Source: Gammaproteobacteria bacterium
GTDB taxonomy: Bacteria > Pseudomonadota > Gammaproteobacteria > Xanthomonadales > SZUA-36
Length of the DNA: 64,000 nt
Direction: 5' to 3'
Assembly: GCA_021772915.1 (NCBI GenBank)
Contig: JAJFLB010000016.1
Coordinates: 101,984 to 165,983 of the forward strand
The notes below the pieces were generated by a model that saw only the letters and a program-made list of their open reading frames with translations, had not been told where the DNA came from and did no database searches. Shown here in pieces: positions 1 to 64,000 of the stretch (its first letter is position 1; every line of letters begins with the position of its first letter). The position numbers and the translations under genes are program-made.

Positions 1-633
1 AGTGCCCGCACCCACAGCGGTGAAGATCCAAACGTCGGCGTATCGCTTTTTGTCATCCCTGAAGACTCCGAAGGACTCGAACTTGAAATCACAGAATTGC
101 TTGATAATCACCGTTCGGCCAAACTTACGCTGACCAACGTGAATCTCAAGCGTGAGCACTTGCTTTCACCGCTGCATGAAGGTTGGCCGGTGTTACGGAA
201 AGTGCTGGACAGGGGTCGTATCGGGATGGCTGCCGAAATGCTGGGGCTGTCCCAGGAAGTGTTTGAGCGAACCACGCGATACCTGCAAGAGCGCAAGCAG
301 TTCGGTGTCCCCATTGGCACTTTCCAGGCACTGCAACATCGGGCGGCGGTGCTTTATGGTGAAATAGAGCTATGTAAATCCGTAGTACTGAAAGCATTGC
401 AGGCACTTGACGAAGACAGTACGAAGGTACCGCTACTGGCCAGCCTGGCCAAAGCCAGATGCGGCCAAACCGCGGGCCTGGCTGCCGCGGAGGGCATTCA
501 GATGCACGGTGGCATTGGCATGACCGACGAGTTCGACATCGGCTTTTTCATCAAGCGCTGGCGCAGCTTGAACCAGCAACTGGGTGACAGCCGCTATCAC
601 CTGAACCGCTTTGCGGAGTTACGGGGATATTAG
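1..633 (+). CDS. acyl-CoA dehydrogenase, C-terminal part (5' truncated by window edge)
   Basis: Frame is open from base 1; ACAD C-terminal motifs (RIGMAAEMLGLSQEVFERTTRYLQERKQFG, IQMHGGIGMTDEFDIGFFIKRW). The TTG at 97 is probably not the true start. Confidence 0.93.
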   Translation, partial: SARTHSGEDPNVGVSLFVIPEDSEGLELEITELLDNHRSAKLTLTNVNLKREHLLSPLHEGWPVLRKVLDRGRIGMAAEMLGLSQEVFERTTRYLQERKQFGVPIGTFQALQHRAAVLYGEIELCKSVVLKALQALDEDSTKVPLLASLAKARCGQTAGLAAAEGIQMHGGIGMTDEFDIGFFIKRWRSLNQQLGDSRYHLNRFAELRGY

Positions 634-635
634 TC

Positions 636-1847
636 ATGGAGCCACGTGCACAGTTAAGACCACTGCTCAAAAAGGTACGTACCTATATCAACGACGTCAT
701 CCTGCCGTTGGAAGCCGAATACCTGGGCGCAATCGGACATGGAAACCGCTGGCAGCAAACATCCCGCCAAAAAGAGATCCTCGATCAACTCAAACGGGGT
801 GCCCGTGAGCAGGGACTATGGAATTTCTTCCTGACCGAAGGTGACCATAGCAGCGGGTTGAGCACGGTTGATTACGCATTTGTCGCCGAGGAAACCGGTC
901 ACAGTGCGCTGGCGGCTGAAGTATTCAACTGCAGCGCACCCGATACCGGCAATATGGAAGTACTGGTTCGCTATGGCAGCGGTGAGCAAAAAAACCGCTG
1001 GTTGCAGCCCTTACTGGATGGCAAAATCCGCTCAGCCTACGCCATGACCGAGCCAGGTGTGGCGTCTTCCGACGCGACCAATATTTCCACGCGGGCTGAG
1101 CTACAAGACGGCGAGTGGTGTATCAATGGTGAAAAAACCTATATTTCAGGCGCTGGTGATGCGCGTTGCAAAGTACTCATCTGCATGGTCAGGACCGATC
1201 CGGACGCAGCGCGCCATCAGCAACATTCACAAATCTTGATACCCATGGATACACCCGGTGTCAGAATCGTACGGCCGATGGAGGTTTTTGGCCACGACAG
1301 TGCACCGCACGGACACATGCACCTTGAATTGAAAGACGTACGTGTACCCGAGGACCATATTATTCTTGGGCGGGGTGACGGCTTTAAGATTGCCCAGGGA
1401 CGATTGGGGCCGGGTCGAATTCACCACGTGATGCGTGCCATCGGGATGGCCGAAAAAGCCCTGCAAATGATGTGTAAACGCTCATTATCACGCACCGCGT
1501 TCGGTAAGCCCCTGGCCAAACTCGGTGGCAATTATGACCGCATCGCAGAGGCCCGCATTCAGATTGATATGGCCCGCCTGTTAACACTCCATACCGCACA
1601 TCTTATCGACACCACGAGTGTCGCAGAAGCACAGGTGTGGATTTCCAAAATCAAGGCCAGTGTGCCGCTGATTACCTTGAAGGTGATTGATGACGCCATG
1701 CAGATGCACGGCGGCGCAGGTCTGTCACAGGATTTCCCACTGGCCGATATGTACAGGCACGCCCGCACCCTGCGCCTCGCCGATGGCCCGGATGAAGTCC
1801 ACCGTATGGTGGTGGCACGCACCGAGCTCAAGCGGGCCAGAACTTGA
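636..1847 (+). CDS. acyl-CoA dehydrogenase, ACAD10/11-like
   Basis: MQMHGGAGLSQDFPLADMYRHARTLRLADGPDEVHRMVVARTEL matches the ACAD11/LvaC-type C-terminus; AYAMTEPGVASSDATNI motif. Confidence 0.93.
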   Translation: MEPRAQLRPLLKKVRTYINDVILPLEAEYLGAIGHGNRWQQTSRQKEILDQLKRGAREQGLWNFFLTEGDHSSGLSTVDYAFVAEETGHSALAAEVFNCSAPDTGNMEVLVRYGSGEQKNRWLQPLLDGKIRSAYAMTEPGVASSDATNISTRAELQDGEWCINGEKTYISGAGDARCKVLICMVRTDPDAARHQQHSQILIPMDTPGVRIVRPMEVFGHDSAPHGHMHLELKDVRVPEDHIILGRGDGFKIAQGRLGPGRIHHVMRAIGMAEKALQMMCKRSLSRTAFGKPLAKLGGNYDRIAEARIQIDMARLLTLHTAHLIDTTSVAEAQVWISKIKASVPLITLKVIDDAMQMHGGAGLSQDFPLADMYRHARTLRLADGPDEVHRMVVARTELKRART

Positions 1848-2692
1848 CCACCATCGACCAGTTCACCGGCTTATTATTCAGCCTTGCAGGTAAAACAGCA
1901 CTGGTCACCGGCGGGGCAACCGGTATCGGTAAAATGATTACCCACACGCTGGTTGCCGCCGGGGCAAAGGTCTACATTGCCTCGCGTAAACTCGAGGCCT
2001 GCCAGCAAGCGGCAGCCAGTTTTAGCGAGTTACCCGGCTCCTGCATTGGTTACGGTGCCGACCTTGCAACCGAAGCCGGTGTGATTGAGCTGGCAGAATT
2101 CGTCAACGCGGAAGAATCCACCCTGGATATCCTGGTCAATAACTCCGGACGTAGCTGGGGGGCAGCGTATGAGCAGTTCCCCTGGCAGGCTTGGGGGGAC
2201 ATCATGACCCTGAATGTTACCGCGCCTTTTAGCCTGACCCGCGAACTGACACCCCTGCTTGCCGCCTCAAGCACAGTCGATGATCCTGCGCGTGTCATCA
2301 ACATAGGTTCGGTAATGGGCACCGAACCACATGGCTTTCCGGCCTACTCCTACTCTGCCAGTAAGGCCGCCATCCACCACGTGACACGTTACTTAAGTAA
2401 TGAACTGGCAGCCAAACACATATGCGTGAACGCCATTGCCCCTGGACCATTCCCGACGGCGATGACGGCATTTTTCACCCATGATGATAAACTCAAATCC
2501 GCTGTCGCCCGTGGCGTCCCACTTGGGAGACTGGGCCGGGCGGAGGACATCGCCGGTCTGATTTTGTGTTTGTGTGGTGTCGGTGGTGCATACATATCAG
2601 GCGCCATCATTCCATTGGATGGTGGTATGAGCGCCGCCCGTACGCCAGGACTCGAGCAGGGAATGGAACAGGACGGCCAAGACACAGGCTAA
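1844..2692 (+). CDS. SDR family oxidoreductase
   Basis: TGGATGIGK cofactor motif, NNSG, YSASKAA; 4-nt overlap with upstream gene. Confidence 0.92.
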   Translation: MTTIDQFTGLLFSLAGKTALVTGGATGIGKMITHTLVAAGAKVYIASRKLEACQQAAASFSELPGSCIGYGADLATEAGVIELAEFVNAEESTLDILVNNSGRSWGAAYEQFPWQAWGDIMTLNVTAPFSLTRELTPLLAASSTVDDPARVINIGSVMGTEPHGFPAYSYSASKAAIHHVTRYLSNELAAKHICVNAIAPGPFPTAMTAFFTHDDKLKSAVARGVPLGRLGRAEDIAGLILCLCGVGGAYISGAIIPLDGGMSAARTPGLEQGMEQDGQDTG

Positions 2693-2696
2693 GGTC

Positions 2697-3164
2697 ATGA
2701 TAAAAGGCAACATCTCACTAGACGATTTCAGAAACAGCGGGGGCACCGAGCTCGAGCCTTCGGAATGGTTATTAATAGACCAGGCACGCATAGACAAATT
2801 TGCCGATGCGACCAACGACCATCAGTTTATCCACGTTGACCTCGACAAAGCTGCCAAATCACCCTTCGAAAGTACCATCGCCCATGGTTTCTTGACCTTG
2901 TCCCTGCTTTCACACCTGATGGGCCAAACCATGTTGATACCAAAAGGCACGGTCATGGGTATCAATTACGGCTCTGATAAAGTGCGCTATTTACAACCGG
3001 TCAAGGTCAACAGCCGGGTCCGTACCAAGGTGAAAATTGAAAAAGTCAGTAAGCGATCCGGGACTCAGTTCCTGGTGAAGTCACTGGTGACCGTTGAGAT
3101 TGAAAACGAACAACGTCCCGCACTGATTGCGGAAATTCTTTCCTTATACATTGTTGAGGAGTAA
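2697..3164 (+). CDS. MaoC-family (R)-enoyl-CoA hydratase
   Basis: FADATNDHQFIHVD and IAHGFLTLSL hot-dog hydratase motifs. Confidence 0.92.
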   Translation: MIKGNISLDDFRNSGGTELEPSEWLLIDQARIDKFADATNDHQFIHVDLDKAAKSPFESTIAHGFLTLSLLSHLMGQTMLIPKGTVMGINYGSDKVRYLQPVKVNSRVRTKVKIEKVSKRSGTQFLVKSLVTVEIENEQRPALIAEILSLYIVEE

Positions 3165-3166
3165 GC

Positions 3167-4087
3167 ATGACTATCAGACTTGACGGCCAGGTGGCCATCG
3201 TCACTGGCGCCGGCCAGGGCCTGGGCCGCACCCATGCGCTGGCACTGGCGGAACGGGGTGCAAAAGTACTCGTAAACGACCTCGGTGGAGACCGGGATGG
3301 GAGTGGTGAGTCCTTGGAGACGGCAACCGCGGTGGTCGCCGAGATCAAGTCCCAGGGTGGTGAAGCCTGTGCCAACGGTGCCAATGTCGCCGACTATGAT
3401 CAGGTCCAGGCCATGGTTCAACAAGCCCTGGATACCTGGGGACGGGTCGATATTCTCATCAATAATGCCGGTATCCTGCGTGACAAAAGTTTTTTGAAAA
3501 TGACCCCGGAGGATTTCCGGACGGTTATTGAAGTTCACCTGATGGGCTCGTTTCTGTGTACCAAGGCCGTATGGGCCAGCATGCGTGAGCAAAACTACGG
3601 TCGTATCGTATTCACCAGTTCCAGCAGCGGACTGTACGGTAATTTTGGACAATCCAACTACGGCGCTGCAAAAATGGGTGTTATCGGGCTGATGAATGTA
3701 CTGCACCTGGAAGGCGCCAAGTACAACATCCATGTCAATGCGCTGGCCCCGGCTGCCGGCACGCGGATGACGGAAGACATTTTCCCGGCAGAGCTTTTTG
3801 ACCTGTTTGCACCCGCTGCGGTCAGTCCCGGTATTGTGTTCCTGAGTTCACCCGAAGCGCCCAGCCGCAAGATCCTGTCGGCCGGTGCCGGCAGTTTCGC
3901 AGTCAGCAAGCTTTACGAAACCGAGGGTGTAAATTTCACACCCGCAGAGCTGACCGCCGAAGCCATCGCCACGGCCTGGGCTGAAATAGATAACCCGGAC
4001 GGGCAACGTGAACTGCAGGCAGGTGGTGAACAATCGATGAAGTTCGCCCACCAGGCCGCGACCCGACAAGGCATTCAAATTGATTGA
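3167..4087 (+). CDS. SDR family 3-hydroxyacyl-CoA dehydrogenase (HSD17B4-like)
   Basis: [47 protein letters not shown]. Confidence 0.92.
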
Positions 4088-4098
4088 GGTGTAATTCC

Positions 4099-5280
4099 AT
4101 GCGTGAAGTAGTCATCGTTTCAACAGCACGTACCCCCCTGGGTAAAGCGTACCGCGGTGCGTTTAACAACACCGAGTCACCGACACTGGCCGGCCATGTC
4201 ATCAAGCATGCCGTCGAACGGGCCGGTGTTGAGCCGGAAGAAGTGGAAGAGGTTGTGATGGGCTGTGTACTTACCCAGGGCACGCAATCCAACAATATCG
4301 CCCGTCACGGCGCCCTGACTGCGGGTTTGCCGGTAACCACCGCGGCAATGACCGTTGACCGACAGTGCTCTTCGGGCATGATGGCCATCGCCGTTGCCGC
4401 CCGGCAGATCATTGTCGATGGATTTGGTATATCAGTTGGCGGTGGCATTGATTCCATCAGCCTGGTGCAAAACGAGCACATGAACAACTTTCGTGGCCAG
4501 GATCCACGGCTACTGGCCCTACACAAGGACATCCACATGCCGATGCTCGATACTGCCGAGGTGGTTGCAAAGCGTTACAACATCAGTCGCGAGACCCAGG
4601 ACGAGTATGCCCTGCAAAGCCAACAACGCATGGCGGCAGCCCAGATCGCCGGCAGACTGGACGCTGAGATCGTACCTTTAAGCTCAAACAAGGGTGTCAT
4701 GGACAGAGAAACTGGTGAAATCAGTTTCCATGATGTGCTGCTGGAAAAGGATGAGGGTAATCGTCCCGAAACGACTGCCGAAGGCCTCGCCAGTCTTAAG
4801 CCTGTACGTGAAAACGGCAGCGTCACCGCCGGCAACGCCAGCCAACTCTCCGATGGCGCCTCGGCCTGCGTTTTGATGGAGGCCAGGCTCGCCGAACAAC
4901 GTGGCCTGGAGCCGCTGGGTTACTACCGCGCCACCGCTGTGACTGGTTGCGAGCCGGATGAAATGGGTATAGGACCGGTATTTGCAATCCCCAAACTGCT
5001 GCAACGCACCGGTCTGAGCATGGACAGCATTGACCTGTGGGAATTAAACGAGGCGTTTGCCGTACAGGTGGTGGCCTGTCGTGACCGCCTGGGAATTGCG
5101 AACGAACTGTTAAATGTCAACGGCGGTGCGATCTCTATCGGTCACCCTTACGGGATGAGTGGATCGCGACTCGTGGCAACGGCGCTGCTGGAAGGCAAGC
5201 GCCGCGGTGCAAAATACGTCGTCGCTACAATGTGCATCGGCGGCGGTATGGGTGCCGCGTCATTACTCGAAGTAGCCTGA
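4099..5280 (+). CDS. thiolase / acetyl-CoA acetyltransferase
   Basis: [66 protein letters not shown] at 4099 preferred over the upstream TTG. Confidence 0.95.
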
Positions 5281-5295
5281 GTCAGTCGACATCAT

Positions 5296-5324
5296 GTGGG
5301 ACCGACGAGCTGGCTCGTCGGGAA
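5296..5324 (+). repeat. REP hairpin 1 (GTGG foot variant)
   Basis: GTGGGACCGACGAGCTGGCTCGTCGGGAA. Confidence 0.85.
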
Positions 5325-5333
5325 CCCCAACCA

Positions 5334-5363
5334 TTCCCGAGCAGCTGCACTGTTCGGTCCTAC
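5334..5363 (-). repeat. REP hairpin 2 (degenerate), inverted mate of REP 1
   Basis: Reverse complement GTAGGACCGAACAGTGCAGCTGCTCGGGAA. Confidence 0.75.
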
Positions 5364-5388
5364 GGGCCGAGTCAATTGTCAGGCATTA

Positions 5389-6486
5389 TCATGTGGCGGG
5401 GACAGTGGGTTTCCCTGCTACAACGTCACCTCCCCGGCACAGGTCACGACAATGATTACCCAGCGCCTGTACCAGAGAGCCAAACTCCCTGAAACGCGGA
5501 TCTTGCGTCATTCCATGATAAAAACGATAGTATATTTGCTGTAATATCACAGCATTACGAAATAAACCGTATGTATAATAGAAGGTAAAGTCAGAGACAT
5601 CAAAAGCCGTTTTTTCAGCATATAGAGCAAGGATTTCACTACGGTTTAGCATGCCGGGGACACTTGAGGGTTGCATTATGAGGGCTTTCAGGTAATCGGG
5701 GTCACCCGGTTCGATCCAATAAGCCAATGCATTACCCAGATCCATCAAGGGATTACCCAATGCGGAAATTTCCCAATCCAGCAAGGCAACGATTTTGAAC
5801 GGATCCTCTTTGTCCACAATGACGTTATCGAGACGGTAATCACCGTGCAACACAGCCGCAGGTGGCTCCTCGTCCGGCAATGCCTGAAGCAACCAAAGCT
5901 GCACGTCCTCAAAGGTTTCACCATCGGGGGTTGCGGCATTCTGCATGCGGATATTCCAGCCCTCAACCTGGCGACGTGCATAGCCTTGCGGGCGGCCAAA
6001 ATCAGCCAGTCCCGCAGCCACGTAGTCCACCTGGTGCAACTCGATCAGTTTGGTCCAGAAGCCAATACAAAATCTACGTGTATCACGTGCTTTAAAGCCC
6101 CACGTTGCCGGTAGCTCCTTGCCCCTGGGCACCTGGCCTGGCACCCGGCGCATGACATAGAACTCGGCACCAATAATGCTTTCGTCATCGCTATAAGCCA
6201 AGGTTTCCGGAACCGCCGAAAATACCGGACGCAAATCACGCATGATGCGATATTCCCGACTCATGCTGTGCGCTGAACTCACTTTACTGCCAAACGGCGG
6301 ACGCCGAACCACGAGATCTGCACCCGGGTAGTTCAGGCGGTAGGTCAGATTCGATTTGCCGGCCGGATACTGGCTGATATTCGGTGTGCCACCGAGCCCC
6401 GCAATGTTTGTCTGTAAGAAATTGTCCAGCACCCGCCAATCGAGCTCCTCACCAGCACGTACCTTAGGACCGGTGAGTTCACTCAC
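5389..6486 (-). CDS. phosphotransferase family protein (APH/choline-kinase fold, ACAD10/11 N-domain / LvaA-like)
   Basis: SNLTYRL, VVRRPP, VLHGDYRLDNVIVD, ALLDWEISALGNPLMDLG kinase motifs; the GTG start lies inside a REP element. Confidence 0.88.
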   Translation of the reverse strand: MSELTGPKVRAGEELDWRVLDNFLQTNIAGLGGTPNISQYPAGKSNLTYRLNYPGADLVVRRPPFGSKVSSAHSMSREYRIMRDLRPVFSAVPETLAYSDDESIIGAEFYVMRRVPGQVPRGKELPATWGFKARDTRRFCIGFWTKLIELHQVDYVAAGLADFGRPQGYARRQVEGWNIRMQNAATPDGETFEDVQLWLLQALPDEEPPAAVLHGDYRLDNVIVDKEDPFKIVALLDWEISALGNPLMDLGNALAYWIEPGDPDYLKALIMQPSSVPGMLNRSEILALYAEKTAFDVSDFTFYYTYGLFRNAVILQQIYYRFYHGMTQDPRFREFGSLVQALGNHCRDLCRGGDVVAGKPTVPAT

Positions 6487-6492
6487 CGGGAA
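6464..6492 (+). repeat. REP hairpin 3 (TTAG foot variant), contains GTG start of the APH-like gene
   Basis: TTAGGACCGGTGAGTTCACTCACCGGGAA; perfect CCGGTGAGT/ACTCACCGG stem. Confidence 0.85.
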
Positions 6493-6507
6493 TCACCCAC
6501 ACACACG

Positions 6508-6536
6508 GTAGGACCGGCGAGGTCACTCACCGGGAG
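6508..6536 (+). repeat. REP hairpin 4
   Basis: GTAGGACCGGCGAGGTCACTCACCGGGAG. Confidence 0.8.
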
Positions 6537-6587
6537 TCGCCTTAAGCCCGTGTTAACCCAACGGGCTTGCTCATGGGGAATCATGGG

Positions 6588-6616
6588 TTCCCGATGAGCG
6601 AGCTCATCGGTCCTAC
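6588..6616 (-). repeat. REP hairpin 5
   Basis: Reverse complement GTAGGACCGATGAGCTCGCTCATCGGGAA. Confidence 0.9.
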
Positions 6617-6660
6617 AATGGCCAGTTCCACGCTTATTGAGGTCATGGTAGGGCTCACGC

Positions 6661-8994
6661 TTATTCAACCAGTATCAGCTCACTAAAATTTGGATCAGCC
6701 TTGATTTCCGCTTCACTGAACGGGAAACGAATCCACTGCCCGGCAGAATACAAACGGGTCAGGTCATCATAGTGGGCCGACTCTGGCTCCTGTGACTGCG
6801 AGTAAGTCAACATACCCCGCGGATCCAGATTGCCGTCACGGTCCCAGGAGATCACCTGGATAAAGCTGTTGCCATGACGGATGGGTGTATACCCCTTGTC
6901 CTTTTGCAAGTTGGCCACGATCATCCCGAACATCCCTCCCCATCCCTGCCCACCTGGGATTGGAATTCGCTCTCCGTTGCGTTCCGCAAATTGTACTTCT
7001 CCCCAACGGGCGTCCAGTGGAATACCGGCATCCAGCAGGGTTTTCTGAGCTCCCGCCAGTGCCGCGCGGATAGCGTCCGCAACATCTGCATTACCTCCCG
7101 CGATACCGCTGGGTGTATTGACCGGGTCGTTTGCATCAAAGGGCACGGCATAAACATCCGGAATCTTGCGGGCGAGACGCCAAAACTCGGTCCATACCTG
7201 GGCGCCACGACTGTCGTTGCCCTGGCGTCGGTCCCATCCGGCCAATGCCCTACAGGCAGGTGCAATGTCAACTTCCTCATCATCCACAAGTACGGGCTTT
7301 TCAACCCCCTCACATAACTTCAGCACATCATCCAGTAAGATCTCAGCGCCATAATTTCGCTGGCTGTAGATGATTTCCTGCAAGTCAGCTGGACCAAGCT
7401 TTTCTTTTTTGGCGAGTTTCTCTTGCACAAAAACCAGACCGGCACGGGTCCGTAGCGTTCGGGCCGTGCGCTCCGAACCGATAATGGGTGAGTATCCCTC
7501 CAAGGGTATATGGGGATTGGCCAACCAGTAGCTGTCATTGGAATTTGTCACGTAGTCTTGCCGCCGAATCCTGGGCATGTCCTCAGCGGGCAACGCCCCG
7601 GGAACAGCTGAGCGTGTATCTGATTTCCACTCACATTCAGGGTCAGCGCCGTTCAGAACTATGATGTTAGCCGGCAGGTGTTTGACAGTTACGCCGCAAC
7701 GGGTAATTAATTCTGCATCCACATTCGGCGTCACCGAAATATCCGCGTAAAAAGCAGTGCCATTGCGATCGGCCGCAATGGTATTGGTCCACGGCACACC
7801 CTGCAGGCTGATGGCCGCCTCAACGTCATCGATTGATTCTGCTACGTTCAGTGCATCGTAGGTCAAAATATTACGCGTATTGTCCACGTTGGCATCACGA
7901 ATTGCGTAGGCCACCTGTGAATTCCATGGCAAAGCCCTGTTGACCAGTATTGGCCCGTAATGGGTCAGGTAAACTAACGCTTGCTCGGTGCTGATATTTC
8001 CATCTTCATCCACTACATCAACATCCACACGGGTCGGCACGATTTGCCGGTATTCGCCGCCATAGTGGTATTCAAGGGGATTTTCTGGATTGATTTGAAG
8101 TTCATACAGAGTAAAACGCAACGCCGTAGAGACGGTATGTGACCAGGCAATGTCCTTGTTGAATCCTATCGCAACCCGATTGGTCGTCAACAGGCTTGCC
8201 CCCATGACATCCAACTCCCCCGGGATGGTGGTATGGATAATGTGAAAACGGGAAGAACCCCACCAGGGATAATGAGGATTGCCAAACAGCACGCCACGAC
8301 CGGACTTTGTCACCTCACTACCCAGGGCAATGGCATTGCTGCCGATCCCGACCTCAAAACCATGGAGGATCTCCGTCGGGCTCATCGTTCTATCTTGCAG
8401 GGCTGATAGAGAATTACCCGGTGGCCCAGCTCCGGCGATGTCCTTCTGGAACCACCCCAGGCCGTAGCGAATACCAATTCCCAGACCCAGACGTACGATG
8501 TCACCTTGGGTAATTGGCCGCAGCCAGGGCTTGCCGGCGCAGGCCGCAGGCATATTGTTGGCATTGTCACGCAGGTAACGGTTATAACCGGCAGCATAGC
8601 CCTTGGAAAACTCGTGTTCATTGGCCGGCTGGGCGGCTGCCAGGGAGCGCAATCTACCAGTCGTCAGTAAACCACGATGGAAAATGTCACTTTGCAAATT
8701 GCCATTTTCAGGACCCAGAAAACGCGCCAGTTCGCCCCTTACCGTCATCACGTCATTGGCTATCACACACACACCGTCGGTTGCTGTGGCATAGGCGAAG
8801 CCGTAACCCAGACCAGCCCAGTCATCCGCCTTGACATGCGGGATACCGTAGCTGGTCCAGCTGATTCTGGTTCTGAATACCGGCCCGTCATCAGAGACTT
8901 GTTCGTTGCCGGTAACCGGTATGGCTGAATCAGGTGTAGTGGCGCAGGCCAAAAGCAGTGTTGCGAAGATCAATATTAGGCAGATTTTATACAT
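6661..8994 (-). CDS. penicillin acylase family protein, predicted lipoprotein
   Basis: Lipobox LLLACATT; G-SNAIALG Ntn-hydrolase beta-chain start followed by GVLFGNPHYPWWG. Confidence 0.88.
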   Translation of the reverse strand: MYKICLILIFATLLLACATTPDSAIPVTGNEQVSDDGPVFRTRISWTSYGIPHVKADDWAGLGYGFAYATATDGVCVIANDVMTVRGELARFLGPENGNLQSDIFHRGLLTTGRLRSLAAAQPANEHEFSKGYAAGYNRYLRDNANNMPAACAGKPWLRPITQGDIVRLGLGIGIRYGLGWFQKDIAGAGPPGNSLSALQDRTMSPTEILHGFEVGIGSNAIALGSEVTKSGRGVLFGNPHYPWWGSSRFHIIHTTIPGELDVMGASLLTTNRVAIGFNKDIAWSHTVSTALRFTLYELQINPENPLEYHYGGEYRQIVPTRVDVDVVDEDGNISTEQALVYLTHYGPILVNRALPWNSQVAYAIRDANVDNTRNILTYDALNVAESIDDVEAAISLQGVPWTNTIAADRNGTAFYADISVTPNVDAELITRCGVTVKHLPANIIVLNGADPECEWKSDTRSAVPGALPAEDMPRIRRQDYVTNSNDSYWLANPHIPLEGYSPIIGSERTARTLRTRAGLVFVQEKLAKKEKLGPADLQEIIYSQRNYGAEILLDDVLKLCEGVEKPVLVDDEEVDIAPACRALAGWDRRQGNDSRGAQVWTEFWRLARKIPDVYAVPFDANDPVNTPSGIAGGNADVADAIRAALAGAQKTLLDAGIPLDARWGEVQFAERNGERIPIPGGQGWGGMFGMIVANLQKDKGYTPIRHGNSFIQVISWDRDGNLDPRGMLTYSQSQEPESAHYDDLTRLYSAGQWIRFPFSEAEIKADPNFSELILVE

Positions 8995-9133
8995 GTCAAT
9001 CCAGATGAAGTCTTACATTCCGGGTCAACTTTAACACCCCAGGGACGCACTGCTCTAGTCTTCTGACAAACCTGTAAAAATACGACCGGTAGCCGCGAAG
9101 GCCGGGTTGCCTGCCCGTGCGCTCTCGACGAAT

Positions 9134-10546
9134 TTACCAGCTGTAACCAAGCTGAATATCAAACTGGTCTGAGGTCAACAAGGATCTTTGCACCCCATCC
9201 AGTTGACTGGGGTGTTCGATAGACTCCTCTTCGGTGTACATGAACGCAAGGTTAAGCTCGTGGCCATTACCGAGTTTGCGGCTGAAACCAGCTGTGTAAT
9301 GTGTTTCCGTCGTGTTGATCAGCAGGGTATTAAAACTGTTTTCATTGATGGGGGTTGGCTGGTTACTGATGCTGATGCCAGCGAGCAGAGTCCATTTGTC
9401 CGACATTTTCCAGCTACTGCCAAGACTGTAAACCGGGACATCTTTCCAACCAAAACCCGGGCCTTTACTGCCACCCAGACAGCTGGAGAGGTCTGTGCCA
9501 CCCAGACCGGATGTTGGGCAGGCATTGATGTTACTGAATGAATTAGCCAACGCATCAATCTTCGAGTACAGAATCTGCTGTGTGTCGAAGTGCAGTGAAA
9601 ACCGATCGTTGGGTAGCCAGCTTAAACCTGCCCTGAACCAGGCGGGTATGTCGAGGTCGCCTCCCACCAGCAAATCAGTGTAATCACCAGACGAGCCAAT
9701 ATTGATTTCCGACTGGAACATCAGGCCAAAACTGTAATGCATGCCAACCAGTCGATGCAGACCAAGTTTAATCCCCACACCGTAATTAAGGTCACGGCCA
9801 TTGCCACTGAGATTATCTGGTAAGTCTGTGCTGTTGCTGGCAGCGAATGTTTGTGTATATTTAGCCAGTCCGCCCAGACCCGCTACTTTCAAACTTTGAG
9901 CTGCCAGCACTGCAGAGACTCCAAACGAGGTCCTTTCTCCCCACTGCCTTGCCCAGGCTATGTCCAGAAAACCCTGGGACAACTCAAATTTCGTGTCGCC
10001 GTCGCCAAAAGTTCCAGGTGAGCTGCTAACCCCCAGGGGGCCACCCCCATCGGGGTCGAATGTTGCTGAACCACCGACATAGGAAGTACCGATACCCGCA
10101 CGCATGTAAAACGCTATTGCAAAGGCGGAGTTGTTTTCTAACTGCCGATTGAGGGCGATTTCCGGAATCACATACAGGTCATCACCGCTGTCAATATCTG
10201 CCGGCCCCATGGTAAAGGCATTATTCTCACCGTTGCTCCCAGCTTCAAAAGTTGTGTAGCTACGCCTTGGAATAAAAAACGACAGCCCAACATTCATTTT
10301 GTCACCCAAAAATGCTGCCACCGCCGGGTTATTGACCACTGCAATTGCATCCTCAGGCATGGCCATTCCAGCACCCGCCATGGCCTTGTTCTTGGTTCCC
10401 AGGCCATGGGGGAAGTAACCATTGGTTGCCAACGCAATCTGGCAGACCAAAGTGCTTGCAAGCACCAGTGATAATTGCCCCATGTACTTGAGTATTTGCA
10501 TGTGTTTAGTCTTGAACATGAAGGATACTAGTTCGCTTGGGGTCAT
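9134..10546 (-). CDS. OmpP1/FadL family outer membrane transporter
   Basis: TNGYFPHGLGTKNKAMAGAGMAMPEDAIAVVNNPA and beta-barrel C-terminus ending in W. The start may be the internal ATG near 10501. Confidence 0.9.
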   Translation of the reverse strand: MTPSELVSFMFKTKHMQILKYMGQLSLVLASTLVCQIALATNGYFPHGLGTKNKAMAGAGMAMPEDAIAVVNNPAVAAFLGDKMNVGLSFFIPRRSYTTFEAGSNGENNAFTMGPADIDSGDDLYVIPEIALNRQLENNSAFAIAFYMRAGIGTSYVGGSATFDPDGGGPLGVSSSPGTFGDGDTKFELSQGFLDIAWARQWGERTSFGVSAVLAAQSLKVAGLGGLAKYTQTFAASNSTDLPDNLSGNGRDLNYGVGIKLGLHRLVGMHYSFGLMFQSEINIGSSGDYTDLLVGGDLDIPAWFRAGLSWLPNDRFSLHFDTQQILYSKIDALANSFSNINACPTSGLGGTDLSSCLGGSKGPGFGWKDVPVYSLGSSWKMSDKWTLLAGISISNQPTPINENSFNTLLINTTETHYTAGFSRKLGNGHELNLAFMYTEEESIEHPSQLDGVQRSLLTSDQFDIQLGYSW

Positions 10547-10564
10547 CGTCCCACCATATATCGG

Positions 10565-11170
10565 CTAGTGCTCCAACTGTGCAAGAAGATCTCTGAGTAC
10601 CGCGTCAATGCCTTGTTGAAAGGCTGCAACAATAATGCTCATTCTCTCCCCGCGTACCGGCACAGTGGCCTGAAGCTGGATCACCTTGGGTGCTAAAGAG
10701 GGGCATACGTATTGACCATTTATGGATACCTGGATTTCATGGCTTTGCCCTGCCGGATCAACATTGGCAAAAAACTCGCGTACTTCCAGGGACAAGTTGC
10801 AATTCTGGTGCCCTACCACACCATGCTTGGACCTTACGGAAAATTTACCCGAGGTCTGCAAGGACCTTGTGAACAGCGACTCAATCAATTCGGGTAAATT
10901 GTCCGCCCAGCGTGCAGCGGTATAGTAATTGAGCTCCGCGTCAGTCGATAAGGTTAGAATCCGATCACTGTCCAAACCGGGAACAACATTGACTGACAGC
11001 TCGAGCACTTTGACCTCATCAGGAGTCGACTCCGGTGTCGCAGCACTTAGTGGTTTTAGCCACCAGGTCTTGGTGGCCGGCTTGTCACTACGGGTTAAGC
11101 CTCCACAGGCGGAGATGACCAGACTTAGCAGGATCAGGCTGGATAGCAACAGTTTTCGGGAAACGTTCAT
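10565..11170 (-). CDS. ABC-type transport auxiliary lipoprotein (PqiC-like)
   Basis: Lipoprotein signal LVISACGG; last gene of the MCE/ABC cluster. Confidence 0.75.
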   Translation of the reverse strand: MNVSRKLLLSSLILLSLVISACGGLTRSDKPATKTWWLKPLSAATPESTPDEVKVLELSVNVVPGLDSDRILTLSTDAELNYYTAARWADNLPELIESLFTRSLQTSGKFSVRSKHGVVGHQNCNLSLEVREFFANVDPAGQSHEIQVSINGQYVCPSLAPKVIQLQATVPVRGERMSIIVAAFQQGIDAVLRDLLAQLEH

Positions 11171-12099
11171 GGCTGTTCAACCTCTACAGTATTCTCAGCA
11201 GGTTTGTAAATGACACTGGAAGGGTCTGCGCGTAAATCCCTTACCAACTTCTCAAGCTCACGGAAAGTGTTTCGGACATCTGCAACCAGGTCGGGCACCT
11301 GACCCAGACCATCCCCCATAAAGGCATTCATTTCCAGGTCATTGTTATTGGCCCAGCCCTCCATGCGACCGGCTATCGTGGCCAGTTTCTCCGCAGCCTG
11401 GTTGATATTTTCCAGGGTAGACAGCAGCTCAGGCTCTGCTGCGCCTGCCATGGATTGCACCTTCACCAGGGCCGCACTCATTTCCTGCAAGGTTTCATTG
11501 ATCATGACCGGAACCTCGCCAATACTCTCCTGCCTTGCTGCCAACGAACCTGAAATTGTCGCGATGTCCTCCAGTATGCTGCCAACGATGGCACGATTAT
11601 CCTCACCGAGGAGCAGGTTAATCCGCTCCAGTGCAGAATCAAGCTTATCCACGATGTGCGGCGCCTTGGATAACAGTGCACTGAAACCGGCGTCACGAAC
11701 CCCGATAATCGCGTTAGACTGATCCCCTGGCCGGTGTAACGGTTCATGCACGCCCGGATCAGCACTCAGGTTGATGATCGCCACGCCGGTAATACCCTGC
11801 AAGGCAAGACTGCCAAAAGTACCGGTATCAACCGGCGTGGATTCCAGCACCTCGATGTCCACCCGCACCTGTACGGGATCACCGGCAATGATCGTCATGG
11901 CGGTAACCGTTCCAACTTCCACGCCCAGGTAATAAACCGGACCACCGAGCATCAAACCACTCACGTCTTTCGCAAAGAACATCGAGTAGTCAATCGTGGG
12001 CTCCGAGCCCTGTCTGCCGGTCAACCACAAACTCGTGGCAACAAATGCAAACAGCGCGACCGTAACAAAAACACCTACGGCAAAGTTTTTATGACCCAT
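11167..12099 (-). CDS. MlaD family (MCE domain) protein
   Basis: N-terminal TM then MCE domain DVSGLMLGGPVYYLGVEVGTV; overlaps the lipoprotein gene by 4 nt. Confidence 0.9.
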   Translation of the reverse strand: MGHKNFAVGVFVTVALFAFVATSLWLTGRQGSEPTIDYSMFFAKDVSGLMLGGPVYYLGVEVGTVTAMTIIAGDPVQVRVDIEVLESTPVDTGTFGSLALQGITGVAIINLSADPGVHEPLHRPGDQSNAIIGVRDAGFSALLSKAPHIVDKLDSALERINLLLGEDNRAIVGSILEDIATISGSLAARQESIGEVPVMINETLQEMSAALVKVQSMAGAAEPELLSTLENINQAAEKLATIAGRMEGWANNNDLEMNAFMGDGLGQVPDLVADVRNTFRELEKLVRDLRADPSSVIYKPAENTVEVEQP

Positions 12100-12185
12100 C
12101 CTGATACTCCCTTAACAAGGCCCAGCCACGGTCTGCGGACCCTGCCTTGTCTTGGTTCATCTGCTTAGCTCTGAACATGGCGATA

Positions 12186-12959
12186 TCACCTTGAAGGCGT
12201 ACTCGCCCCTCCTACACTACGACGTGCCCTTTGTGCACGTGGTACACCAAAATAACTCCTGATCCACGGGTGATCGGAAGCCAGTATTTCGTCCACTGTT
12301 CCCACGACGATTCCTCCATCCACCAGTACGGCGATACGACTACAAATCCCGAACAGGCTGTCAACATCGTGGGTAATCATCATGATTGTCAGGTCAAGAT
12401 TGTCGTTCAAATAAGTGATCAACTCGTCAAATTCTGTGGCGGCAATCGGATCCAGTCCGGCCGTTGGTTCGTCGAGAAATAAAATTTTGGGCTCCAGGGC
12501 CAACGCCCTTGCCAATGACACTCTTTTCCTCATACCACCGGAAAGCTCCGACGGGTACTTGTCGGCCACAGTCAGTGACAATCCTGACATCAACAACTTC
12601 AAGCTGGCCAGTTCGTGACGCGTTTCCACCGGCATATCCGAGTGCAGGGCAATGGGCAACTCGACATTTTCCTGCACCGTCAAACCGGACACCAGTGCTC
12701 CGCCCTGAAATAATACCCCCCAGCAGTGGCTGGGTCCCGGCTTTTGATACTCTATCTCCTGACCAAGAACGGTAATCGTACCACTGGTAGGTTTGTGCAG
12801 CCCCAGTATGCTGCGCAGCAACACCGATTTACCGGTACCTGAGCCACCCACCACGCCGAGAATTTCGTCACGCCGCACATCCAGTGAAAGACCGTCATGC
12901 ACAAGCTGGTCACCAAAGCGGTTAACCAGTCCTCTTACTGAAATGATGTTTTCCATCAA
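12186..12959 (-). CDS. ABC transporter ATP-binding protein (MlaF-like)
   Basis: Walker A GGSGTGKS, signature LSGGMRKRVSLARAL, Walker B ILFLDEP. Confidence 0.95.
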   Translation of the reverse strand: MMENIISVRGLVNRFGDQLVHDGLSLDVRRDEILGVVGGSGTGKSVLLRSILGLHKPTSGTITVLGQEIEYQKPGPSHCWGVLFQGGALVSGLTVQENVELPIALHSDMPVETRHELASLKLLMSGLSLTVADKYPSELSGGMRKRVSLARALALEPKILFLDEPTAGLDPIAATEFDELITYLNDNLDLTIMMITHDVDSLFGICSRIAVLVDGGIVVGTVDEILASDHPWIRSYFGVPRAQRARRSVGGASTPSR

Positions 12960-14077
12960 ATACCCATGCGTGTAAACAACATTGTGAAAAATGCATCGGC
13001 AACAATGATCAAAAAAATTGACTGTACAACGGCCGTCGTTGTTTTCGAGCCCAACTCCTCAGCGGAAGACGTCACTTGCATACCGCGCAGTGTACTTACC
13101 GCCGCAATCAGTAACGCAAAGAACGGCGCCTTGGCCAACCCCACGTAGAAATCTGCCAAATCGGTACTGAAGGCCACCCGTTCGATAAATTGCATACTGC
13201 CAATACCCATTGAGCCAACCGCAATCAGCCCACCACCAGCAATGCCGGCGATATCTGCAAAAATAGTCAAAATCGGTAGCGCTATCACCAAACCAAACAC
13301 ACGCGGGATGATTAACATCTGGTTCGGGTTGAGACCCAGTACCCGCATGGCGTCTACTTCCTCGTTGAGTTTCATGACACCCAGGGCGGCCGCAAAAGCG
13401 CTGCCTGAACGCCCCGCCACCATCACTGCTGCCAGCAATACGCCCATTTCCCGCGTAATTGAAATACTGACCAGATCAACCACAAAAACACTGGCCCCAA
13501 ACTGCTGTAGCTGCCCGGATGCCTGGTAGGCCAACACGATACCGATCAAAAAAGTAATGATCATAACAACCGGAATGGCTTGCACACCGGTGTAGTAAAC
13601 TTGCTTAAGGGTCTCTCCCACTATGATCAATGATGGCCGATGCAACCCATTCACGATTGATCTGACAATCTCCCCCAAATCCTCTACACGCGTGGATGCA
13701 ACCTGACCAACATTTTCCATGACCTGGCGTTTCAAGGTACTTTTCTCAGGTCCCTCTTCAGATTCTTCAAATTCACGAATGGCCGCTGCATCGATAATAT
13801 TCTGTAAAAACTTGAAGTGGGCTTCTTTGAAACCCTGCAAATCAGACTTGATACCCAACTCGGATAGTTGTTCGGTGCGGTCATACAGCACCCAGGCGCC
13901 GGCAATATCAATTTCCTCCAACCCGGCGCACTGAAACGTAACCTCCTGACCCTCCTGGGGCAATACCGATGCAGTCGCATGTTCCAACGCCAACACGTTG
14001 TCAAATATCCATTCATTCTTGACGTTGACAATCATCTTGCCGGGTTGATCTTCGATGCTGAGAAACGGATTACTCAT
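12956..14077 (-). CDS. MlaE family lipid ABC transporter permease with N-terminal STAS-like domain
   Basis: YYTGVQAIPVVMIITFLIGIVLAYQ, EEVDAMRVLGLNP; ATG at 14077 preferred over ORF start 14110. Confidence 0.92.
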   Translation of the reverse strand: MSNPFLSIEDQPGKMIVNVKNEWIFDNVLALEHATASVLPQEGQEVTFQCAGLEEIDIAGAWVLYDRTEQLSELGIKSDLQGFKEAHFKFLQNIIDAAAIREFEESEEGPEKSTLKRQVMENVGQVASTRVEDLGEIVRSIVNGLHRPSLIIVGETLKQVYYTGVQAIPVVMIITFLIGIVLAYQASGQLQQFGASVFVVDLVSISITREMGVLLAAVMVAGRSGSAFAAALGVMKLNEEVDAMRVLGLNPNQMLIIPRVFGLVIALPILTIFADIAGIAGGGLIAVGSMGIGSMQFIERVAFSTDLADFYVGLAKAPFFALLIAAVSTLRGMQVTSSAEELGSKTTTAVVQSIFLIIVADAFFTMLFTRMGI

Positions 14078-14384
14078 AATCGCGCCACCAGCATCGCGGT
14101 GACCTGGCAAGGTTTGCCGGGCCCAGACAAAACAGCGATTACCAACTGCAAAAAGTGACTTGAATCTTTGCTATACACCCATACATTGTAAGCACAAATA
14201 AGCAGGTGGTGCCATTTGTGTTATTGCATTTCCTGATCCGTGCGGAATGGTTCGGTAGCAATGGCAAAATCTCAGATATCACCTATAATTGGATTGAGCT
14301 CCCCTATAGCGATTCACTGAAAGCACTGAGACCTTTTAACTGTCTCCATACCAGGGCACTCAAAAAATAACGGAGAACCACTTT

Positions 14385-16556
14385 ATGTATACCAGAAAGC
14401 TACTACTCACTGTCGCCAGCTTTTCAATGCTTGGAAGCCTTACTTGCAATATCGCACTGGCTCAAAGCAATCAGGAAGCAACCGTTTTTGAGGAGGTTAT
14501 CGTAACCGCCACAAAACGCGCACTAAGCATTTACGATGTACCGGTGGCCATCAGCGCATTCACCGCTGACACCATTGAAAAACAGGGCATCAGAGACTTG
14601 ACCGATATCGGCAAGTTCGTACCCAATATGAACGTAACGGGCTTTTCCGCCGGCCACACCTCATCCACCAACCCGTTTATCCGTGGTATCGGTCTGCAAG
14701 ATCACCTCATCACCACCGACCCTGGTGTGGGTGTGTATGTAGATGGTGTATATCTCGGTCGCCAGGTGGGCCAGAACTGGAGTCTGGCGAATATAGAGCG
14801 CGTAGAAGTGCTCAGGGGCCCACAGGGGACCCTTTACGGCCGTAACTCCATCGGTGGCGCTATCAACATCATCACGACCCAGCCGGGGGCAAAAGAAGGC
14901 GGACGTGTGAGTGCTACCATTGGCAGCCGTGGACGCGTAAACGCCGAACTCTACGGGAACTTCAATCTCTCAGAAACCGTAGCCGTATCCGCAACCGCCG
15001 CTTATACAAAACGTGGTGGTCTGGGCGAGTTTCTCAATGTTAATACCGATCTTGAAGTGGGTGAAAACCGTGACTTTGCCGGACGTGTTGCGGTTAAGTG
15101 GCAGCCCAACGATGATTTCTCTTTACTCATTGCGGTAGACGGCAATGATGGCAAAGGTGGTCTGCGTCCTTACACCACGCTGATTGACGAAGTACCCAAT
15201 GGTGCGGCTTACGCGGCCGGCTTTCGCAACTCTGACGTCTCTGCCGACCCTTACGACAACAATACCGGTCAGGCTGACCAGACTGAGGTTACCAACGAGG
15301 CCCGTGGCATCGCCATAACTGCCAACTACGCGATCAACGACGAGCTCAGTGCCAAGTTAATTTTCAGCGACCGTCACTCCGAGTATGAAGCGGGGCTCGA
15401 CGATGACAGCCTTATTGAGAACTTTCTGACCTTCCCTGAAGTGGGCGAAGCGGACCAAACCTCCGTTGAACTGCAATTCAGTGGTGATTATGGCAGCTGG
15501 GATTTCGTCGCTGGTCTGTACTACTTCACCGAAGACGGTTTCGGGCGTCAGGACAACACCGTGTTCACGTTCTTCCCGGGTAACGACAACCTCACACAGG
15601 ATATGGAAAGCAAGGCTATTTACGGCAATGTTGGTTTCCAGGTCAATGATCGCCTGCGTCTTTCGGGTGGCCTGAGGTTTACAGATGATGAGAAACAAGC
15701 CGGCTTTAATATCAATGACAGCCTGGTTGACGCAATGGCTGAGCGCGACTGGTCTGAGACGTCCTGGGAAATCGCCGCGAACTATGAAATTAATGAAAAT
15801 ATGAGCGCCTACGGAACCATTCAGAACGGCTACCAGTCCGGTCAATTTCCGCCACGGCCATTTTGTCTGTTCGGTTTCATAGATTTCAGCTTTCCGGGCA
15901 ACGTCAGCACACCAAATTGTTTTGAGGCCAATGAAAACGTCACCGCCATCAACTACGAAGTGGGTCTGAAGGGCGAGCCCTTTCCCAACCTGCGTATGAG
16001 CCTGGCCGTGTTTTTCACCGATTATTCCGACCTGCCCTACCAGGTCAGCACCACCACGGGGGGTGGTTTTGACACCCGCAACCTTATCGTGGATCAAGAG
16101 TCCCTTGGTTTTGAGTGGGAAAGCTCATGGCGTGTCAGCGACAACTTCTTGCTGCACACCTCGGTTGGCTTGATAGACGTAGATGTTGATGACCCGATAG
16201 CCGTCGCTCCGCTGACCCCGGACCTGACCGTTTCCATCAGCCCCGAGTTCACCACCACTCTGGGTAACGGCGCCGAACTGCGTCTGCGTGCTGACTGGTC
16301 ATATCGGGATGATATGTTTGGTGAGCCCACTGCTGATCCGGGTCGATTTACTGCGATCGACAGTCGCGACCTGCTCAACTTCAATGTCACCTATACACCT
16401 GCCAACGCCAATTGGGATGTTTCTGTTTATGGTACCAATGTTACCGACGAGCGCTATGACAACGCACGTTTGAATACCGGTGACTATCTTCTGGTCATAC
16501 TCAGTAATGATGCCAGCGAGTTTGGTGTGCGTGTGACCAGCTATTTCGGGCAATAA
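14385..16556 (+). CDS. TonB-dependent receptor
   Basis: Signal peptide, TonB box EEVIVTATKR, plug ERVEVLRGPQGTLYGRNSIGGAINI, terminal beta-barrel strand. Confidence 0.95.
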   Translation: MYTRKLLLTVASFSMLGSLTCNIALAQSNQEATVFEEVIVTATKRALSIYDVPVAISAFTADTIEKQGIRDLTDIGKFVPNMNVTGFSAGHTSSTNPFIRGIGLQDHLITTDPGVGVYVDGVYLGRQVGQNWSLANIERVEVLRGPQGTLYGRNSIGGAINIITTQPGAKEGGRVSATIGSRGRVNAELYGNFNLSETVAVSATAAYTKRGGLGEFLNVNTDLEVGENRDFAGRVAVKWQPNDDFSLLIAVDGNDGKGGLRPYTTLIDEVPNGAAYAAGFRNSDVSADPYDNNTGQADQTEVTNEARGIAITANYAINDELSAKLIFSDRHSEYEAGLDDDSLIENFLTFPEVGEADQTSVELQFSGDYGSWDFVAGLYYFTEDGFGRQDNTVFTFFPGNDNLTQDMESKAIYGNVGFQVNDRLRLSGGLRFTDDEKQAGFNINDSLVDAMAERDWSETSWEIAANYEINENMSAYGTIQNGYQSGQFPPRPFCLFGFIDFSFPGNVSTPNCFEANENVTAINYEVGLKGEPFPNLRMSLAVFFTDYSDLPYQVSTTTGGGFDTRNLIVDQESLGFEWESSWRVSDNFLLHTSVGLIDVDVDDPIAVAPLTPDLTVSISPEFTTTLGNGAELRLRADWSYRDDMFGEPTADPGRFTAIDSRDLLNFNVTYTPANANWDVSVYGTNVTDERYDNARLNTGDYLLVILSNDASEFGVRVTSYFGQ

Positions 16557-16563
16557 AGTAAGC

Positions 16564-16599
16564 ACAGGTTCCTGACGGGTCCGCCCGTCAGGAACCTGT
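16564..16599 (+). terminator. perfect 16-bp stem hairpin downstream of TonB receptor
   Basis: ACAGGTTCCTGACGGG-TCCG-CCCGTCAGGAACCTGT, 8 nt after the TAA stop; weak T-rich tail (CTGTTT). Confidence 0.7.
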
Positions 16600-16630
16600 C
16601 TGTTTCGCCCAGATTATCAACACGGATTAC

Positions 16631-16659
16631 GTAGGACCGACGAGCTGGCTCGTCGGGAA
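16631..16659 (+). repeat. REP hairpin 6
   Basis: GTAGGACCGACGAGCTGGCTCGTCGGGAA. Confidence 0.92.
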
Positions 16660-16681
16660 CCCGACAGATCCGTACAAAACA

Positions 16682-16710
16682 TTCCCGATGAGCAAGCTCA
16701 TCGGTCCTAC
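16682..16710 (-). repeat. REP hairpin 7, inverted mate of REP 6
   Basis: Reverse complement GTAGGACCGATGAGCTTGCTCATCGGGAA. Confidence 0.92.
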
Positions 16711-16892
16711 AATCCAGTGTTCTCCGCACGCAAGCCCGCTTATTTAAAGCATTGTTCAAAACAGCGTACACAATACATTTTGAGCCCACTATGCTATTTT
16801 TAACTTGTGAGATAACTAAAATAATTGCAGGGAGTCTCTGACCCAAATCATCCACAATCAGATCAGAGTCTGCCTGAATTGGGGCCGCATTT

Positions 16893-17600
16893 ATGACCAA
16901 AGACCTGCTGGAGCTTATTTACTACCTGCTGTATGGATTCGCTTTTGGTGCTTCCATGCTGGCCTTCCTCATGACAAGTATCCAGAAGCTTCGCTTTCTG
17001 ATCGTGCTTTCGTCCACCGCCTACACAATCTATTACTATTTTTACCCGGCTGAACCATTGTGGCTTGATGTTGGCTCTGAATTGGCGCTGGTCGCCATCA
17101 ACGGTTTCATGATCCTTTATTTGATCTGGAGTAACTCCAGGGTCAAATTTGACCAGCGTGAACAGTTTTTGTACGAAACCGAGTTCTCGGGGTTGACCCG
17201 GGTTGAGTTCAATCAACTTCTGAATATAAGCGAATGGCAACTCAACGGAGAGGGTTACGTGTATACCGTTGTGGGCCATGCATTAGAGAATATCTTCTAC
17301 CTTGTCTCAGGGCACGTGGAGGCGGAATTGCCAGATGGCAATGTCGTCAACGTAGGACAGGGTAACGTCATCGGTGAAGTCAGTTACCGGCTCAAGTGCC
17401 CGGCTTCAGCAACCGTTACCAGTACGGAATCCTGTATGTGTCTGTGCTGGAACCAGGAAGAGCTACGCGCCTTGTGTACAAAGAATGAAGAAATCAAACG
17501 TGCCGTAGACCTCGTACTATCTTCACACATGGCGCAGAAACTGTCTGACACATCAGAGGACGACAGTACGCAACAAACCCCGGTCGTAGAGCCAGGATAG
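16893..17600 (+). CDS. membrane protein with cyclic-nucleotide-binding domain, Popeye-like architecture
   Basis: Three N-terminal hydrophobic segments, linker FLYETEFSGLTRVEFNQLL, then cNMP-binding fold ENIFYLVSGHVEAELPDGNVVNVGQGNVIGEVSY. Confidence 0.75.
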   Translation: MTKDLLELIYYLLYGFAFGASMLAFLMTSIQKLRFLIVLSSTAYTIYYYFYPAEPLWLDVGSELALVAINGFMILYLIWSNSRVKFDQREQFLYETEFSGLTRVEFNQLLNISEWQLNGEGYVYTVVGHALENIFYLVSGHVEAELPDGNVVNVGQGNVIGEVSYRLKCPASATVTSTESCMCLCWNQEELRALCTKNEEIKRAVDLVLSSHMAQKLSDTSEDDSTQQTPVVEPG

Positions 17601-17941
17601 TGTCACTTTTCTTTCAATTTCTAGTGGGTCATGCCTTTGGCGACTATGTTTTCCAAAGACAGATCATGGCAACCGCCAAAAGTCGGCACGCCGAAATTCA
17701 CCAAACCAGCAGCAAGGGATTCCCAGGCTGGTACTACTGGTTGATATCACATGCCCTGGTCCACGCCGGTGCAGTATTCATCATCAGCGGCAGCCCGCTG
17801 CTGGGAATAATCGAGGCTGTACTGCATACGATCATTGATTTTTGCAAGTGTGAGCACTGGATTGGAATACACCTTGATCAAACGCTGCACATTTTGTGCA
17901 AGCTTGCCTATGTTTATGTCATTTATAATGGTTGGGTGTGA
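17600..17941 (+). CDS. DUF3307-like small membrane protein
   Basis: GHAFGDYVFQRQIMATAKSRH, HALVHAGAVFII, HTIIDFCKC; GTG start abuts the upstream stop. Confidence 0.75.
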   Translation: MSLFFQFLVGHAFGDYVFQRQIMATAKSRHAEIHQTSSKGFPGWYYWLISHALVHAGAVFIISGSPLLGIIEAVLHTIIDFCKCEHWIGIHLDQTLHILCKLAYVYVIYNGWV

Positions 17942-17968
17942 CATGCGCCCTCCCCCTTTATAGACATC

Positions 17969-19921
17969 GTGTCTGAGCAACAGCCATCACGCAGAGACAG
18001 CGCGCGACTGGATATATTGCGCCAGGAGTTGCTCTCCCCGGTGGTTTCCGTCGATGGCCATGCAGATTTGTTGCAGGGACTAATCAAGAACACAGACTGT
18101 CTGGCCGACCTGGAAAAGATCAAAACCGCGGCAACCCAGACACGCACATTGGTCGCCGCGATGCTGGCTGCGGAAACTGAAAACCTCGCCGAAACTCAAC
18201 GGGACAACCAACGATCCGGATTCAGACACGACTTGAGGAATTCGGTGGGTGCTATTTCAGGTTACTCGGAGATCATCCTCGAGGAACTTGAAGATGCTGA
18301 TGAACTCAGCGAGGACACCCGGGTTTATCTCGACCACCTGCAGACCGATTCCAACAAGTTGCTGGATATGCTCGATACACTCTTTCAGGATGACCACGAA
18401 TCCGGTACAGACTCAGAGTCCGCCCTGGATTTGGACATCCATTCTGTGTTTGACAGTTTTGACCGCTCCGAAAAGGAAGACACCGAAACCATTACCGGGC
18501 GCATCCTGGTGGTAGACGACAACGAAAGTAATCGCAATTTGCTGTCCCACCAATTGCAACAGCAGGGGCACGAAGTCAGTACTGTAGCGTCAGGACGGCA
18601 AGCCCTGGACTTGATACCGGAGTCTGCACCGGACCTGATTCTGCTGGATTTATTCATGCCGGAAATGAATGGGTTCGATGTACTGCGGGAAATGCACCAG
18701 GACGAGGCCTTACGGGCAATTCCGGTCATTGTCATCACTGGATTGAGTGACAGGAGCGCCGCGGCCAAGTGCATTGAAGCGGGAGCCTTCGATATTCTGC
18801 TAAAACCCGTCAACCCGGTTTTGTTAAAGGCTCGTGTAGCCGGCTGCCTGGAACGTAAAGCATGGCATGACAAGGAGCAGGCCTACCAACAGGAACTGGA
18901 AAAAAGTTACACATTTATCCGCAAGGTTTTTGGCAGATATATATCGGACGAGGTGGTCCAGGAGATTCTGGAAGCCGATGATGGCATGCAACTCGGCGGC
19001 GGAAAGCAGCAAATAACCATCATCATGACCGATATCCGAGGCTTCAGCATGCTCAGCCAGGAACTGGATCCACAGGATTGCGTCAAGATGTTGAACAACT
19101 ATTTTGGCGTCATGACGCCGCTTATCCAGAAATATGACGGCGTCATCAATGAATTTCTCGGGGACGCCATCCTGGCCATTTTCGGTGCCCCGGTCGTCAG
19201 CGACGACCACGCCCAACAGGCCGTGGCCTGTGCCATTGAAATGCAGCAGGCCATGGGTGAAGTCAACCGCAATCACCATACCTGGGGTTTGCCTTCAATC
19301 GAAGTGGGTATCGCAGTCAATACCGGTGAGGTGGTGGTAGGTAACATTGGCTCCGAGAACCGATCCAAGTACGGCATCGTTGGTCACCACGTCAACCTGA
19401 CCGCACGAATCGAGTCATTTACCGTCGGTGGACAGGTGATGGTTTCCGAGTACACCGTAGCGGCACTGGGCTCACCGGTAACGGTGGCCACTTCCCTCGA
19501 GGTAGAAGCAAAAGGCATCAAGAATCGTGTCAAAATTCATGAGATTACCGGCATTGGAGCACCTTACAACCTGCGACTTGAACAGGATGAGCAAACCGTC
19601 CTGCAACTACAGCAACCGTTGCCAGTGACCTTCAACCTGCTATCCGGGAAAGCGATTGCAGACGAACAGGTCAACGGTACACTGACGGCCGTAGCCGTCG
19701 ATATCGCACACCTGGAGACAGCATTTGAACTGGAAGTACTCAACAATCTGCGCATGCAACTACCGACTTTCGAGGCTTCGGAAGACGATCAGATTTTCAG
19801 CAAGGTAACCGGTGTTGTTGACGACACACCCGAGCAGAACAAGTACATTATCAAGTTAACATCAGCACCGCTTAGTGCCAGAGATTACATTCGCTCGCTG
19901 GCGGTCCTGCCCCAACAATAA
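17969..19921 (+). CDS. HisKA-like / receiver / class III nucleotide cyclase protein
   Basis: RHDLRNSVGAISGYSEIIL (DHp-like), ILVVDDNESNRNLLSHQL...LILLDLFMPEMNG (REC), ITIIMTDIRGFSMLSQEL...INEFLGDAILAIFGAP...GIVGHHVNLTARIES (cyclase); no HATPase. Confidence 0.88.
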   Translation: MSEQQPSRRDSARLDILRQELLSPVVSVDGHADLLQGLIKNTDCLADLEKIKTAATQTRTLVAAMLAAETENLAETQRDNQRSGFRHDLRNSVGAISGYSEIILEELEDADELSEDTRVYLDHLQTDSNKLLDMLDTLFQDDHESGTDSESALDLDIHSVFDSFDRSEKEDTETITGRILVVDDNESNRNLLSHQLQQQGHEVSTVASGRQALDLIPESAPDLILLDLFMPEMNGFDVLREMHQDEALRAIPVIVITGLSDRSAAAKCIEAGAFDILLKPVNPVLLKARVAGCLERKAWHDKEQAYQQELEKSYTFIRKVFGRYISDEVVQEILEADDGMQLGGGKQQITIIMTDIRGFSMLSQELDPQDCVKMLNNYFGVMTPLIQKYDGVINEFLGDAILAIFGAPVVSDDHAQQAVACAIEMQQAMGEVNRNHHTWGLPSIEVGIAVNTGEVVVGNIGSENRSKYGIVGHHVNLTARIESFTVGGQVMVSEYTVAALGSPVTVATSLEVEAKGIKNRVKIHEITGIGAPYNLRLEQDEQTVLQLQQPLPVTFNLLSGKAIADEQVNGTLTAVAVDIAHLETAFELEVLNNLRMQLPTFEASEDDQIFSKVTGVVDDTPEQNKYIIKLTSAPLSARDYIRSLAVLPQQ

Positions 19922-19932
19922 GGAGGTAAAAC

Positions 19933-20292
19933 ATGGCCAAGATACTCATTGTTGAAGACAACGAAATGAACCGCGACATGCTCAGCCGCAGACTCAAACG
20001 AAAGGGTTTTGAGATTGAAGTTGCGGTTGATGGGCAACAGGGTGTGGAAATGGCATCGGCAACCATGCCTGATGTGGTTTTGATGGATATGAGTCTGCCG
20101 GTGAAAGACGGCTGGACAGCCACCCGCGAACTGAAAGCCAATGAGGCCACAGCGGGTTTGAAAATAATCTCACTGACAGCCCATGCCATGGATGGTGACC
20201 GGCAAAAAGCACTGGCGGCAGGCTGTGATGACTATGACACCAAACCAATTGATTTAAAACGTTTATTGGGAAAAATAAAAGCGCTTCTCTGA
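19933..20292 (+). CDS. single-domain response regulator
   Basis: KILIVEDNEMNRDML...VVLMDMSLPVKDGW...LTAHAM...DTKPID. Confidence 0.93.
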   Translation: MAKILIVEDNEMNRDMLSRRLKRKGFEIEVAVDGQQGVEMASATMPDVVLMDMSLPVKDGWTATRELKANEATAGLKIISLTAHAMDGDRQKALAAGCDDYDTKPIDLKRLLGKIKALL

Positions 20293-20322
20293 CCCGAATA
20301 ACTCACTAAAGCGGATGACAAA

Positions 20323-22596
20323 ATGAATCTGAGTAAACGCATCGCACTGACTTCATCGGTGATCCTGGTTTTTTTCTTTTTTGCCGTGGTGGTATTTCTA
20401 TGGTCCAGCAAGGTCAGTCGTGAGAAGGTCTCCAGTCTGCAATCGGTTATACGTACGCAGTACCTGGTCGGAGATATTTCGCAACAACTGACCGAACTCA
20501 ATACCCGTCTGAAAGTGTATGACACGCTGGCCTCGGCCCAGAGTAAAACCGAGCTCACAGAAGATGAACAGAACAACCTGCTGACCAAGATCGTCAAGAT
20601 CGCCGAGGCCCTGGCGTCACTGCGCGCAATCGCTGGCGACCATGTGACCGTTCAGCTGATCGGTGTGAAAACAGCCGGAGACATTATTACCCAGTGGAGT
20701 GCATTGATCAGTCGCGCAGAGGAGGTTGGACAACCGGTGCAGATTTATTCCATGGTCGCATTCGGCTCAGAATTCGACACTGCCCGAAGTCAGCTCGCTG
20801 AAGATGCCATTTCACTCAGGTCCCAGTCATCTGATCTGAACATGGAAATTGACGAAGTTGAAGCACTGACCTACCGCGTATCACTGGCGGTTTTTGTGAT
20901 CTCGGCCTTGTCTGCACTGATTTTGATTACCTTGCTGATACGGTATACACAAAAGTCACTCTTGGCCCTGCGCCGCGGAACGAGAGAATGGAGCAATGGC
21001 AATCTGACCCACCGTATCGACGTCACCGGCAAAGGTGACCTCAGTGAGTTGGCTACCGCGTTCAACGACATGGCCGAAAAACTGGAAGCTTCCATGCAAC
21101 AGGCACAGGAGGAGAAATTAAGAGCCGATAAGGCCAACCAGGCCAAAAGTGGTTTCCTCGCCAACATGAGTCATGAGCTGAGAACACCCATGAACGCCAT
21201 TCTCGGCTACAGTGAAATGTTGCTGGAGGACATCGACGATGAAGTTGAACTGGATCTGGAAGAGGTTCAATCTGATCTGGGCAAAATCCATGCCGCCGGC
21301 AAACACCTGTTACAACTGATCAATGAAGTGCTGGACCTGTCAAAGGTTGAGTCCGGCAAGATGGGTCTTTACAACGAACAGGTGGATCTGGAGGAACTCG
21401 TCACCGATGTCGTCAGTACCGTTCAACCCCTGGTTGCCAATTACGAAAACACCCTCAAGACGGTTTTTGAACTAGACAATACACAGATTTGCACGGACAT
21501 CACCAAGTTCCGGCAAATCCTGATGAACCTGCTTAGCAACGCGACCAAATTCACCAATAAAGGTACCATTACAGTCGCGGTAAACCGTTTCACGGAGAGT
21601 GAAACTGACACGATCAGCATTGCAATTACAGACACCGGCATCGGCATGACCGCTGAGCAGCTGGAAAAGGTATTCGAAGAATTTACCCAGGCTGACGATT
21701 CAACCACGCGTGAATTTGGTGGCACGGGACTTGGGTTGGCCATCTGCAAGAAATTCGCTGAATTGATGCATGGCCGAATCGAGGTTGAAAGCACCCCCGG
21801 TGAAGGCACCTGTTTCACTTTTGTCGTTCCTGCCCTAGCTGAAGATGACAAATCCGAAGAAAAACCGGAAAGCCAGGTGGAAACCAGCGAACAAGAAGAG
21901 CTTGAGGGACTGGCCACGGTATTGGTAGTGGATGATGACGAAGATTCACTGGAACTCTCAACGCGCATCCTTGCCAAGAATGGTTACTCGGTTATCACAG
22001 CCACCGGTGGTGCCGCCGGGATTGAGTTGGCCCTGGAACATCACCCGGACATCATCGTCCTCGATGTTATCATGCCAGAAATTGACGGATGGCAAGTCCT
22101 TGAAAAGTTACGAGAAAATCAGGAAACTGCCAATATTCCCATTATTATGCAATCCATGCTGAGCGAACGTGAGCTGGGCATGGCACTGGGCGCGGATGAT
22201 TATCTGACCAAACCAGTAGACAAATCCGACCTGCCCAATGCCGTCAGAAAACTACTACCTGACCTGAATTTGGACAAGGGTGTGCTCATTATTGAAGAGG
22301 GCTCGAAACTTTTGGGTTTACTTGAAAAAGCAAGCGGCGATGAGCCCTTTGAAGTTCGACAAACTGCCGATCTTGAACAAGCCAGCCTATGGATGTCGGA
22401 ACGTGAGTTCGACGTAATACTGGTCGGCCGACATTCAGAAATGGATGGCGTTTCCAAATTCATGGAACAGGTTGAAAGTACCGAGGAGCACAGCACTACA
22501 CCCATGTTGCTACTGAATTCCCTACAGCTCAAATCAATGAATACGGATCAGCTACTGAGCTACATCCGCATACACCAAAGCCCCGAGGAGGCATAG
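20323..22596 (+). CDS. hybrid sensor histidine kinase (TM-4HB-HAMP-HisKA-HATPase-REC plus degenerate C-terminal REC)
   Basis: [61 protein letters not shown]...[14 protein letters not shown]. Confidence 0.93.
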
Positions 22597-22630
22597 GGTC
22601 CGAAAACAGACCCCAGGGTAGTGTTAACGT

Positions 22631-23242
22631 CTAATTACCCAGGGTAAGATTTTTCATTCTCTCCAGCGTTGCCGTCAATACCTGCTGTTCTTTAAGCAAA
22701 ACATCACGCTCCGCAAGCAACGCATTGTATTGCCTTTGTCGTTCTGCCGTTTCTGCACTGGTTTTCGATTGCAGTTGCTCATACTCCGATTCTGCACCTA
22801 CTGCCGCTGAAACCGCAGCCATCAACATATCGGTTTCCGAGCTGAATTTCCTGATTTTCCCCGGAATCACGCTGCTGGCAGCTATTAAAGCCATCTTTGC
22901 ATTTTCCAGGCTGTGCCAGCTTTCATCGTTACCCAGGTAGATCAGCGCCTTCCCCAGGTGAGCCTGTCGACGGCGATTTGGGCTTGCAGAGTCATCAGAT
23001 ATTACCGCGTCGAAGCCACTGGCTGCAGCTTTGTAGCTGCCCGCATTAAAAATATCACTGGCACCCGCCAGACCACCGGCGGGTGCCGCCCTTTCGGTAC
23101 TGTCTGCGCCGGGTGATTCACCCGGTGTAGTCGCGCATGCTACAAGACCCGCGCACACCAACATGACCGTTACCAGCCGAAAAACCTGCAACAGACTTGC
23201 AGCTATGCCAGGAGTGTCTGAAGTTATTCTCTTCGTATTCAT
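22631..23242 (-). CDS. putative lipoprotein with repeat/coiled-coil content
   Basis: Lipobox GLVACATT; helical remainder; no family recognised. Confidence 0.65.
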   Translation of the reverse strand: MNTKRITSDTPGIAASLLQVFRLVTVMLVCAGLVACATTPGESPGADSTERAAPAGGLAGASDIFNAGSYKAAASGFDAVISDDSASPNRRRQAHLGKALIYLGNDESWHSLENAKMALIAASSVIPGKIRKFSSETDMLMAAVSAAVGAESEYEQLQSKTSAETAERQRQYNALLAERDVLLKEQQVLTATLERMKNLTLGN

Positions 23243-23412
23243 GATGTTCTCTTATTGGCTGCGACTATGGGGTGAAGTATAAGACAATACCGACAGTTTT
23301 CCAGAGTTCGGTCTGGCACGATCCAGTCACTACCTGAGAGGATAACAAATAGTGTAGTGTATTTCCCATAGACACTGAATAAACACCGGGTCACCCCATT
23401 GGAGAAACTTGT

Positions 23413-24303
23413 TTGAACCTGCTTATTGTTTTTAATCCAAATGCGGCCTACGGCCGTTCGGTCAAAAAGCTGACGGCCATCAAAAAGGTGTTTGTAAACC
23501 TGGGCATCAAAACAGAATTCAAACCCACCACTCATCCGGGTCATGCGAGTGACCTTGTGGCGAAAACAGACTTGTCGGGCTTCGATGGGGTCATCGCCGC
23601 GGGCGGTGACGGAACCGTATTCGAGGTTCTCAATGGTCTTTACCAACACCCGAAACCGACGCGAATTCCCCTGGGGCTGCTACCGATTGGCACTGGCAAT
23701 GCCTTCGCCCGGGATTTGGGGTTGCAGCCTGGGGACTGGTCCGCAGCCATTGACTTGCTGCAACGGGCCCAGATCCGAAAGGTGGATGTTGGTCATGTGG
23801 CCGCGAAAGACTGTGAGTACTACTTTCTTAATATCGTTGGGATGGGTCTTGCGGTAGATGCGGGCTTAACGGCCAAAAAGCTCAAATTCATTGGTAATAC
23901 GGCCTACACCCTGGCCACTCTGTGGCAGACCCTGAAGCTTAAAACCTATCCACTTGAGATAGAAATTGACTCGGTAAAAGTACATAAAAGCGCTTTACTA
24001 TTCACGATATCAAATACACGATTTACTGGCACACATTTTAAGATTGCCCCTGGTGCGGTTATTGACGACGGGCTGCTGGACCTGACACGGGTAGACAAGT
24101 TACCCCGTCACCGGCTGCTTAAACTGTTTCCAACCATCTACGCCGGCAGTCACGTCGAACACGCCGAGGTATCTGTTTACCAGGCCAAGCGTATCAACGT
24201 ACGCGCTCCCACCGGCATGCTCATGGGACCGGATGGTGAATTCCGCGGCACCACACCGGCTGTAATTACCTGCAGACGACAGGACCTGGAGATTTTCGTC
24301 TGA
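23413..24303 (+). CDS. diacylglycerol/lipid kinase family protein
   Basis: NPNAA...IAAGGDGTVFEVLNGL...GLLPIGTGNAFARDLG; TTG start. Confidence 0.9.
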   Translation: MNLLIVFNPNAAYGRSVKKLTAIKKVFVNLGIKTEFKPTTHPGHASDLVAKTDLSGFDGVIAAGGDGTVFEVLNGLYQHPKPTRIPLGLLPIGTGNAFARDLGLQPGDWSAAIDLLQRAQIRKVDVGHVAAKDCEYYFLNIVGMGLAVDAGLTAKKLKFIGNTAYTLATLWQTLKLKTYPLEIEIDSVKVHKSALLFTISNTRFTGTHFKIAPGAVIDDGLLDLTRVDKLPRHRLLKLFPTIYAGSHVEHAEVSVYQAKRINVRAPTGMLMGPDGEFRGTTPAVITCRRQDLEIFV

Positions 24304-24384
24304 GCAATATGCAGTGTACTGTCAGAAATCGCCTATCACATGCTGTTGTTGTGACAGACGTTTTCTCATAATACAGTTTGACCC

Positions 24385-25032
24385 ATGCTGATTTCCGATA
24401 GTCACCAATTTATCTTCGTACGCATGCGCAAAGTCGCCAGCACCAGCCTGCAGGCAATTCTATCTCCTCTTTGTGTTCCAGTACCCAATGGCAGACTTTT
24501 ACACATCAAAAGCCGAGTGCGGCTGGAGTGGGATTATCGTCGCTACGTATTCCGCACCCACGAGGACATTCTGGCAGCCAGACACCGCATGCCTAAGGAG
24601 AAATTTAACCGGTACTTCAAATTTGCTTTTGTGCGCAACCCCTGGGACCGACTGGTTTCCGAGTATGAGTTTATCCTTAGCCGGCCAGAACATGGACGCC
24701 ACAAGCGGGTCAGACGACTGGGCAGCTTCAAAGCTTTTATACGCATGCAAATTCCACGACCTGATGCCTACCAGCTCAACATGCTGTGTGACAGACGTGG
24801 TCAGCTGTTGATGGATTTTGTTGGCAAGTTGGAGAACCTGCGTGGGACGTCACCCAACGACTGGCAATTCGTTTGTGATCGGATAGACATTGACCACCAG
24901 CATTTGCCCCGCAAAAATATAATGCCACCCAGGCACTATCAGGATTACTACGACCAAAACAGTGTACAACTGGTAGCCAAACACTGGGCCAGGGAAATCG
25001 ACCTGTTTGAGTACGCGTTTGATCATAAATAA
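24385..25032 (+). CDS. sulfotransferase family protein
   Basis: IFVRMRKVASTSLQAIL (PAPS 5'-loop-like), FAFVRNPWDRLVSEYEF. Confidence 0.87.
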   Translation: MLISDSHQFIFVRMRKVASTSLQAILSPLCVPVPNGRLLHIKSRVRLEWDYRRYVFRTHEDILAARHRMPKEKFNRYFKFAFVRNPWDRLVSEYEFILSRPEHGRHKRVRRLGSFKAFIRMQIPRPDAYQLNMLCDRRGQLLMDFVGKLENLRGTSPNDWQFVCDRIDIDHQHLPRKNIMPPRHYQDYYDQNSVQLVAKHWAREIDLFEYAFDHK

Positions 25033-25066
25033 TTCCCTTCTAGTGGCGCCGTGCCGGTAAGGACAG

Positions 25067-25095
25067 GTAGGACCGACGAGCTTACTCGTCGGGAA
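25067..25095 (+). repeat. REP hairpin 8
   Basis: GTAGGACCGACGAGCTTACTCGTCGGGAA. Confidence 0.92.
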
Positions 25096-25153
25096 TCTAT
25101 CAGCTTCGAATAAAACACCGGCAGAACCAGGTGGTGGTTCTATGGGGATGGGG

Positions 25154-25182
25154 TTCCCGATGAGCTTGCTCATCGGTCCTAC
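25154..25182 (-). repeat. REP hairpin 9, inverted mate of REP 8
   Basis: Reverse complement GTAGGACCGATGAGCAAGCTCATCGGGAA; foot extended by two 9-nt units to 25200. Confidence 0.92.
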
Positions 25183-25196
25183 GGGTCCTGCAGGTC

Positions 25197-26780
25197 CTAC
25201 CAGGCATGGGCATTTGCAGCTTGCCAGTCGGGCTTCCAATTGTCCGGCAACCCGGCATCCGTCAACAAACAGCCTTCCCCGATTGTCGGATACATTTCTG
25301 CATAGTGCTTGACAACGGTGCCGCCAACCCGGTGAAGAATGTGCTGTGGGCCAAGCGCTTCGAGTTTCTCAAGCCCGGCAGCAGCGAGCACTTCCAGGAG
25401 GTTCTCTATCATGGCTTTATGGTAGTTGAAGACCCGCTTACCCTTGTCTTCGATGTCCAATGCCCTGTAGCGTGCCGGGTCCTGGGTGGCAATACCCGTG
25501 GGACACATGTCGGTATTGCAACTGCGTGATTGAATACAACCCAGTGCAAACATCATGGCGCGTGCAGAGTTGACGGTATCCGCACCCAATGCCAACAACC
25601 TGATGACGTGAAAAGCAGAAAACGCCTTGCCGGCCGCTATCAGGCGAACATTCCGGCGCAGGCCAATCCCCGTCAACGCACGATTGACGAAAACCAGGGC
25701 GTCACGCAAGGGTGTTCCAACTGAATTGGTTAGCTCAACGGGTGCCGCCCCGGTGCCCCCTTCCGAGCCATCAATGGTAATGAAATCAGGTGTAATGCCG
25801 GTTTCCAACATGGCTTTACAAATCGCCAGGAATTCCGCCCTCCTGCCAATGCACAACTTGAAACCAACCGGCTTGCCACCCGACAACTCACGCAAGCGAG
25901 CCACGAACCGGAGCAATCCAACAGGCGTGTCAAACGCACTGTGCGCGGGTGGAGAAACCACGTCCTGACCCATCGGCACATTCCGGATGGTGGCGATTTC
26001 CGAACTCAGCTTGGCCGCAGGCAGTATGCCGCCATGCCCAGGCTTGGCGCCTTGAGACAACTTGATTTCGATCATTTTCACCACCGGCAGACAAGCCGTA
26101 TCCGCGAACTTGCCGGCGTCAAACGCACCGTCTTCACTACGACAGCCAAAATAGCCCGTGCCCACCTGCCAGATGATGTCAGCGCCATGCTCCAGATGGT
26201 AAGGACTCAGTCCTCCTTCACCGGTGTTGTGCGCAAAGCCACCCATTTTCGCACCCTTGTTCAAGGCCAGAATGGCATGCTTACTCAAGGCACCAAAACT
26301 CATGGCGGATATGTTCAACGGCGAGGCCGCATATGGCTTTGCACAGGATCCTTCGCCAAACATGACCCGCGGATTGTGGTCGGTGATCCGGGCAGGTGTC
26401 AGTGAATGCTCCATCCATTCACAACCATCACGATAGACGTCGAATATCGTGCCGAAAGGCCGCGTATCCCGTACCCCTTTCGCGCGTTGATAGATCAGGG
26501 AACGAAACTCGCGCTCGACCGGTCTGCCATCGACGTCTGACTCAACAAAATACTGTTGAATTTCCCTACGCACAGACTCAAACATGTAACGGAAATGGCC
26601 AATGACCGGATACAGACGCAGCACGGTGTGCCGGCGCTGAAGCATGTCGTAAACCCCCAGCGCGATAACCAAAGTCACAGGTACAAAAAGCCATTGAGCC
26701 CCGGACCAGTAGACCGACCAGGCAGAGAGCAGCAGTACCACTGCAACACTCAGTAAGATGAATCCTTGTTTTACAGACAT
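25197..26780 (-). CDS. FMN-binding glutamate synthase family protein
   Basis: MSFGALSKHAILALNKGAKMGGFAHNTGEGGLSPYH, GQGAKPGHGG-type motif, TIDGSEGGTGAAP. Confidence 0.93.
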   Translation of the reverse strand: MSVKQGFILLSVAVVLLLSAWSVYWSGAQWLFVPVTLVIALGVYDMLQRRHTVLRLYPVIGHFRYMFESVRREIQQYFVESDVDGRPVEREFRSLIYQRAKGVRDTRPFGTIFDVYRDGCEWMEHSLTPARITDHNPRVMFGEGSCAKPYAASPLNISAMSFGALSKHAILALNKGAKMGGFAHNTGEGGLSPYHLEHGADIIWQVGTGYFGCRSEDGAFDAGKFADTACLPVVKMIEIKLSQGAKPGHGGILPAAKLSSEIATIRNVPMGQDVVSPPAHSAFDTPVGLLRFVARLRELSGGKPVGFKLCIGRRAEFLAICKAMLETGITPDFITIDGSEGGTGAAPVELTNSVGTPLRDALVFVNRALTGIGLRRNVRLIAAGKAFSAFHVIRLLALGADTVNSARAMMFALGCIQSRSCNTDMCPTGIATQDPARYRALDIEDKGKRVFNYHKAMIENLLEVLAAAGLEKLEALGPQHILHRVGGTVVKHYAEMYPTIGEGCLLTDAGLPDNWKPDWQAANAHAW

Positions 26781-26954
26781 GGCGCTTCACTCCCGTGTAA
26801 TCTGCGACAGGTTAAAACCCGCGTCAGAACAGAACCAACTCCTGGACAAGATCGTGGTTCCAGACCATTCCTTACAGTGGATTACGCACTTTCTACCGTC
26901 GGTTGGGTTAAAATCACCTGGCAAGAACATAACACACAATCACGGGCAAAAAAG

Positions 26955-28025
26955 ATGTCGAATTACGCCGCCATTACCGGTTGGGGAAAGTGTCTCCCCC
27001 CAACGGTTTTGACTAATGACCAGATAGCCACTGTCATTGATACTTCAGATGAGTGGATAAGAACACGTAGCGGCATCAGTGAGCGAAGGGTCTCCCATGT
27101 ACCTGGAAGTGACCTCGCGACCGTGGCCGGGAAACGCGCGCTGGCCGCAGCCGGTGTCGATGCACAAGACCTGGATCTGCTGATTGTTGCGACCTGTACA
27201 CCCGATACGGTTATTCCCAGTACAGCCGCCCATGTGCAACGTAAAACGGGTGCACGCAATGCCGCTGTATTTGACCTCAACGCCGGATGTAGCGGTTTTT
27301 TATACAGTCTGACAGTGGCCACTTCCATGATCCGCTCCGGCGTCTACAAAAAGGCCCTTGTAATCGGTTCTGAACGCATCACCTGGTTTTTGAACTGGTC
27401 CATGCGTGACACCGCCGTGTTGTTCGGCGATGGCGCTGGTGCGGTGGTGGTGGAGCCATCTGCGGAAAAGTCCGGTCTGTTGTTTTCACACCTGGCTTGT
27501 GAGGGCGATGCCGCCGAAATACTGCAGATCCCGAATTTTGGTACGGCTGGGAATCGGTTTGTGGATGATTATGGCATCTTCAATGTTCAGTTTGACGGCC
27601 GCGAAATTTTCCGCCGGGCTGTGAAAGGAATGGCCCTTGAGACCAGAATCGTACTGGGCGAATTGGGCTTGAGCGATGATGATATTGATATGATCATCCC
27701 CCATCAGGCGAACCAACGTATTATCGAATCACTGGCAAAGCACCTGTCGGTCGACATGGCGAAGGTTGAAATGAATATTCAACGCTACGGCAACACTTCG
27801 GCAGCATCAATTCCGGTAGCGATGGTCGAGGCGTTGGAGGCAGGACGTATTAACCCGGGTGACAATTTGCTACTCGCCGCTTTCGGCGCAGGACTGACAC
27901 GTGCTGCCGGCTTGATTCACTGGGGCGAACGAACAACCCCACTGGGCATTAGCGAGGCCGAATTACCGGCCTGCAAACAAACGGCATTGGAAATCCTCCG
28001 CGAAGCCATTGAACACACACAGTGA
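26955..28025 (+). CDS. fabH: beta-ketoacyl-ACP synthase III
   Basis: Cys/His/Asn triad motifs present: DLNAGCSGFLYSL, IIPHQANQRII, RYGNTSAASIP. ATG at 26955 preferred over ORF start 26766. Confidence 0.9.
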   Translation: MSNYAAITGWGKCLPPTVLTNDQIATVIDTSDEWIRTRSGISERRVSHVPGSDLATVAGKRALAAAGVDAQDLDLLIVATCTPDTVIPSTAAHVQRKTGARNAAVFDLNAGCSGFLYSLTVATSMIRSGVYKKALVIGSERITWFLNWSMRDTAVLFGDGAGAVVVEPSAEKSGLLFSHLACEGDAAEILQIPNFGTAGNRFVDDYGIFNVQFDGREIFRRAVKGMALETRIVLGELGLSDDDIDMIIPHQANQRIIESLAKHLSVDMAKVEMNIQRYGNTSAASIPVAMVEALEAGRINPGDNLLLAAFGAGLTRAAGLIHWGERTTPLGISEAELPACKQTALEILREAIEHTQ

Positions 28026-28045
28026 TTGAGTAACGGCGTAACTGG

Positions 28046-29203
28046 TCAGTTTTTTTTGTATGGCAAATAGGTTTTAGCCTGCTTTTTATAGTCATCCGTT
28101 CGGCGTTTTTCCAGACGCAAAAAATCAGCGACGGCCGCATGAAACCGGGGATCGGCCAGCCAATGATAAGAGACGGTTTTAAACGGCTCAAATCCACGCA
28201 TCAGTTTGTGCTCTCCCTGAGTACCCGGATCAAAAACAGCAAGACCTTTTTCAATGCAATACTCAATGCCCTGGTAAAAACAGGCTTCAAAATGCAGACA
28301 TGAGATGTCCTGCAGTGCGCCCCAGTAACGGCCATACAAGCTGTTGCTGTCAAACAAGAACAATGCGGCGGCCACGATTTCACCCTCACGTCGCGCTATC
28401 ACCAGCATCAACCGTTCAGTCATGGTAGCTCGCAGTCGATCAAAAAAACGACGGTTCAAATAACCATCATGGCCACTGCGTTTCCGGTAGGTGTTGATGT
28501 AACACTGGTAAAAGCCCCGCCATTCCTCGTCACTGATTTCCTGACCGGTTTTTCTTTGCAAGCTCACACCCTGCTCCGCTATCAGGCGTCTTTCTCGCTT
28601 GAGGTTCTTGCGTCGGGCCGATCTTAATGTGGCCAAAAAATCATCAAAACTGCAGTAATCGTGATTGTGCCAGTGAAACTGCACCGCTTCGCGACGCAAA
28701 ATCGCTGTCTCATCCTGGTCCTCAACCACAGTCTGTTGCAGACTTGCCCCTGCGAACAACAAATGCCAACTTGAATAACCACCCGCCTCCGCCAGTTGCA
28801 TGACCTTATCCCTTAGTTCTGGCCAGACCTCACCGGGCTTTACATCCCGGGCCAGCCCCAACCTTGGCCCGGCAACCGGTGTAAATGGAATTGAACTGAC
28901 CAGCTTTGGGTAGTAATCCAATCCATGCCGTTCATACGCCTCGGCCCATCCCCAATCAAAAACGAACTCTCCGTATGAGTGGCTTTTGATATACAGCGGC
29001 AAGGCAGCGACAGCCTTGCCGTCTTCCATCAACAATAGGTGTTGGGGTTGCCAGCCGGTCCTGGCACTGACACATCCGCTTTGCTCCAGCGCCAACAGGT
29101 AGGCATGCTGTGCGAACGGATTATCACTGCAAAACAGATCATTCCAGAGTGAGGCAGGGATATCAGCGATGGCGTTGTAATACTTACAATGCATAATCGG
29201 CAT
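28046..29203 (-). CDS. GNAT family N-acetyltransferase (peptidogalycan/FemAB-like)
   Basis: SARRKNLKRERR, YQCYINTYRKRSG, SNSLYGRYWGA...FEACFYQGIEYCIE. The longer ORF (to 29308) begins inside a REP element, so ATG 29203 or 29194 is preferred. Confidence 0.85.
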   Translation of the reverse strand: MPIMHCKYYNAIADIPASLWNDLFCSDNPFAQHAYLLALEQSGCVSARTGWQPQHLLLMEDGKAVAALPLYIKSHSYGEFVFDWGWAEAYERHGLDYYPKLVSSIPFTPVAGPRLGLARDVKPGEVWPELRDKVMQLAEAGGYSSWHLLFAGASLQQTVVEDQDETAILRREAVQFHWHNHDYCSFDDFLATLRSARRKNLKRERRLIAEQGVSLQRKTGQEISDEEWRGFYQCYINTYRKRSGHDGYLNRRFFDRLRATMTERLMLVIARREGEIVAAALFLFDSNSLYGRYWGALQDISCLHFEACFYQGIEYCIEKGLAVFDPGTQGEHKLMRGFEPFKTVSYHWLADPRFHAAVADFLRLEKRRTDDYKKQAKTYLPYKKN

Positions 29204-29288
29204 AGTGCACCATGGTGCAAGAGAATCACAATGATTCCGCAGGTCTGACCGGCTTGCCGGCTGGGAATTGATGGGCGTGAAGGGAGGG

Positions 29289-29317
29289 TTCCCGATGAGC
29301 AAGCTCATCGGTCCTAC
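29289..29317 (-). repeat. REP hairpin 10 (singleton)
   Basis: Reverse complement GTAGGACCGATGAGCTTGCTCATCGGGAA; extra GTAGGACCT unit at 29318-29326. Confidence 0.92.
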
Positions 29318-29322
29318 AGGTC

Positions 29323-31080
29323 CTACTTTACGCCGTGCATGCCTTTGCGTACGAATGGAACCACTGCGAAGGCAATTGCTGCGGCGATGATACCGATCCA
29401 GAACATCATCATGAACATATCCCCATAACGTGCCGCCGCCATCGCCACATCCAGTGTTTCACCCTCGGGAACATCCATCGCAGTCAACTCACCAAACTTG
29501 GCGGCCAGCACTTCTGAGTAGGCCGTCGCCAGGAACCAGGCACCCATCATTACACTGACCACACGCGGCACCGATAACTGCGTGACGGCACTGAGTCCAA
29601 TGGGTGAAATGCTCAACTCACCGAACTCAAGCACCGCGTAGGCCAGTACCAACCACCAGACACTTGCCACGCCATTGATACCGGCAAGGTGGGCCGCGTA
29701 CGCCAGCGGCAAAAATGCAATACCGCCAAGCAACAATCCAATTGCGCTTTTTGCCGGTTTGCTGGGATTCTTACCGCGCTTGTCCAACCATGGCCACAAC
29801 CAGGTGAAGAACGGGGTTAGTGCGACGATGAAGAAGGCACCCAGGAAAGTCAACGAACCGGCTGTTTGTTGTACAAAAGCCATATCGCGAATGAAGGCCG
29901 CAATCATCAGCACAGCAACCGTTCCGATCAGTATTTCACCCAGTCTCTGTCGGTCTTGACCCGCAAGTTTCAGGGCCATCAGCATGGCCAGCGGACTGAG
30001 CGCAAGCGGCACAATGGTCCAGGGGACCACCGCCTCAGTCGTAGAAGCTGAAATACTGAACAGATCCTTGGTGAGCAAGCGGTCAGTAAACGCTACCCAG
30101 GAGCCATAAGTCTGCTCATACAGGATGAAAAACACCAGCGCCATGAGGATCAGCACGACCAGGCTGATCATTTGCTGCCGCTCAACCCGATTGCATTGCT
30201 TGACCAGGAACCAGATAAACCAGGTCACCAGCACTGTTGACATGATGTGCATGGCTCCGGTCACCGTCCAGGTGTTCTGCATCAACTGCCAGATCACTCC
30301 GACACCCAGCAACGAGCCCGCATAAATGACCCACTCACGGCTAAGCGGCCCCAAAACTTTTTCCCGCAGTGATTCGGGATTCCTGGGCTCTGCGTGACCG
30401 TGCAGATATTTCTGTCCGGTTAGAAATACTGTGAGACCCAGCAACATCCCTATTCCCGCTGCACCAAAGCCATACTTCCAGCCAAAGGTTTCGCCCAGGT
30501 AACCACAAATCAAACTGGCAAACAGCGCACCCACGTTGATACCGGCGTAAAAAATGGTAAAACCCGAGTCCCTGCGTGGATCATTTTGCGGGTATAACTT
30601 ACCAACGATCGTGGAAATATTTGGCTTGAGAAATCCGACACCGCCAATAATCAGTGCCAGGGAAAAATAGAACACCTGCAATGCAGCGTCATCTCGCTGG
30701 ACGACGCCATCCACCAGACGCGCCTGTTCGCCCTCGAAAGCCATGCCAAAATGTCCCAGGCAAAGCAATACGCCCCCTGCTACCACGGCCTTGCGCATTC
30801 CCAGCCAGCGATCCGCCAGCATGCCACCGATCACGGGCATGGCATAAACCATGCCTCCGTAAGCACCTAACAGCTGGTAGCTGGGCGCATCACCGAACAG
30901 ATGGTACTTAATCAGGTAGAGAAACAGGAGGGCTTTCATTCCATAAAAAGAAAACCGCTCCCACATTTCAGTGAAAAAGCAAATATAGAGACCTTTTGGT
31001 TGTCCCCAAAACTCTTCACCGGGGTGAAAACTCGTCGTGTTGTCGGCTGTATTCATAATTTCGATCGACTTGTTGGGCAT
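29323..31080 (-). CDS. POT/PTR family peptide MFS transporter
   Basis: GLYICFFTEMWERFSFYGMKALL, GGMLADRWLG, FTIFYAGINVGAL; the alternative start near 31056 is possible. Confidence 0.94.
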   Translation of the reverse strand: MPNKSIEIMNTADNTTSFHPGEEFWGQPKGLYICFFTEMWERFSFYGMKALLFLYLIKYHLFGDAPSYQLLGAYGGMVYAMPVIGGMLADRWLGMRKAVVAGGVLLCLGHFGMAFEGEQARLVDGVVQRDDAALQVFYFSLALIIGGVGFLKPNISTIVGKLYPQNDPRRDSGFTIFYAGINVGALFASLICGYLGETFGWKYGFGAAGIGMLLGLTVFLTGQKYLHGHAEPRNPESLREKVLGPLSREWVIYAGSLLGVGVIWQLMQNTWTVTGAMHIMSTVLVTWFIWFLVKQCNRVERQQMISLVVLILMALVFFILYEQTYGSWVAFTDRLLTKDLFSISASTTEAVVPWTIVPLALSPLAMLMALKLAGQDRQRLGEILIGTVAVLMIAAFIRDMAFVQQTAGSLTFLGAFFIVALTPFFTWLWPWLDKRGKNPSKPAKSAIGLLLGGIAFLPLAYAAHLAGINGVASVWWLVLAYAVLEFGELSISPIGLSAVTQLSVPRVVSVMMGAWFLATAYSEVLAAKFGELTAMDVPEGETLDVAMAAARYGDMFMMMFWIGIIAAAIAFAVVPFVRKGMHGVK

Positions 31081-31246
31081 TGGTGCGCTCCAGAATCCTG
31101 TTAAACGCAGCCAGAGTCAAATGCTTTGTGAGATTTAGCCGAACCCCCGCTTACCGGTTAACGTTAAAAGCTGTAATTTCGGGAATTCCGACACAGGCAT
31201 GCGTTAAAATAGGCCGGTATCTGACCCATCATCTAAAGGAACACAC

Positions 31247-32008
31247 ATGAAAACCGAAGCTACGATTGTTGCCATCACCGGTGCCGGTGGCGGTCTGGGT
31301 GGAGCCATGGCAAAGCGCCTGGCGGCCCAGGGAGCAAAACTTGCACTGCTGGACTACGACAGGGCCGCGTTGGAGACACTAAAAGCATCACCCGAACTGG
31401 CAACCGCTGAGTGCCTGATAATCGCCTGTGATGTGAGCAACGAAGACGCCGTTGACCAGGCTTTCACGGAAATTTGCGGGCATTTCGGTGGCCTGGATGT
31501 ACTCATCAATAACGCCGGTATCACCCGCGATGCCCTGATGATCAAGGTTAAAGACGGCGAACTGGTCTCAAGAATGTCACTGGAAAACTGGAACGCGGTA
31601 ATCGACGTCAACCTGACCGGTGTTTTTTTGTGCGGCCGAGCCGCTGCCGAGCGCATGGCCTTGGCTGATGGCCCTGGTCTGATCATCAATATTTCCAGCA
31701 TTTCCCGCAGCGGCAATATGGGCCAGAGCAACTACTCTGCTACCAAGGCAGCGGTTGCCGCAATGGCAGTGACCTGGGCCAAGGAATTGGCACGCTACGA
31801 CATCCGCGTAAATGCCATCTCCCCGGGCTTTATCGGCACCGAAATGGTCAGGGCAATGAAGCCAGAAGCACTGGCCAAACTGCGGGCCATGATACCGGCC
31901 GGTCGGATCGGCGAACCGGACGAGATTGCACATACCGTGCAATATATTATTGAAAATGACTTTGTGAATGGCAGGAATATGGAGGTAGACGGCGGGATGC
32001 GTCTATAG
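31247..32008 (+). CDS. SDR family 3-oxoacyl-[acyl-carrier-protein]/CoA reductase
   Basis: TGAGGGLGGAMAKRLA, NNAGITRDALM, YSATKAAVAAMA. Confidence 0.92.
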   Translation: MKTEATIVAITGAGGGLGGAMAKRLAAQGAKLALLDYDRAALETLKASPELATAECLIIACDVSNEDAVDQAFTEICGHFGGLDVLINNAGITRDALMIKVKDGELVSRMSLENWNAVIDVNLTGVFLCGRAAAERMALADGPGLIINISSISRSGNMGQSNYSATKAAVAAMAVTWAKELARYDIRVNAISPGFIGTEMVRAMKPEALAKLRAMIPAGRIGEPDEIAHTVQYIIENDFVNGRNMEVDGGMRL

Positions 32009-32033
32009 GACTATCGGCTAATTTACCCTCCAA

Positions 32034-32510
32034 TTAATCAATCAAGCCAAAGCGTGGCGAGCTTGTGCGTTCTATGGTTATTTTTTCGCTCGGTGCAAGG
32101 ACTTGTGCTTCTCCGCTGGCCACCAGCTTGTCATTCTGGTTGAGAACCTTGCAGTCCAGGGTAACAAAGCCCTTGTCATCGCGTTTGCCGGTTACTTCCA
32201 GATGTACAGTTATCCGGTCCCCGATTTTGACCGGTCGGGTGAAACGTAAGGTTTGCCCCAGGTACACCGTGCCGGGTCCGGGCAACTCCATGGCCAGCGC
32301 CGCGGAAATGATGGCCCCCGTCAGCATACCGTGGGCGATACGTTCACCAAATATAGTACCCGCTGCATAACTTTCATCCAGATGTACCGGATTGACATCA
32401 CCGGACAAGGCAGAAAAGAGAGAGACATCCTGCTCCCCAACCTGCTTGTTGAAGCTGGCAGTTTGACCGATGCTTATCTCGTCGTAGGTAAAATTACTTA
32501 CGTTGCTCAT
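32034..32510 (-). CDS. MaoC/PhaJ-like (R)-enoyl-CoA hydratase
   Basis: FSALSGDVNPVHLDESYA, RIAHGMLTGAIISA. Confidence 0.92.
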   Translation of the reverse strand: MSNVSNFTYDEISIGQTASFNKQVGEQDVSLFSALSGDVNPVHLDESYAAGTIFGERIAHGMLTGAIISAALAMELPGPGTVYLGQTLRFTRPVKIGDRITVHLEVTGKRDDKGFVTLDCKVLNQNDKLVASGEAQVLAPSEKITIERTSSPRFGLID

Positions 32511-32631
32511 TGTTCAGTTCCTGCTTCTGTTGGCTGCTAGTATGACACCATCAGTGCTTGATTGACCCCTGCAGTCAGCATCAGCAAACCGGGCACTTGT
32601 TTCACTGCACATCCTGCAACACAAACGAAAC

Positions 32632-33603
32632 TCATGGGGCAGTCAACCTCCGCAGCCAGTTCGTAAGTACCTCCATCTGCGCACCAGTTCGCCAGCGGTA
32701 GTCCTCGCCCGTATAACCCCACCAATCCCAACAGGCAAAGGGATTGTTTGCGGCAGGTGCGACTTGTGGGAATGCCAGAACAATATCGTTGGCCTCGGCC
32801 CAGCGCAAGTAACCGCTTTGTTCAATAAATACGCTGTCGACTTGGACCGTCGACTGGGCGCAACCATGTAGTACGAAGTGCGCTTTGCAGAGTTTTTCAG
32901 TTTGTCTACAGGCCGTAGGGACAAACAAGTAGGCGGTCTCAGCCAGTCCCGCCTCAGCTGCTCCAGCCAGGAGTGTTTTGGTCAGTTCTGCTGTGGGCTC
33001 TGTAAGGGGTGCCTCAAGCTCACCATACAAATGATTAAGCAGCTCGCCGGCTGCATCGTAATCGCAATCCCCAATAAAAGGAGCCTCGCTAACCGTGCAT
33101 TCACTACCCTGGTCCCGGGTCGGAAAATGATGTGCAGCCCCAATTTCGTTCACATACCGGATATTTTTGACCGGCATGAACTCACCGTATAGCGCAACTA
33201 TTGTGTCACTCAACTCGCCGGCAACGACATTATCCAGCGTGCCGTGGAATACCCATACATGGTCATCCGCCAGGGTTGCCGTCTCCCCCAGTTTGCCATC
33301 CCCTACCGCCATATTTATTTCACTCACAAACTGGGCCAGCGGTAAGGCACCTTTTACACTACCCATACATCGGGTCATGGCGGTGGCAAGGGATCCTCCA
33401 GCACAACCAAATGGACCCCCGGCGATAATTCCCACCCCGGAAAATAGGTCAGGATAGGCAATGTGCAACTGGTGGGCCATTTGACCGCCAGCCGAAACAC
33501 CTGAGACTGTGACCTGAGTCGGGTCAATTCTCAGATGATGTGGTTGACCGGCAAAGGCGGCTGAGCCAATCAAAAAAGCGAAGCTAAGTAACAGTCTACG
33601 CAT
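32632..33603 (-). CDS. secreted PHB depolymerase-like esterase
   Basis: Signal peptide, VSGVSAGGQMAHQLHIAYPDLFSGVGIIAGGPF lipase box, HFVLHGCAQS, NPFACWDWWGY. Confidence 0.88.
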   Translation of the reverse strand: MRRLLLSFAFLIGSAAFAGQPHHLRIDPTQVTVSGVSAGGQMAHQLHIAYPDLFSGVGIIAGGPFGCAGGSLATAMTRCMGSVKGALPLAQFVSEINMAVGDGKLGETATLADDHVWVFHGTLDNVVAGELSDTIVALYGEFMPVKNIRYVNEIGAAHHFPTRDQGSECTVSEAPFIGDCDYDAAGELLNHLYGELEAPLTEPTAELTKTLLAGAAEAGLAETAYLFVPTACRQTEKLCKAHFVLHGCAQSTVQVDSVFIEQSGYLRWAEANDIVLAFPQVAPAANNPFACWDWWGYTGEDYRWRTGAQMEVLTNWLRRLTAP

Positions 33604-33607
33604 GACC

Positions 33608-33997
33608 TTATCTCCTGATAAATTTCTTTAAACCATTCATGGACCCAACATCACCGGTGTAAACCAAAGCACGTCCCCGGGTTATGACCCGGCCGTCTGC
33701 GCCCCGACAGATTGTGGATAAATCCGCCAGTTGCTTGTCCGGTCTCAGCCTTGTGATTTCCACCCCCGCTGTAAGCAACTCGCCTACTCGGGCATCGCGC
33801 AAGAAACGCGTTTCCTGCTTGAGGTACATCGTACCCCTACCAGGCAGTTTCACACCCAGCAAAGAGGAGAACAGGGCGCCTATGAGTGGCTCAGGCACAC
33901 TTTCGTCCGGTACCGCGTAATTACTCAGTCGGGCGTACTCACGTAAATCGTCGCTGGTGAAAGTTCGGGAGACCTCCGCGCGGTTGCCGACCTTCAT
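33608..33997 (-). CDS. MaoC-like hot-dog domain protein
   Basis: FTSDDLREYARLS, ALFSSLLGVKLPGRGTMYLKQETRFL; small, tandem with the next MaoC gene. Confidence 0.8.
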   Translation of the reverse strand: MKVGNRAEVSRTFTSDDLREYARLSNYAVPDESVPEPLIGALFSSLLGVKLPGRGTMYLKQETRFLRDARVGELLTAGVEITRLRPDKQLADLSTICRGADGRVITRGRALVYTGDVGSMNGLKKFIRR

Positions 33998-34383
33998 TTA
34001 ACGACCCTGCATTGGCCCTGGCAGGTCACCACGCTATCCGCGATGCGCTTAACTTCCAGCTTGCATTCCATTAGCCCTTTTTTGCCTTCATGGTCCCTGC
34101 CGACCACCGCAACCGCGAAACGCATCGCATCACCAGCAAACGTCGGGGCTGGAAACATAACCGACTGATCAGTCAGTCGACCATCAGGTATCAATTTCTC
34201 GATCAGCCCCCGCAACACGCTGCACAGCAGCAAACCATGTGCCACAGTGCGGCCGAACCGGGTATCTCTGGAAAACCCGGGGTCGACGTGAATCGGGTTG
34301 TCATCGCCACTGAGCCGTGCGAAACAATCAAAATCTGCCTGACTGAAGCTCCGCACCACACTGGTCTGCAGACCCTGGGTCAT
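33994..34383 (-). CDS. MaoC family dehydratase
   Basis: FARLSGDDNPIHVDPGFSRDTRFGRTVAHGLLL. Confidence 0.9.
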   Translation of the reverse strand: MTQGLQTSVVRSFSQADFDCFARLSGDDNPIHVDPGFSRDTRFGRTVAHGLLLCSVLRGLIEKLIPDGRLTDQSVMFPAPTFAGDAMRFAVAVVGRDHEGKKGLMECKLEVKRIADSVVTCQGQCRVVK

Positions 34384-35900
34384 GTTGAACTACCATTTGG
34401 GTCGGGTAACAGGTGTTTCTGCACCTTGCCTGCCGCGGTACGTGGAAAATCATCCAATGGAATGTATTGTCTAGGCACTTTGTAGGATGCAAGGCGTTGT
34501 CTGCAGAAGGTCGAAAGCTCTGAGTCGGGCGGGAGATTGTGCCCAGGCTGCACCACCAAGAAGGCACAACCAACCTCACCCCATTTTTTATTGGCCACAC
34601 CGACAACAGCCGCCTCCAGTATGTCCGGATGATCGGCTAGTTGGCCTTCAACCTCTGCGGCATACACGTTTTCACCACCGGATATGTACATGTCTTTGAG
34701 TCGGCCGACGATGTAATAATAGCCATCCTCATCCTGACGTCCTAGATCACCGCTACGCAACCACCCATCAGTCGTCATCGTCTCGGCGGTTGCTTCCTGG
34801 TTCTGGAAATAGCCCGGCGTGATTCCGAGGCCCGAAAACCACAGTTCACCGGTCTCACCGCGCTGAACGTCTTGGCCCTCCTGATCCACCAGGCGCACAG
34901 ACGCCAGCAGTTGGGGCTTGCCCACCGAGCCGATTTTAAGCGCGGCACTTGCCTGGTCCATCAGAAACACCGTGGGCCCGGTTTCGGTCATACCCATGCC
35001 ATTGAGGACCGTCGCGCCACGGGACGAAAAATGCTGTTGCAGTTTGTCGGGCATCGGTGCACCGCCACAACCCCAGCAACGCACCCGCGAAAGATCCAGT
35101 TCATCAAAACGTGGGTGCAGACTTATTGCCTGGTAAATCGCCGGCACCCCAAAAAACGTGTCCAAATCGCCCATTTCCAGCAGTTCAACGGTCAACTCCA
35201 GGTCAAAACCTGGAGTGACCAGTGTCCGCGCGCCCATGATTAGTGCAGGCAGGGTCGTCAGGTTGATACCACCGGTGTGGAACAACGGCAGGTAATTCAG
35301 ACTCGTATCATCTGCACGCAGGTCCATCGCCTGGGCAATATTGATGTAGTTTGCCATCGCCATACCATAGGTCTGAATGACAGCCTTGGGTTTACCCGTG
35401 GTTCCAGAGGTGTACAACAGGTACCAGGTTTCATCCGACGGCCAGACTGCACGACCCTGTTTGGGTTCCTGGGCGTCTCGTCGTGTACGAAACCCTGAGC
35501 CACCGGAATCATCCAGTCCAAGGTGGATCAACTGTCTCGCCGTAAGACCAGCTGCGGCCTCTGCGTCTTCGGCTCCGAAAATGAGCCACCCCGCCCCGCA
35601 ATCTGCAAGCAACAGTTCCAGTTCCTTGCACGGCATTCGCCAATTCAGGGGAACCAGAATGGCGGCCAGCCGCGCACAGGCGAACAACAATTCAAAAAAC
35701 TCAATCCGGTTTCTGCACAACACCGCCACACGGTCGCCCTGCCCCACACCCAGCCCGGTCAGCAGCGCAACGGTCTGCCCGGTGCGTAAATTCAGCTCAT
35801 CATAGTTGACCTGTACTCCAAGGTTGATGTCTTCCATGGCAACACGCTCTGGCCCCAGATCAGCACGCCTGGCCAGGATATCGAAGATTGGAAAACTCAT
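34380..35900 (-). CDS. AMP-dependent synthetase / acyl-CoA ligase
   Basis: YLLYTSGTTGKPKAVIQTY, GMGMTETGPTVF, WLRSGDLGRQDEDGYYYIVGR, GKVQKHLL. Confidence 0.94.
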   Translation of the reverse strand: MSFPIFDILARRADLGPERVAMEDINLGVQVNYDELNLRTGQTVALLTGLGVGQGDRVAVLCRNRIEFFELLFACARLAAILVPLNWRMPCKELELLLADCGAGWLIFGAEDAEAAAGLTARQLIHLGLDDSGGSGFRTRRDAQEPKQGRAVWPSDETWYLLYTSGTTGKPKAVIQTYGMAMANYINIAQAMDLRADDTSLNYLPLFHTGGINLTTLPALIMGARTLVTPGFDLELTVELLEMGDLDTFFGVPAIYQAISLHPRFDELDLSRVRCWGCGGAPMPDKLQQHFSSRGATVLNGMGMTETGPTVFLMDQASAALKIGSVGKPQLLASVRLVDQEGQDVQRGETGELWFSGLGITPGYFQNQEATAETMTTDGWLRSGDLGRQDEDGYYYIVGRLKDMYISGGENVYAAEVEGQLADHPDILEAAVVGVANKKWGEVGCAFLVVQPGHNLPPDSELSTFCRQRLASYKVPRQYIPLDDFPRTAAGKVQKHLLPDPNGSST

Positions 35901-37003
35901 CAGTTTTTCCCCGACACGATCCCGCTGATAGAGATTTTGTCCATCGATTCAAGGTAGGTTTGGAACGCCCTGTTGAAGTCATCCTGGTGGGACAGGAATG
36001 GGACATGACCTGAACCCTTGACGGCGACCTCCTGGTAAGAGCCCCCAAGCCTGGTGTAGTCATCAAGGACCGTTCGAATTTGCTCCATCATTGGCTGTGG
36101 TGGATATTCTTCTGCACCCGGGAAGCCAGGAAGACGCCCGGTCGGACCCCAGGTTCCCGGGTCTGAAGTCGCGCTGTTTGAGACCGCCACGTCATCGGCA
36201 CCATAAATCCAGAGTACCTTTCTTTTCGATTCAGCTGCGAGGATTCGCTCAACGAGGTTGCCGATATACTTGGGCGACAGCGCATTCAAATGGCCCCATT
36301 TGCCGGGGGCAACATAAGGCCAGTTGGGAGAAATTACTTTGTCTCCCGGAATACCCTTGTCTCCCAGTTGGATCTGAAACATGGCGTCCAGTAAAGCTTC
36401 TTCACGCTCCGGGATAAACGGTGGACCCCACACCAGTAGCCGAAGAGCCGAACGCGGGCTGAAAGCTGAGTCCGTGGACCGGTTTCCCTCCAGCAGACCC
36501 TGGTACAGAACCGGGTTCGCCAGTCCGCCACCCGAACCGGCATAGTCACTGTATGTCGGCGTGCCATGTACGTCTTTAGTTCCGCCGAAACCGTACGGAG
36601 ATCCGGGGCCGGCAAGCGTCACCGAAATCAGACGCTCGGGCGTGTCAGCCATCATCCACCAGGCGACCAACCCACCAAGCGAGTTACCCACGAGGTGGAA
36701 CCTGCTGTATCCGAGGTAATCCATGAGTGCGATTGCGTCAGCGACGAAATCTCCCATACCATTCTGCGCATTGATCTTCACGTCGGAATCTGCTTCACCC
36801 AGGCCACGCTGATCGGGAGCAATCGCCCGGTATTTTAGTGGCAGGGCAAGCATGGTTTCTTCCCACCAGGTGGCAGAGGAAAAGTTGCCATGAATAAACA
36901 ACACAGGAATACCTTCTTCAGGGCCGGAGAAAAGGACCCTGGTGGTTAAGCGGCCTGTCGTTACCGTGCGCGCAGTAACCCCGACGAGTGTTGGAATGCC
37001 CAT
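35900..37003 (-). CDS. alpha/beta hydrolase
   Basis: VLFIHGNFSSATWW, FHLVGNSLGGLVAWWM nucleophile elbow, GSGHVPFLSHQ. Confidence 0.9.
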   Translation of the reverse strand: MGIPTLVGVTARTVTTGRLTTRVLFSGPEEGIPVLFIHGNFSSATWWEETMLALPLKYRAIAPDQRGLGEADSDVKINAQNGMGDFVADAIALMDYLGYSRFHLVGNSLGGLVAWWMMADTPERLISVTLAGPGSPYGFGGTKDVHGTPTYSDYAGSGGGLANPVLYQGLLEGNRSTDSAFSPRSALRLLVWGPPFIPEREEALLDAMFQIQLGDKGIPGDKVISPNWPYVAPGKWGHLNALSPKYIGNLVERILAAESKRKVLWIYGADDVAVSNSATSDPGTWGPTGRLPGFPGAEEYPPQPMMEQIRTVLDDYTRLGGSYQEVAVKGSGHVPFLSHQDDFNRAFQTYLESMDKISISGIVSGKN

Positions 37004-37006
37004 GGT

Positions 37007-38044
37007 CTATTTCGCTGTACCCCACTGGACGACGGCCCCAGCCCAGACGTAACCGATGCCCGCAGCAACAATGACCATTGTGTCACCCGGTTTGAGACGG
37101 CCTTGTTCGATACCAGCTTCAATGTTGATGATTGCATCCTGTTCCCCAATATGCCCGATACTTGACATGTAAACGCTCTGCTCCTCGGTTAGCCCCAGGT
37201 GTCCAAGCATCTCGCGATGGGCTGATGGTTTGACCAGTGACATGTTGTAAAAGTCGACATCTGCTCGTGTGTACGACCTCCCATCGCTCTTGGTACCCGA
37301 CTTCCGGAGAGAGATGTCAACACACGCCAGCCAGTTTTTGATCGAAACTTCCCCGAGACGCGTCTTCATTGCCTCAGGTTCCACAAGCCTGAATTTGAAC
37401 CCTCCGCTACCCACAGCATTGTCCGTGGGATGTTGGATAGTTCCGCTGGCGGGTACGATCACATGCCGACTCATCGAACCATCCGCAATCAGATGCGTGC
37501 CCAGTACCTGGTTCTCGGGCCAATCACGTTTCACGATCATCGCCCCGGCACCGGCCCCGATATTAAACAGGAAAGATGTGTCCACGTCAGTGAAGTCGAT
37601 GAAATGCGAGGTTGCGTACCCACCCCCTATTAGGATCGTATTGATCTTCGGATCGTCAGCCATCAGGCTCCTGGCAAGTTTCATCGCCGCAACGGTCGTC
37701 GCACATCGGGTATGAACGTCGATACCCCATGCGTCCCTGGCACCGATCTCGTAGGCCAGGTCAATGGCGGTTGTCCACAGCAGGTATTCACGCCACTCCT
37801 CGGTTGTGCCTATGACAACATCAATATCCAGTGGGTCAATACCTGCTTTATCGATCGCTTTGCGCGCCGCATGTACAGCCATCTCATTTGGGTGGATTTT
37901 TGGATCGGCGATGAATTTGCGCTCAATACCGAGTTTTTCTTTGACCACCCATTCGGGAAGTCCACTTTGTTCGGCGATCTCTTTCGCGGTGACATAAGTG
38001 TCCGGGAAGAATGTACCAGTTGAGACTATGCCCATGCTTGTCAT
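37007..38044 (-). CDS. 3-oxoacyl-ACP synthase III-like thiolase-fold protein with non-canonical catalytic residues
   Basis: KAS III-like N-half, WGIDVHTRCATTVAAMKLA (Cys), but NMSLVKPSAHREM and SSIGHIGEQDAI at the His and Asn positions. Confidence 0.85.
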   Translation of the reverse strand: MTSMGIVSTGTFFPDTYVTAKEIAEQSGLPEWVVKEKLGIERKFIADPKIHPNEMAVHAARKAIDKAGIDPLDIDVVIGTTEEWREYLLWTTAIDLAYEIGARDAWGIDVHTRCATTVAAMKLARSLMADDPKINTILIGGGYATSHFIDFTDVDTSFLFNIGAGAGAMIVKRDWPENQVLGTHLIADGSMSRHVIVPASGTIQHPTDNAVGSGGFKFRLVEPEAMKTRLGEVSIKNWLACVDISLRKSGTKSDGRSYTRADVDFYNMSLVKPSAHREMLGHLGLTEEQSVYMSSIGHIGEQDAIINIEAGIEQGRLKPGDTMVIVAAGIGYVWAGAVVQWGTAK

Positions 38045-38081
38045 GCAGTTTCCTTCAACGACTCGAAGCGCTCATTAATTT

Positions 38082-38696
38082 TCAGTTGCTTTGTTGAGGT
38101 CTGATTCCGTTGGCGATCAGGTCTGCCACTGTTTCAGCAATCCTGGACACGGGAACGCTCTCGTCCCACTCTGCATGCTTCATGCCCAGAATTACCGCTA
38201 TTCCCATGATAGCCCAGGACCATGTCTCATAATCCCCCTCACGTATATCACCTTCTTCACCAGCCTTCTTGAGATTATGCTGATAGGCTTGGGCAAAACC
38301 CATATAGTGCTCACGAAAGGCATCATTGGCCACGAACTCAGCTTCCGAAATGATACGGTAAATGCCCTTGTGCTGGCGGGCGAACTCGATATACGCCTCC
38401 AGACCCTTGCGTTCTGCCGCCATCCGGTTGGGGGCATCGGCTATTCGCTCTGCGATCCAGCTTCGCGTGTGGTGGCTCATATAAGAGACCAGCGCCTGGA
38501 AAATCTCCTCTTTACTTTCGAAGTAGGTATAAAAGGTACCCAGCGCCACACCCGCCCGATACGTGATCCCGCTGACGCCAGCTTCATGGAACCCTTTTTC
38601 GCCGAACTCGATTTCCGCCGCCTGTAGCAGTTTCTCTTTTGTACGTCTGCCACGCGCCGTCTTAGGTAGTTTATTATTAGTTGAAACTTGATTCAT
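38082..38696 (-). CDS. TetR/AcrR family transcriptional regulator
   Basis: TKEKLLQAAEIEFGEKGFHEAGVSGITYRAGVALGTFYTYFESKEEIF. Confidence 0.94.
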   Translation of the reverse strand: MNQVSTNNKLPKTARGRRTKEKLLQAAEIEFGEKGFHEAGVSGITYRAGVALGTFYTYFESKEEIFQALVSYMSHHTRSWIAERIADAPNRMAAERKGLEAYIEFARQHKGIYRIISEAEFVANDAFREHYMGFAQAYQHNLKKAGEEGDIREGDYETWSWAIMGIAVILGMKHAEWDESVPVSRIAETVADLIANGIRPQQSN

Positions 38697-38735
38697 GTTT
38701 CATAATGTTGCATGATTTGACTCCAATGGCAAGTA

Positions 38736-38758
38736 TTGTCCACCGGAGCGGCGGACAA
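38736..38758. promoter_or_regulatory. candidate TetR operator (inverted repeat)
   Basis: TTGTCCACCG-GAG-CGGCGGACAA, 9 of 10 arm positions pair; lies between divergent tetR and TonB receptor genes. Confidence 0.6.
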
Positions 38759-38831
38759 AGTAACAGCACAGGATAGTTCAACTGCCAGTACAGAGTAGCG
38801 TAAATTTCAGGAGAATGAAGTGTATACAGCA

Positions 38832-41108
38832 ATGAAAATATTGTTTTTATTCGGTCTGTTGGCCATCGTTACCGCCCCGTTGCCAGTGGCAGCGCAGGGC
38901 AATGACGGTGATGAAGAGTCTATCAGGATTATAGAAGAAGTTATGGTAACCGCAAGACGCAGGGATGAATCCATACAAGACGTCCCACTCTCCATTACCA
39001 CCTTCACGGGCGACCAGTTGGAACGCATTGGCGCGGCAGATATCGTCGCCGTTGCGCAGTCAACCCCAAACGTGACGCTGGAAGTCTCACGCGGAACCAA
39101 TACGACCCTTACCGCATTTATTCGTGGGGTCGGCCAACAAGATCCGGTCGCCGGATTTGAGGCCGGTGTCGGAATTTATCTTGATGATGTCTACCTGAAC
39201 CGACCACAGGCGGCGGTACTTGATATATATGACGTGAACCGTATTGAGGTCCTCAGGGGACCACAAGGCACACTCTATGGTCGCAACACCATAGGTGGTG
39301 CAATCAAGTACGTTACCAACAATCTCCCCAATGAAACCCGTGCAAAGGTACGGCTCTCCTACGGCACCGATAATCAACTGGATGCGGTATTTACAGCATC
39401 AGCTCCAATGTCTGACAACTTTCGAATTGGTGGATCTCTCGCCCGCCTGACCCGTGATGGTTTCGGTGACAATCTGAACATAGCCGGTGTTGAAAACTAC
39501 AACAGGGATATCATCGGTGGCCGTGTCAGTATGGAGTGGGATGTTACGGATGCCTTTTCCCTCCGCTTTACGGGCGATTTTGTTCAGGACGATTCTGACC
39601 CACGCCAGGGACACCGTCTTACCGTGGGAAATGTATCGGGTGCCCCCATTCTGGGAAGCGTGTTTGATACACGCTCAGGTCTGAACAGCCCGACCCAGGA
39701 GGTAGAAGCTTCTGGTGGCTCTCTGGTAGCCACGTGGCGCGTCAACGAGCAATTTACCGTCAAAAATATACTGGCGTATCGTGAGGACCAGACCTCTACC
39801 CCAATTGATTTTGACAGCTTGCCCGCAGTGGATCTGGATGTACCGGCCATCTATGAGAATGAGCAGTTCTCAGAAGAGCTGCAAATTCTGTACGAAAACG
39901 ACCGTCTGGCAGGGATCGTTGGGATTTACGTGCTCGACGCCAACGCATTTGATACCTTTGATGTTATCCTCGATCAATTGGGCAATGTGATTGGATTACC
40001 CGGTCTTAATGCCAACACCTTTGGAGACGTAGACACCAAGAGCTGGTCGATCTTTGCGGATTTCAGTTATGACGTGTCGGACACGATTAGCGTATCGCTG
40101 GGCGGACGCTATACCACGGATGAGCGAACCTCCCGCGTGTTGCGAACGACTTACATCGGTGGGGCGTCTCCTGCTTTGGGTGGCACGGGAATTCCTATTG
40201 CGGTGACTTCCGATTTCTTCGGCCAAAGCGAGTTCAAAGAGTTTACCCCGCGAGCTTCAATCAGCTGGCAGCCAAATGAGACCCAACATTTATACCTGAC
40301 TTACAGTGAAGGCTTCAAAGGTGGTGGGTTCGACCCACGCGGCCAGACCAGTGCAGCACCGGACCTGGACGGTGACGGCACGATTGGAGCAAACGACATC
40401 TTCAGTTTCATGGACTTTGCTCCGGAATTCGTCGATTCCTTTGAGCTTGGCTTGAGGTCTAGCTGGATGGACAACCGGGTCACCACGAGCCTGGCCTTTA
40501 TCCTCTCGAATTACACCGACGTTCAGGTTCCGGGTTCGATTGGATACGACTCTACCGGCGACGGTAACAATGATTCCTTCATCGGTGTCACTTCCAATGC
40601 GGGCGACGCTGATATGACTGGTTTTGAGTTTGAAGGCATGGCCTTGCTCAACGACAATTTCTCCTTTAGCTGGGCGATTGGCTACCTGGACGCGGAATAC
40701 AACGTGTTTATCGATGCTTTTGGTGTAAACGTGGCCGACGACCGGGTGTTCCAGAACACACCTGAATGGACCGCCAGCGGCACTTTGAGCTATGAGCAAC
40801 CACTCAACCTGTTTGGCAAATCCGGCACCTTCGCGGCAATCACATCATTGTCTTACCGCGACAACACCAGTCAGTTCGAAACCCGTAACGAGTTTCTGGA
40901 TCAGCCCAGCTATACACTTTGGGATCTAAGTCTGGTTTGGGAAACGAATGACGGGCGCTGGCGCGCGGGTTTGCACGGTAAGAACCTGTCGGACGAGGAG
41001 TATAAAGTGGCGGGGTATTTCTTCCCGGCATTGGGTCTTGAAGGCAATGTAACAGCATTTTACGGTAACCCACGGACGGTAACTGCGACGGTTGAATTCA
41101 GCTTCTGA
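38832..41108 (+). CDS. TonB-dependent receptor
   Basis: EEVMVTARRRDESIQDVPLSI, NRIEVLRGPQGTLYGRNTIGGAIKYV; ATG 38832 (GTG 38820 also possible). Confidence 0.95.
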   Translation: MKILFLFGLLAIVTAPLPVAAQGNDGDEESIRIIEEVMVTARRRDESIQDVPLSITTFTGDQLERIGAADIVAVAQSTPNVTLEVSRGTNTTLTAFIRGVGQQDPVAGFEAGVGIYLDDVYLNRPQAAVLDIYDVNRIEVLRGPQGTLYGRNTIGGAIKYVTNNLPNETRAKVRLSYGTDNQLDAVFTASAPMSDNFRIGGSLARLTRDGFGDNLNIAGVENYNRDIIGGRVSMEWDVTDAFSLRFTGDFVQDDSDPRQGHRLTVGNVSGAPILGSVFDTRSGLNSPTQEVEASGGSLVATWRVNEQFTVKNILAYREDQTSTPIDFDSLPAVDLDVPAIYENEQFSEELQILYENDRLAGIVGIYVLDANAFDTFDVILDQLGNVIGLPGLNANTFGDVDTKSWSIFADFSYDVSDTISVSLGGRYTTDERTSRVLRTTYIGGASPALGGTGIPIAVTSDFFGQSEFKEFTPRASISWQPNETQHLYLTYSEGFKGGGFDPRGQTSAAPDLDGDGTIGANDIFSFMDFAPEFVDSFELGLRSSWMDNRVTTSLAFILSNYTDVQVPGSIGYDSTGDGNNDSFIGVTSNAGDADMTGFEFEGMALLNDNFSFSWAIGYLDAEYNVFIDAFGVNVADDRVFQNTPEWTASGTLSYEQPLNLFGKSGTFAAITSLSYRDNTSQFETRNEFLDQPSYTLWDLSLVWETNDGRWRAGLHGKNLSDEEYKVAGYFFPALGLEGNVTAFYGNPRTVTATVEFSF

Positions 41109-41115
41109 CCTATCC

Positions 41116-41148
41116 CGAACGGACGGCGGGTCCTTTACCCGCCGTTCG
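41116..41148 (+). terminator. hairpin downstream of TonB receptor
   Basis: ACGGCGGGT-CCTTT-ACCCGCCGT 9-bp perfect stem, 14 nt after the stop; no clear U-tract. Confidence 0.5.
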
Positions 41149-41176
41149 CTTCGCATTCTTGAAGTACAATCCCCAG

Positions 41177-42439
41177 ATGACGCTTGAGCACAATTCCACG
41201 GGCAAACGCGCCTATGTCCTGTTTATTCTGGTCGTGGTCTACACCTTCAATTTCATTGACCGGCAGATCATCGGTATCCTCGCAGTACCAATCAAGGCAG
41301 ATCTTGGGCTGACTGACACTGAGCTGGGATTGATGGGCGGGCTGGCATTTGCACTGTTTTACACCGGTCTCGGTATCCCCATCGCATTGCTCGCCGATCG
41401 CTTCAGCCGAACCTGGATTATGACGGCCGCACTGACCATCTGGAGTGCGATGACCGCTGCATCCGGGCTGGCCACAAATTTCTGGCAATTGTTCGCTGCC
41501 CGTCTGGGGGTTGGCATCGGTGAAGCCGGAGGTGTCGCACCGGCCTACTCACTGATCTCAGACTTCTTCCCACCCAGTCAACGTGCGCGGGCACTGGGTA
41601 TCTATTCTTTTGGCATTCCTATTGGTAGTGCACTGGGTATTGTGTTTGGTGGCATCATCGCTACCCTGCTCGACTGGCGGATCGCTTTTTTTATCGTTGG
41701 CCTGGCGGGCGTCCTCATTGCACCACTGTTCAGACTGACCGTAAAAGAACCACCTCGTGGTGGATTTGACCGTCACCGGGAAAACACAAAACCACCGGGG
41801 TTAAAACAAATAGTCGTCAGTCTTTCGCGAAAGCCCAGCTTCTGGCTGGTGTCGGTGGGCGCATCCTGCTCTTCGATGATGGGCTATGGTTTGTTTTTCT
41901 GGTTACCCTCGTTTTTTGTCCGAAGTTACGAAATGACACTCCTGAGTGCCTCCCTGCATTACGGTGTCGTGCTATTGGTTGGGGGTCTCGCAGGTATCTG
42001 GGCAGGTGGCTGGTTTGGCGATCGATTCGGCCAAATGAGATATTCACGCTACGTCAACATTCCTGCACTCGCATTCATCAGTGCTGTCCCGTTCTATGTT
42101 CTGGCCATGCTGTCACCAACCCAGAGTCTGACCTTTCTGATTTTGTTGGTACCAACGGCACTGGGTCTGGTGTGGCTGGGACCAGTAATCTCGGTCATTC
42201 AACATCTGGTTCGACCCAATATGCGGGCCACGGCTTCGGCGATATTCCTGTTCATCAACAATCTGATCGGAATCGGGCTGGGTACCCTTGCCATCGGTGC
42301 ATTATCCGACGCATTGCAAGCTGGTTACGGTGATGAGTCTCTGCGTTACTCGATTCTCGCGGGCACCGGATTCTACGTACTGGCGGCTGCATTGTTTTTC
42401 CTGGCTTCCCGGTGGATCGAACAGGATTGGGAAGGTTAG
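41177..42439 (+). CDS. MFS transporter (spinster-like)
   Basis: VYTFNFIDRQIIGILAVPIKADLGLTDTELGLMGGLAFALFYTGLGIPIALLADR, GIGEAGG. Confidence 0.93.
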   Translation: MTLEHNSTGKRAYVLFILVVVYTFNFIDRQIIGILAVPIKADLGLTDTELGLMGGLAFALFYTGLGIPIALLADRFSRTWIMTAALTIWSAMTAASGLATNFWQLFAARLGVGIGEAGGVAPAYSLISDFFPPSQRARALGIYSFGIPIGSALGIVFGGIIATLLDWRIAFFIVGLAGVLIAPLFRLTVKEPPRGGFDRHRENTKPPGLKQIVVSLSRKPSFWLVSVGASCSSMMGYGLFFWLPSFFVRSYEMTLLSASLHYGVVLLVGGLAGIWAGGWFGDRFGQMRYSRYVNIPALAFISAVPFYVLAMLSPTQSLTFLILLVPTALGLVWLGPVISVIQHLVRPNMRATASAIFLFINNLIGIGLGTLAIGALSDALQAGYGDESLRYSILAGTGFYVLAAALFFLASRWIEQDWEG

Positions 42440-42590
42440 GCAATCCGCACTGGTGGAAATCTCACCAGCAATCCAAGAGAATTCGCGCCAACTGCGTGGA
42501 TGAATCACCGAGGCGTTAAACCCGCGCACGTTCTGCTATCCTTGTCCTGGTATAGCGTACCATCCGGGTCGGACCGAAAAACCAATAAGA

Positions 42591-43529
42591 ATGACAAAAC
42601 GAAAACTCATTATTGATTGTGACCCGGGGCAGGACGACGCCGTCATGCTGTTACTGGCATTGTCCTCACCCGATGAACTGGACATTGTCGGTATTACTGC
42701 CGTTGCCGGCAACGTTCCCCTGGACCTGACGCAGCGAAATGCCCGCATAATATGTGAATTGGCGGGCAGAGTGGATGTGCCCGTTTATGCCGGTAGCAGC
42801 CAGCCATTGAAAAAACAGTTGGTCACGGCTGAAAACGTACACGGCAAAACCGGCATAGATGGTATCGACATTTTTCCACCCGGGGTCCCCTTGCAGGAGC
42901 AACACGCGGTTGATTTCATCGTCGAGATCCTGAGTAAAGCCGAAGATGATGCGGTTACCCTGGTGCCCACCGGTCCCCTGACCAACATCGCCCAGGCCAT
43001 CATCAGGAAACCGGATATTCTGCCTAAAATCAAGGAGATTGTGTTGATGGGTGGCGCCATGCGCGAAGGTGGCAACACCACGCCCTGTGCCGAGTTTAAT
43101 ATCTATGTTGACCCTGATGCCGCCCAGACCATCATGCGCTGTTCCCGACCACTGACCATGGTACCGCTGGACGTGACCCACCAGGTATTGGTCACCCGTG
43201 AACGGCTGCAGCAATTTCGCCAGCTGGATTCAGCCGTAGGTGGTGCCATCGTTGGAATGCTGGAATTTTTTAACCGTTTTGACAGCGAGAAGTATGGTAG
43301 TGAAGGCGCCCCCCTGCACGATCCCTGCACCATTGCCTACCTGTTGGAGCCGGACTTGTTCAATGGCCGATTTTGCAATGTTGAGGTCGAGACCTCATCA
43401 CCGTTGACCCACGGCCACACCGCGGTTGATTTCTGGGGAGTTACAGACCGTCCCGGCAATGCAAACTGGCTTTATCAAGTTGACGCTGATGGATTTTTCG
43501 CACTGCTGATAGAGCGATTGGGCGCGTGA
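42591..43529 (+). CDS. inosine-uridine preferring nucleoside hydrolase
   Basis: LIIDCDPGQDDAVMLLLAL, EFNIYVDPDAA, PLHDPCTIAYLL. Confidence 0.95.
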   Translation: MTKRKLIIDCDPGQDDAVMLLLALSSPDELDIVGITAVAGNVPLDLTQRNARIICELAGRVDVPVYAGSSQPLKKQLVTAENVHGKTGIDGIDIFPPGVPLQEQHAVDFIVEILSKAEDDAVTLVPTGPLTNIAQAIIRKPDILPKIKEIVLMGGAMREGGNTTPCAEFNIYVDPDAAQTIMRCSRPLTMVPLDVTHQVLVTRERLQQFRQLDSAVGGAIVGMLEFFNRFDSEKYGSEGAPLHDPCTIAYLLEPDLFNGRFCNVEVETSSPLTHGHTAVDFWGVTDRPGNANWLYQVDADGFFALLIERLGA

Positions 43530-43539
43530 GTGAGCCAGG

Positions 43540-44394
43540 GTGACCAAAAGCGCTACGATTGCCGTTGTAGGCTCAATTAATCTGGACCTCGTTGCCAGTG
43601 TCAAGTCGTTCCCACAACCCGGCGAGACCGTTACAAACGCAACCGTCGTACGCTGTCCGGGCGGCAAAGGCGCCAACCAGGCACTGGCGGCTCATCGGCT
43701 TGGGGCACAGGTCTTTATGGTGGGATGTGTCGGCAATGATCCGCTCGCCGGTGAAGCACTGCAAGCACTGACAAGCGAAGGAGTTAATCTGGATTATTGT
43801 TGTTCAATCGATGACGCTCCCACTGGCCTGGCAATGATAGTCGTCAATGCACTCGGTGAGAACCAGATCGTGGTCGCACCCGGAGCCAATGCGGCTTTTG
43901 GCCCGGGACAACTCAGTATGCCACCCGCTGATGCCGTCATTGCGCAACTGGAAGTGCCGATCAATACCGTTCTAAAAGCGGCATCAGCCAACCCCGGTTT
44001 TTTCTGTCTCAATGCTGCACCTGCCAGGACGGTACCCATGGAGTTACTGGATCAGGTTGACCTGCTCGTCGTAAATGAGATTGAAGCTCAAACACTTGGC
44101 CCGGACCTCGCCGTCTATGGCGGCCTGCTCGCCACCACCTACGGCAGCAAGGGTGCCCTGCTGAGTCGCAATGGCCAACAAATCGCCTGTGGCAAGCCAC
44201 CAAAGGTGGATGTTGTGGATACAACTGGTGCTGGCGATGCCTTTACCGCTGCACTGACCGTCGGCCTGGTTAGCGGTCTCTCTCCTGAACAAGCCTTGCG
44301 ACGCGCCTGTGTAGCTGGCGCCTTGACCGCCACCCGAATGGGCGCACAGTCATCGCCGACCAGTGCTGAATTGGAACGACTGGACGTGGTGTAG
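43540..44394 (+). CDS. ribokinase / PfkB family carbohydrate kinase
   Basis: PGETVTNATVVRCPGGKGANQALAAHRLGAQVFMVGCVGNDPLAGEAL, DTTGAGDAFTAAL; GTG start. Confidence 0.93.
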   Translation: MTKSATIAVVGSINLDLVASVKSFPQPGETVTNATVVRCPGGKGANQALAAHRLGAQVFMVGCVGNDPLAGEALQALTSEGVNLDYCCSIDDAPTGLAMIVVNALGENQIVVAPGANAAFGPGQLSMPPADAVIAQLEVPINTVLKAASANPGFFCLNAAPARTVPMELLDQVDLLVVNEIEAQTLGPDLAVYGGLLATTYGSKGALLSRNGQQIACGKPPKVDVVDTTGAGDAFTAALTVGLVSGLSPEQALRRACVAGALTATRMGAQSSPTSAELERLDVV

Positions 44395-44410
44395 TGTATC
44401 GACTCTAGCT

Positions 44411-44439
44411 GTAGGACTGACCAGCTTGCTGGTCGGGAA
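44411..44439 (+). repeat. REP hairpin 11
   Basis: GTAGGACTGACCAGCTTGCTGGTCGGGAA; compensatory stem change. Confidence 0.88.
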
Positions 44440-44458
44440 TTGTTCAGGTTATTACAGG

Positions 44459-44487
44459 ATCCCGACGAATGAATTCGTCGGTCCTAC
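44459..44487 (-). repeat. REP hairpin 12, inverted mate of REP 11
   Basis: Reverse complement GTAGGACCGACGAATTCATTCGTCGGGAT. Confidence 0.9.
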
Positions 44488-44520
44488 ATCCACCATGGCC
44501 CAGGCCGGTCTCTCGACCGG

Positions 44521-44549
44521 TTCCCGACGAATCAATTCGTCGGTCCTAC
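44521..44549 (-). repeat. REP hairpin 13, carries stop codon of rquA
   Basis: Reverse complement GTAGGACCGACGAATTGATTCGTCGGGAA. Confidence 0.9.
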
Positions 44550-45316
44550 TCAATACGTGTCGCAACAACTTTCTGAAACAAATCACCGAAGCGGCGCTCT
44601 TTGCGCCAGCTGTATTGGTCCGGTTGATCAGCGAAGTGCTTGATTTCATTCCGCCACAGACCCTTGGCAAAGGGCTCCAGCGTATCAAAGACAAGGCTCG
44701 TGATGAGTTTCAGGGGATGCCACCAGCGTGGTTTGTGATAGTCAACAAACACAGCCTTGCCACCCGGGGCCAGACGATTCAGAAACAGGTTGACCGCTTC
44801 GCGTTTGTGCACGTCAGGCAGCTCATGTAACAAAAAGTAGCAGCACACGACATCAAAAAGTTTATGGCCCATGTGCAGTACGTTGCCATGATGCACTGTT
44901 GCCTGTGGGTAGCGCTTAAGCTTGACCCGCGTATTGACCACCTGAATTTCGGCCACGTCGTATACATCCAGGGATCCTTGCGGACCAATATGTTCCGCCA
45001 GGCAGGCCGAGAAACTTCCATAAACACAAGCAGACTGCAAAACGCTCTGTCCCGGCTCTATTTCCATGAAGGCAGTTTTTTGCAAACGTTTGTGTTGCTG
45101 CCAGAGGATTGTTCTGACCACCACGTCACGATCAAGAAGCCTTACATTACGTGGATTGATATATGCCCAGTAATAGGTATCCTGCAAATAATCCGGAATC
45201 TCCGGCTGCGTTGCAACAAAAGCCTTGTGTGCCGACTCTGGCTGGATTTTAGTCCCGGGTACTGTTGTATCATGGAGCAGGCTCGCGGTTGTGCTTGTCG
45301 ATACAAAATCATCCAT
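44546..45316 (-). CDS. rquA: class I SAM-dependent methyltransferase, RquA-like (rhodoquinone biosynthesis)
   Basis: IPDYLQDTYYWAYINPRNVRLLDRDVVVRTILWQQHKRL, VLQSACVYGSFSACLAEHIGPQGSLDVYDVAEIQ, FVDYHKPRWWHPLK resemble RquA; start placed at MDDFVS (45316), just after the ubiT stop. Confidence 0.8.
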   Translation of the reverse strand: MDDFVSTSTTASLLHDTTVPGTKIQPESAHKAFVATQPEIPDYLQDTYYWAYINPRNVRLLDRDVVVRTILWQQHKRLQKTAFMEIEPGQSVLQSACVYGSFSACLAEHIGPQGSLDVYDVAEIQVVNTRVKLKRYPQATVHHGNVLHMGHKLFDVVCCYFLLHELPDVHKREAVNLFLNRLAPGGKAVFVDYHKPRWWHPLKLITSLVFDTLEPFAKGLWRNEIKHFADQPDQYSWRKERRFGDLFQKVVATRIE

Positions 45317-45326
45317 TGTATTACCC

Positions 45327-45836
45327 TCAGTGGTGGTTGTTGCGATGACACTGATCATCGGTATTTTGTTGAATAACCTGACTCAAAACCTGTAGGAATT
45401 TTCGTAGCGGCATTGGCAAATCTTCCCAATCCATGCTGTCCATGGTGTTCTTGATCCCCAGGCCAAGCTCTGTATCACCTTCAATCCGGATCCGACGCTG
45501 AAAAAACAGGGTATCCGGATCGGCCTGTCTGATCGCCAACAAAATAAAATCCATGCTTTCACCGGAGATACTGACATCGTCCGGCAGTTTGCGGTCTACC
45601 GGGGTGAATCGATCCGAGCCAACATTGATCAGCCAGTCGATATTGAGGTCAGTGATCTTTATCCTGATTTTCGCCCCTTCCAGAAAACCCACTTCACCGT
45701 GTTGAATCGGGGTCTGAAAAGCCTTGTTCAGAACCAGGGAGAGCAGTGGCTTCTGGGCGGAATAGGGAATGTATTTCCCCGGAATGCCGATGACTCTCCT
45801 GGTGATGGAATAAAGCAATTCAATTCCTGGCAGCAT
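45327..45836 (-). CDS. ubiT: SCP2-domain ubiquinone biosynthesis accessory factor UbiT
   Basis: SCP2 fold (FLEGAKIRIKITDLNIDWLINVG...LFFQRRIRIEGDTELGLGIKNTMDSMDWEDLP); divergent from ubiUV. Confidence 0.85.
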   Translation of the reverse strand: MLPGIELLYSITRRVIGIPGKYIPYSAQKPLLSLVLNKAFQTPIQHGEVGFLEGAKIRIKITDLNIDWLINVGSDRFTPVDRKLPDDVSISGESMDFILLAIRQADPDTLFFQRRIRIEGDTELGLGIKNTMDSMDWEDLPMPLRKFLQVLSQVIQQNTDDQCHRNNHH

Positions 45837-45895
45837 GCTCTGTCTCTCTCAGGGGTTAGCCCGTGATCAGTATATTTAGGGATATTGACAATGTA

Positions 45896-45909
45896 TTGAC
45901 GCAGATCAA
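45896..45909. promoter_or_regulatory. FNR/ANR-type binding site
   Basis: TTGAC-GCAG-ATCAA versus consensus TTGAT-N4-ATCAA (one mismatch), in the ubiT/ubiU divergent intergenic region. Confidence 0.65.
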
Positions 45910-45999
45910 GGTAACGTCGGATTCTGCACCTAAAATTGCAGGCTTGATTACATCTGTGCAGATTACTGCTGTAACCTGTGGGCCAACATTGGAGTAAGC

Positions 46000-46995
46000 A
46001 TGGAATTGGTGTGTCCGGCGGGTAATTTGCCTGCGCTCAAAGCTGCGATCGATAATGGCGCTGATGCGGTTTATGTCGGCTTCAGGGATGACACCAATGC
46101 ACGTCATTTCGCCGGTTTGAATTTCAATGAACGCAGCATTGTAAAAGCCATCCGTTACGCCCGCGACCGGAGCCGAAAGGTTTTTGTGGCAATTAATACT
46201 TTCCCCCAGTCGAGACATTTCGGTCGCTGGCGCACAGCCGTGGACCGGGCGGCGGATTATGGCGTTGATGCGCTGATACTGGCCGATATGGGGGTGCTTG
46301 ATTACGCCAGTAACCAGTGGCCGGATCTACGTTTGCATTTATCGGTGCAGGCATCTGTGACCAGTGCCGAGGGCATCCGCTTTTATCATGAGAATTTTGG
46401 TGTCAGGCGGGTCGTCCTGCCGAGGGTGTTGTCGGTCAACCAGGTCGCCCGGGTGATCACCGAATCTCCCGTTCCGGTTGAAGTTTTCGGGTTTGGAAGC
46501 CTGTGTGTCATGGTTGAGGGTCGCTGTTTGCTGTCCAGTTACGCCACCGGCAAGTCTCCGAACACCTATGGTGCCTGTTCCCCGGCCTCGCACGTGCGCT
46601 GGGAAGAAACACCCACCGGGACCGACACCCGTCTCAACGGGGTCTTGATCGACCACTACGATGAGGGCGAAAAGGCCGGTTACCCAACCTTGTGCAAGGG
46701 ACGCTTCCAGGTCGGCAAGAACACCTTTTATGCCCTGGAAGAACCCACCAGCCTGAACACCCTGTCAATCCTGCCGCAACTAAAGCAGATTGGTGTCAGC
46801 GCGATAAAAGTCGAAGGACGCCAACGCAGCCCGGCCTACGTGGCGCAGGTTACCGCCGTAATGCGTGCAGCGATTGACAGTTGTATGCAGGATCCGCCTG
46901 GTTATCAGGCGAAAGAGCAATGGATGAACGCACTCGGAGGTGTTTCCGAAGGGGCCCAGACCACGCTCGGTGCTTATCACCGGCCCTGGCAATGA
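46000..46995 (+). CDS. ubiU: U32 peptidase-family O2-independent ubiquinone hydroxylation protein UbiU
   Basis: MELVCPAGNLPALKAAIDNGADAVYVGFRDDTNARHFAGLNF, GRCLLSSYATGKSPNTYGACSPA. Confidence 0.92.
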   Translation: MELVCPAGNLPALKAAIDNGADAVYVGFRDDTNARHFAGLNFNERSIVKAIRYARDRSRKVFVAINTFPQSRHFGRWRTAVDRAADYGVDALILADMGVLDYASNQWPDLRLHLSVQASVTSAEGIRFYHENFGVRRVVLPRVLSVNQVARVITESPVPVEVFGFGSLCVMVEGRCLLSSYATGKSPNTYGACSPASHVRWEETPTGTDTRLNGVLIDHYDEGEKAGYPTLCKGRFQVGKNTFYALEEPTSLNTLSILPQLKQIGVSAIKVEGRQRSPAYVAQVTAVMRAAIDSCMQDPPGYQAKEQWMNALGGVSEGAQTTLGAYHRPWQ

Positions 46996-47900
46996 CCCGC
47001 ATGCAAACAATGAGACTGTCAGTCGGGCCCATCCAGTACTTCTGGGAGCGTCAGCGGGTGCTGGATTTCTACCAGCAAGCCGCCGACAGTGCCGCGCAGA
47101 TCATTTACCTGGGTGAGGTTATTTGCTCGAAGAGACGTCTGGTGAAGTTTGCTGACTGGCTCGCCATCGGAAACGAACTCAAACAAAGCGGCAAACAGGT
47201 AATTTTGTCTTCGTTGACCTTGCTTGAGGCTGCGTCTGAAATCGGCACTCTGAAAAAGCTCTGCAGTAACGATGCTTTCATGGTGGAAGCCAACGATGTC
47301 GCCGCGATCCAGCTGTTGACCGCAGCCGGCAAGGACTATGTCGGTGGTCCTGCGCTCAACATCTACAATCATCACAGCCTGCAACTACTCGCCGGGAAAA
47401 ACCTTAAACGGTGGGTATTACCAGTGGAACTGGGTCTGGAAGCCTTGAGAGACTTGCACTTGCACCGCCCCGAAGGTGTAGAAACGGAAGTATTTGCACT
47501 GGGACGTCTGCCGCTGGCGTACTCGGCACGTTGCTATACAGCAAGATCGCACAATTTGCCCAAGGATGATTGTCAGTTCAAGTGTCTGGACTACCCCAAT
47601 GGCCGTATGCTGAAAACCCGGGAAAACCGGGACTTCCTGGTATTAAATGGCATTCAAACCCAGTCGGCACTGACGCACCAGGTGCTCGACCAGGTAACAG
47701 AACTGGCGTCTCTGGGTGTCGACGTACTTCGAATCAGCCCCCAGAACACGGACACCATGCGGATTATTGAGCTATTTTCGGCTGCCTGCAAAGGGCGTGA
47801 GTTGACTTCGCTAACTGAAGAACTGCTCAGCATGTTGCCGCTGGGCGCTTGTAACGGGTACCTGACACAGCAAGCAGGAATGGATTATGGGCCTCAATAA
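46992..47900 (+). CDS. ubiV: U32 peptidase-family O2-independent ubiquinone hydroxylation protein UbiV
   Basis: LSVGPIQYFWERQRVLDFYQQAADSAAQIIYLGEVICSKR, LGRLPLAYSARCYTARSHNLPKDDCQFKC; ATGA overlap with ubiU. Confidence 0.92.
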   Translation: MTRMQTMRLSVGPIQYFWERQRVLDFYQQAADSAAQIIYLGEVICSKRRLVKFADWLAIGNELKQSGKQVILSSLTLLEAASEIGTLKKLCSNDAFMVEANDVAAIQLLTAAGKDYVGGPALNIYNHHSLQLLAGKNLKRWVLPVELGLEALRDLHLHRPEGVETEVFALGRLPLAYSARCYTARSHNLPKDDCQFKCLDYPNGRMLKTRENRDFLVLNGIQTQSALTHQVLDQVTELASLGVDVLRISPQNTDTMRIIELFSAACKGRELTSLTEELLSMLPLGACNGYLTQQAGMDYGPQ

Positions 47901-49401
47901 ATTGCTCGACCACCATCGCCGCCAGACCAGCAGAAAGGCCTGGGGCAGTCTGGGACAATTCACCACCGCACTGGCAGATGCCGGACAACTCAAGACCGTA
48001 CCCCAACCGGTCTCACCGCAGCTACAGATTACCGAGCTGTGCCATCGCAGCCTGACCAATGAAGGCCCGGCCTTGTTGTTTGAGAATCCGCAGGGCTTTG
48101 ACATGCCGGTACTGGGTAACCTGTTTGGTAATGAGCAACGGGTATTGACCGCCCTGGAGTTAAACTCCCGCCAGGAATTACACGCATTGGGGTGTGAGTT
48201 TGCCTTCCTGAGAAACCCCAGGTTGCCCGATAACCGTAAAGCCGTATTGGATGTGATACCTGAGTTTTCAAGGCTGGCACACGTTACCCCGACCCAGAAA
48301 GATACCGCTCCATGGCAGGCACAAGTTATTGAGGGCCCTGATATTGACCTTGGCAGACTGCCGATTTCCACCTGCTGGCCAGAAGATGCAGGCCGCCTGA
48401 TCAGCTGGGGTATGGTGATTACCCGGGGTCCAAATCAATCCCGGACCAACCTCGCCATTTACCGGCAACAGGTCATTGATAAAAACAAGCTGATCATGCG
48501 CTGGCTGCCCCACCGCGGTGGCGCCCAGGACTACCGTGAATTCCAACAAGCACAGCCGGGAGAGCCTTTTCCGGTGGCCGTTGTCATTGGTGCGGACCCG
48601 GCCACACTCCTGGCTGCAGTGACCCCAATCCCGGACAGTCTGTCCGAGTACCAGTTTGCCGGTCTGCTACGCGGTTGCAGGAGCAAGGTGGTCACCTCTG
48701 CCCTGACTGGCCTACCCATCCCGCAAGGTGCTGAAATCGTACTCGAAGGTCATATTCAACCCGGTGAAATGGCCACCGAGGGCCCGTTTGCGGATCATAC
48801 CGGTTATTACAACTCACGCGCGGACTTCCCCGTGTTCACAGTAGATCGGATCAGCCAGAGGGATGACCCGGTTTATCTGACCACCTACCTTGGCAAACCG
48901 GGACAAGACGAACCCTCAATCATGGCTGCAGCCCTCAACGAGATGTTCATACCGTTGTTGCAGGAACAGTTTCCTGAAATTGTGGACTTCTACCTGCCAC
49001 CAGAAGCCTGCTCCTACCGTGTCGCCATCGCCAGCATCCGCAAACAGTACCCGGGTCATGCACGCCGGATCATGTTTGGCATTTGGTCATGGCTGCGGCA
49101 GTTTACCTACACCAAGACAATCATCGTGACCGATGACGATATTGACATTCGAAACTGGAAGGAAGTGGTGTGGGCCATTTCCACCCGTGCTGACCCGGTA
49201 CGTGACACGGTCCTGGTAGAAAACACACCCATCGACTATCTGGATTTCGCCAGTCCAAAACCGGGTCTGGGTGGCAAAATGGGTATCGACGCCACCAACA
49301 AGATCAAAACTGAAACCGATCGTGACTGGGGCCGTGTTGCCAACATGGACAGTGCGACCAAGGAACAGGTCGAGGACATTGCCCAGGCATTAGGGCTGTA
49401 G
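47887..49401 (+). CDS. ubiD: UbiD family decarboxylase (4-hydroxy-3-polyprenylbenzoate decarboxylase)
   Basis: QITELCHRSLTNEGPALLFENPQGFDMPVLGNLFG, EGPFADHTGYYN, KMGIDATNK; 14-nt overlap with ubiV. Confidence 0.92.
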   Translation: MGLNKLLDHHRRQTSRKAWGSLGQFTTALADAGQLKTVPQPVSPQLQITELCHRSLTNEGPALLFENPQGFDMPVLGNLFGNEQRVLTALELNSRQELHALGCEFAFLRNPRLPDNRKAVLDVIPEFSRLAHVTPTQKDTAPWQAQVIEGPDIDLGRLPISTCWPEDAGRLISWGMVITRGPNQSRTNLAIYRQQVIDKNKLIMRWLPHRGGAQDYREFQQAQPGEPFPVAVVIGADPATLLAAVTPIPDSLSEYQFAGLLRGCRSKVVTSALTGLPIPQGAEIVLEGHIQPGEMATEGPFADHTGYYNSRADFPVFTVDRISQRDDPVYLTTYLGKPGQDEPSIMAAALNEMFIPLLQEQFPEIVDFYLPPEACSYRVAIASIRKQYPGHARRIMFGIWSWLRQFTYTKTIIVTDDDIDIRNWKEVVWAISTRADPVRDTVLVENTPIDYLDFASPKPGLGGKMGIDATNKIKTETDRDWGRVANMDSATKEQVEDIAQALGL

Positions 49402-49426
49402 GACCGACGAGCTTGCTCGTCGGGAA
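49398..49426 (+). repeat. REP hairpin 14, carries stop codon of ubiD
   Basis: GTAGGACCGACGAGCTTGCTCGTCGGGAA. Confidence 0.93.
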
Positions 49427-49496
49427 CCCTTCAAGCCTGCACAGAACACTGTCCTGGGGCGCTTAGGTCCAGGAAATTGTATTTTTGTGGTCACCA

Positions 49497-49525
49497 TTCC
49501 CGACGAACAAGTTCGTCGGTCCTAC
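49497..49525 (-). repeat. REP hairpin 15, carries stop codon of the RND permease
   Basis: Reverse complement GTAGGACCGACGAACTTGTTCGTCGGGAA. Confidence 0.93.
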
Positions 49526-52500
49526 GATGCGTTATGGGCCACGGATTTCGTTTGGTTTGTAATCAGGGCATACAACACCGGCACGATAAACAAAGTCACC
49601 ACCGTTGAAACCAGCATTCCGCCAATGATGACCAGGCCCAGAGGCGTCCACATGCCACTGTTTTTCAAGGTCAGTGGCAACAAGCCACCAATCGTGGTGA
49701 GCGTTGTCAGGACAATGGGGGTCAGACGCATTCTCGCCGCCGTGGAGATCGCTGTGGTGATATCGGATCCTTTTTGAATCAACTGGTTGGCACTGTCAAC
49801 CAGGATAATGGAATTGTTGACCACGATACCCATCAGGCTGGTCAGTCCGACAAATGCCATCACGGAGAATGAAAAACCAAACGTCAGCAATGCCAGTATG
49901 GCCCCGGAAAATGCAAAAGGAATTGAAGCGAACACAATAGCGGGCTGTGCAAATGACCGGAACTGCAGTACCAGCACAGCGAATATTCCCAGCAGTGAAA
50001 TCAGTAGTGCTTTCAGCAGACCGGCAAAAGAGTCGTTTCGCGATTGCCTCTCGCCGTCAATTCTGTAGCCCACACCATCCGGGAATTTCATTGTCTCCAG
50101 TTTGGCCACCACCTGCGTAGTCACGTCCGCTGTAAGAAACCCAGTTACCGTGGCTGCAGTAATGGTAGCGCTTCGTTCCAGGTAATAGTGTTGCAACTGT
50201 GAGGGTACCGTTTGCAATTTGGCGCTGATCAGTTGTTCCAACGGTACAAATTCACCATCATTGGCCATGACCAGCAAGCTTTTGATATTCTCGATAGCCG
50301 GCGTGTCGGCACTGTCCAGACGGATCACAATACTATAATCATCACCATTTTGGTCGCGGTAGCTGCCTACACTGCTGCCCATAAGGCTGGTACGAATTGT
50401 GGCGTCAATGCTGCTCAAAGAGACATTCAGTAAAGCAGCCTTTTCCTTGTTGATCACTATGTCCATGTCCAGCTTGGGACGGCCCATTGGGTTATCGACA
50501 TTTACGGTTCCGGGTGTTTCAAGTATAAGTCTTTCAACCTCGGCGGCCGCCAATCCCAGGGCTTCCAGGTCATCTCCCAGGACCCTGATGGCAATAGGTG
50601 CATCCACCGGAGGACCCTGCTGAAATTCTTTAATCGTAACCTTGGCTCCGGGAGTGGTGGCGAAATCTTCTCGCAGATCCACAACCAGCTGCTGTAGCTG
50701 ACGTCTGTCCAGCTCAATCAGGATAAGGAAAAGTTGTGCCTTATTGGCCTCTTCACCGCCTGGGAATTCATTGTAGTAAACACTCGGATTTTCCTTGCCA
50801 ATATTGCTGGCAACCGCTTTAACCTGTGGATAATCGCGTACACGTTTATCAATCCGTGTCACAAGCTCGCTGGTTGCATAGAAACTACTACTTTCAGGCA
50901 TTTCAATATTTATCAGTAGTTGGGGCTTTTCCGCCTTTGGAAACAGGCTTACGCCAACATTTGGAAACAATGCCAAAGACCCCAGGAACAAACTTAATGA
51001 AATCGCAATGACCCAGTATGGACGTCGAAGTGCCGACTCCAGTGTGGCCTTGTAATGCCGGCAAGAGAGCGTCTCCAGTTGCCTTTGAACAATATTACGA
51101 CCACTGCCGGGCTGCCCGAGCTGGCGCTGACTGAAGATTCGACTGGCAATCAACGGGGCCAGTGTTACCGCGATAAGAAAGGAAGCCGCTAACACCAGCA
51201 CGACCGTGACAGGCATGGAACGCATGAAACTACCGACGTTGCTCGCCATCATTAGCATTGGCACAAATGCAAGTACAGTAGTCGCAGTGCCACTTGCAAT
51301 GGCCCATGCAACCTGGGAGGTACCGCTGGAGGCTGCCTCCAGCGGAGGCAGCCCCAGTTTCAGTTTCTGCCCGATGGACTCTGTAACCACAATGGCGTTG
51401 TCGACCAACAAACCCAACGCGATGACCAGCCCCACGATAGACATCTGTTGCAAACCGAAGCCAAAAACATCGAGCCCGGCTATTCCAATCAGCATTGATA
51501 CCGGAATCGCTAAAAGAATGATAGCTGCCGACCGTCTACCCAGAGAAAAAAGTATAATAATTCCTATTATTACAAGCCCTTGTAGAAGATTATTAAAAAA
51601 TCCATTAACTTGTTTACTGACACTGATCGATTGATCAAAAACGATCTCCGTGCTCATCTCAGACGGTAGCTGCTGCTCGAATATAGACAGCGCAGCCCTG
51701 AGCCCGTCGAGCACTTCGAATATATTGGTTTTCTCACGTTGCTCTACGGCCACAAATACCGCGCGCTTGCCGTTATACAAGCCCAGGTAAGTGGGCTCGG
51801 CATCTACCAACGCCACTTCTGCAATATCTTCCAGATGTATGACTTTTGCATCCGGCAGGGTCAGTACCGTACGCCTGATTTCATCCAGTGACTGGTAGTC
51901 GCCACTGGTTTTGACTGAAAACCTCTTTGTCCCTGCGTCAATGAAACCACCCGGCACATTGGCTGCTGCACCTTTCAGGCTGTCTTGCAACACGGATAAT
52001 CCCAAACCCAACTCTCGTATGACAGCCATGTCGACTGTAATCTGCACCTGTTGATCGGGGAAGGCCATGGCACTTGCCCGCTTGACCCCAACAACCCGTG
52101 TAAAGGATTTTTCCAGACGCTCAGACTGGTAACGTAATTCCCGGTAACTGGCGGTGTCTGATAACAATGCCACTTGCAGTATGTTGACGTCTGTCGGTGA
52201 CGCCTGCTTGATGTCAATACGTTGAATGTGAGCCGGCAAATCTGTACGGATCTTGGCCATGGCCTGGATTACGTCATCGTACTTCTCATCCGCATCCACA
52301 CCATAATTGAATTCAATTCTCAAAATGGTGACACCGTCCATGATGACGGTCTCAATATCCTTGATGTCCTCCAGTTCGTTGACTTCCTCCTCAATCGGGT
52401 CAGTTACCAGCTTTTCCATATCCAGTGGACTGGTACCGGGGTAAGCCACTGTCAGGACGATCATGGGAAAGTCGAACTGCGGATCTTCCGAACGGGGCAT

Positions 52501-52593
52501 GGTCAAGAATGACAACACACCCAATAAGGTCAAGAGTGCAACAATAATCAGCGTGAACTGATGGTTGCCAATGGCAAGAGAGGGTAATTTCAT
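49522..52593 (-). CDS. efflux RND transporter permease subunit
   Basis: About 1020 aa, AcrB/MMPL repeats, DPIEEEVNELEDIKDIET, GLVIALGLLVDNAIVVTESI. Confidence 0.95.
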   Translation of the reverse strand: MKLPSLAIGNHQFTLIIVALLTLLGVLSFLTMPRSEDPQFDFPMIVLTVAYPGTSPLDMEKLVTDPIEEEVNELEDIKDIETVIMDGVTILRIEFNYGVDADEKYDDVIQAMAKIRTDLPAHIQRIDIKQASPTDVNILQVALLSDTASYRELRYQSERLEKSFTRVVGVKRASAMAFPDQQVQITVDMAVIRELGLGLSVLQDSLKGAAANVPGGFIDAGTKRFSVKTSGDYQSLDEIRRTVLTLPDAKVIHLEDIAEVALVDAEPTYLGLYNGKRAVFVAVEQREKTNIFEVLDGLRAALSIFEQQLPSEMSTEIVFDQSISVSKQVNGFFNNLLQGLVIIGIIILFSLGRRSAAIILLAIPVSMLIGIAGLDVFGFGLQQMSIVGLVIALGLLVDNAIVVTESIGQKLKLGLPPLEAASSGTSQVAWAIASGTATTVLAFVPMLMMASNVGSFMRSMPVTVVLVLAASFLIAVTLAPLIASRIFSQRQLGQPGSGRNIVQRQLETLSCRHYKATLESALRRPYWVIAISLSLFLGSLALFPNVGVSLFPKAEKPQLLINIEMPESSSFYATSELVTRIDKRVRDYPQVKAVASNIGKENPSVYYNEFPGGEEANKAQLFLILIELDRRQLQQLVVDLREDFATTPGAKVTIKEFQQGPPVDAPIAIRVLGDDLEALGLAAAEVERLILETPGTVNVDNPMGRPKLDMDIVINKEKAALLNVSLSSIDATIRTSLMGSSVGSYRDQNGDDYSIVIRLDSADTPAIENIKSLLVMANDGEFVPLEQLISAKLQTVPSQLQHYYLERSATITAATVTGFLTADVTTQVVAKLETMKFPDGVGYRIDGERQSRNDSFAGLLKALLISLLGIFAVLVLQFRSFAQPAIVFASIPFAFSGAILALLTFGFSFSVMAFVGLTSLMGIVVNNSIILVDSANQLIQKGSDITTAISTAARMRLTPIVLTTLTTIGGLLPLTLKNSGMWTPLGLVIIGGMLVSTVVTLFIVPVLYALITNQTKSVAHNAS

Positions 52594-52635
52594 ACGCTGT
52601 CAATATCGAAGTGCTATGTGCAGGTCGACACCACA

Positions 52636-53727
52636 CTAGCTACCTTCGACTACGAGTACCGCCCTGCCGTCACTGAGATAGGGTGCACCCAGCTTGATTA
52701 CCCGGTCTGATGCTTTCAGGCTACCGCGAACTGCAACTTCGTCCTGCAAAATTTCAAGGATCTCAACAGTAACTTCGTTGACTGCATTATTGGTCTTGTT
52801 AAGCACAAACACCGTTGCTATCCCGCTGGCAGCCTTGAAGACTGATTCGATGGGAATGTAAAACTGCAGTTCGCCTGTCTGCGGCGTGATTTCCACCCGG
52901 GCAATCAAACCCGAACGCAGTGCAAAGCCCTGGTCATCGATCAGGATTTCGACTTCAAAAGTACCTCTGCCCAGGTCGGCGCTTGACGCGATCTCCGATA
53001 CCTCGCCCCTGAATTCCCTGCCGGGATAGGCATCCAGGAATATGCTGACCGGGTCACCCAGACTTACCTTGACAATATCCTGGTCAATAAGCCCCACCCT
53101 GACGACAGATCCCTGCTTACGGGAAGCGAGCAAAAATATCGGCTGGCCCGATTGCACCAACTCACTCGATTCGACGTATCGCTTGAGTATGCGTCCATCT
53201 TCCGGGGCACGGATAACCGACAGTTTCTGGTTGAAATTCGCAATCTGAAGCTCGGCCGCGGCAGTGTCTCTGGCCGTCTGCGCATCTTGCTTGACCTGCA
53301 ATGAAACCAGCTTCTCTGCATAAAGCTTGTTGAACCTGTCCAGGTCTGCCGCTGCCTTTTTATAACCAGAGGCTGCACGCTGCTGTTGGGCGTTGATTTC
53401 TTCCAGATCCAGGGTCGCGAGAACCTGTCCAAACGTCACATCATCGCCCTCTTCCACGCCAATTCGTTCTATCAGACCACCGGTCTTGAAAGCCAGCCGT
53501 ATTTCGTTTTTGTGGCTGATCCGACCTGCGTTGCTTATCGCCTGGCTGCGTTGTTCCTGTTTAACCTGGGCCACCGTAACGGCAACCGCCTCTGTGGGGG
53601 CTGCCTGTAATGGGCTGGTCACCAGCATCAAAAACGTGAGCCCACGCAGGATCAGATTCCTGGGCCCGTATGGGGTGGCGGTTTGTCGCATGTTTTTCAT
53701 TAATACCAACTCAGAGAATTGCGTCAT
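52636..53727 (-). CDS. efflux RND transporter periplasmic adaptor subunit
   Basis: HlyD/AcrA-like lipoyl and beta-barrel motifs (GGLIERIGVEEGDDVTFGQVLATLD, IRAPEDGRIL). The start may be an internal ATG near 53697. Confidence 0.93.
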   Translation of the reverse strand: MTQFSELVLMKNMRQTATPYGPRNLILRGLTFLMLVTSPLQAAPTEAVAVTVAQVKQEQRSQAISNAGRISHKNEIRLAFKTGGLIERIGVEEGDDVTFGQVLATLDLEEINAQQQRAASGYKKAAADLDRFNKLYAEKLVSLQVKQDAQTARDTAAAELQIANFNQKLSVIRAPEDGRILKRYVESSELVQSGQPIFLLASRKQGSVVRVGLIDQDIVKVSLGDPVSIFLDAYPGREFRGEVSEIASSADLGRGTFEVEILIDDQGFALRSGLIARVEITPQTGELQFYIPIESVFKAASGIATVFVLNKTNNAVNEVTVEILEILQDEVAVRGSLKASDRVIKLGAPYLSDGRAVLVVEGS

Positions 53728-53743
53728 TATGTTTGCAGTGTAT

Positions 53744-53774
53744 ACATCTATGTTGCCAACGTCAACATAGATGT
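53744..53774. promoter_or_regulatory. TetR operator palindrome
   Basis: ACATCTATGTTG-CCAACGT-CAACATAGATGT, perfect 12-bp arms, between divergent adaptor and TetR genes. Confidence 0.8.
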
Positions 53775-53788
53775 TGTATGCTGGACCA

Positions 53789-54448
53789 ATGAGCGTTCAA
53801 GCCACCGCGATAAAACCGGGTTCAGCGAGAAAATCGCCGCCACCAAAACCTTATCACCATGGTGATCTACGCCGCGAAATACTCTGCGCTGCACGCACAC
53901 TACTCGAAGAAAACAACATCGCTTCTTTGAGTTTGAGAGCGGTTGCAAAAAAGGTGGGTGTCAGTCATACCGCGCCTTACCGGCACTTCAAAGACAAGGA
54001 AAGTTTACTTGCAGGCGTTGCCGCCATTGGCTTTGCCGAAATAGGCTCGCAAATAGCAAGGGCTGTGGAGATGCATCCGGGTGACCCCGCAGCTCAGTTG
54101 CAGGAGGCGGGACAGCGGTATGTACAGCTGGTAATGGATAATCCGCAGTGTGTTCAGCTGATGTTTGGCGGCATCCTGCCCTGTGACGACACTTATCCTG
54201 ATTTGAGAGCGGCCGGTGACCTGGCTTTTGAACGCCTGAAAATGATTATCGAAGAGGGTCAGTCCAGTGCTGTATTCAAGCAGGACGACGTAGAGCTGTT
54301 GGCCATGACCGCCTGGTCGTGTATCCACGGCCTGTCGGTTCTGTTTATCCATGGTAGTCTTGACATCGCTGCCTCCACAACCCTGGAAATCCACACGTTT
54401 ACAAAAGCTGTAACCGCAACCTTGCTGAACGGAATTGGAACCGGTTGA
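53789..54448 (+). CDS. TetR/AcrR family transcriptional regulator
   Basis: ILCAARTLLEENNIASLSLRAVAKKVGVSHTAPYRHFKDKESLLAGV; ATG 53789 preferred because ORF start 53771 lies in the operator. Confidence 0.93.
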   Translation: MSVQATAIKPGSARKSPPPKPYHHGDLRREILCAARTLLEENNIASLSLRAVAKKVGVSHTAPYRHFKDKESLLAGVAAIGFAEIGSQIARAVEMHPGDPAAQLQEAGQRYVQLVMDNPQCVQLMFGGILPCDDTYPDLRAAGDLAFERLKMIIEEGQSSAVFKQDDVELLAMTAWSCIHGLSVLFIHGSLDIAASTTLEIHTFTKAVTATLLNGIGTG

Positions 54449-54457
54449 CAGATTTCC

Positions 54458-55270
54458 GTGAGTGCTAAACCAAAGTGGACCAAGAGTGTCGCTATCAGCG
54501 GTGCAGGTAGCGGCTTTGGCGCCGCGCTGGCCCGCAAGTATGCATCCGATGGCTGGTGTGTGGCCGTGACGGACATTGACGAGAATCGTGGCCAGCAAGT
54601 GCTGGAGGACGTCAAACAACTCGGTGGGGATGGCTTTTCCATGCTGCTCGACACAACCCGAGCTGAACATTGGCAGCAACTCGAAGACCGGGTGAGAAAC
54701 CGTTGGGGTGGATTGCAGTTGCTGATCAACAACGCAGGGGTGGCTACCGCGGGTAACGTGGAAGAAACCTGCATGGAAGACTGGGAATGGGTACTGGATA
54801 TCAACTTGTTGGGTGTGGTGCGAGGTTGTCACCAGTTTGCCAAAATGTTTAAGCAGCAATGTGCCGGCCACCTTGTCAATGTTTCTTCTTTTGCCGGTCT
54901 TGCCGGGTTACCGTTTATCAGTTCTTATGGGGTTGCCAAGGCGGGTGTTGTAGCCCTGTCAGAGGCATTGCGGGCAGAAATGCACCCCTATGGTGTTGGC
55001 GTAACGGTCGCCTGCCCCGCCTTCGTGAAAACCGGCTTACTGGATACCTTTCGTGCAAGCAAACCTGACACCAGGGCCAAGGTAGTTCATTGGATGGAGA
55101 CATCAGGGATCACGGCAGAAAACGTCGCTGAAGAGATCGCTGAAGCGGTCCGGAAAAACAGATTCCTGTTGCTAACCCACAGCCAGACCCGAAGGGCCTG
55201 GTGGTTAAAACGCTGGTTGCCACAGTGGTATTTCAGGCAAATAATCAAGCACACAAAACCCAAAGACTGA
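54458..55270 (+). CDS. SDR family oxidoreductase
   Basis: SGAGSGFGAALARKYASDG, NNAGVATAG, YGVAKAGVVALSEAL; GTG start. Confidence 0.92.
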   Translation: MSAKPKWTKSVAISGAGSGFGAALARKYASDGWCVAVTDIDENRGQQVLEDVKQLGGDGFSMLLDTTRAEHWQQLEDRVRNRWGGLQLLINNAGVATAGNVEETCMEDWEWVLDINLLGVVRGCHQFAKMFKQQCAGHLVNVSSFAGLAGLPFISSYGVAKAGVVALSEALRAEMHPYGVGVTVACPAFVKTGLLDTFRASKPDTRAKVVHWMETSGITAENVAEEIAEAVRKNRFLLLTHSQTRRAWWLKRWLPQWYFRQIIKHTKPKD

Positions 55271-55277
55271 ACTAATC

Positions 55278-56066
55278 TTACAGATCAGTGGTTAGTTTTA
55301 GCAGCTCTTCGATGAGTTTGGGTGTATCTGCGGTGACAAGGTCGTTATTTTCAGCCTTGGCAGCCCTCTCCACGGTGCCGGCATGCGTCGCCAGTGTTGA
55401 GGCCCCAAGAATTTCTGCTGACCCCCGCAAACGGTGGCTGATATTTTCCAATGCACCAACATCATTACCTGCAAATGCCGTACGGAGACTGGCGACAATC
55501 TGTGGGATTTCCTGTAGGAATTTGTCGATAACGTCATCCATGAACGCGTCATCCCAGTCCGGCCCTGCCTGATCTTCGCCCTGCTTCGCGGATACTGCTT
55601 CATCACTGGCGCGACCCAGGCATTGTGCGACCGTGGTAATCAGCATATTGGTGTCAACCGGCTTGCTGACAAACGCATCCATCCCGGCATCCAGGCATTT
55701 TTGTTGATCGTCACTCTCACCCAGCGCGGTCAGTGCGATAATGGGGATTTGTTGGTCGAAGTCTTTAGAATCGCCGTTTCGAATGGCTCGCGTGGCCTCA
55801 AAACCATCCATCACCGGCATCATGCAATCCATCACCACCAGGTCATAGCGTGACGACTCCAGCGCCTTGATCACCTGCTGGCCATCGGCAACAACTCCCA
55901 CGTCATATCCTGCCAATTCCAGCACCCTTGAAGTAACCAGTTGGCCCGTGACGTCATCGTCGGCCACCAGAATATTGCCATTTGATGGCCTGTCAACATC
56001 AGTATCCTGTGTCACAGGACCGGACCCTGAGCAATTCTGACCCGCCTGCAAGCCCCGGGCTCGCAT
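55278..56066 (-). CDS. response regulator receiver plus Hpt domain protein
   Basis: NILVADDDVTGQLVTSRVLELAGYDV...LVVMDCMMPVMDGFEATRAIR...FVSKPVD; C-terminal NISHRLRGSAEILGA Hpt motif. Confidence 0.88.
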   Translation of the reverse strand: MRARGLQAGQNCSGSGPVTQDTDVDRPSNGNILVADDDVTGQLVTSRVLELAGYDVGVVADGQQVIKALESSRYDLVVMDCMMPVMDGFEATRAIRNGDSKDFDQQIPIIALTALGESDDQQKCLDAGMDAFVSKPVDTNMLITTVAQCLGRASDEAVSAKQGEDQAGPDWDDAFMDDVIDKFLQEIPQIVASLRTAFAGNDVGALENISHRLRGSAEILGASTLATHAGTVERAAKAENNDLVTADTPKLIEELLKLTTDL

Positions 56067-56309
56067 TCGGCCCTCGACAAGGAGACGTCAAAGTCTGTGG
56101 GATACGTCTTTTGTTGAATTATCTGCATGGCTCTGAACACGGTAATATTACCTTGAAGCGGTGTAAGTTCCTTGCTATTAAACATCGCCAAATTATAGTT
56201 TCCTCATCGGATTTTTTCAGGATAATTCCTCGCGTGTTGGCAATGAAGCGGTAATTTGCCTGAAAGTGGCATAAAATAGACGGTAAGTAATTTACTTTGG
56301 GGGTAATTA

Positions 56310-56945
56310 ATGAAGCGACCACGGGTCTTTTTGGCAGATGATCACTCCCTGCTTCTGGAAGCGTTCAGCAATCTACTTGAGTCAAAGTATGACGTTGTCG
56401 GTACCGCAACAGACGGCAGAAAAATGCTGGCCAAGGTTGCAAAACTGCTACCTGACGTCGTAGTTCTGGACATCAACATGCCAAACCTGAATGGTTTTGA
56501 TGCCGGGGAAAAACTCAAGAAAAAATATCCGGATATGAAACTTGTGTTTCTCACTGTTAATGAAGATCCTGATATGGTCACCGAAGCCTTCAGAATAGGG
56601 GCAAATGGATATCTGTTGAAGAACTCAGCGGCGTCCGAGTTGTTCCAGGCCATTGAGGTAGTCCTCGACTCGGGAAATTATGTGACTCCCCAGATCGCCA
56701 AGGGCATGATCAGCTCGTTCATTAAGAATCCAGGCGGACAAAAAAAGCACAAGTCACTAAGTCTGCGTCAACGGGAAGTGCTGCAATTACTGGCAGAAGG
56801 CAAAACCATGAAGCAGGTCGCCTCTATCCTTTGTATTACCCCCAGGACGGTTGCCTTTCACAAATATCAGATCATGGAAGATCTCGACATCAAGACTAAC
56901 TCCGCATTGATCCAGTATGCCGTCAAGCACGGGTTGGTGGCCTGA
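56310..56945 (+). CDS. LuxR/NarL family response regulator
   Basis: RVFLADDHSLLLEAFSNLLES, VVVLDINMPNLNGFDA, LSLRQREVLQLLAEGKTMKQVASILCITPRTVAFHKYQIM. Confidence 0.95.
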   Translation: MKRPRVFLADDHSLLLEAFSNLLESKYDVVGTATDGRKMLAKVAKLLPDVVVLDINMPNLNGFDAGEKLKKKYPDMKLVFLTVNEDPDMVTEAFRIGANGYLLKNSAASELFQAIEVVLDSGNYVTPQIAKGMISSFIKNPGGQKKHKSLSLRQREVLQLLAEGKTMKQVASILCITPRTVAFHKYQIMEDLDIKTNSALIQYAVKHGLVA

Positions 56946-57302
56946 AATCACATAAACAACAAGGCGAAACACCACACTAGTAGTCTTGCTGCCAAAGCCT
57001 GTAATTTCTCACAGTACCCGCACCCCGCCGTTTGCCACATCATGTAATTGTTCTAACAAAAAGGCGTGCAAGGGACTCAGGAACGCAGCTTGATTTTAGC
57101 AACAGGTGTTGCAAGCTTGAAATGGATTTGGTTTACGACACAATCTGGCTAACGTCGGGCAGTCAATGGAAATTGACTCACGATGCCGGCCAGTTCTGAA
57201 CCCCCCCAAATGCACGGACAGTCCTTCCCAATATAAGAGGTCAGTGCATCTTTGGTATCCAAATGCTAGTTGCCCAAAAAGTAGATAGACAAGCCTTGTG
57301 GT

Positions 57303-57342
57303 CACGAAGATTGATCACGGAGCACGAAGATTGATCACGGAG
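57303..57342. repeat. perfect tandem duplication of a 20-mer
   Basis: (CACGAAGATTGATCACGGAG)x2 at 57303-57322 and 57323-57342. Confidence 0.9.
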
Positions 57343-57519
57343 ATTTAAATCACCCAGGCTCAAATTCCCTGCCGCCCTCCTACCCCCAAACGAATCGGCA
57401 GGAATTTGGGTTCTGGGTTCTTTTTAGCGCCAATATGATTAAGCCAGCAGAAAACGGTTAACAGGGAAGTTATCGTCTAAAGTACTCAATCCCCATCGAT
57501 ACTGACTGCTGCAGAAACT

Positions 57520-59478
57520 CTACTGCAGAGTCTTCACGTTGGTGTTGTCACCACCCCCGGTGTACTTGAGTATTCTTTCAATATCACTGACCTTGGCCGG
57601 CTTGGTCACAAAACTGTCCATACCGGCACGCTTACACCGCTTCCGGGCTTCCAGGGTAGCATCCCCTGTCAATGCAATGATCCGTACTTCCTGGTCACCA
57701 TCAAAACGCTCCCGGATCCAGAGACTGGACTCGATACCACTCATATTGGGCATACGCAAATCCATAAAAATAAGATCATATTTGCCATTCATCACGGCAG
57801 CGACAGCCTCTTCACCATCCTCCGCCTCATCGACCTTGTAGCCCATCTTTTCCAGCTGGACACACATTATCTGACGATGGACTTCGTCATCATCAACCAC
57901 CAGTATTTGGTGAGGGTACTCATCACTGAGTATTTTAGTTTGGGTATCTTCAGAGGACTTCGGCTCTGTCTCTTGCAACACTTTGGCGTCCAAAACCGCT
58001 CCGTCTGGTTGGGCTGACGTCGATAGCTCCGGATCCAGTTCGACAGTCATGGAAAACTTGACTGTAGTACCCTTACCCTCTTCACTTTCAATCCGTATTT
58101 CTCCACCCATCAGGTCAACCAGCCCTTTGCAGAGCGGCAGCCCCAGACCACCACCGTCACCATATTTCCCGCTGCTTTTAGCAAGACCTGAGGCCTTGAA
58201 TGGATCGAACACCGTTTCCAGGCTGTCAGCAGGAATGCCAATACCGGTATCCGCCAATGAAAAATCGATCTTCAAATTGCTATCATTCAAATCCTGGCAC
58301 GATGCACTCAGGACTACAGACCCCTCTTCGGTGTACTGCAAAGCATTGGCCAGCAAATTGGCCAACACCTGCTCAAGTTGGCTTGCATCGGATGACAGCA
58401 GACTATCAGGAAGATCTTCAAGCTCTGAACGGAGTTCGATTCCTCTCTCGGACGCCTCTACCGCATACAGACCCATCACATTCTGAATACAGTGATGCAA
58501 ATCCAGGGCTTCCATCTCAATTCCCTGCACATCAAGTTCTGTACTCGTTGACCCGGGAATATTGCCAATCATATTTAGCAAAACAGAGCTGTTTTTTCGT
58601 ATGGTTTTTGCGTATTCCCGCGATTTCTGGGAGAGATTCTCGTCCAGAAGCAGTGCCGCCATGCCAATGATGGAATTGACCGGTGTTCGAATTTCGTGAC
58701 CAATATCCCGCATGAAATTGTTCCTGGCCTGGCTCTCAAGAGCCGACCGGCGGCGGTGAATCATTTCGTCATAATGTTCCTTCAGGTATTGAAAATAGGA
58801 ACTTCTGGCCTGGCCGCCATCCTGAACCAGAAAAGCCATTAACACGAGAAACCCGACAATAAGCGCTGCTTTGGCCAACCCGCCAACAAGAAACACGGCA
58901 ACGCCAAAAGGGACTAGCACACAGGCCAGAAAAATGATGTGAGCACTCCGCCTGACGGACAAGGCACTGGTCCCGGCAGCGATGCACCCGGCCGACAGGA
59001 CAATCGTCAAAATGACTTCCTGTTTAGCCCAATACTGAAAGATGACCATGCCGGCCAGGACCCCCAGGGTCAGGCTTTGGAGCGCGGTCAAAATACTGAA
59101 CTGAATGATGGCCCGCTCACCACTCTGCTCGTAGCGGCTTTCGAACCCCTTGGCAAACCAGACCCGTATGCCACCTAACATGGTGAGCAGAATTGCCTCA
59201 GCGATAGACCAGGTCCCATAATCCATGAGCATTGGCGTTCCCGCCAGCATAATGAGGGAGATGACTGTGTATACGGGGGCACCCAGCAGTGAACGGCGCG
59301 CCAGTTCAAGTGCTGAAGCCTTTTCCAGATAGGCTTCAAGAACCGGTATCCGGCCTGCTTCTGCGATCGTTTTTTGCACTACGTAATCCCCAATGCCAAG
59401 CCTTCCATAGCAGCTATAATAGCCGACCCGGTCCTGAATCGGCAATGGTGGTTCAAACAACGCTGAAACTGCGTGCAA
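57520..59478 (-). CDS. membrane hybrid sensor histidine kinase (multi-TM, HisKA, HATPase, REC)
   Basis: Six hydrophobic segments, MRDIGHEIRTPVNSIIGM, LLANALQYTEEGSVVLS, ILVVDDDEVHRQIM...LIFMDLRMPNMSG. Confidence 0.92.
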   Translation of the reverse strand: MHAVSALFEPPLPIQDRVGYYSCYGRLGIGDYVVQKTIAEAGRIPVLEAYLEKASALELARRSLLGAPVYTVISLIMLAGTPMLMDYGTWSIAEAILLTMLGGIRVWFAKGFESRYEQSGERAIIQFSILTALQSLTLGVLAGMVIFQYWAKQEVILTIVLSAGCIAAGTSALSVRRSAHIIFLACVLVPFGVAVFLVGGLAKAALIVGFLVLMAFLVQDGGQARSSYFQYLKEHYDEMIHRRRSALESQARNNFMRDIGHEIRTPVNSIIGMAALLLDENLSQKSREYAKTIRKNSSVLLNMIGNIPGSTSTELDVQGIEMEALDLHHCIQNVMGLYAVEASERGIELRSELEDLPDSLLSSDASQLEQVLANLLANALQYTEEGSVVLSASCQDLNDSNLKIDFSLADTGIGIPADSLETVFDPFKASGLAKSSGKYGDGGGLGLPLCKGLVDLMGGEIRIESEEGKGTTVKFSMTVELDPELSTSAQPDGAVLDAKVLQETEPKSSEDTQTKILSDEYPHQILVVDDDEVHRQIMCVQLEKMGYKVDEAEDGEEAVAAVMNGKYDLIFMDLRMPNMSGIESSLWIRERFDGDQEVRIIALTGDATLEARKRCKRAGMDSFVTKPAKVSDIERILKYTGGGDNTNVKTLQ

Positions 59479-59746
59479 ACTCCAGCACCGGAAACCAACT
59501 CCTTTTGGTTGCCGGTACTGGCCTTGGGGAGAACTCTAAGCTATTCGAGGCTCTGTGGGTATCCGTGTCGAGACATTGCTTCCTTGCCTCTCTCGTCAAT
59601 GAGTTCATCTGAACCTCGCCCATAGAATGCCTTCAGATCAAGCTGAGTACCACTGTAGAAAATGACAGTCTTTCACTGGTGAAATCAATAGCCACCGTAG
59701 TGCTCCGACAAACTGAAACCATGGCGACAGGTGAAAATAATTTGAA

Positions 59747-62700
59747 TCATGTTGTCCTGATTTCAATAACTGTCGGTAACCATTTCGCAATTGTGGAGAA
59801 CAAATCTTCCGGCTCGACTGGTTTGGCAACGAAATCATTCATACCGGCCTCCAGACAGGCTTGGCGATCTTCCGCAAACACGTTAGCAGTCATCGCCAGC
59901 ACGGGAATGGGCTTATTGGCAGCCGAACTTATGTTCAGGGAGCGAATCAGGCGTGTTGCCTCCAAGCCATCCATTTCAGGCATTTGTACATCCATCAGGA
60001 TCAGGTCGTAGGCTGAATTGCCTGCCATTGCGACCGCATCCCGTCCATTCTTGGCTACCTTCACCAGCAACCCTTGATTACTCAACAGTGAAATGGCAAC
60101 CTCGGCATTTATTTCGTTGTCCTCCGCCAACAGGATACGAGCACCCGCGTGTTGCTGTCCCAATTTAGGGGCCATCCCCACATCTGTATCCGCAGTCTCT
60201 ACCTTCATGGTGCTCTTTGCTTGTCCAAATCGGGCGGTGAACCAGAAGGTACTGCCCTGACCCAGCTCGCTCTCAACCCCCAGATTGCCTCCCATTAATT
60301 GCACCAGGCGATTGTTAATCGTCAAACCCAGACCGGTACCACCATATTTGCGTGTAGTGGACTCGTCTGCCTGTTCAAACGCATTGAACAATGTGGCCAG
60401 CTTCTCGGGGCTGATACCAATTCCACTGTCCTGTATCTCAAAACGCAGTAAAAATCCCCGTTCGGTCTGTTCGCTGACGCGTACGCGCAGGACTATTTTT
60501 CCTTGCGCAGTGAATTTGACAGCATTACCGGTGTAATTGAGTAATATTTGACGAAGACGCGTAGGATCACCATTTATTCTCGCGGGCGCATCACCGAGGT
60601 CGATTTCAAATGCCACGCCCTTGACCTGAAGCTGATCACCAAATACTTCGCGCACATTAGTCAAAATCTGATCAAGACTAAAGTCTGAATGCTCCAGACT
60701 TAATTTGTCAGCTTCTATCTTGGAAAGGTCCAGAATGTCGCTGATGATAGACAGTAAGTGCTGGGCAGAGTTATCGATCTTGGTGAGTTGTGAGAATTGC
60801 TCCGCATTCAAATCCCCCCCTTTCAACAAATGTGTTAAACCAATGATGGCATTCATTGGGGTGCGAATTTCATGGCTCATATTGGCTAAAAATGAGCCCT
60901 TGGCCAAATTGGCGGACTCAGCTGCGTCCTTGGCGGCACGCAATTCCATCTCTGCCTCCTTGGATTCAGTGATATCTTGTAAGGTGCCTTCGGAAAAATT
61001 CTCACCGTTATCACCTTTGGAGTACGCCACGTGCTCCCGCACATGGCGTGCCTTACCGTCTCTGCTAATAATGCGATATTCCATCACCGTGGCAACTTTC
61101 TTTGCGTAAGCTTCCCGTAACCTTTCCCGGTCTTTTTTATGGACAAGTTTCCACGCCCCACCTACGTCTGGGTAACGTGCCAGGTACTCCTTAGCGCTGA
61201 AGCCAAAAATCCGCGCATACTCCTCGGATACATGGATGTACATGTGTTTGTTTTCGTCATAACGCCAGTGACCGATTTTGGCAATCTGCGCCGCCTGTCT
61301 GAAGCGGGCCTCACTCGCCGTCAATGCCAGATTGGCAGCTTCAGCAGTGCGTGTGGCCACGGAAAGTTCTGTGGTGCGTTGTTCTACCAACTCTTCAAGA
61401 TGGTTGCGGTATTCGTCCAGTTCCTGGTTGAGCTGGTTTTGCTCAGTGATGTCCGCCTTTACTGCAAGGAAGTGGGTGGTCTTGCCGTCATCCTGCTTCA
61501 GGGGCGCCATATGGACAAATTCGGTGTACTCGGTGCCGTCCTTGGCGATATTAAAGAATTCACCTCTCCATGACCTGCCCTTCATCAATTCACGCCACAT
61601 GTCCTGGTAGGTCTCAGGCGGTGTCTTACCCGACTGTAAAATGCTGGGGTTCTTACCGGTCACCTCAGTCAGATCGTAACCACTTGTTCTCACAAAGGCC
61701 TCATTAACGTACTCAATCCGGGCATCGACATCGGTAATCATGATGCTTTCCGGGCTCTGTTCCACCGCCAATGCCAGTTTACTCAGCTTTAATTCCATTT
61801 CCTTGAGTTTGGTCATGTCCCGCCCGGTAACGGTGAATCCCTCAGTTTTACCGTCTGATCCCAGATGGCCAACGTAGGAAACATCCATGCATCTGTTACC
61901 GGTCACCGGGAATTCATACCAAATCTGAAAACGGACCTCCTGGCCCCCCAGACAGAGCTCAGCGTTTGGTTTGATGCTGGTGTAAAATTGGTCCTCACCA
62001 AAGACTTCCAACGCAGTGCTGCCAAGTAGTTCGTCCCGTTTTTTGCCAAACGCTTTCAGATACCCCTCATTTGCCGCCAGGTAAACATAGTTCTTGTCGA
62101 GCAAAGCCAACATGTCAGACGAATTCGAGACAATGAGTTCATACTGTTTCAACTCCTCTTCTGCCTCCTTGTATCGACTAATATCCTGGATTGCTCCGGT
62201 CAGACTGATAACCGACCCATCCTCCACGACGGGTCTGCCTATGGAACGTGTCCACACCTGCTTGCCACTGGTGGTGATCAATCGAAATTCGTCATCCCAG
62301 GCCTCTCCATCCTCAAATGCACTTTCTACAAGCGCAGCCATTCTGGGGCGATCTTCGGCACGGTAAAAATTTGTTGCCTCTTCAAGTGTTGGTGGCTCAC
62401 CAACCTGAAGCCCGTGGATATGGAAAACCTGGTCCGTCCACTCGAATACCTGGGTTTTTGCATCCAGCGTCCAGCCACCGACCTTGGCGATAGTGCTGGT
62501 CTCCTCAAGAACCTCCTGACTGCGTTTTAGCGCCGCCTCACTCCTTTCGCGTTCGATTTCAACCACAACCCTGGCGGAAAATATCTTCAGGAGAGACTCA
62601 CCAATATCGGGATTTTCAATGGATTCACCATGCAGCACCATCAGTAAACCAACCGGATTTCCAAGGGAGTCAAACAACGGGGAACCCATGTATGCCTCTG

Positions 62701-63802
62701 CTCCCATCTCTTCCAGAAGATGATCTTTCGGGAACAGATCCCGGACGCCGCTGGCATGGCAACAAAATCCCTGTCCTACAATCTGCTCGCAAGGCGTTCC
62801 GGCAAGGTCATAAATGATGGGCAATTTCACCGGCTTGTTATGTGCATATCCTCCAACAATGTTGATCTGGTCCCGGTTTTTAACCATTTCACCAATCAGG
62901 GCGTACTCCACCCCCAGAGACTGCGATATATGGCGCCCCACATTGTTAAAAAACTCCTTTCCACTTAACGCTGAAAAGGCGCTGGCCAGTTCATGCATGG
63001 CTCGCTGCGTTTCCAGCCGCTCTTCGATACTTCGGACTACGCCCAATTCAACATGTCGCTCCTGGCTAACCATGGGAACGGTCTTAAACTCAACGGGGAT
63101 ACGCTCGCCAGTGCGATGAATCAGAGTGATCTCTGTGGTACGTCCCGAAGCACTTCCTTTGGGGTTGGCCATGAGTTCCGCCAGATTTGGTAAGCTGTCA
63201 TGTTCTATCAGACCGGAATCAACAACAGTTCGCCCGATTAGGTCTTCACGGGAGAAGCCGGTCAGTAATTCCACTTGCTGATTGCAATCAACGAAACGCC
63301 CCCCCTGCTTACGTTCGAACAAGAACATCGCTTCGGAGGTGTTTTCAAACATGGCGCGAAAACGTTTTTCACTCTCCTGCAATCGATTTTCAGCCATTTG
63401 CCGCCGTTTTGAATTCTCCACCAACCGAATGGCTTTTTTGACGGCCTGGATGAGTCGGCCAAGGTCATCTTTCGGAATAAAATCGTGCGCGCCATTTTGC
63501 AACAGATCGACAACATGATCGGGCTCTACCGCACCTGAGACAATCACGAAGGGCAGGTAGGATTCACTTTGCTTGAGTATTTCCAGCGCAGCACTGGCAC
63601 CGAAACCGGGAATTACCAAGTCACAAACTACACAGTCCCACTGCTGTTCCTTTATCGCCGTGTGTAGTTCCGCTGCACTATCTATGCGCTCCAGTTCAAG
63701 TGCTGGCCACTCTTTTCTAAGTTTAACCCCAACCAGACGCGCATCGCTTTCTGAGTCGTCTATGACCAACACACGCAACATTTTTGGCATCGGTTTACTC
63801 AT
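59747..63802 (-). CDS. soluble REC/multi-PAS/GAF hybrid sensor histidine kinase
   Basis: N-terminal [21 protein letters not shown], several PAS domains, [38 protein letters not shown]-terminal REC; ATG 63802 preferred. Confidence 0.93.
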
Positions 63803-64000
63803 AACAACACCTTCCGGGACCCCAGCCACATTGCAATGGTTGCAAACAGCTTTTCGGGTACCACCGGCTTGGCAATAAAATCATTCATACCCGCCTCCTG
63901 GCAGGCTTGGCGATCCTCGGCAAACACATTCGCAGTCATCGCCAGGATGGGTAACTCGGCGTTCTCCTTACGGATCACCCGGGTCGCCTCCAGACCATCC
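63799..64000 (-). CDS. receiver-domain C-terminus of a further (hybrid kinase?) protein, truncated by window edge
   Basis: Translation of minus strand: [66 protein letters not shown]; stop overlaps the ATG at 63802. Confidence 0.85.

Follow-up and report, generated by a model that had tools for sequence, protein, structure and literature searches.

A candidate low-oxygen quinone locus with rquA beside ubiTUVD, and a second rquA of another clade behind fumarate reductase in the same genome

Does an RquA-like methyltransferase gene that lies directly behind ubiT form, with the neighbouring genes for O2-independent ubiquinone synthesis, one module for making rhodoquinone? The question is raised by a locus in the window, a stretch of 64,000 nucleotides from a gammaproteobacterial contig (JAJFLB010000016.1). 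Gene identities were assigned with NCBIfam equivalog or subfamily models and their own cut-offs (Table 1). Five genes had been proposed here from the letters of the DNA, with rquA-ubiT divergent from overlapping ubiU-ubiV-ubiD; the family models agree with them at the same coordinates. The UbiT, UbiU, and UbiV equivalogs all exceed their cut-offs at a single locus, with ubiV after ubiU. The UbiD protein was assigned at the subfamily level, and scores 673.9 bits against the E. coli-type UbiD equivalog PRK10922 (cut-off 788).

The ubiT-rquA pair is divergent from ubiU-ubiV-ubiD. A gap of 10 bp separates ubiT from the downstream rquA on the same strand. The ubiV start shares ATGA with the ubiU stop, and ubiD overlaps ubiV by 14 bp. 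There is a GAGGG Shine-Dalgarno-like stretch just 5' of the rquA ATG at 45316, a start that agrees with the start in relatives. Cysteines are found at 169, 176, 193, and 232 in UbiU, and at 45, 181, 194, and 198 in UbiV; these sets we take to be the iron-sulphur cluster-ligand positions of the E. coli proteins, slightly shifted in UbiV. The gene order is kept in relatives, so the arrangement is not due to chance. The ubiD gene also neighbours ubiTUV in relatives without rquA. The G+C content is lower in rquA (50%) and ubiT (49%) than in ubiU, ubiV, and ubiD (53-57%). Palindromic REP-like repeats starting GTAGGACCGACGA flank the block and reach as far as the end of rquA. There are 12 matches in the window, and similar copies elsewhere in it occur singly or as inverted pairs.

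Table 1. Positions of the features discussed (window coordinates unless a locus label is given).
Feature	Position	Strand	Assignment and evidence
rquA, class A	44546-45316	-	predicted SAM-dependent ubiquinone-to-rhodoquinone amino transferase; NF038261, 285.8 bits (cut-off 175)
ubiT	45327-45836	-	SCP2-domain accessory factor of O2-independent ubiquinone synthesis; NF047962, 134.5 bits (cut-off 46.9)
FNR-type box TTGACGCAGATCAA	45896-45909	.	between divergent ubiT and ubiU; 1 mismatch to TTGATNNNNATCAA
ubiU	46000-46995	+	U32-family partner in O2-independent ring hydroxylase; NF047963, 557.9 bits (cut-off 440)
ubiV	46992-47900	+	second O2-independent ring hydroxylase partner; NF047965, 372 bits (cut-off 275)
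ubiD	47887-49401	+	prenylated hydroxybenzoate decarboxylase; TIGR00148 (subfamily), 497.9 bits (cut-off 244.85)
REP-like repeats	44411-44549 and 49398-49525		flanking the rquA-ubiTUVD block
frdABCD-rquA (class B), contig C39	L006:1915-6079	-
MtrB/PioB-type and DmsE-type genes	L006:6195-9477	-
Histidine kinase and response regulator	L006:11524-14582	+
Class C ubi-slot loci	L037, L038, L039, L041, L042
Class C2 genes	L043:7789-8622, L044:7574-8461, L029 near 1480

RquA differs from ordinary methyltransferases in motif I, where Gln and Val replace Asp and Gly (PMC7813818). Motif I of the window protein is VLQSACVYG, with both residues present, as in all 54 class A and all 36 class B rows compared (90 in total), the two classes being the main RquA clades described below. 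D120 of the window protein is the equivalent of D118 of R. rubrum, which contacts the SAM ribose, and is Asp in every row compared. N145 lies at the D143 position of R. rubrum, as mapped by the 25-residue spacing from D118 without the R. rubrum sequence. The family's other class A proteins likewise have Asn at this position, as do Pararhodospirillum oryzae and a small number of further proteins. Inactivity as the meaning of this Asn was set aside, given its presence in P. oryzae and others. Of R. rubrum Asp118 and Asp143, the double Ala mutant alone was assayed (PMC9814641), so N145 is no argument for a loss of activity. In the tree, the window RquA belongs to the class A clade (support 92/95), with Rhodospirillaceae and other alphaproteobacterial RquA, and is far from the genome's own UbiE-like protein (contig C28, a long outgroup). 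Searches of solved structures, by sequence and by fold, returned general class I methyltransferases alone, including Coq5, and were non-discriminating. Membership of the RquA clade, which the original prediction had proposed, was thereby borne out by equivalog score, motif I, and tree; judged from its sequence, the minus-strand gene is a genuine rquA. Compared with RquA of Rhodospirillum rubrum (PMC9814641, also the source for RquA chemistry), the window protein shares the family model, the motif I Gln/Val, the D118 equivalent, and a variable N-terminus, and it groups with Rhodospirillaceae proteins. It differs in having Asn at D143, in adjoining ubiT, and in the presence of a second rquA from the other clade in its genome.

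This second rquA was found by the genome search on contig C39 (283.4 bits, above the RquA cut-off). It is a class B gene, directly 3' of frdA-frdB-frdC-frdD. FrdA scores 960.5 against the quinol:fumarate reductase equivalog, and FrdB also exceeds its cut-off; frdC and frdD had no NCBIfam match at E 1e-30 and were therefore assigned by size, place, and resemblance. Contig C4 carries an SdhCAB-like set of its own. The one gene for ribosomal protein L9 in the genome is on C39, next to dnaB- and alr-like genes, so this contig is not stray DNA. An origin of the second rquA from assembly contamination was ruled out by this sole L9 gene and by the pairing of both classes in six genomes. Directly upstream of frdA are genes for an MtrB/PioB-type outer membrane protein and a DmsE-type decaheme cytochrome, likewise found in loci L124 and L127; by this gene content, extracellular electron transfer is possible. 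The same contig encodes a histidine kinase with CxxCH-type sensor motifs and a sigma-54 response regulator. Kinase and regulator genes of the same size are near frd-rquA in L046 and L055, and a similar pair is near rquA in L179.

The two RquA proteins of the window genome are 36% identical, and lie on opposite sides of the deepest RquA split (clade supports 92/95 and 94/96). Forcing the class A and class B sets of the family into one clade was rejected (AU p about 1e-49), which rules out a recent duplication as the origin of the two genes. Both classes were found in six genomes of the family: the window genome (G000), G004, G012, G013, G014, and G036. In an earlier study (Stairs 2018, PMC5953543), RquA was divided at its deepest split into Groups A and B, and among 182 organisms none was known to encode both. 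The class A/B split is a probable match to these groups; the taxa named for them fit classes A and B, in a comparison made by taxa and not within the Stairs alignment. Our observations resemble that study in the two-group split and in the placing of rquA near complex II genes, as in frdABCD-rquA. They differ in that six genomes here carry both types. They very probably contradict the published claim that the two types never occur in one organism, a claim that had served reasoning on the entry of rquA into eukaryotes. One class B frd-rquA locus (L120) is filed under Synechococcaceae cyanobacterium SM1_2_3; the tree places it with Competibacteraceae, and that bin is therefore probably mislabelled or contaminated.

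The linkage of rquA with ubiTUVD is rare. The sample comprised 80 rquA loci from GTDB genomes, 55 of class A and 25 of class B. The ubiU gene was in reach in 5/80 loci, all of class A, and frd genes in 14/55 class A and 17/25 class B loci, the remainder having neither; these counts are lower bounds because many loci are short. Of the five ubi-linked loci, four come from the family of the window genome and one from a Woeseiaceae genome. In this genome, Ww311, a class A rquA is next to an FNR-like gene and ubiDVU-ubiT (L068), and a second class A rquA heads frdABCD (L064). Since it also pairs a frd-linked with a ubi-linked copy, the arrangement of one copy at frd and one at ubiTUVD apparently had two separate origins. 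The genomes represented by L075/L079 and L076/L077 likewise have two class A rquA genes, of which one is at frdABCD and the other is elsewhere. Within the family, rquA is 3' of ubiT in G000, G004, and G014, and 3' of ubiD in G012 and G013. With the gene behind ubiT, behind ubiD, or off the locus in different relatives, ubiT-rquA co-transcription is not general.

These placements differ from what has been described. Stairs 2018 found respiratory genes often within 15 genes of rquA, and candidate quinone biosynthesis enzymes not near it (PMC5953543); the window rquA, in contrast, adjoins ubiT. The ubiTUV loci with FNR sites surveyed in Pseudomonadota (PMC11707229) also have an FNR-type box separating ubiT from a divergent ubiU-ubiV; in the window, rquA in addition follows ubiT, and ubiD follows ubiV. 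A ubiTUV locus with rquA is not described in the survey's main text (PMC11707229). In the literature within reach, for the most part main texts of open-access papers, no report of rquA inside a ubiTUV locus was found.

In five congeners (G001, G002, G003, G007, and G008), a different RquA-like gene, here called class C, lies next to ubiT and is convergent on it. These genomes have no class A gene, and retain class B with frd. The far side of the class C gene is occupied by ribokinase and nucleoside hydrolase genes, which flank the window locus too. Of the family's 14 genomes with ubiU, 10 have an RquA-family gene at the ubi locus when classes A and C are pooled. The class C proteins score 147-148 bits, below the RquA cut-off of 175; their motif I keeps Gln, with Val replaced by Ala in 5/5, and the tree places them outside A+B. 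At the N-terminus, which is disordered in RquA, the predicted model has a helix of ~32 residues whose sequence is hydrophobic; class C is apparently membrane-anchored. The nearest distinct match beyond the group is 35% identical (300 genomes of the order), and none was found at E 1e-30 in 369 other gammaproteobacterial genomes, a sample without a positive control.

The original prediction had pointed to ubiX and a fumarate reductase as genes to look for elsewhere in the genome. Both were found, and frdABCD is full-length and of the E. coli type. Two flavin hydroxylases of the ubiH/ubiI type (aerobic route) are encoded beside a pepP-like gene. UbiD and UbiX also serve aerobic ubiquinone synthesis, which the organism has too; judged by these genes, it can probably make ubiquinone in the presence of oxygen and in its absence. 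MenD had no match above its cut-off in the genome (matches up to 71 bits; of the MenD and futalosine routes to menaquinone, the search covered the first). Rhodoquinone is likely to be the low-potential quinone of the organism, because frdABCD, ubiX, and an FNR homologue are present with no MenD above cut-off. The O2-independent ubiquinone pathway was reported in 73/84 rquA genomes (PMC11707229). One of the organisms in that survey, Magnetococcus marinus, is similar in combining this pathway with rquA in one genome, and its RQ8 was measured; it lacks the O2-dependent pathway and an FNR site, whereas in the window organism both pathways are encoded and an FNR-type box is present.

An exact FNR palindrome is at the matching place between ubiT and ubiU in six relatives, and one with 1 mismatch in two more; for these, within-region shuffles were as good in at most 1% of trials. 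No good FNR-type match was found between ubiT and ubiU in L047 and L068. The conserved box is in line with published FNR sites at the ubiTUV loci of Pseudomonadota (PMC11707229). The FNR homologue of the window genome scores 225.6 bits, 2.4 short of the E. coli-type cut-off of 228, contains CxxCx5C, and is encoded beside a hemN-like gene. FNR might regulate both divergent transcripts. FNR-type boxes 5' of frdA showed no consistent pattern.

Phylogenetic and gene-order analyses suggest that the locus is probably a low-oxygen quinone module feeding rhodoquinone respiration, which explains the whole best. Observed are the identity and order of the genes, an FNR-type box kept in relatives, the frdABCD-linked rquA, and the descent of the two copies from different clades; the model's predictions for co-transcription, its control, catalysis, and the path of electrons are as follows. 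On a drop in oxygen, an FNR-type regulator would switch on the ubiT-rquA and ubiU-ubiV-ubiD transcripts. O2-independent hydroxylation of the ubiquinone ring would be the task of UbiU and UbiV, assisted by UbiT as an accessory lipid-binding factor, and UbiD with UbiX would decarboxylate the precursor. RquA, which uses SAM and Mn2+, would then exchange one methoxy group of ubiquinone for the amino group of SAM, giving rhodoquinone. FrdABCD, the quinol:fumarate reductase whose operon lies elsewhere and ends in the class B rquA, might oxidise the rhodoquinol. By gene position, one rquA is at each end of what is predicted to be the same oxygen-free respiratory pathway. Against the model stand the Asn at the D143 position, the score of the FNR homologue just under the E. 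coli-type cut-off, the single mismatch in the box of this genome, and the varying position of rquA among relatives. The earlier proposal of an anaerobic module leading from ubiquinone to rhodoquinone is thus well supported by the genes, with the qualification that frd adjoins the rquA on C39, not the window copy. The parts were already known; what is new is that they are physically joined, that fumarate reductase has an rquA from the other clade next to it, and that class C takes the place of class A in five congeners. A single genome links O2-free ubiquinone supply, its conversion to rhodoquinone, and the rhodoquinol-using enzyme.

Other readings of the locus were weighed against this model. 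A UbiE/UbiG-like methyltransferase of ubiquinone synthesis might be misread as RquA, as the fold is common to both and there is a weak Pfam UbiE match (27.5 bits). However, the RquA model far outscores the best MenG models (44-47 bits) and UbiE (24.5), motif I has Gln/Val in place of Asp/Gly (PMC7813818), and the separate UbiE-like gene on C28 forms the long outgroup of the tree; the probability of a misreading is close to nil. The linkage might also be a passive leftover of horizontal transfer, which brought rquA beside ubiT by chance and with no functional tie to ubiTUV. The known lateral movement of rquA (PMC5953543, PMC11707229), the repeats on both sides of the block, and the lower G+C content of rquA and ubiT are in keeping with such an origin. 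But five family members have the linkage, in one or other of two arrangements, it recurs in the Woeseiaceae genome, and class C fills the same slot in five congeners, which makes a chance neighbourhood very unlikely.

Somewhat less improbable, yet still unlikely, is that the class A protein of the ubi locus is an RquA relative with a changed function (making a different quinone, or acting with UbiT, UbiU, and UbiV as a regulator or chaperone), and that the frd-linked class B protein makes the rhodoquinone. A change of this kind could account for two RquA-family genes per genome, for the Asn at the D143 position throughout class A of the family, and for the filling of the slot by the divergent class C. 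It fits poorly with the full RquA score and motif I, with the same Asn in Pararhodospirillum oryzae and others, and with the frequent frd linkage of class A elsewhere (14/55 loci). The low-oxygen module, with a genuine RquA at the ubi locus, remains the preferred reading.

The two partner-specific rquA genes and class C make a natural set for asking why two rhodoquinone synthases are kept. A dedicated second RquA-family enzyme at the ubi site may act with, or on the output of, UbiT, UbiU, and UbiV, with a distantly related RquA serving fumarate reductase; in five sister species, a membrane-anchored class C, as a new quinone-modifying enzyme, may have displaced the ubi-linked copy. This proposal is speculative, and we give it roughly one chance in a handful. 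The class C relative also prompts the question of whether RquA-like enzymes yield quinones still undescribed. A close relative of class C is encoded in G026 (L040), beside an L-aspartate oxidase-like gene. In L043, a member of a further RquA-like group, class C2, lies 5' of genes for S-(hydroxymethyl)glutathione dehydrogenase and S-formylglutathione hydrolase; RquA releases methanol, and a tie to these glutathione-linked genes may or may not exist. The class C2 proteins score about 164 bits, just below the cut-off, and retain the motif I Gln/Val.
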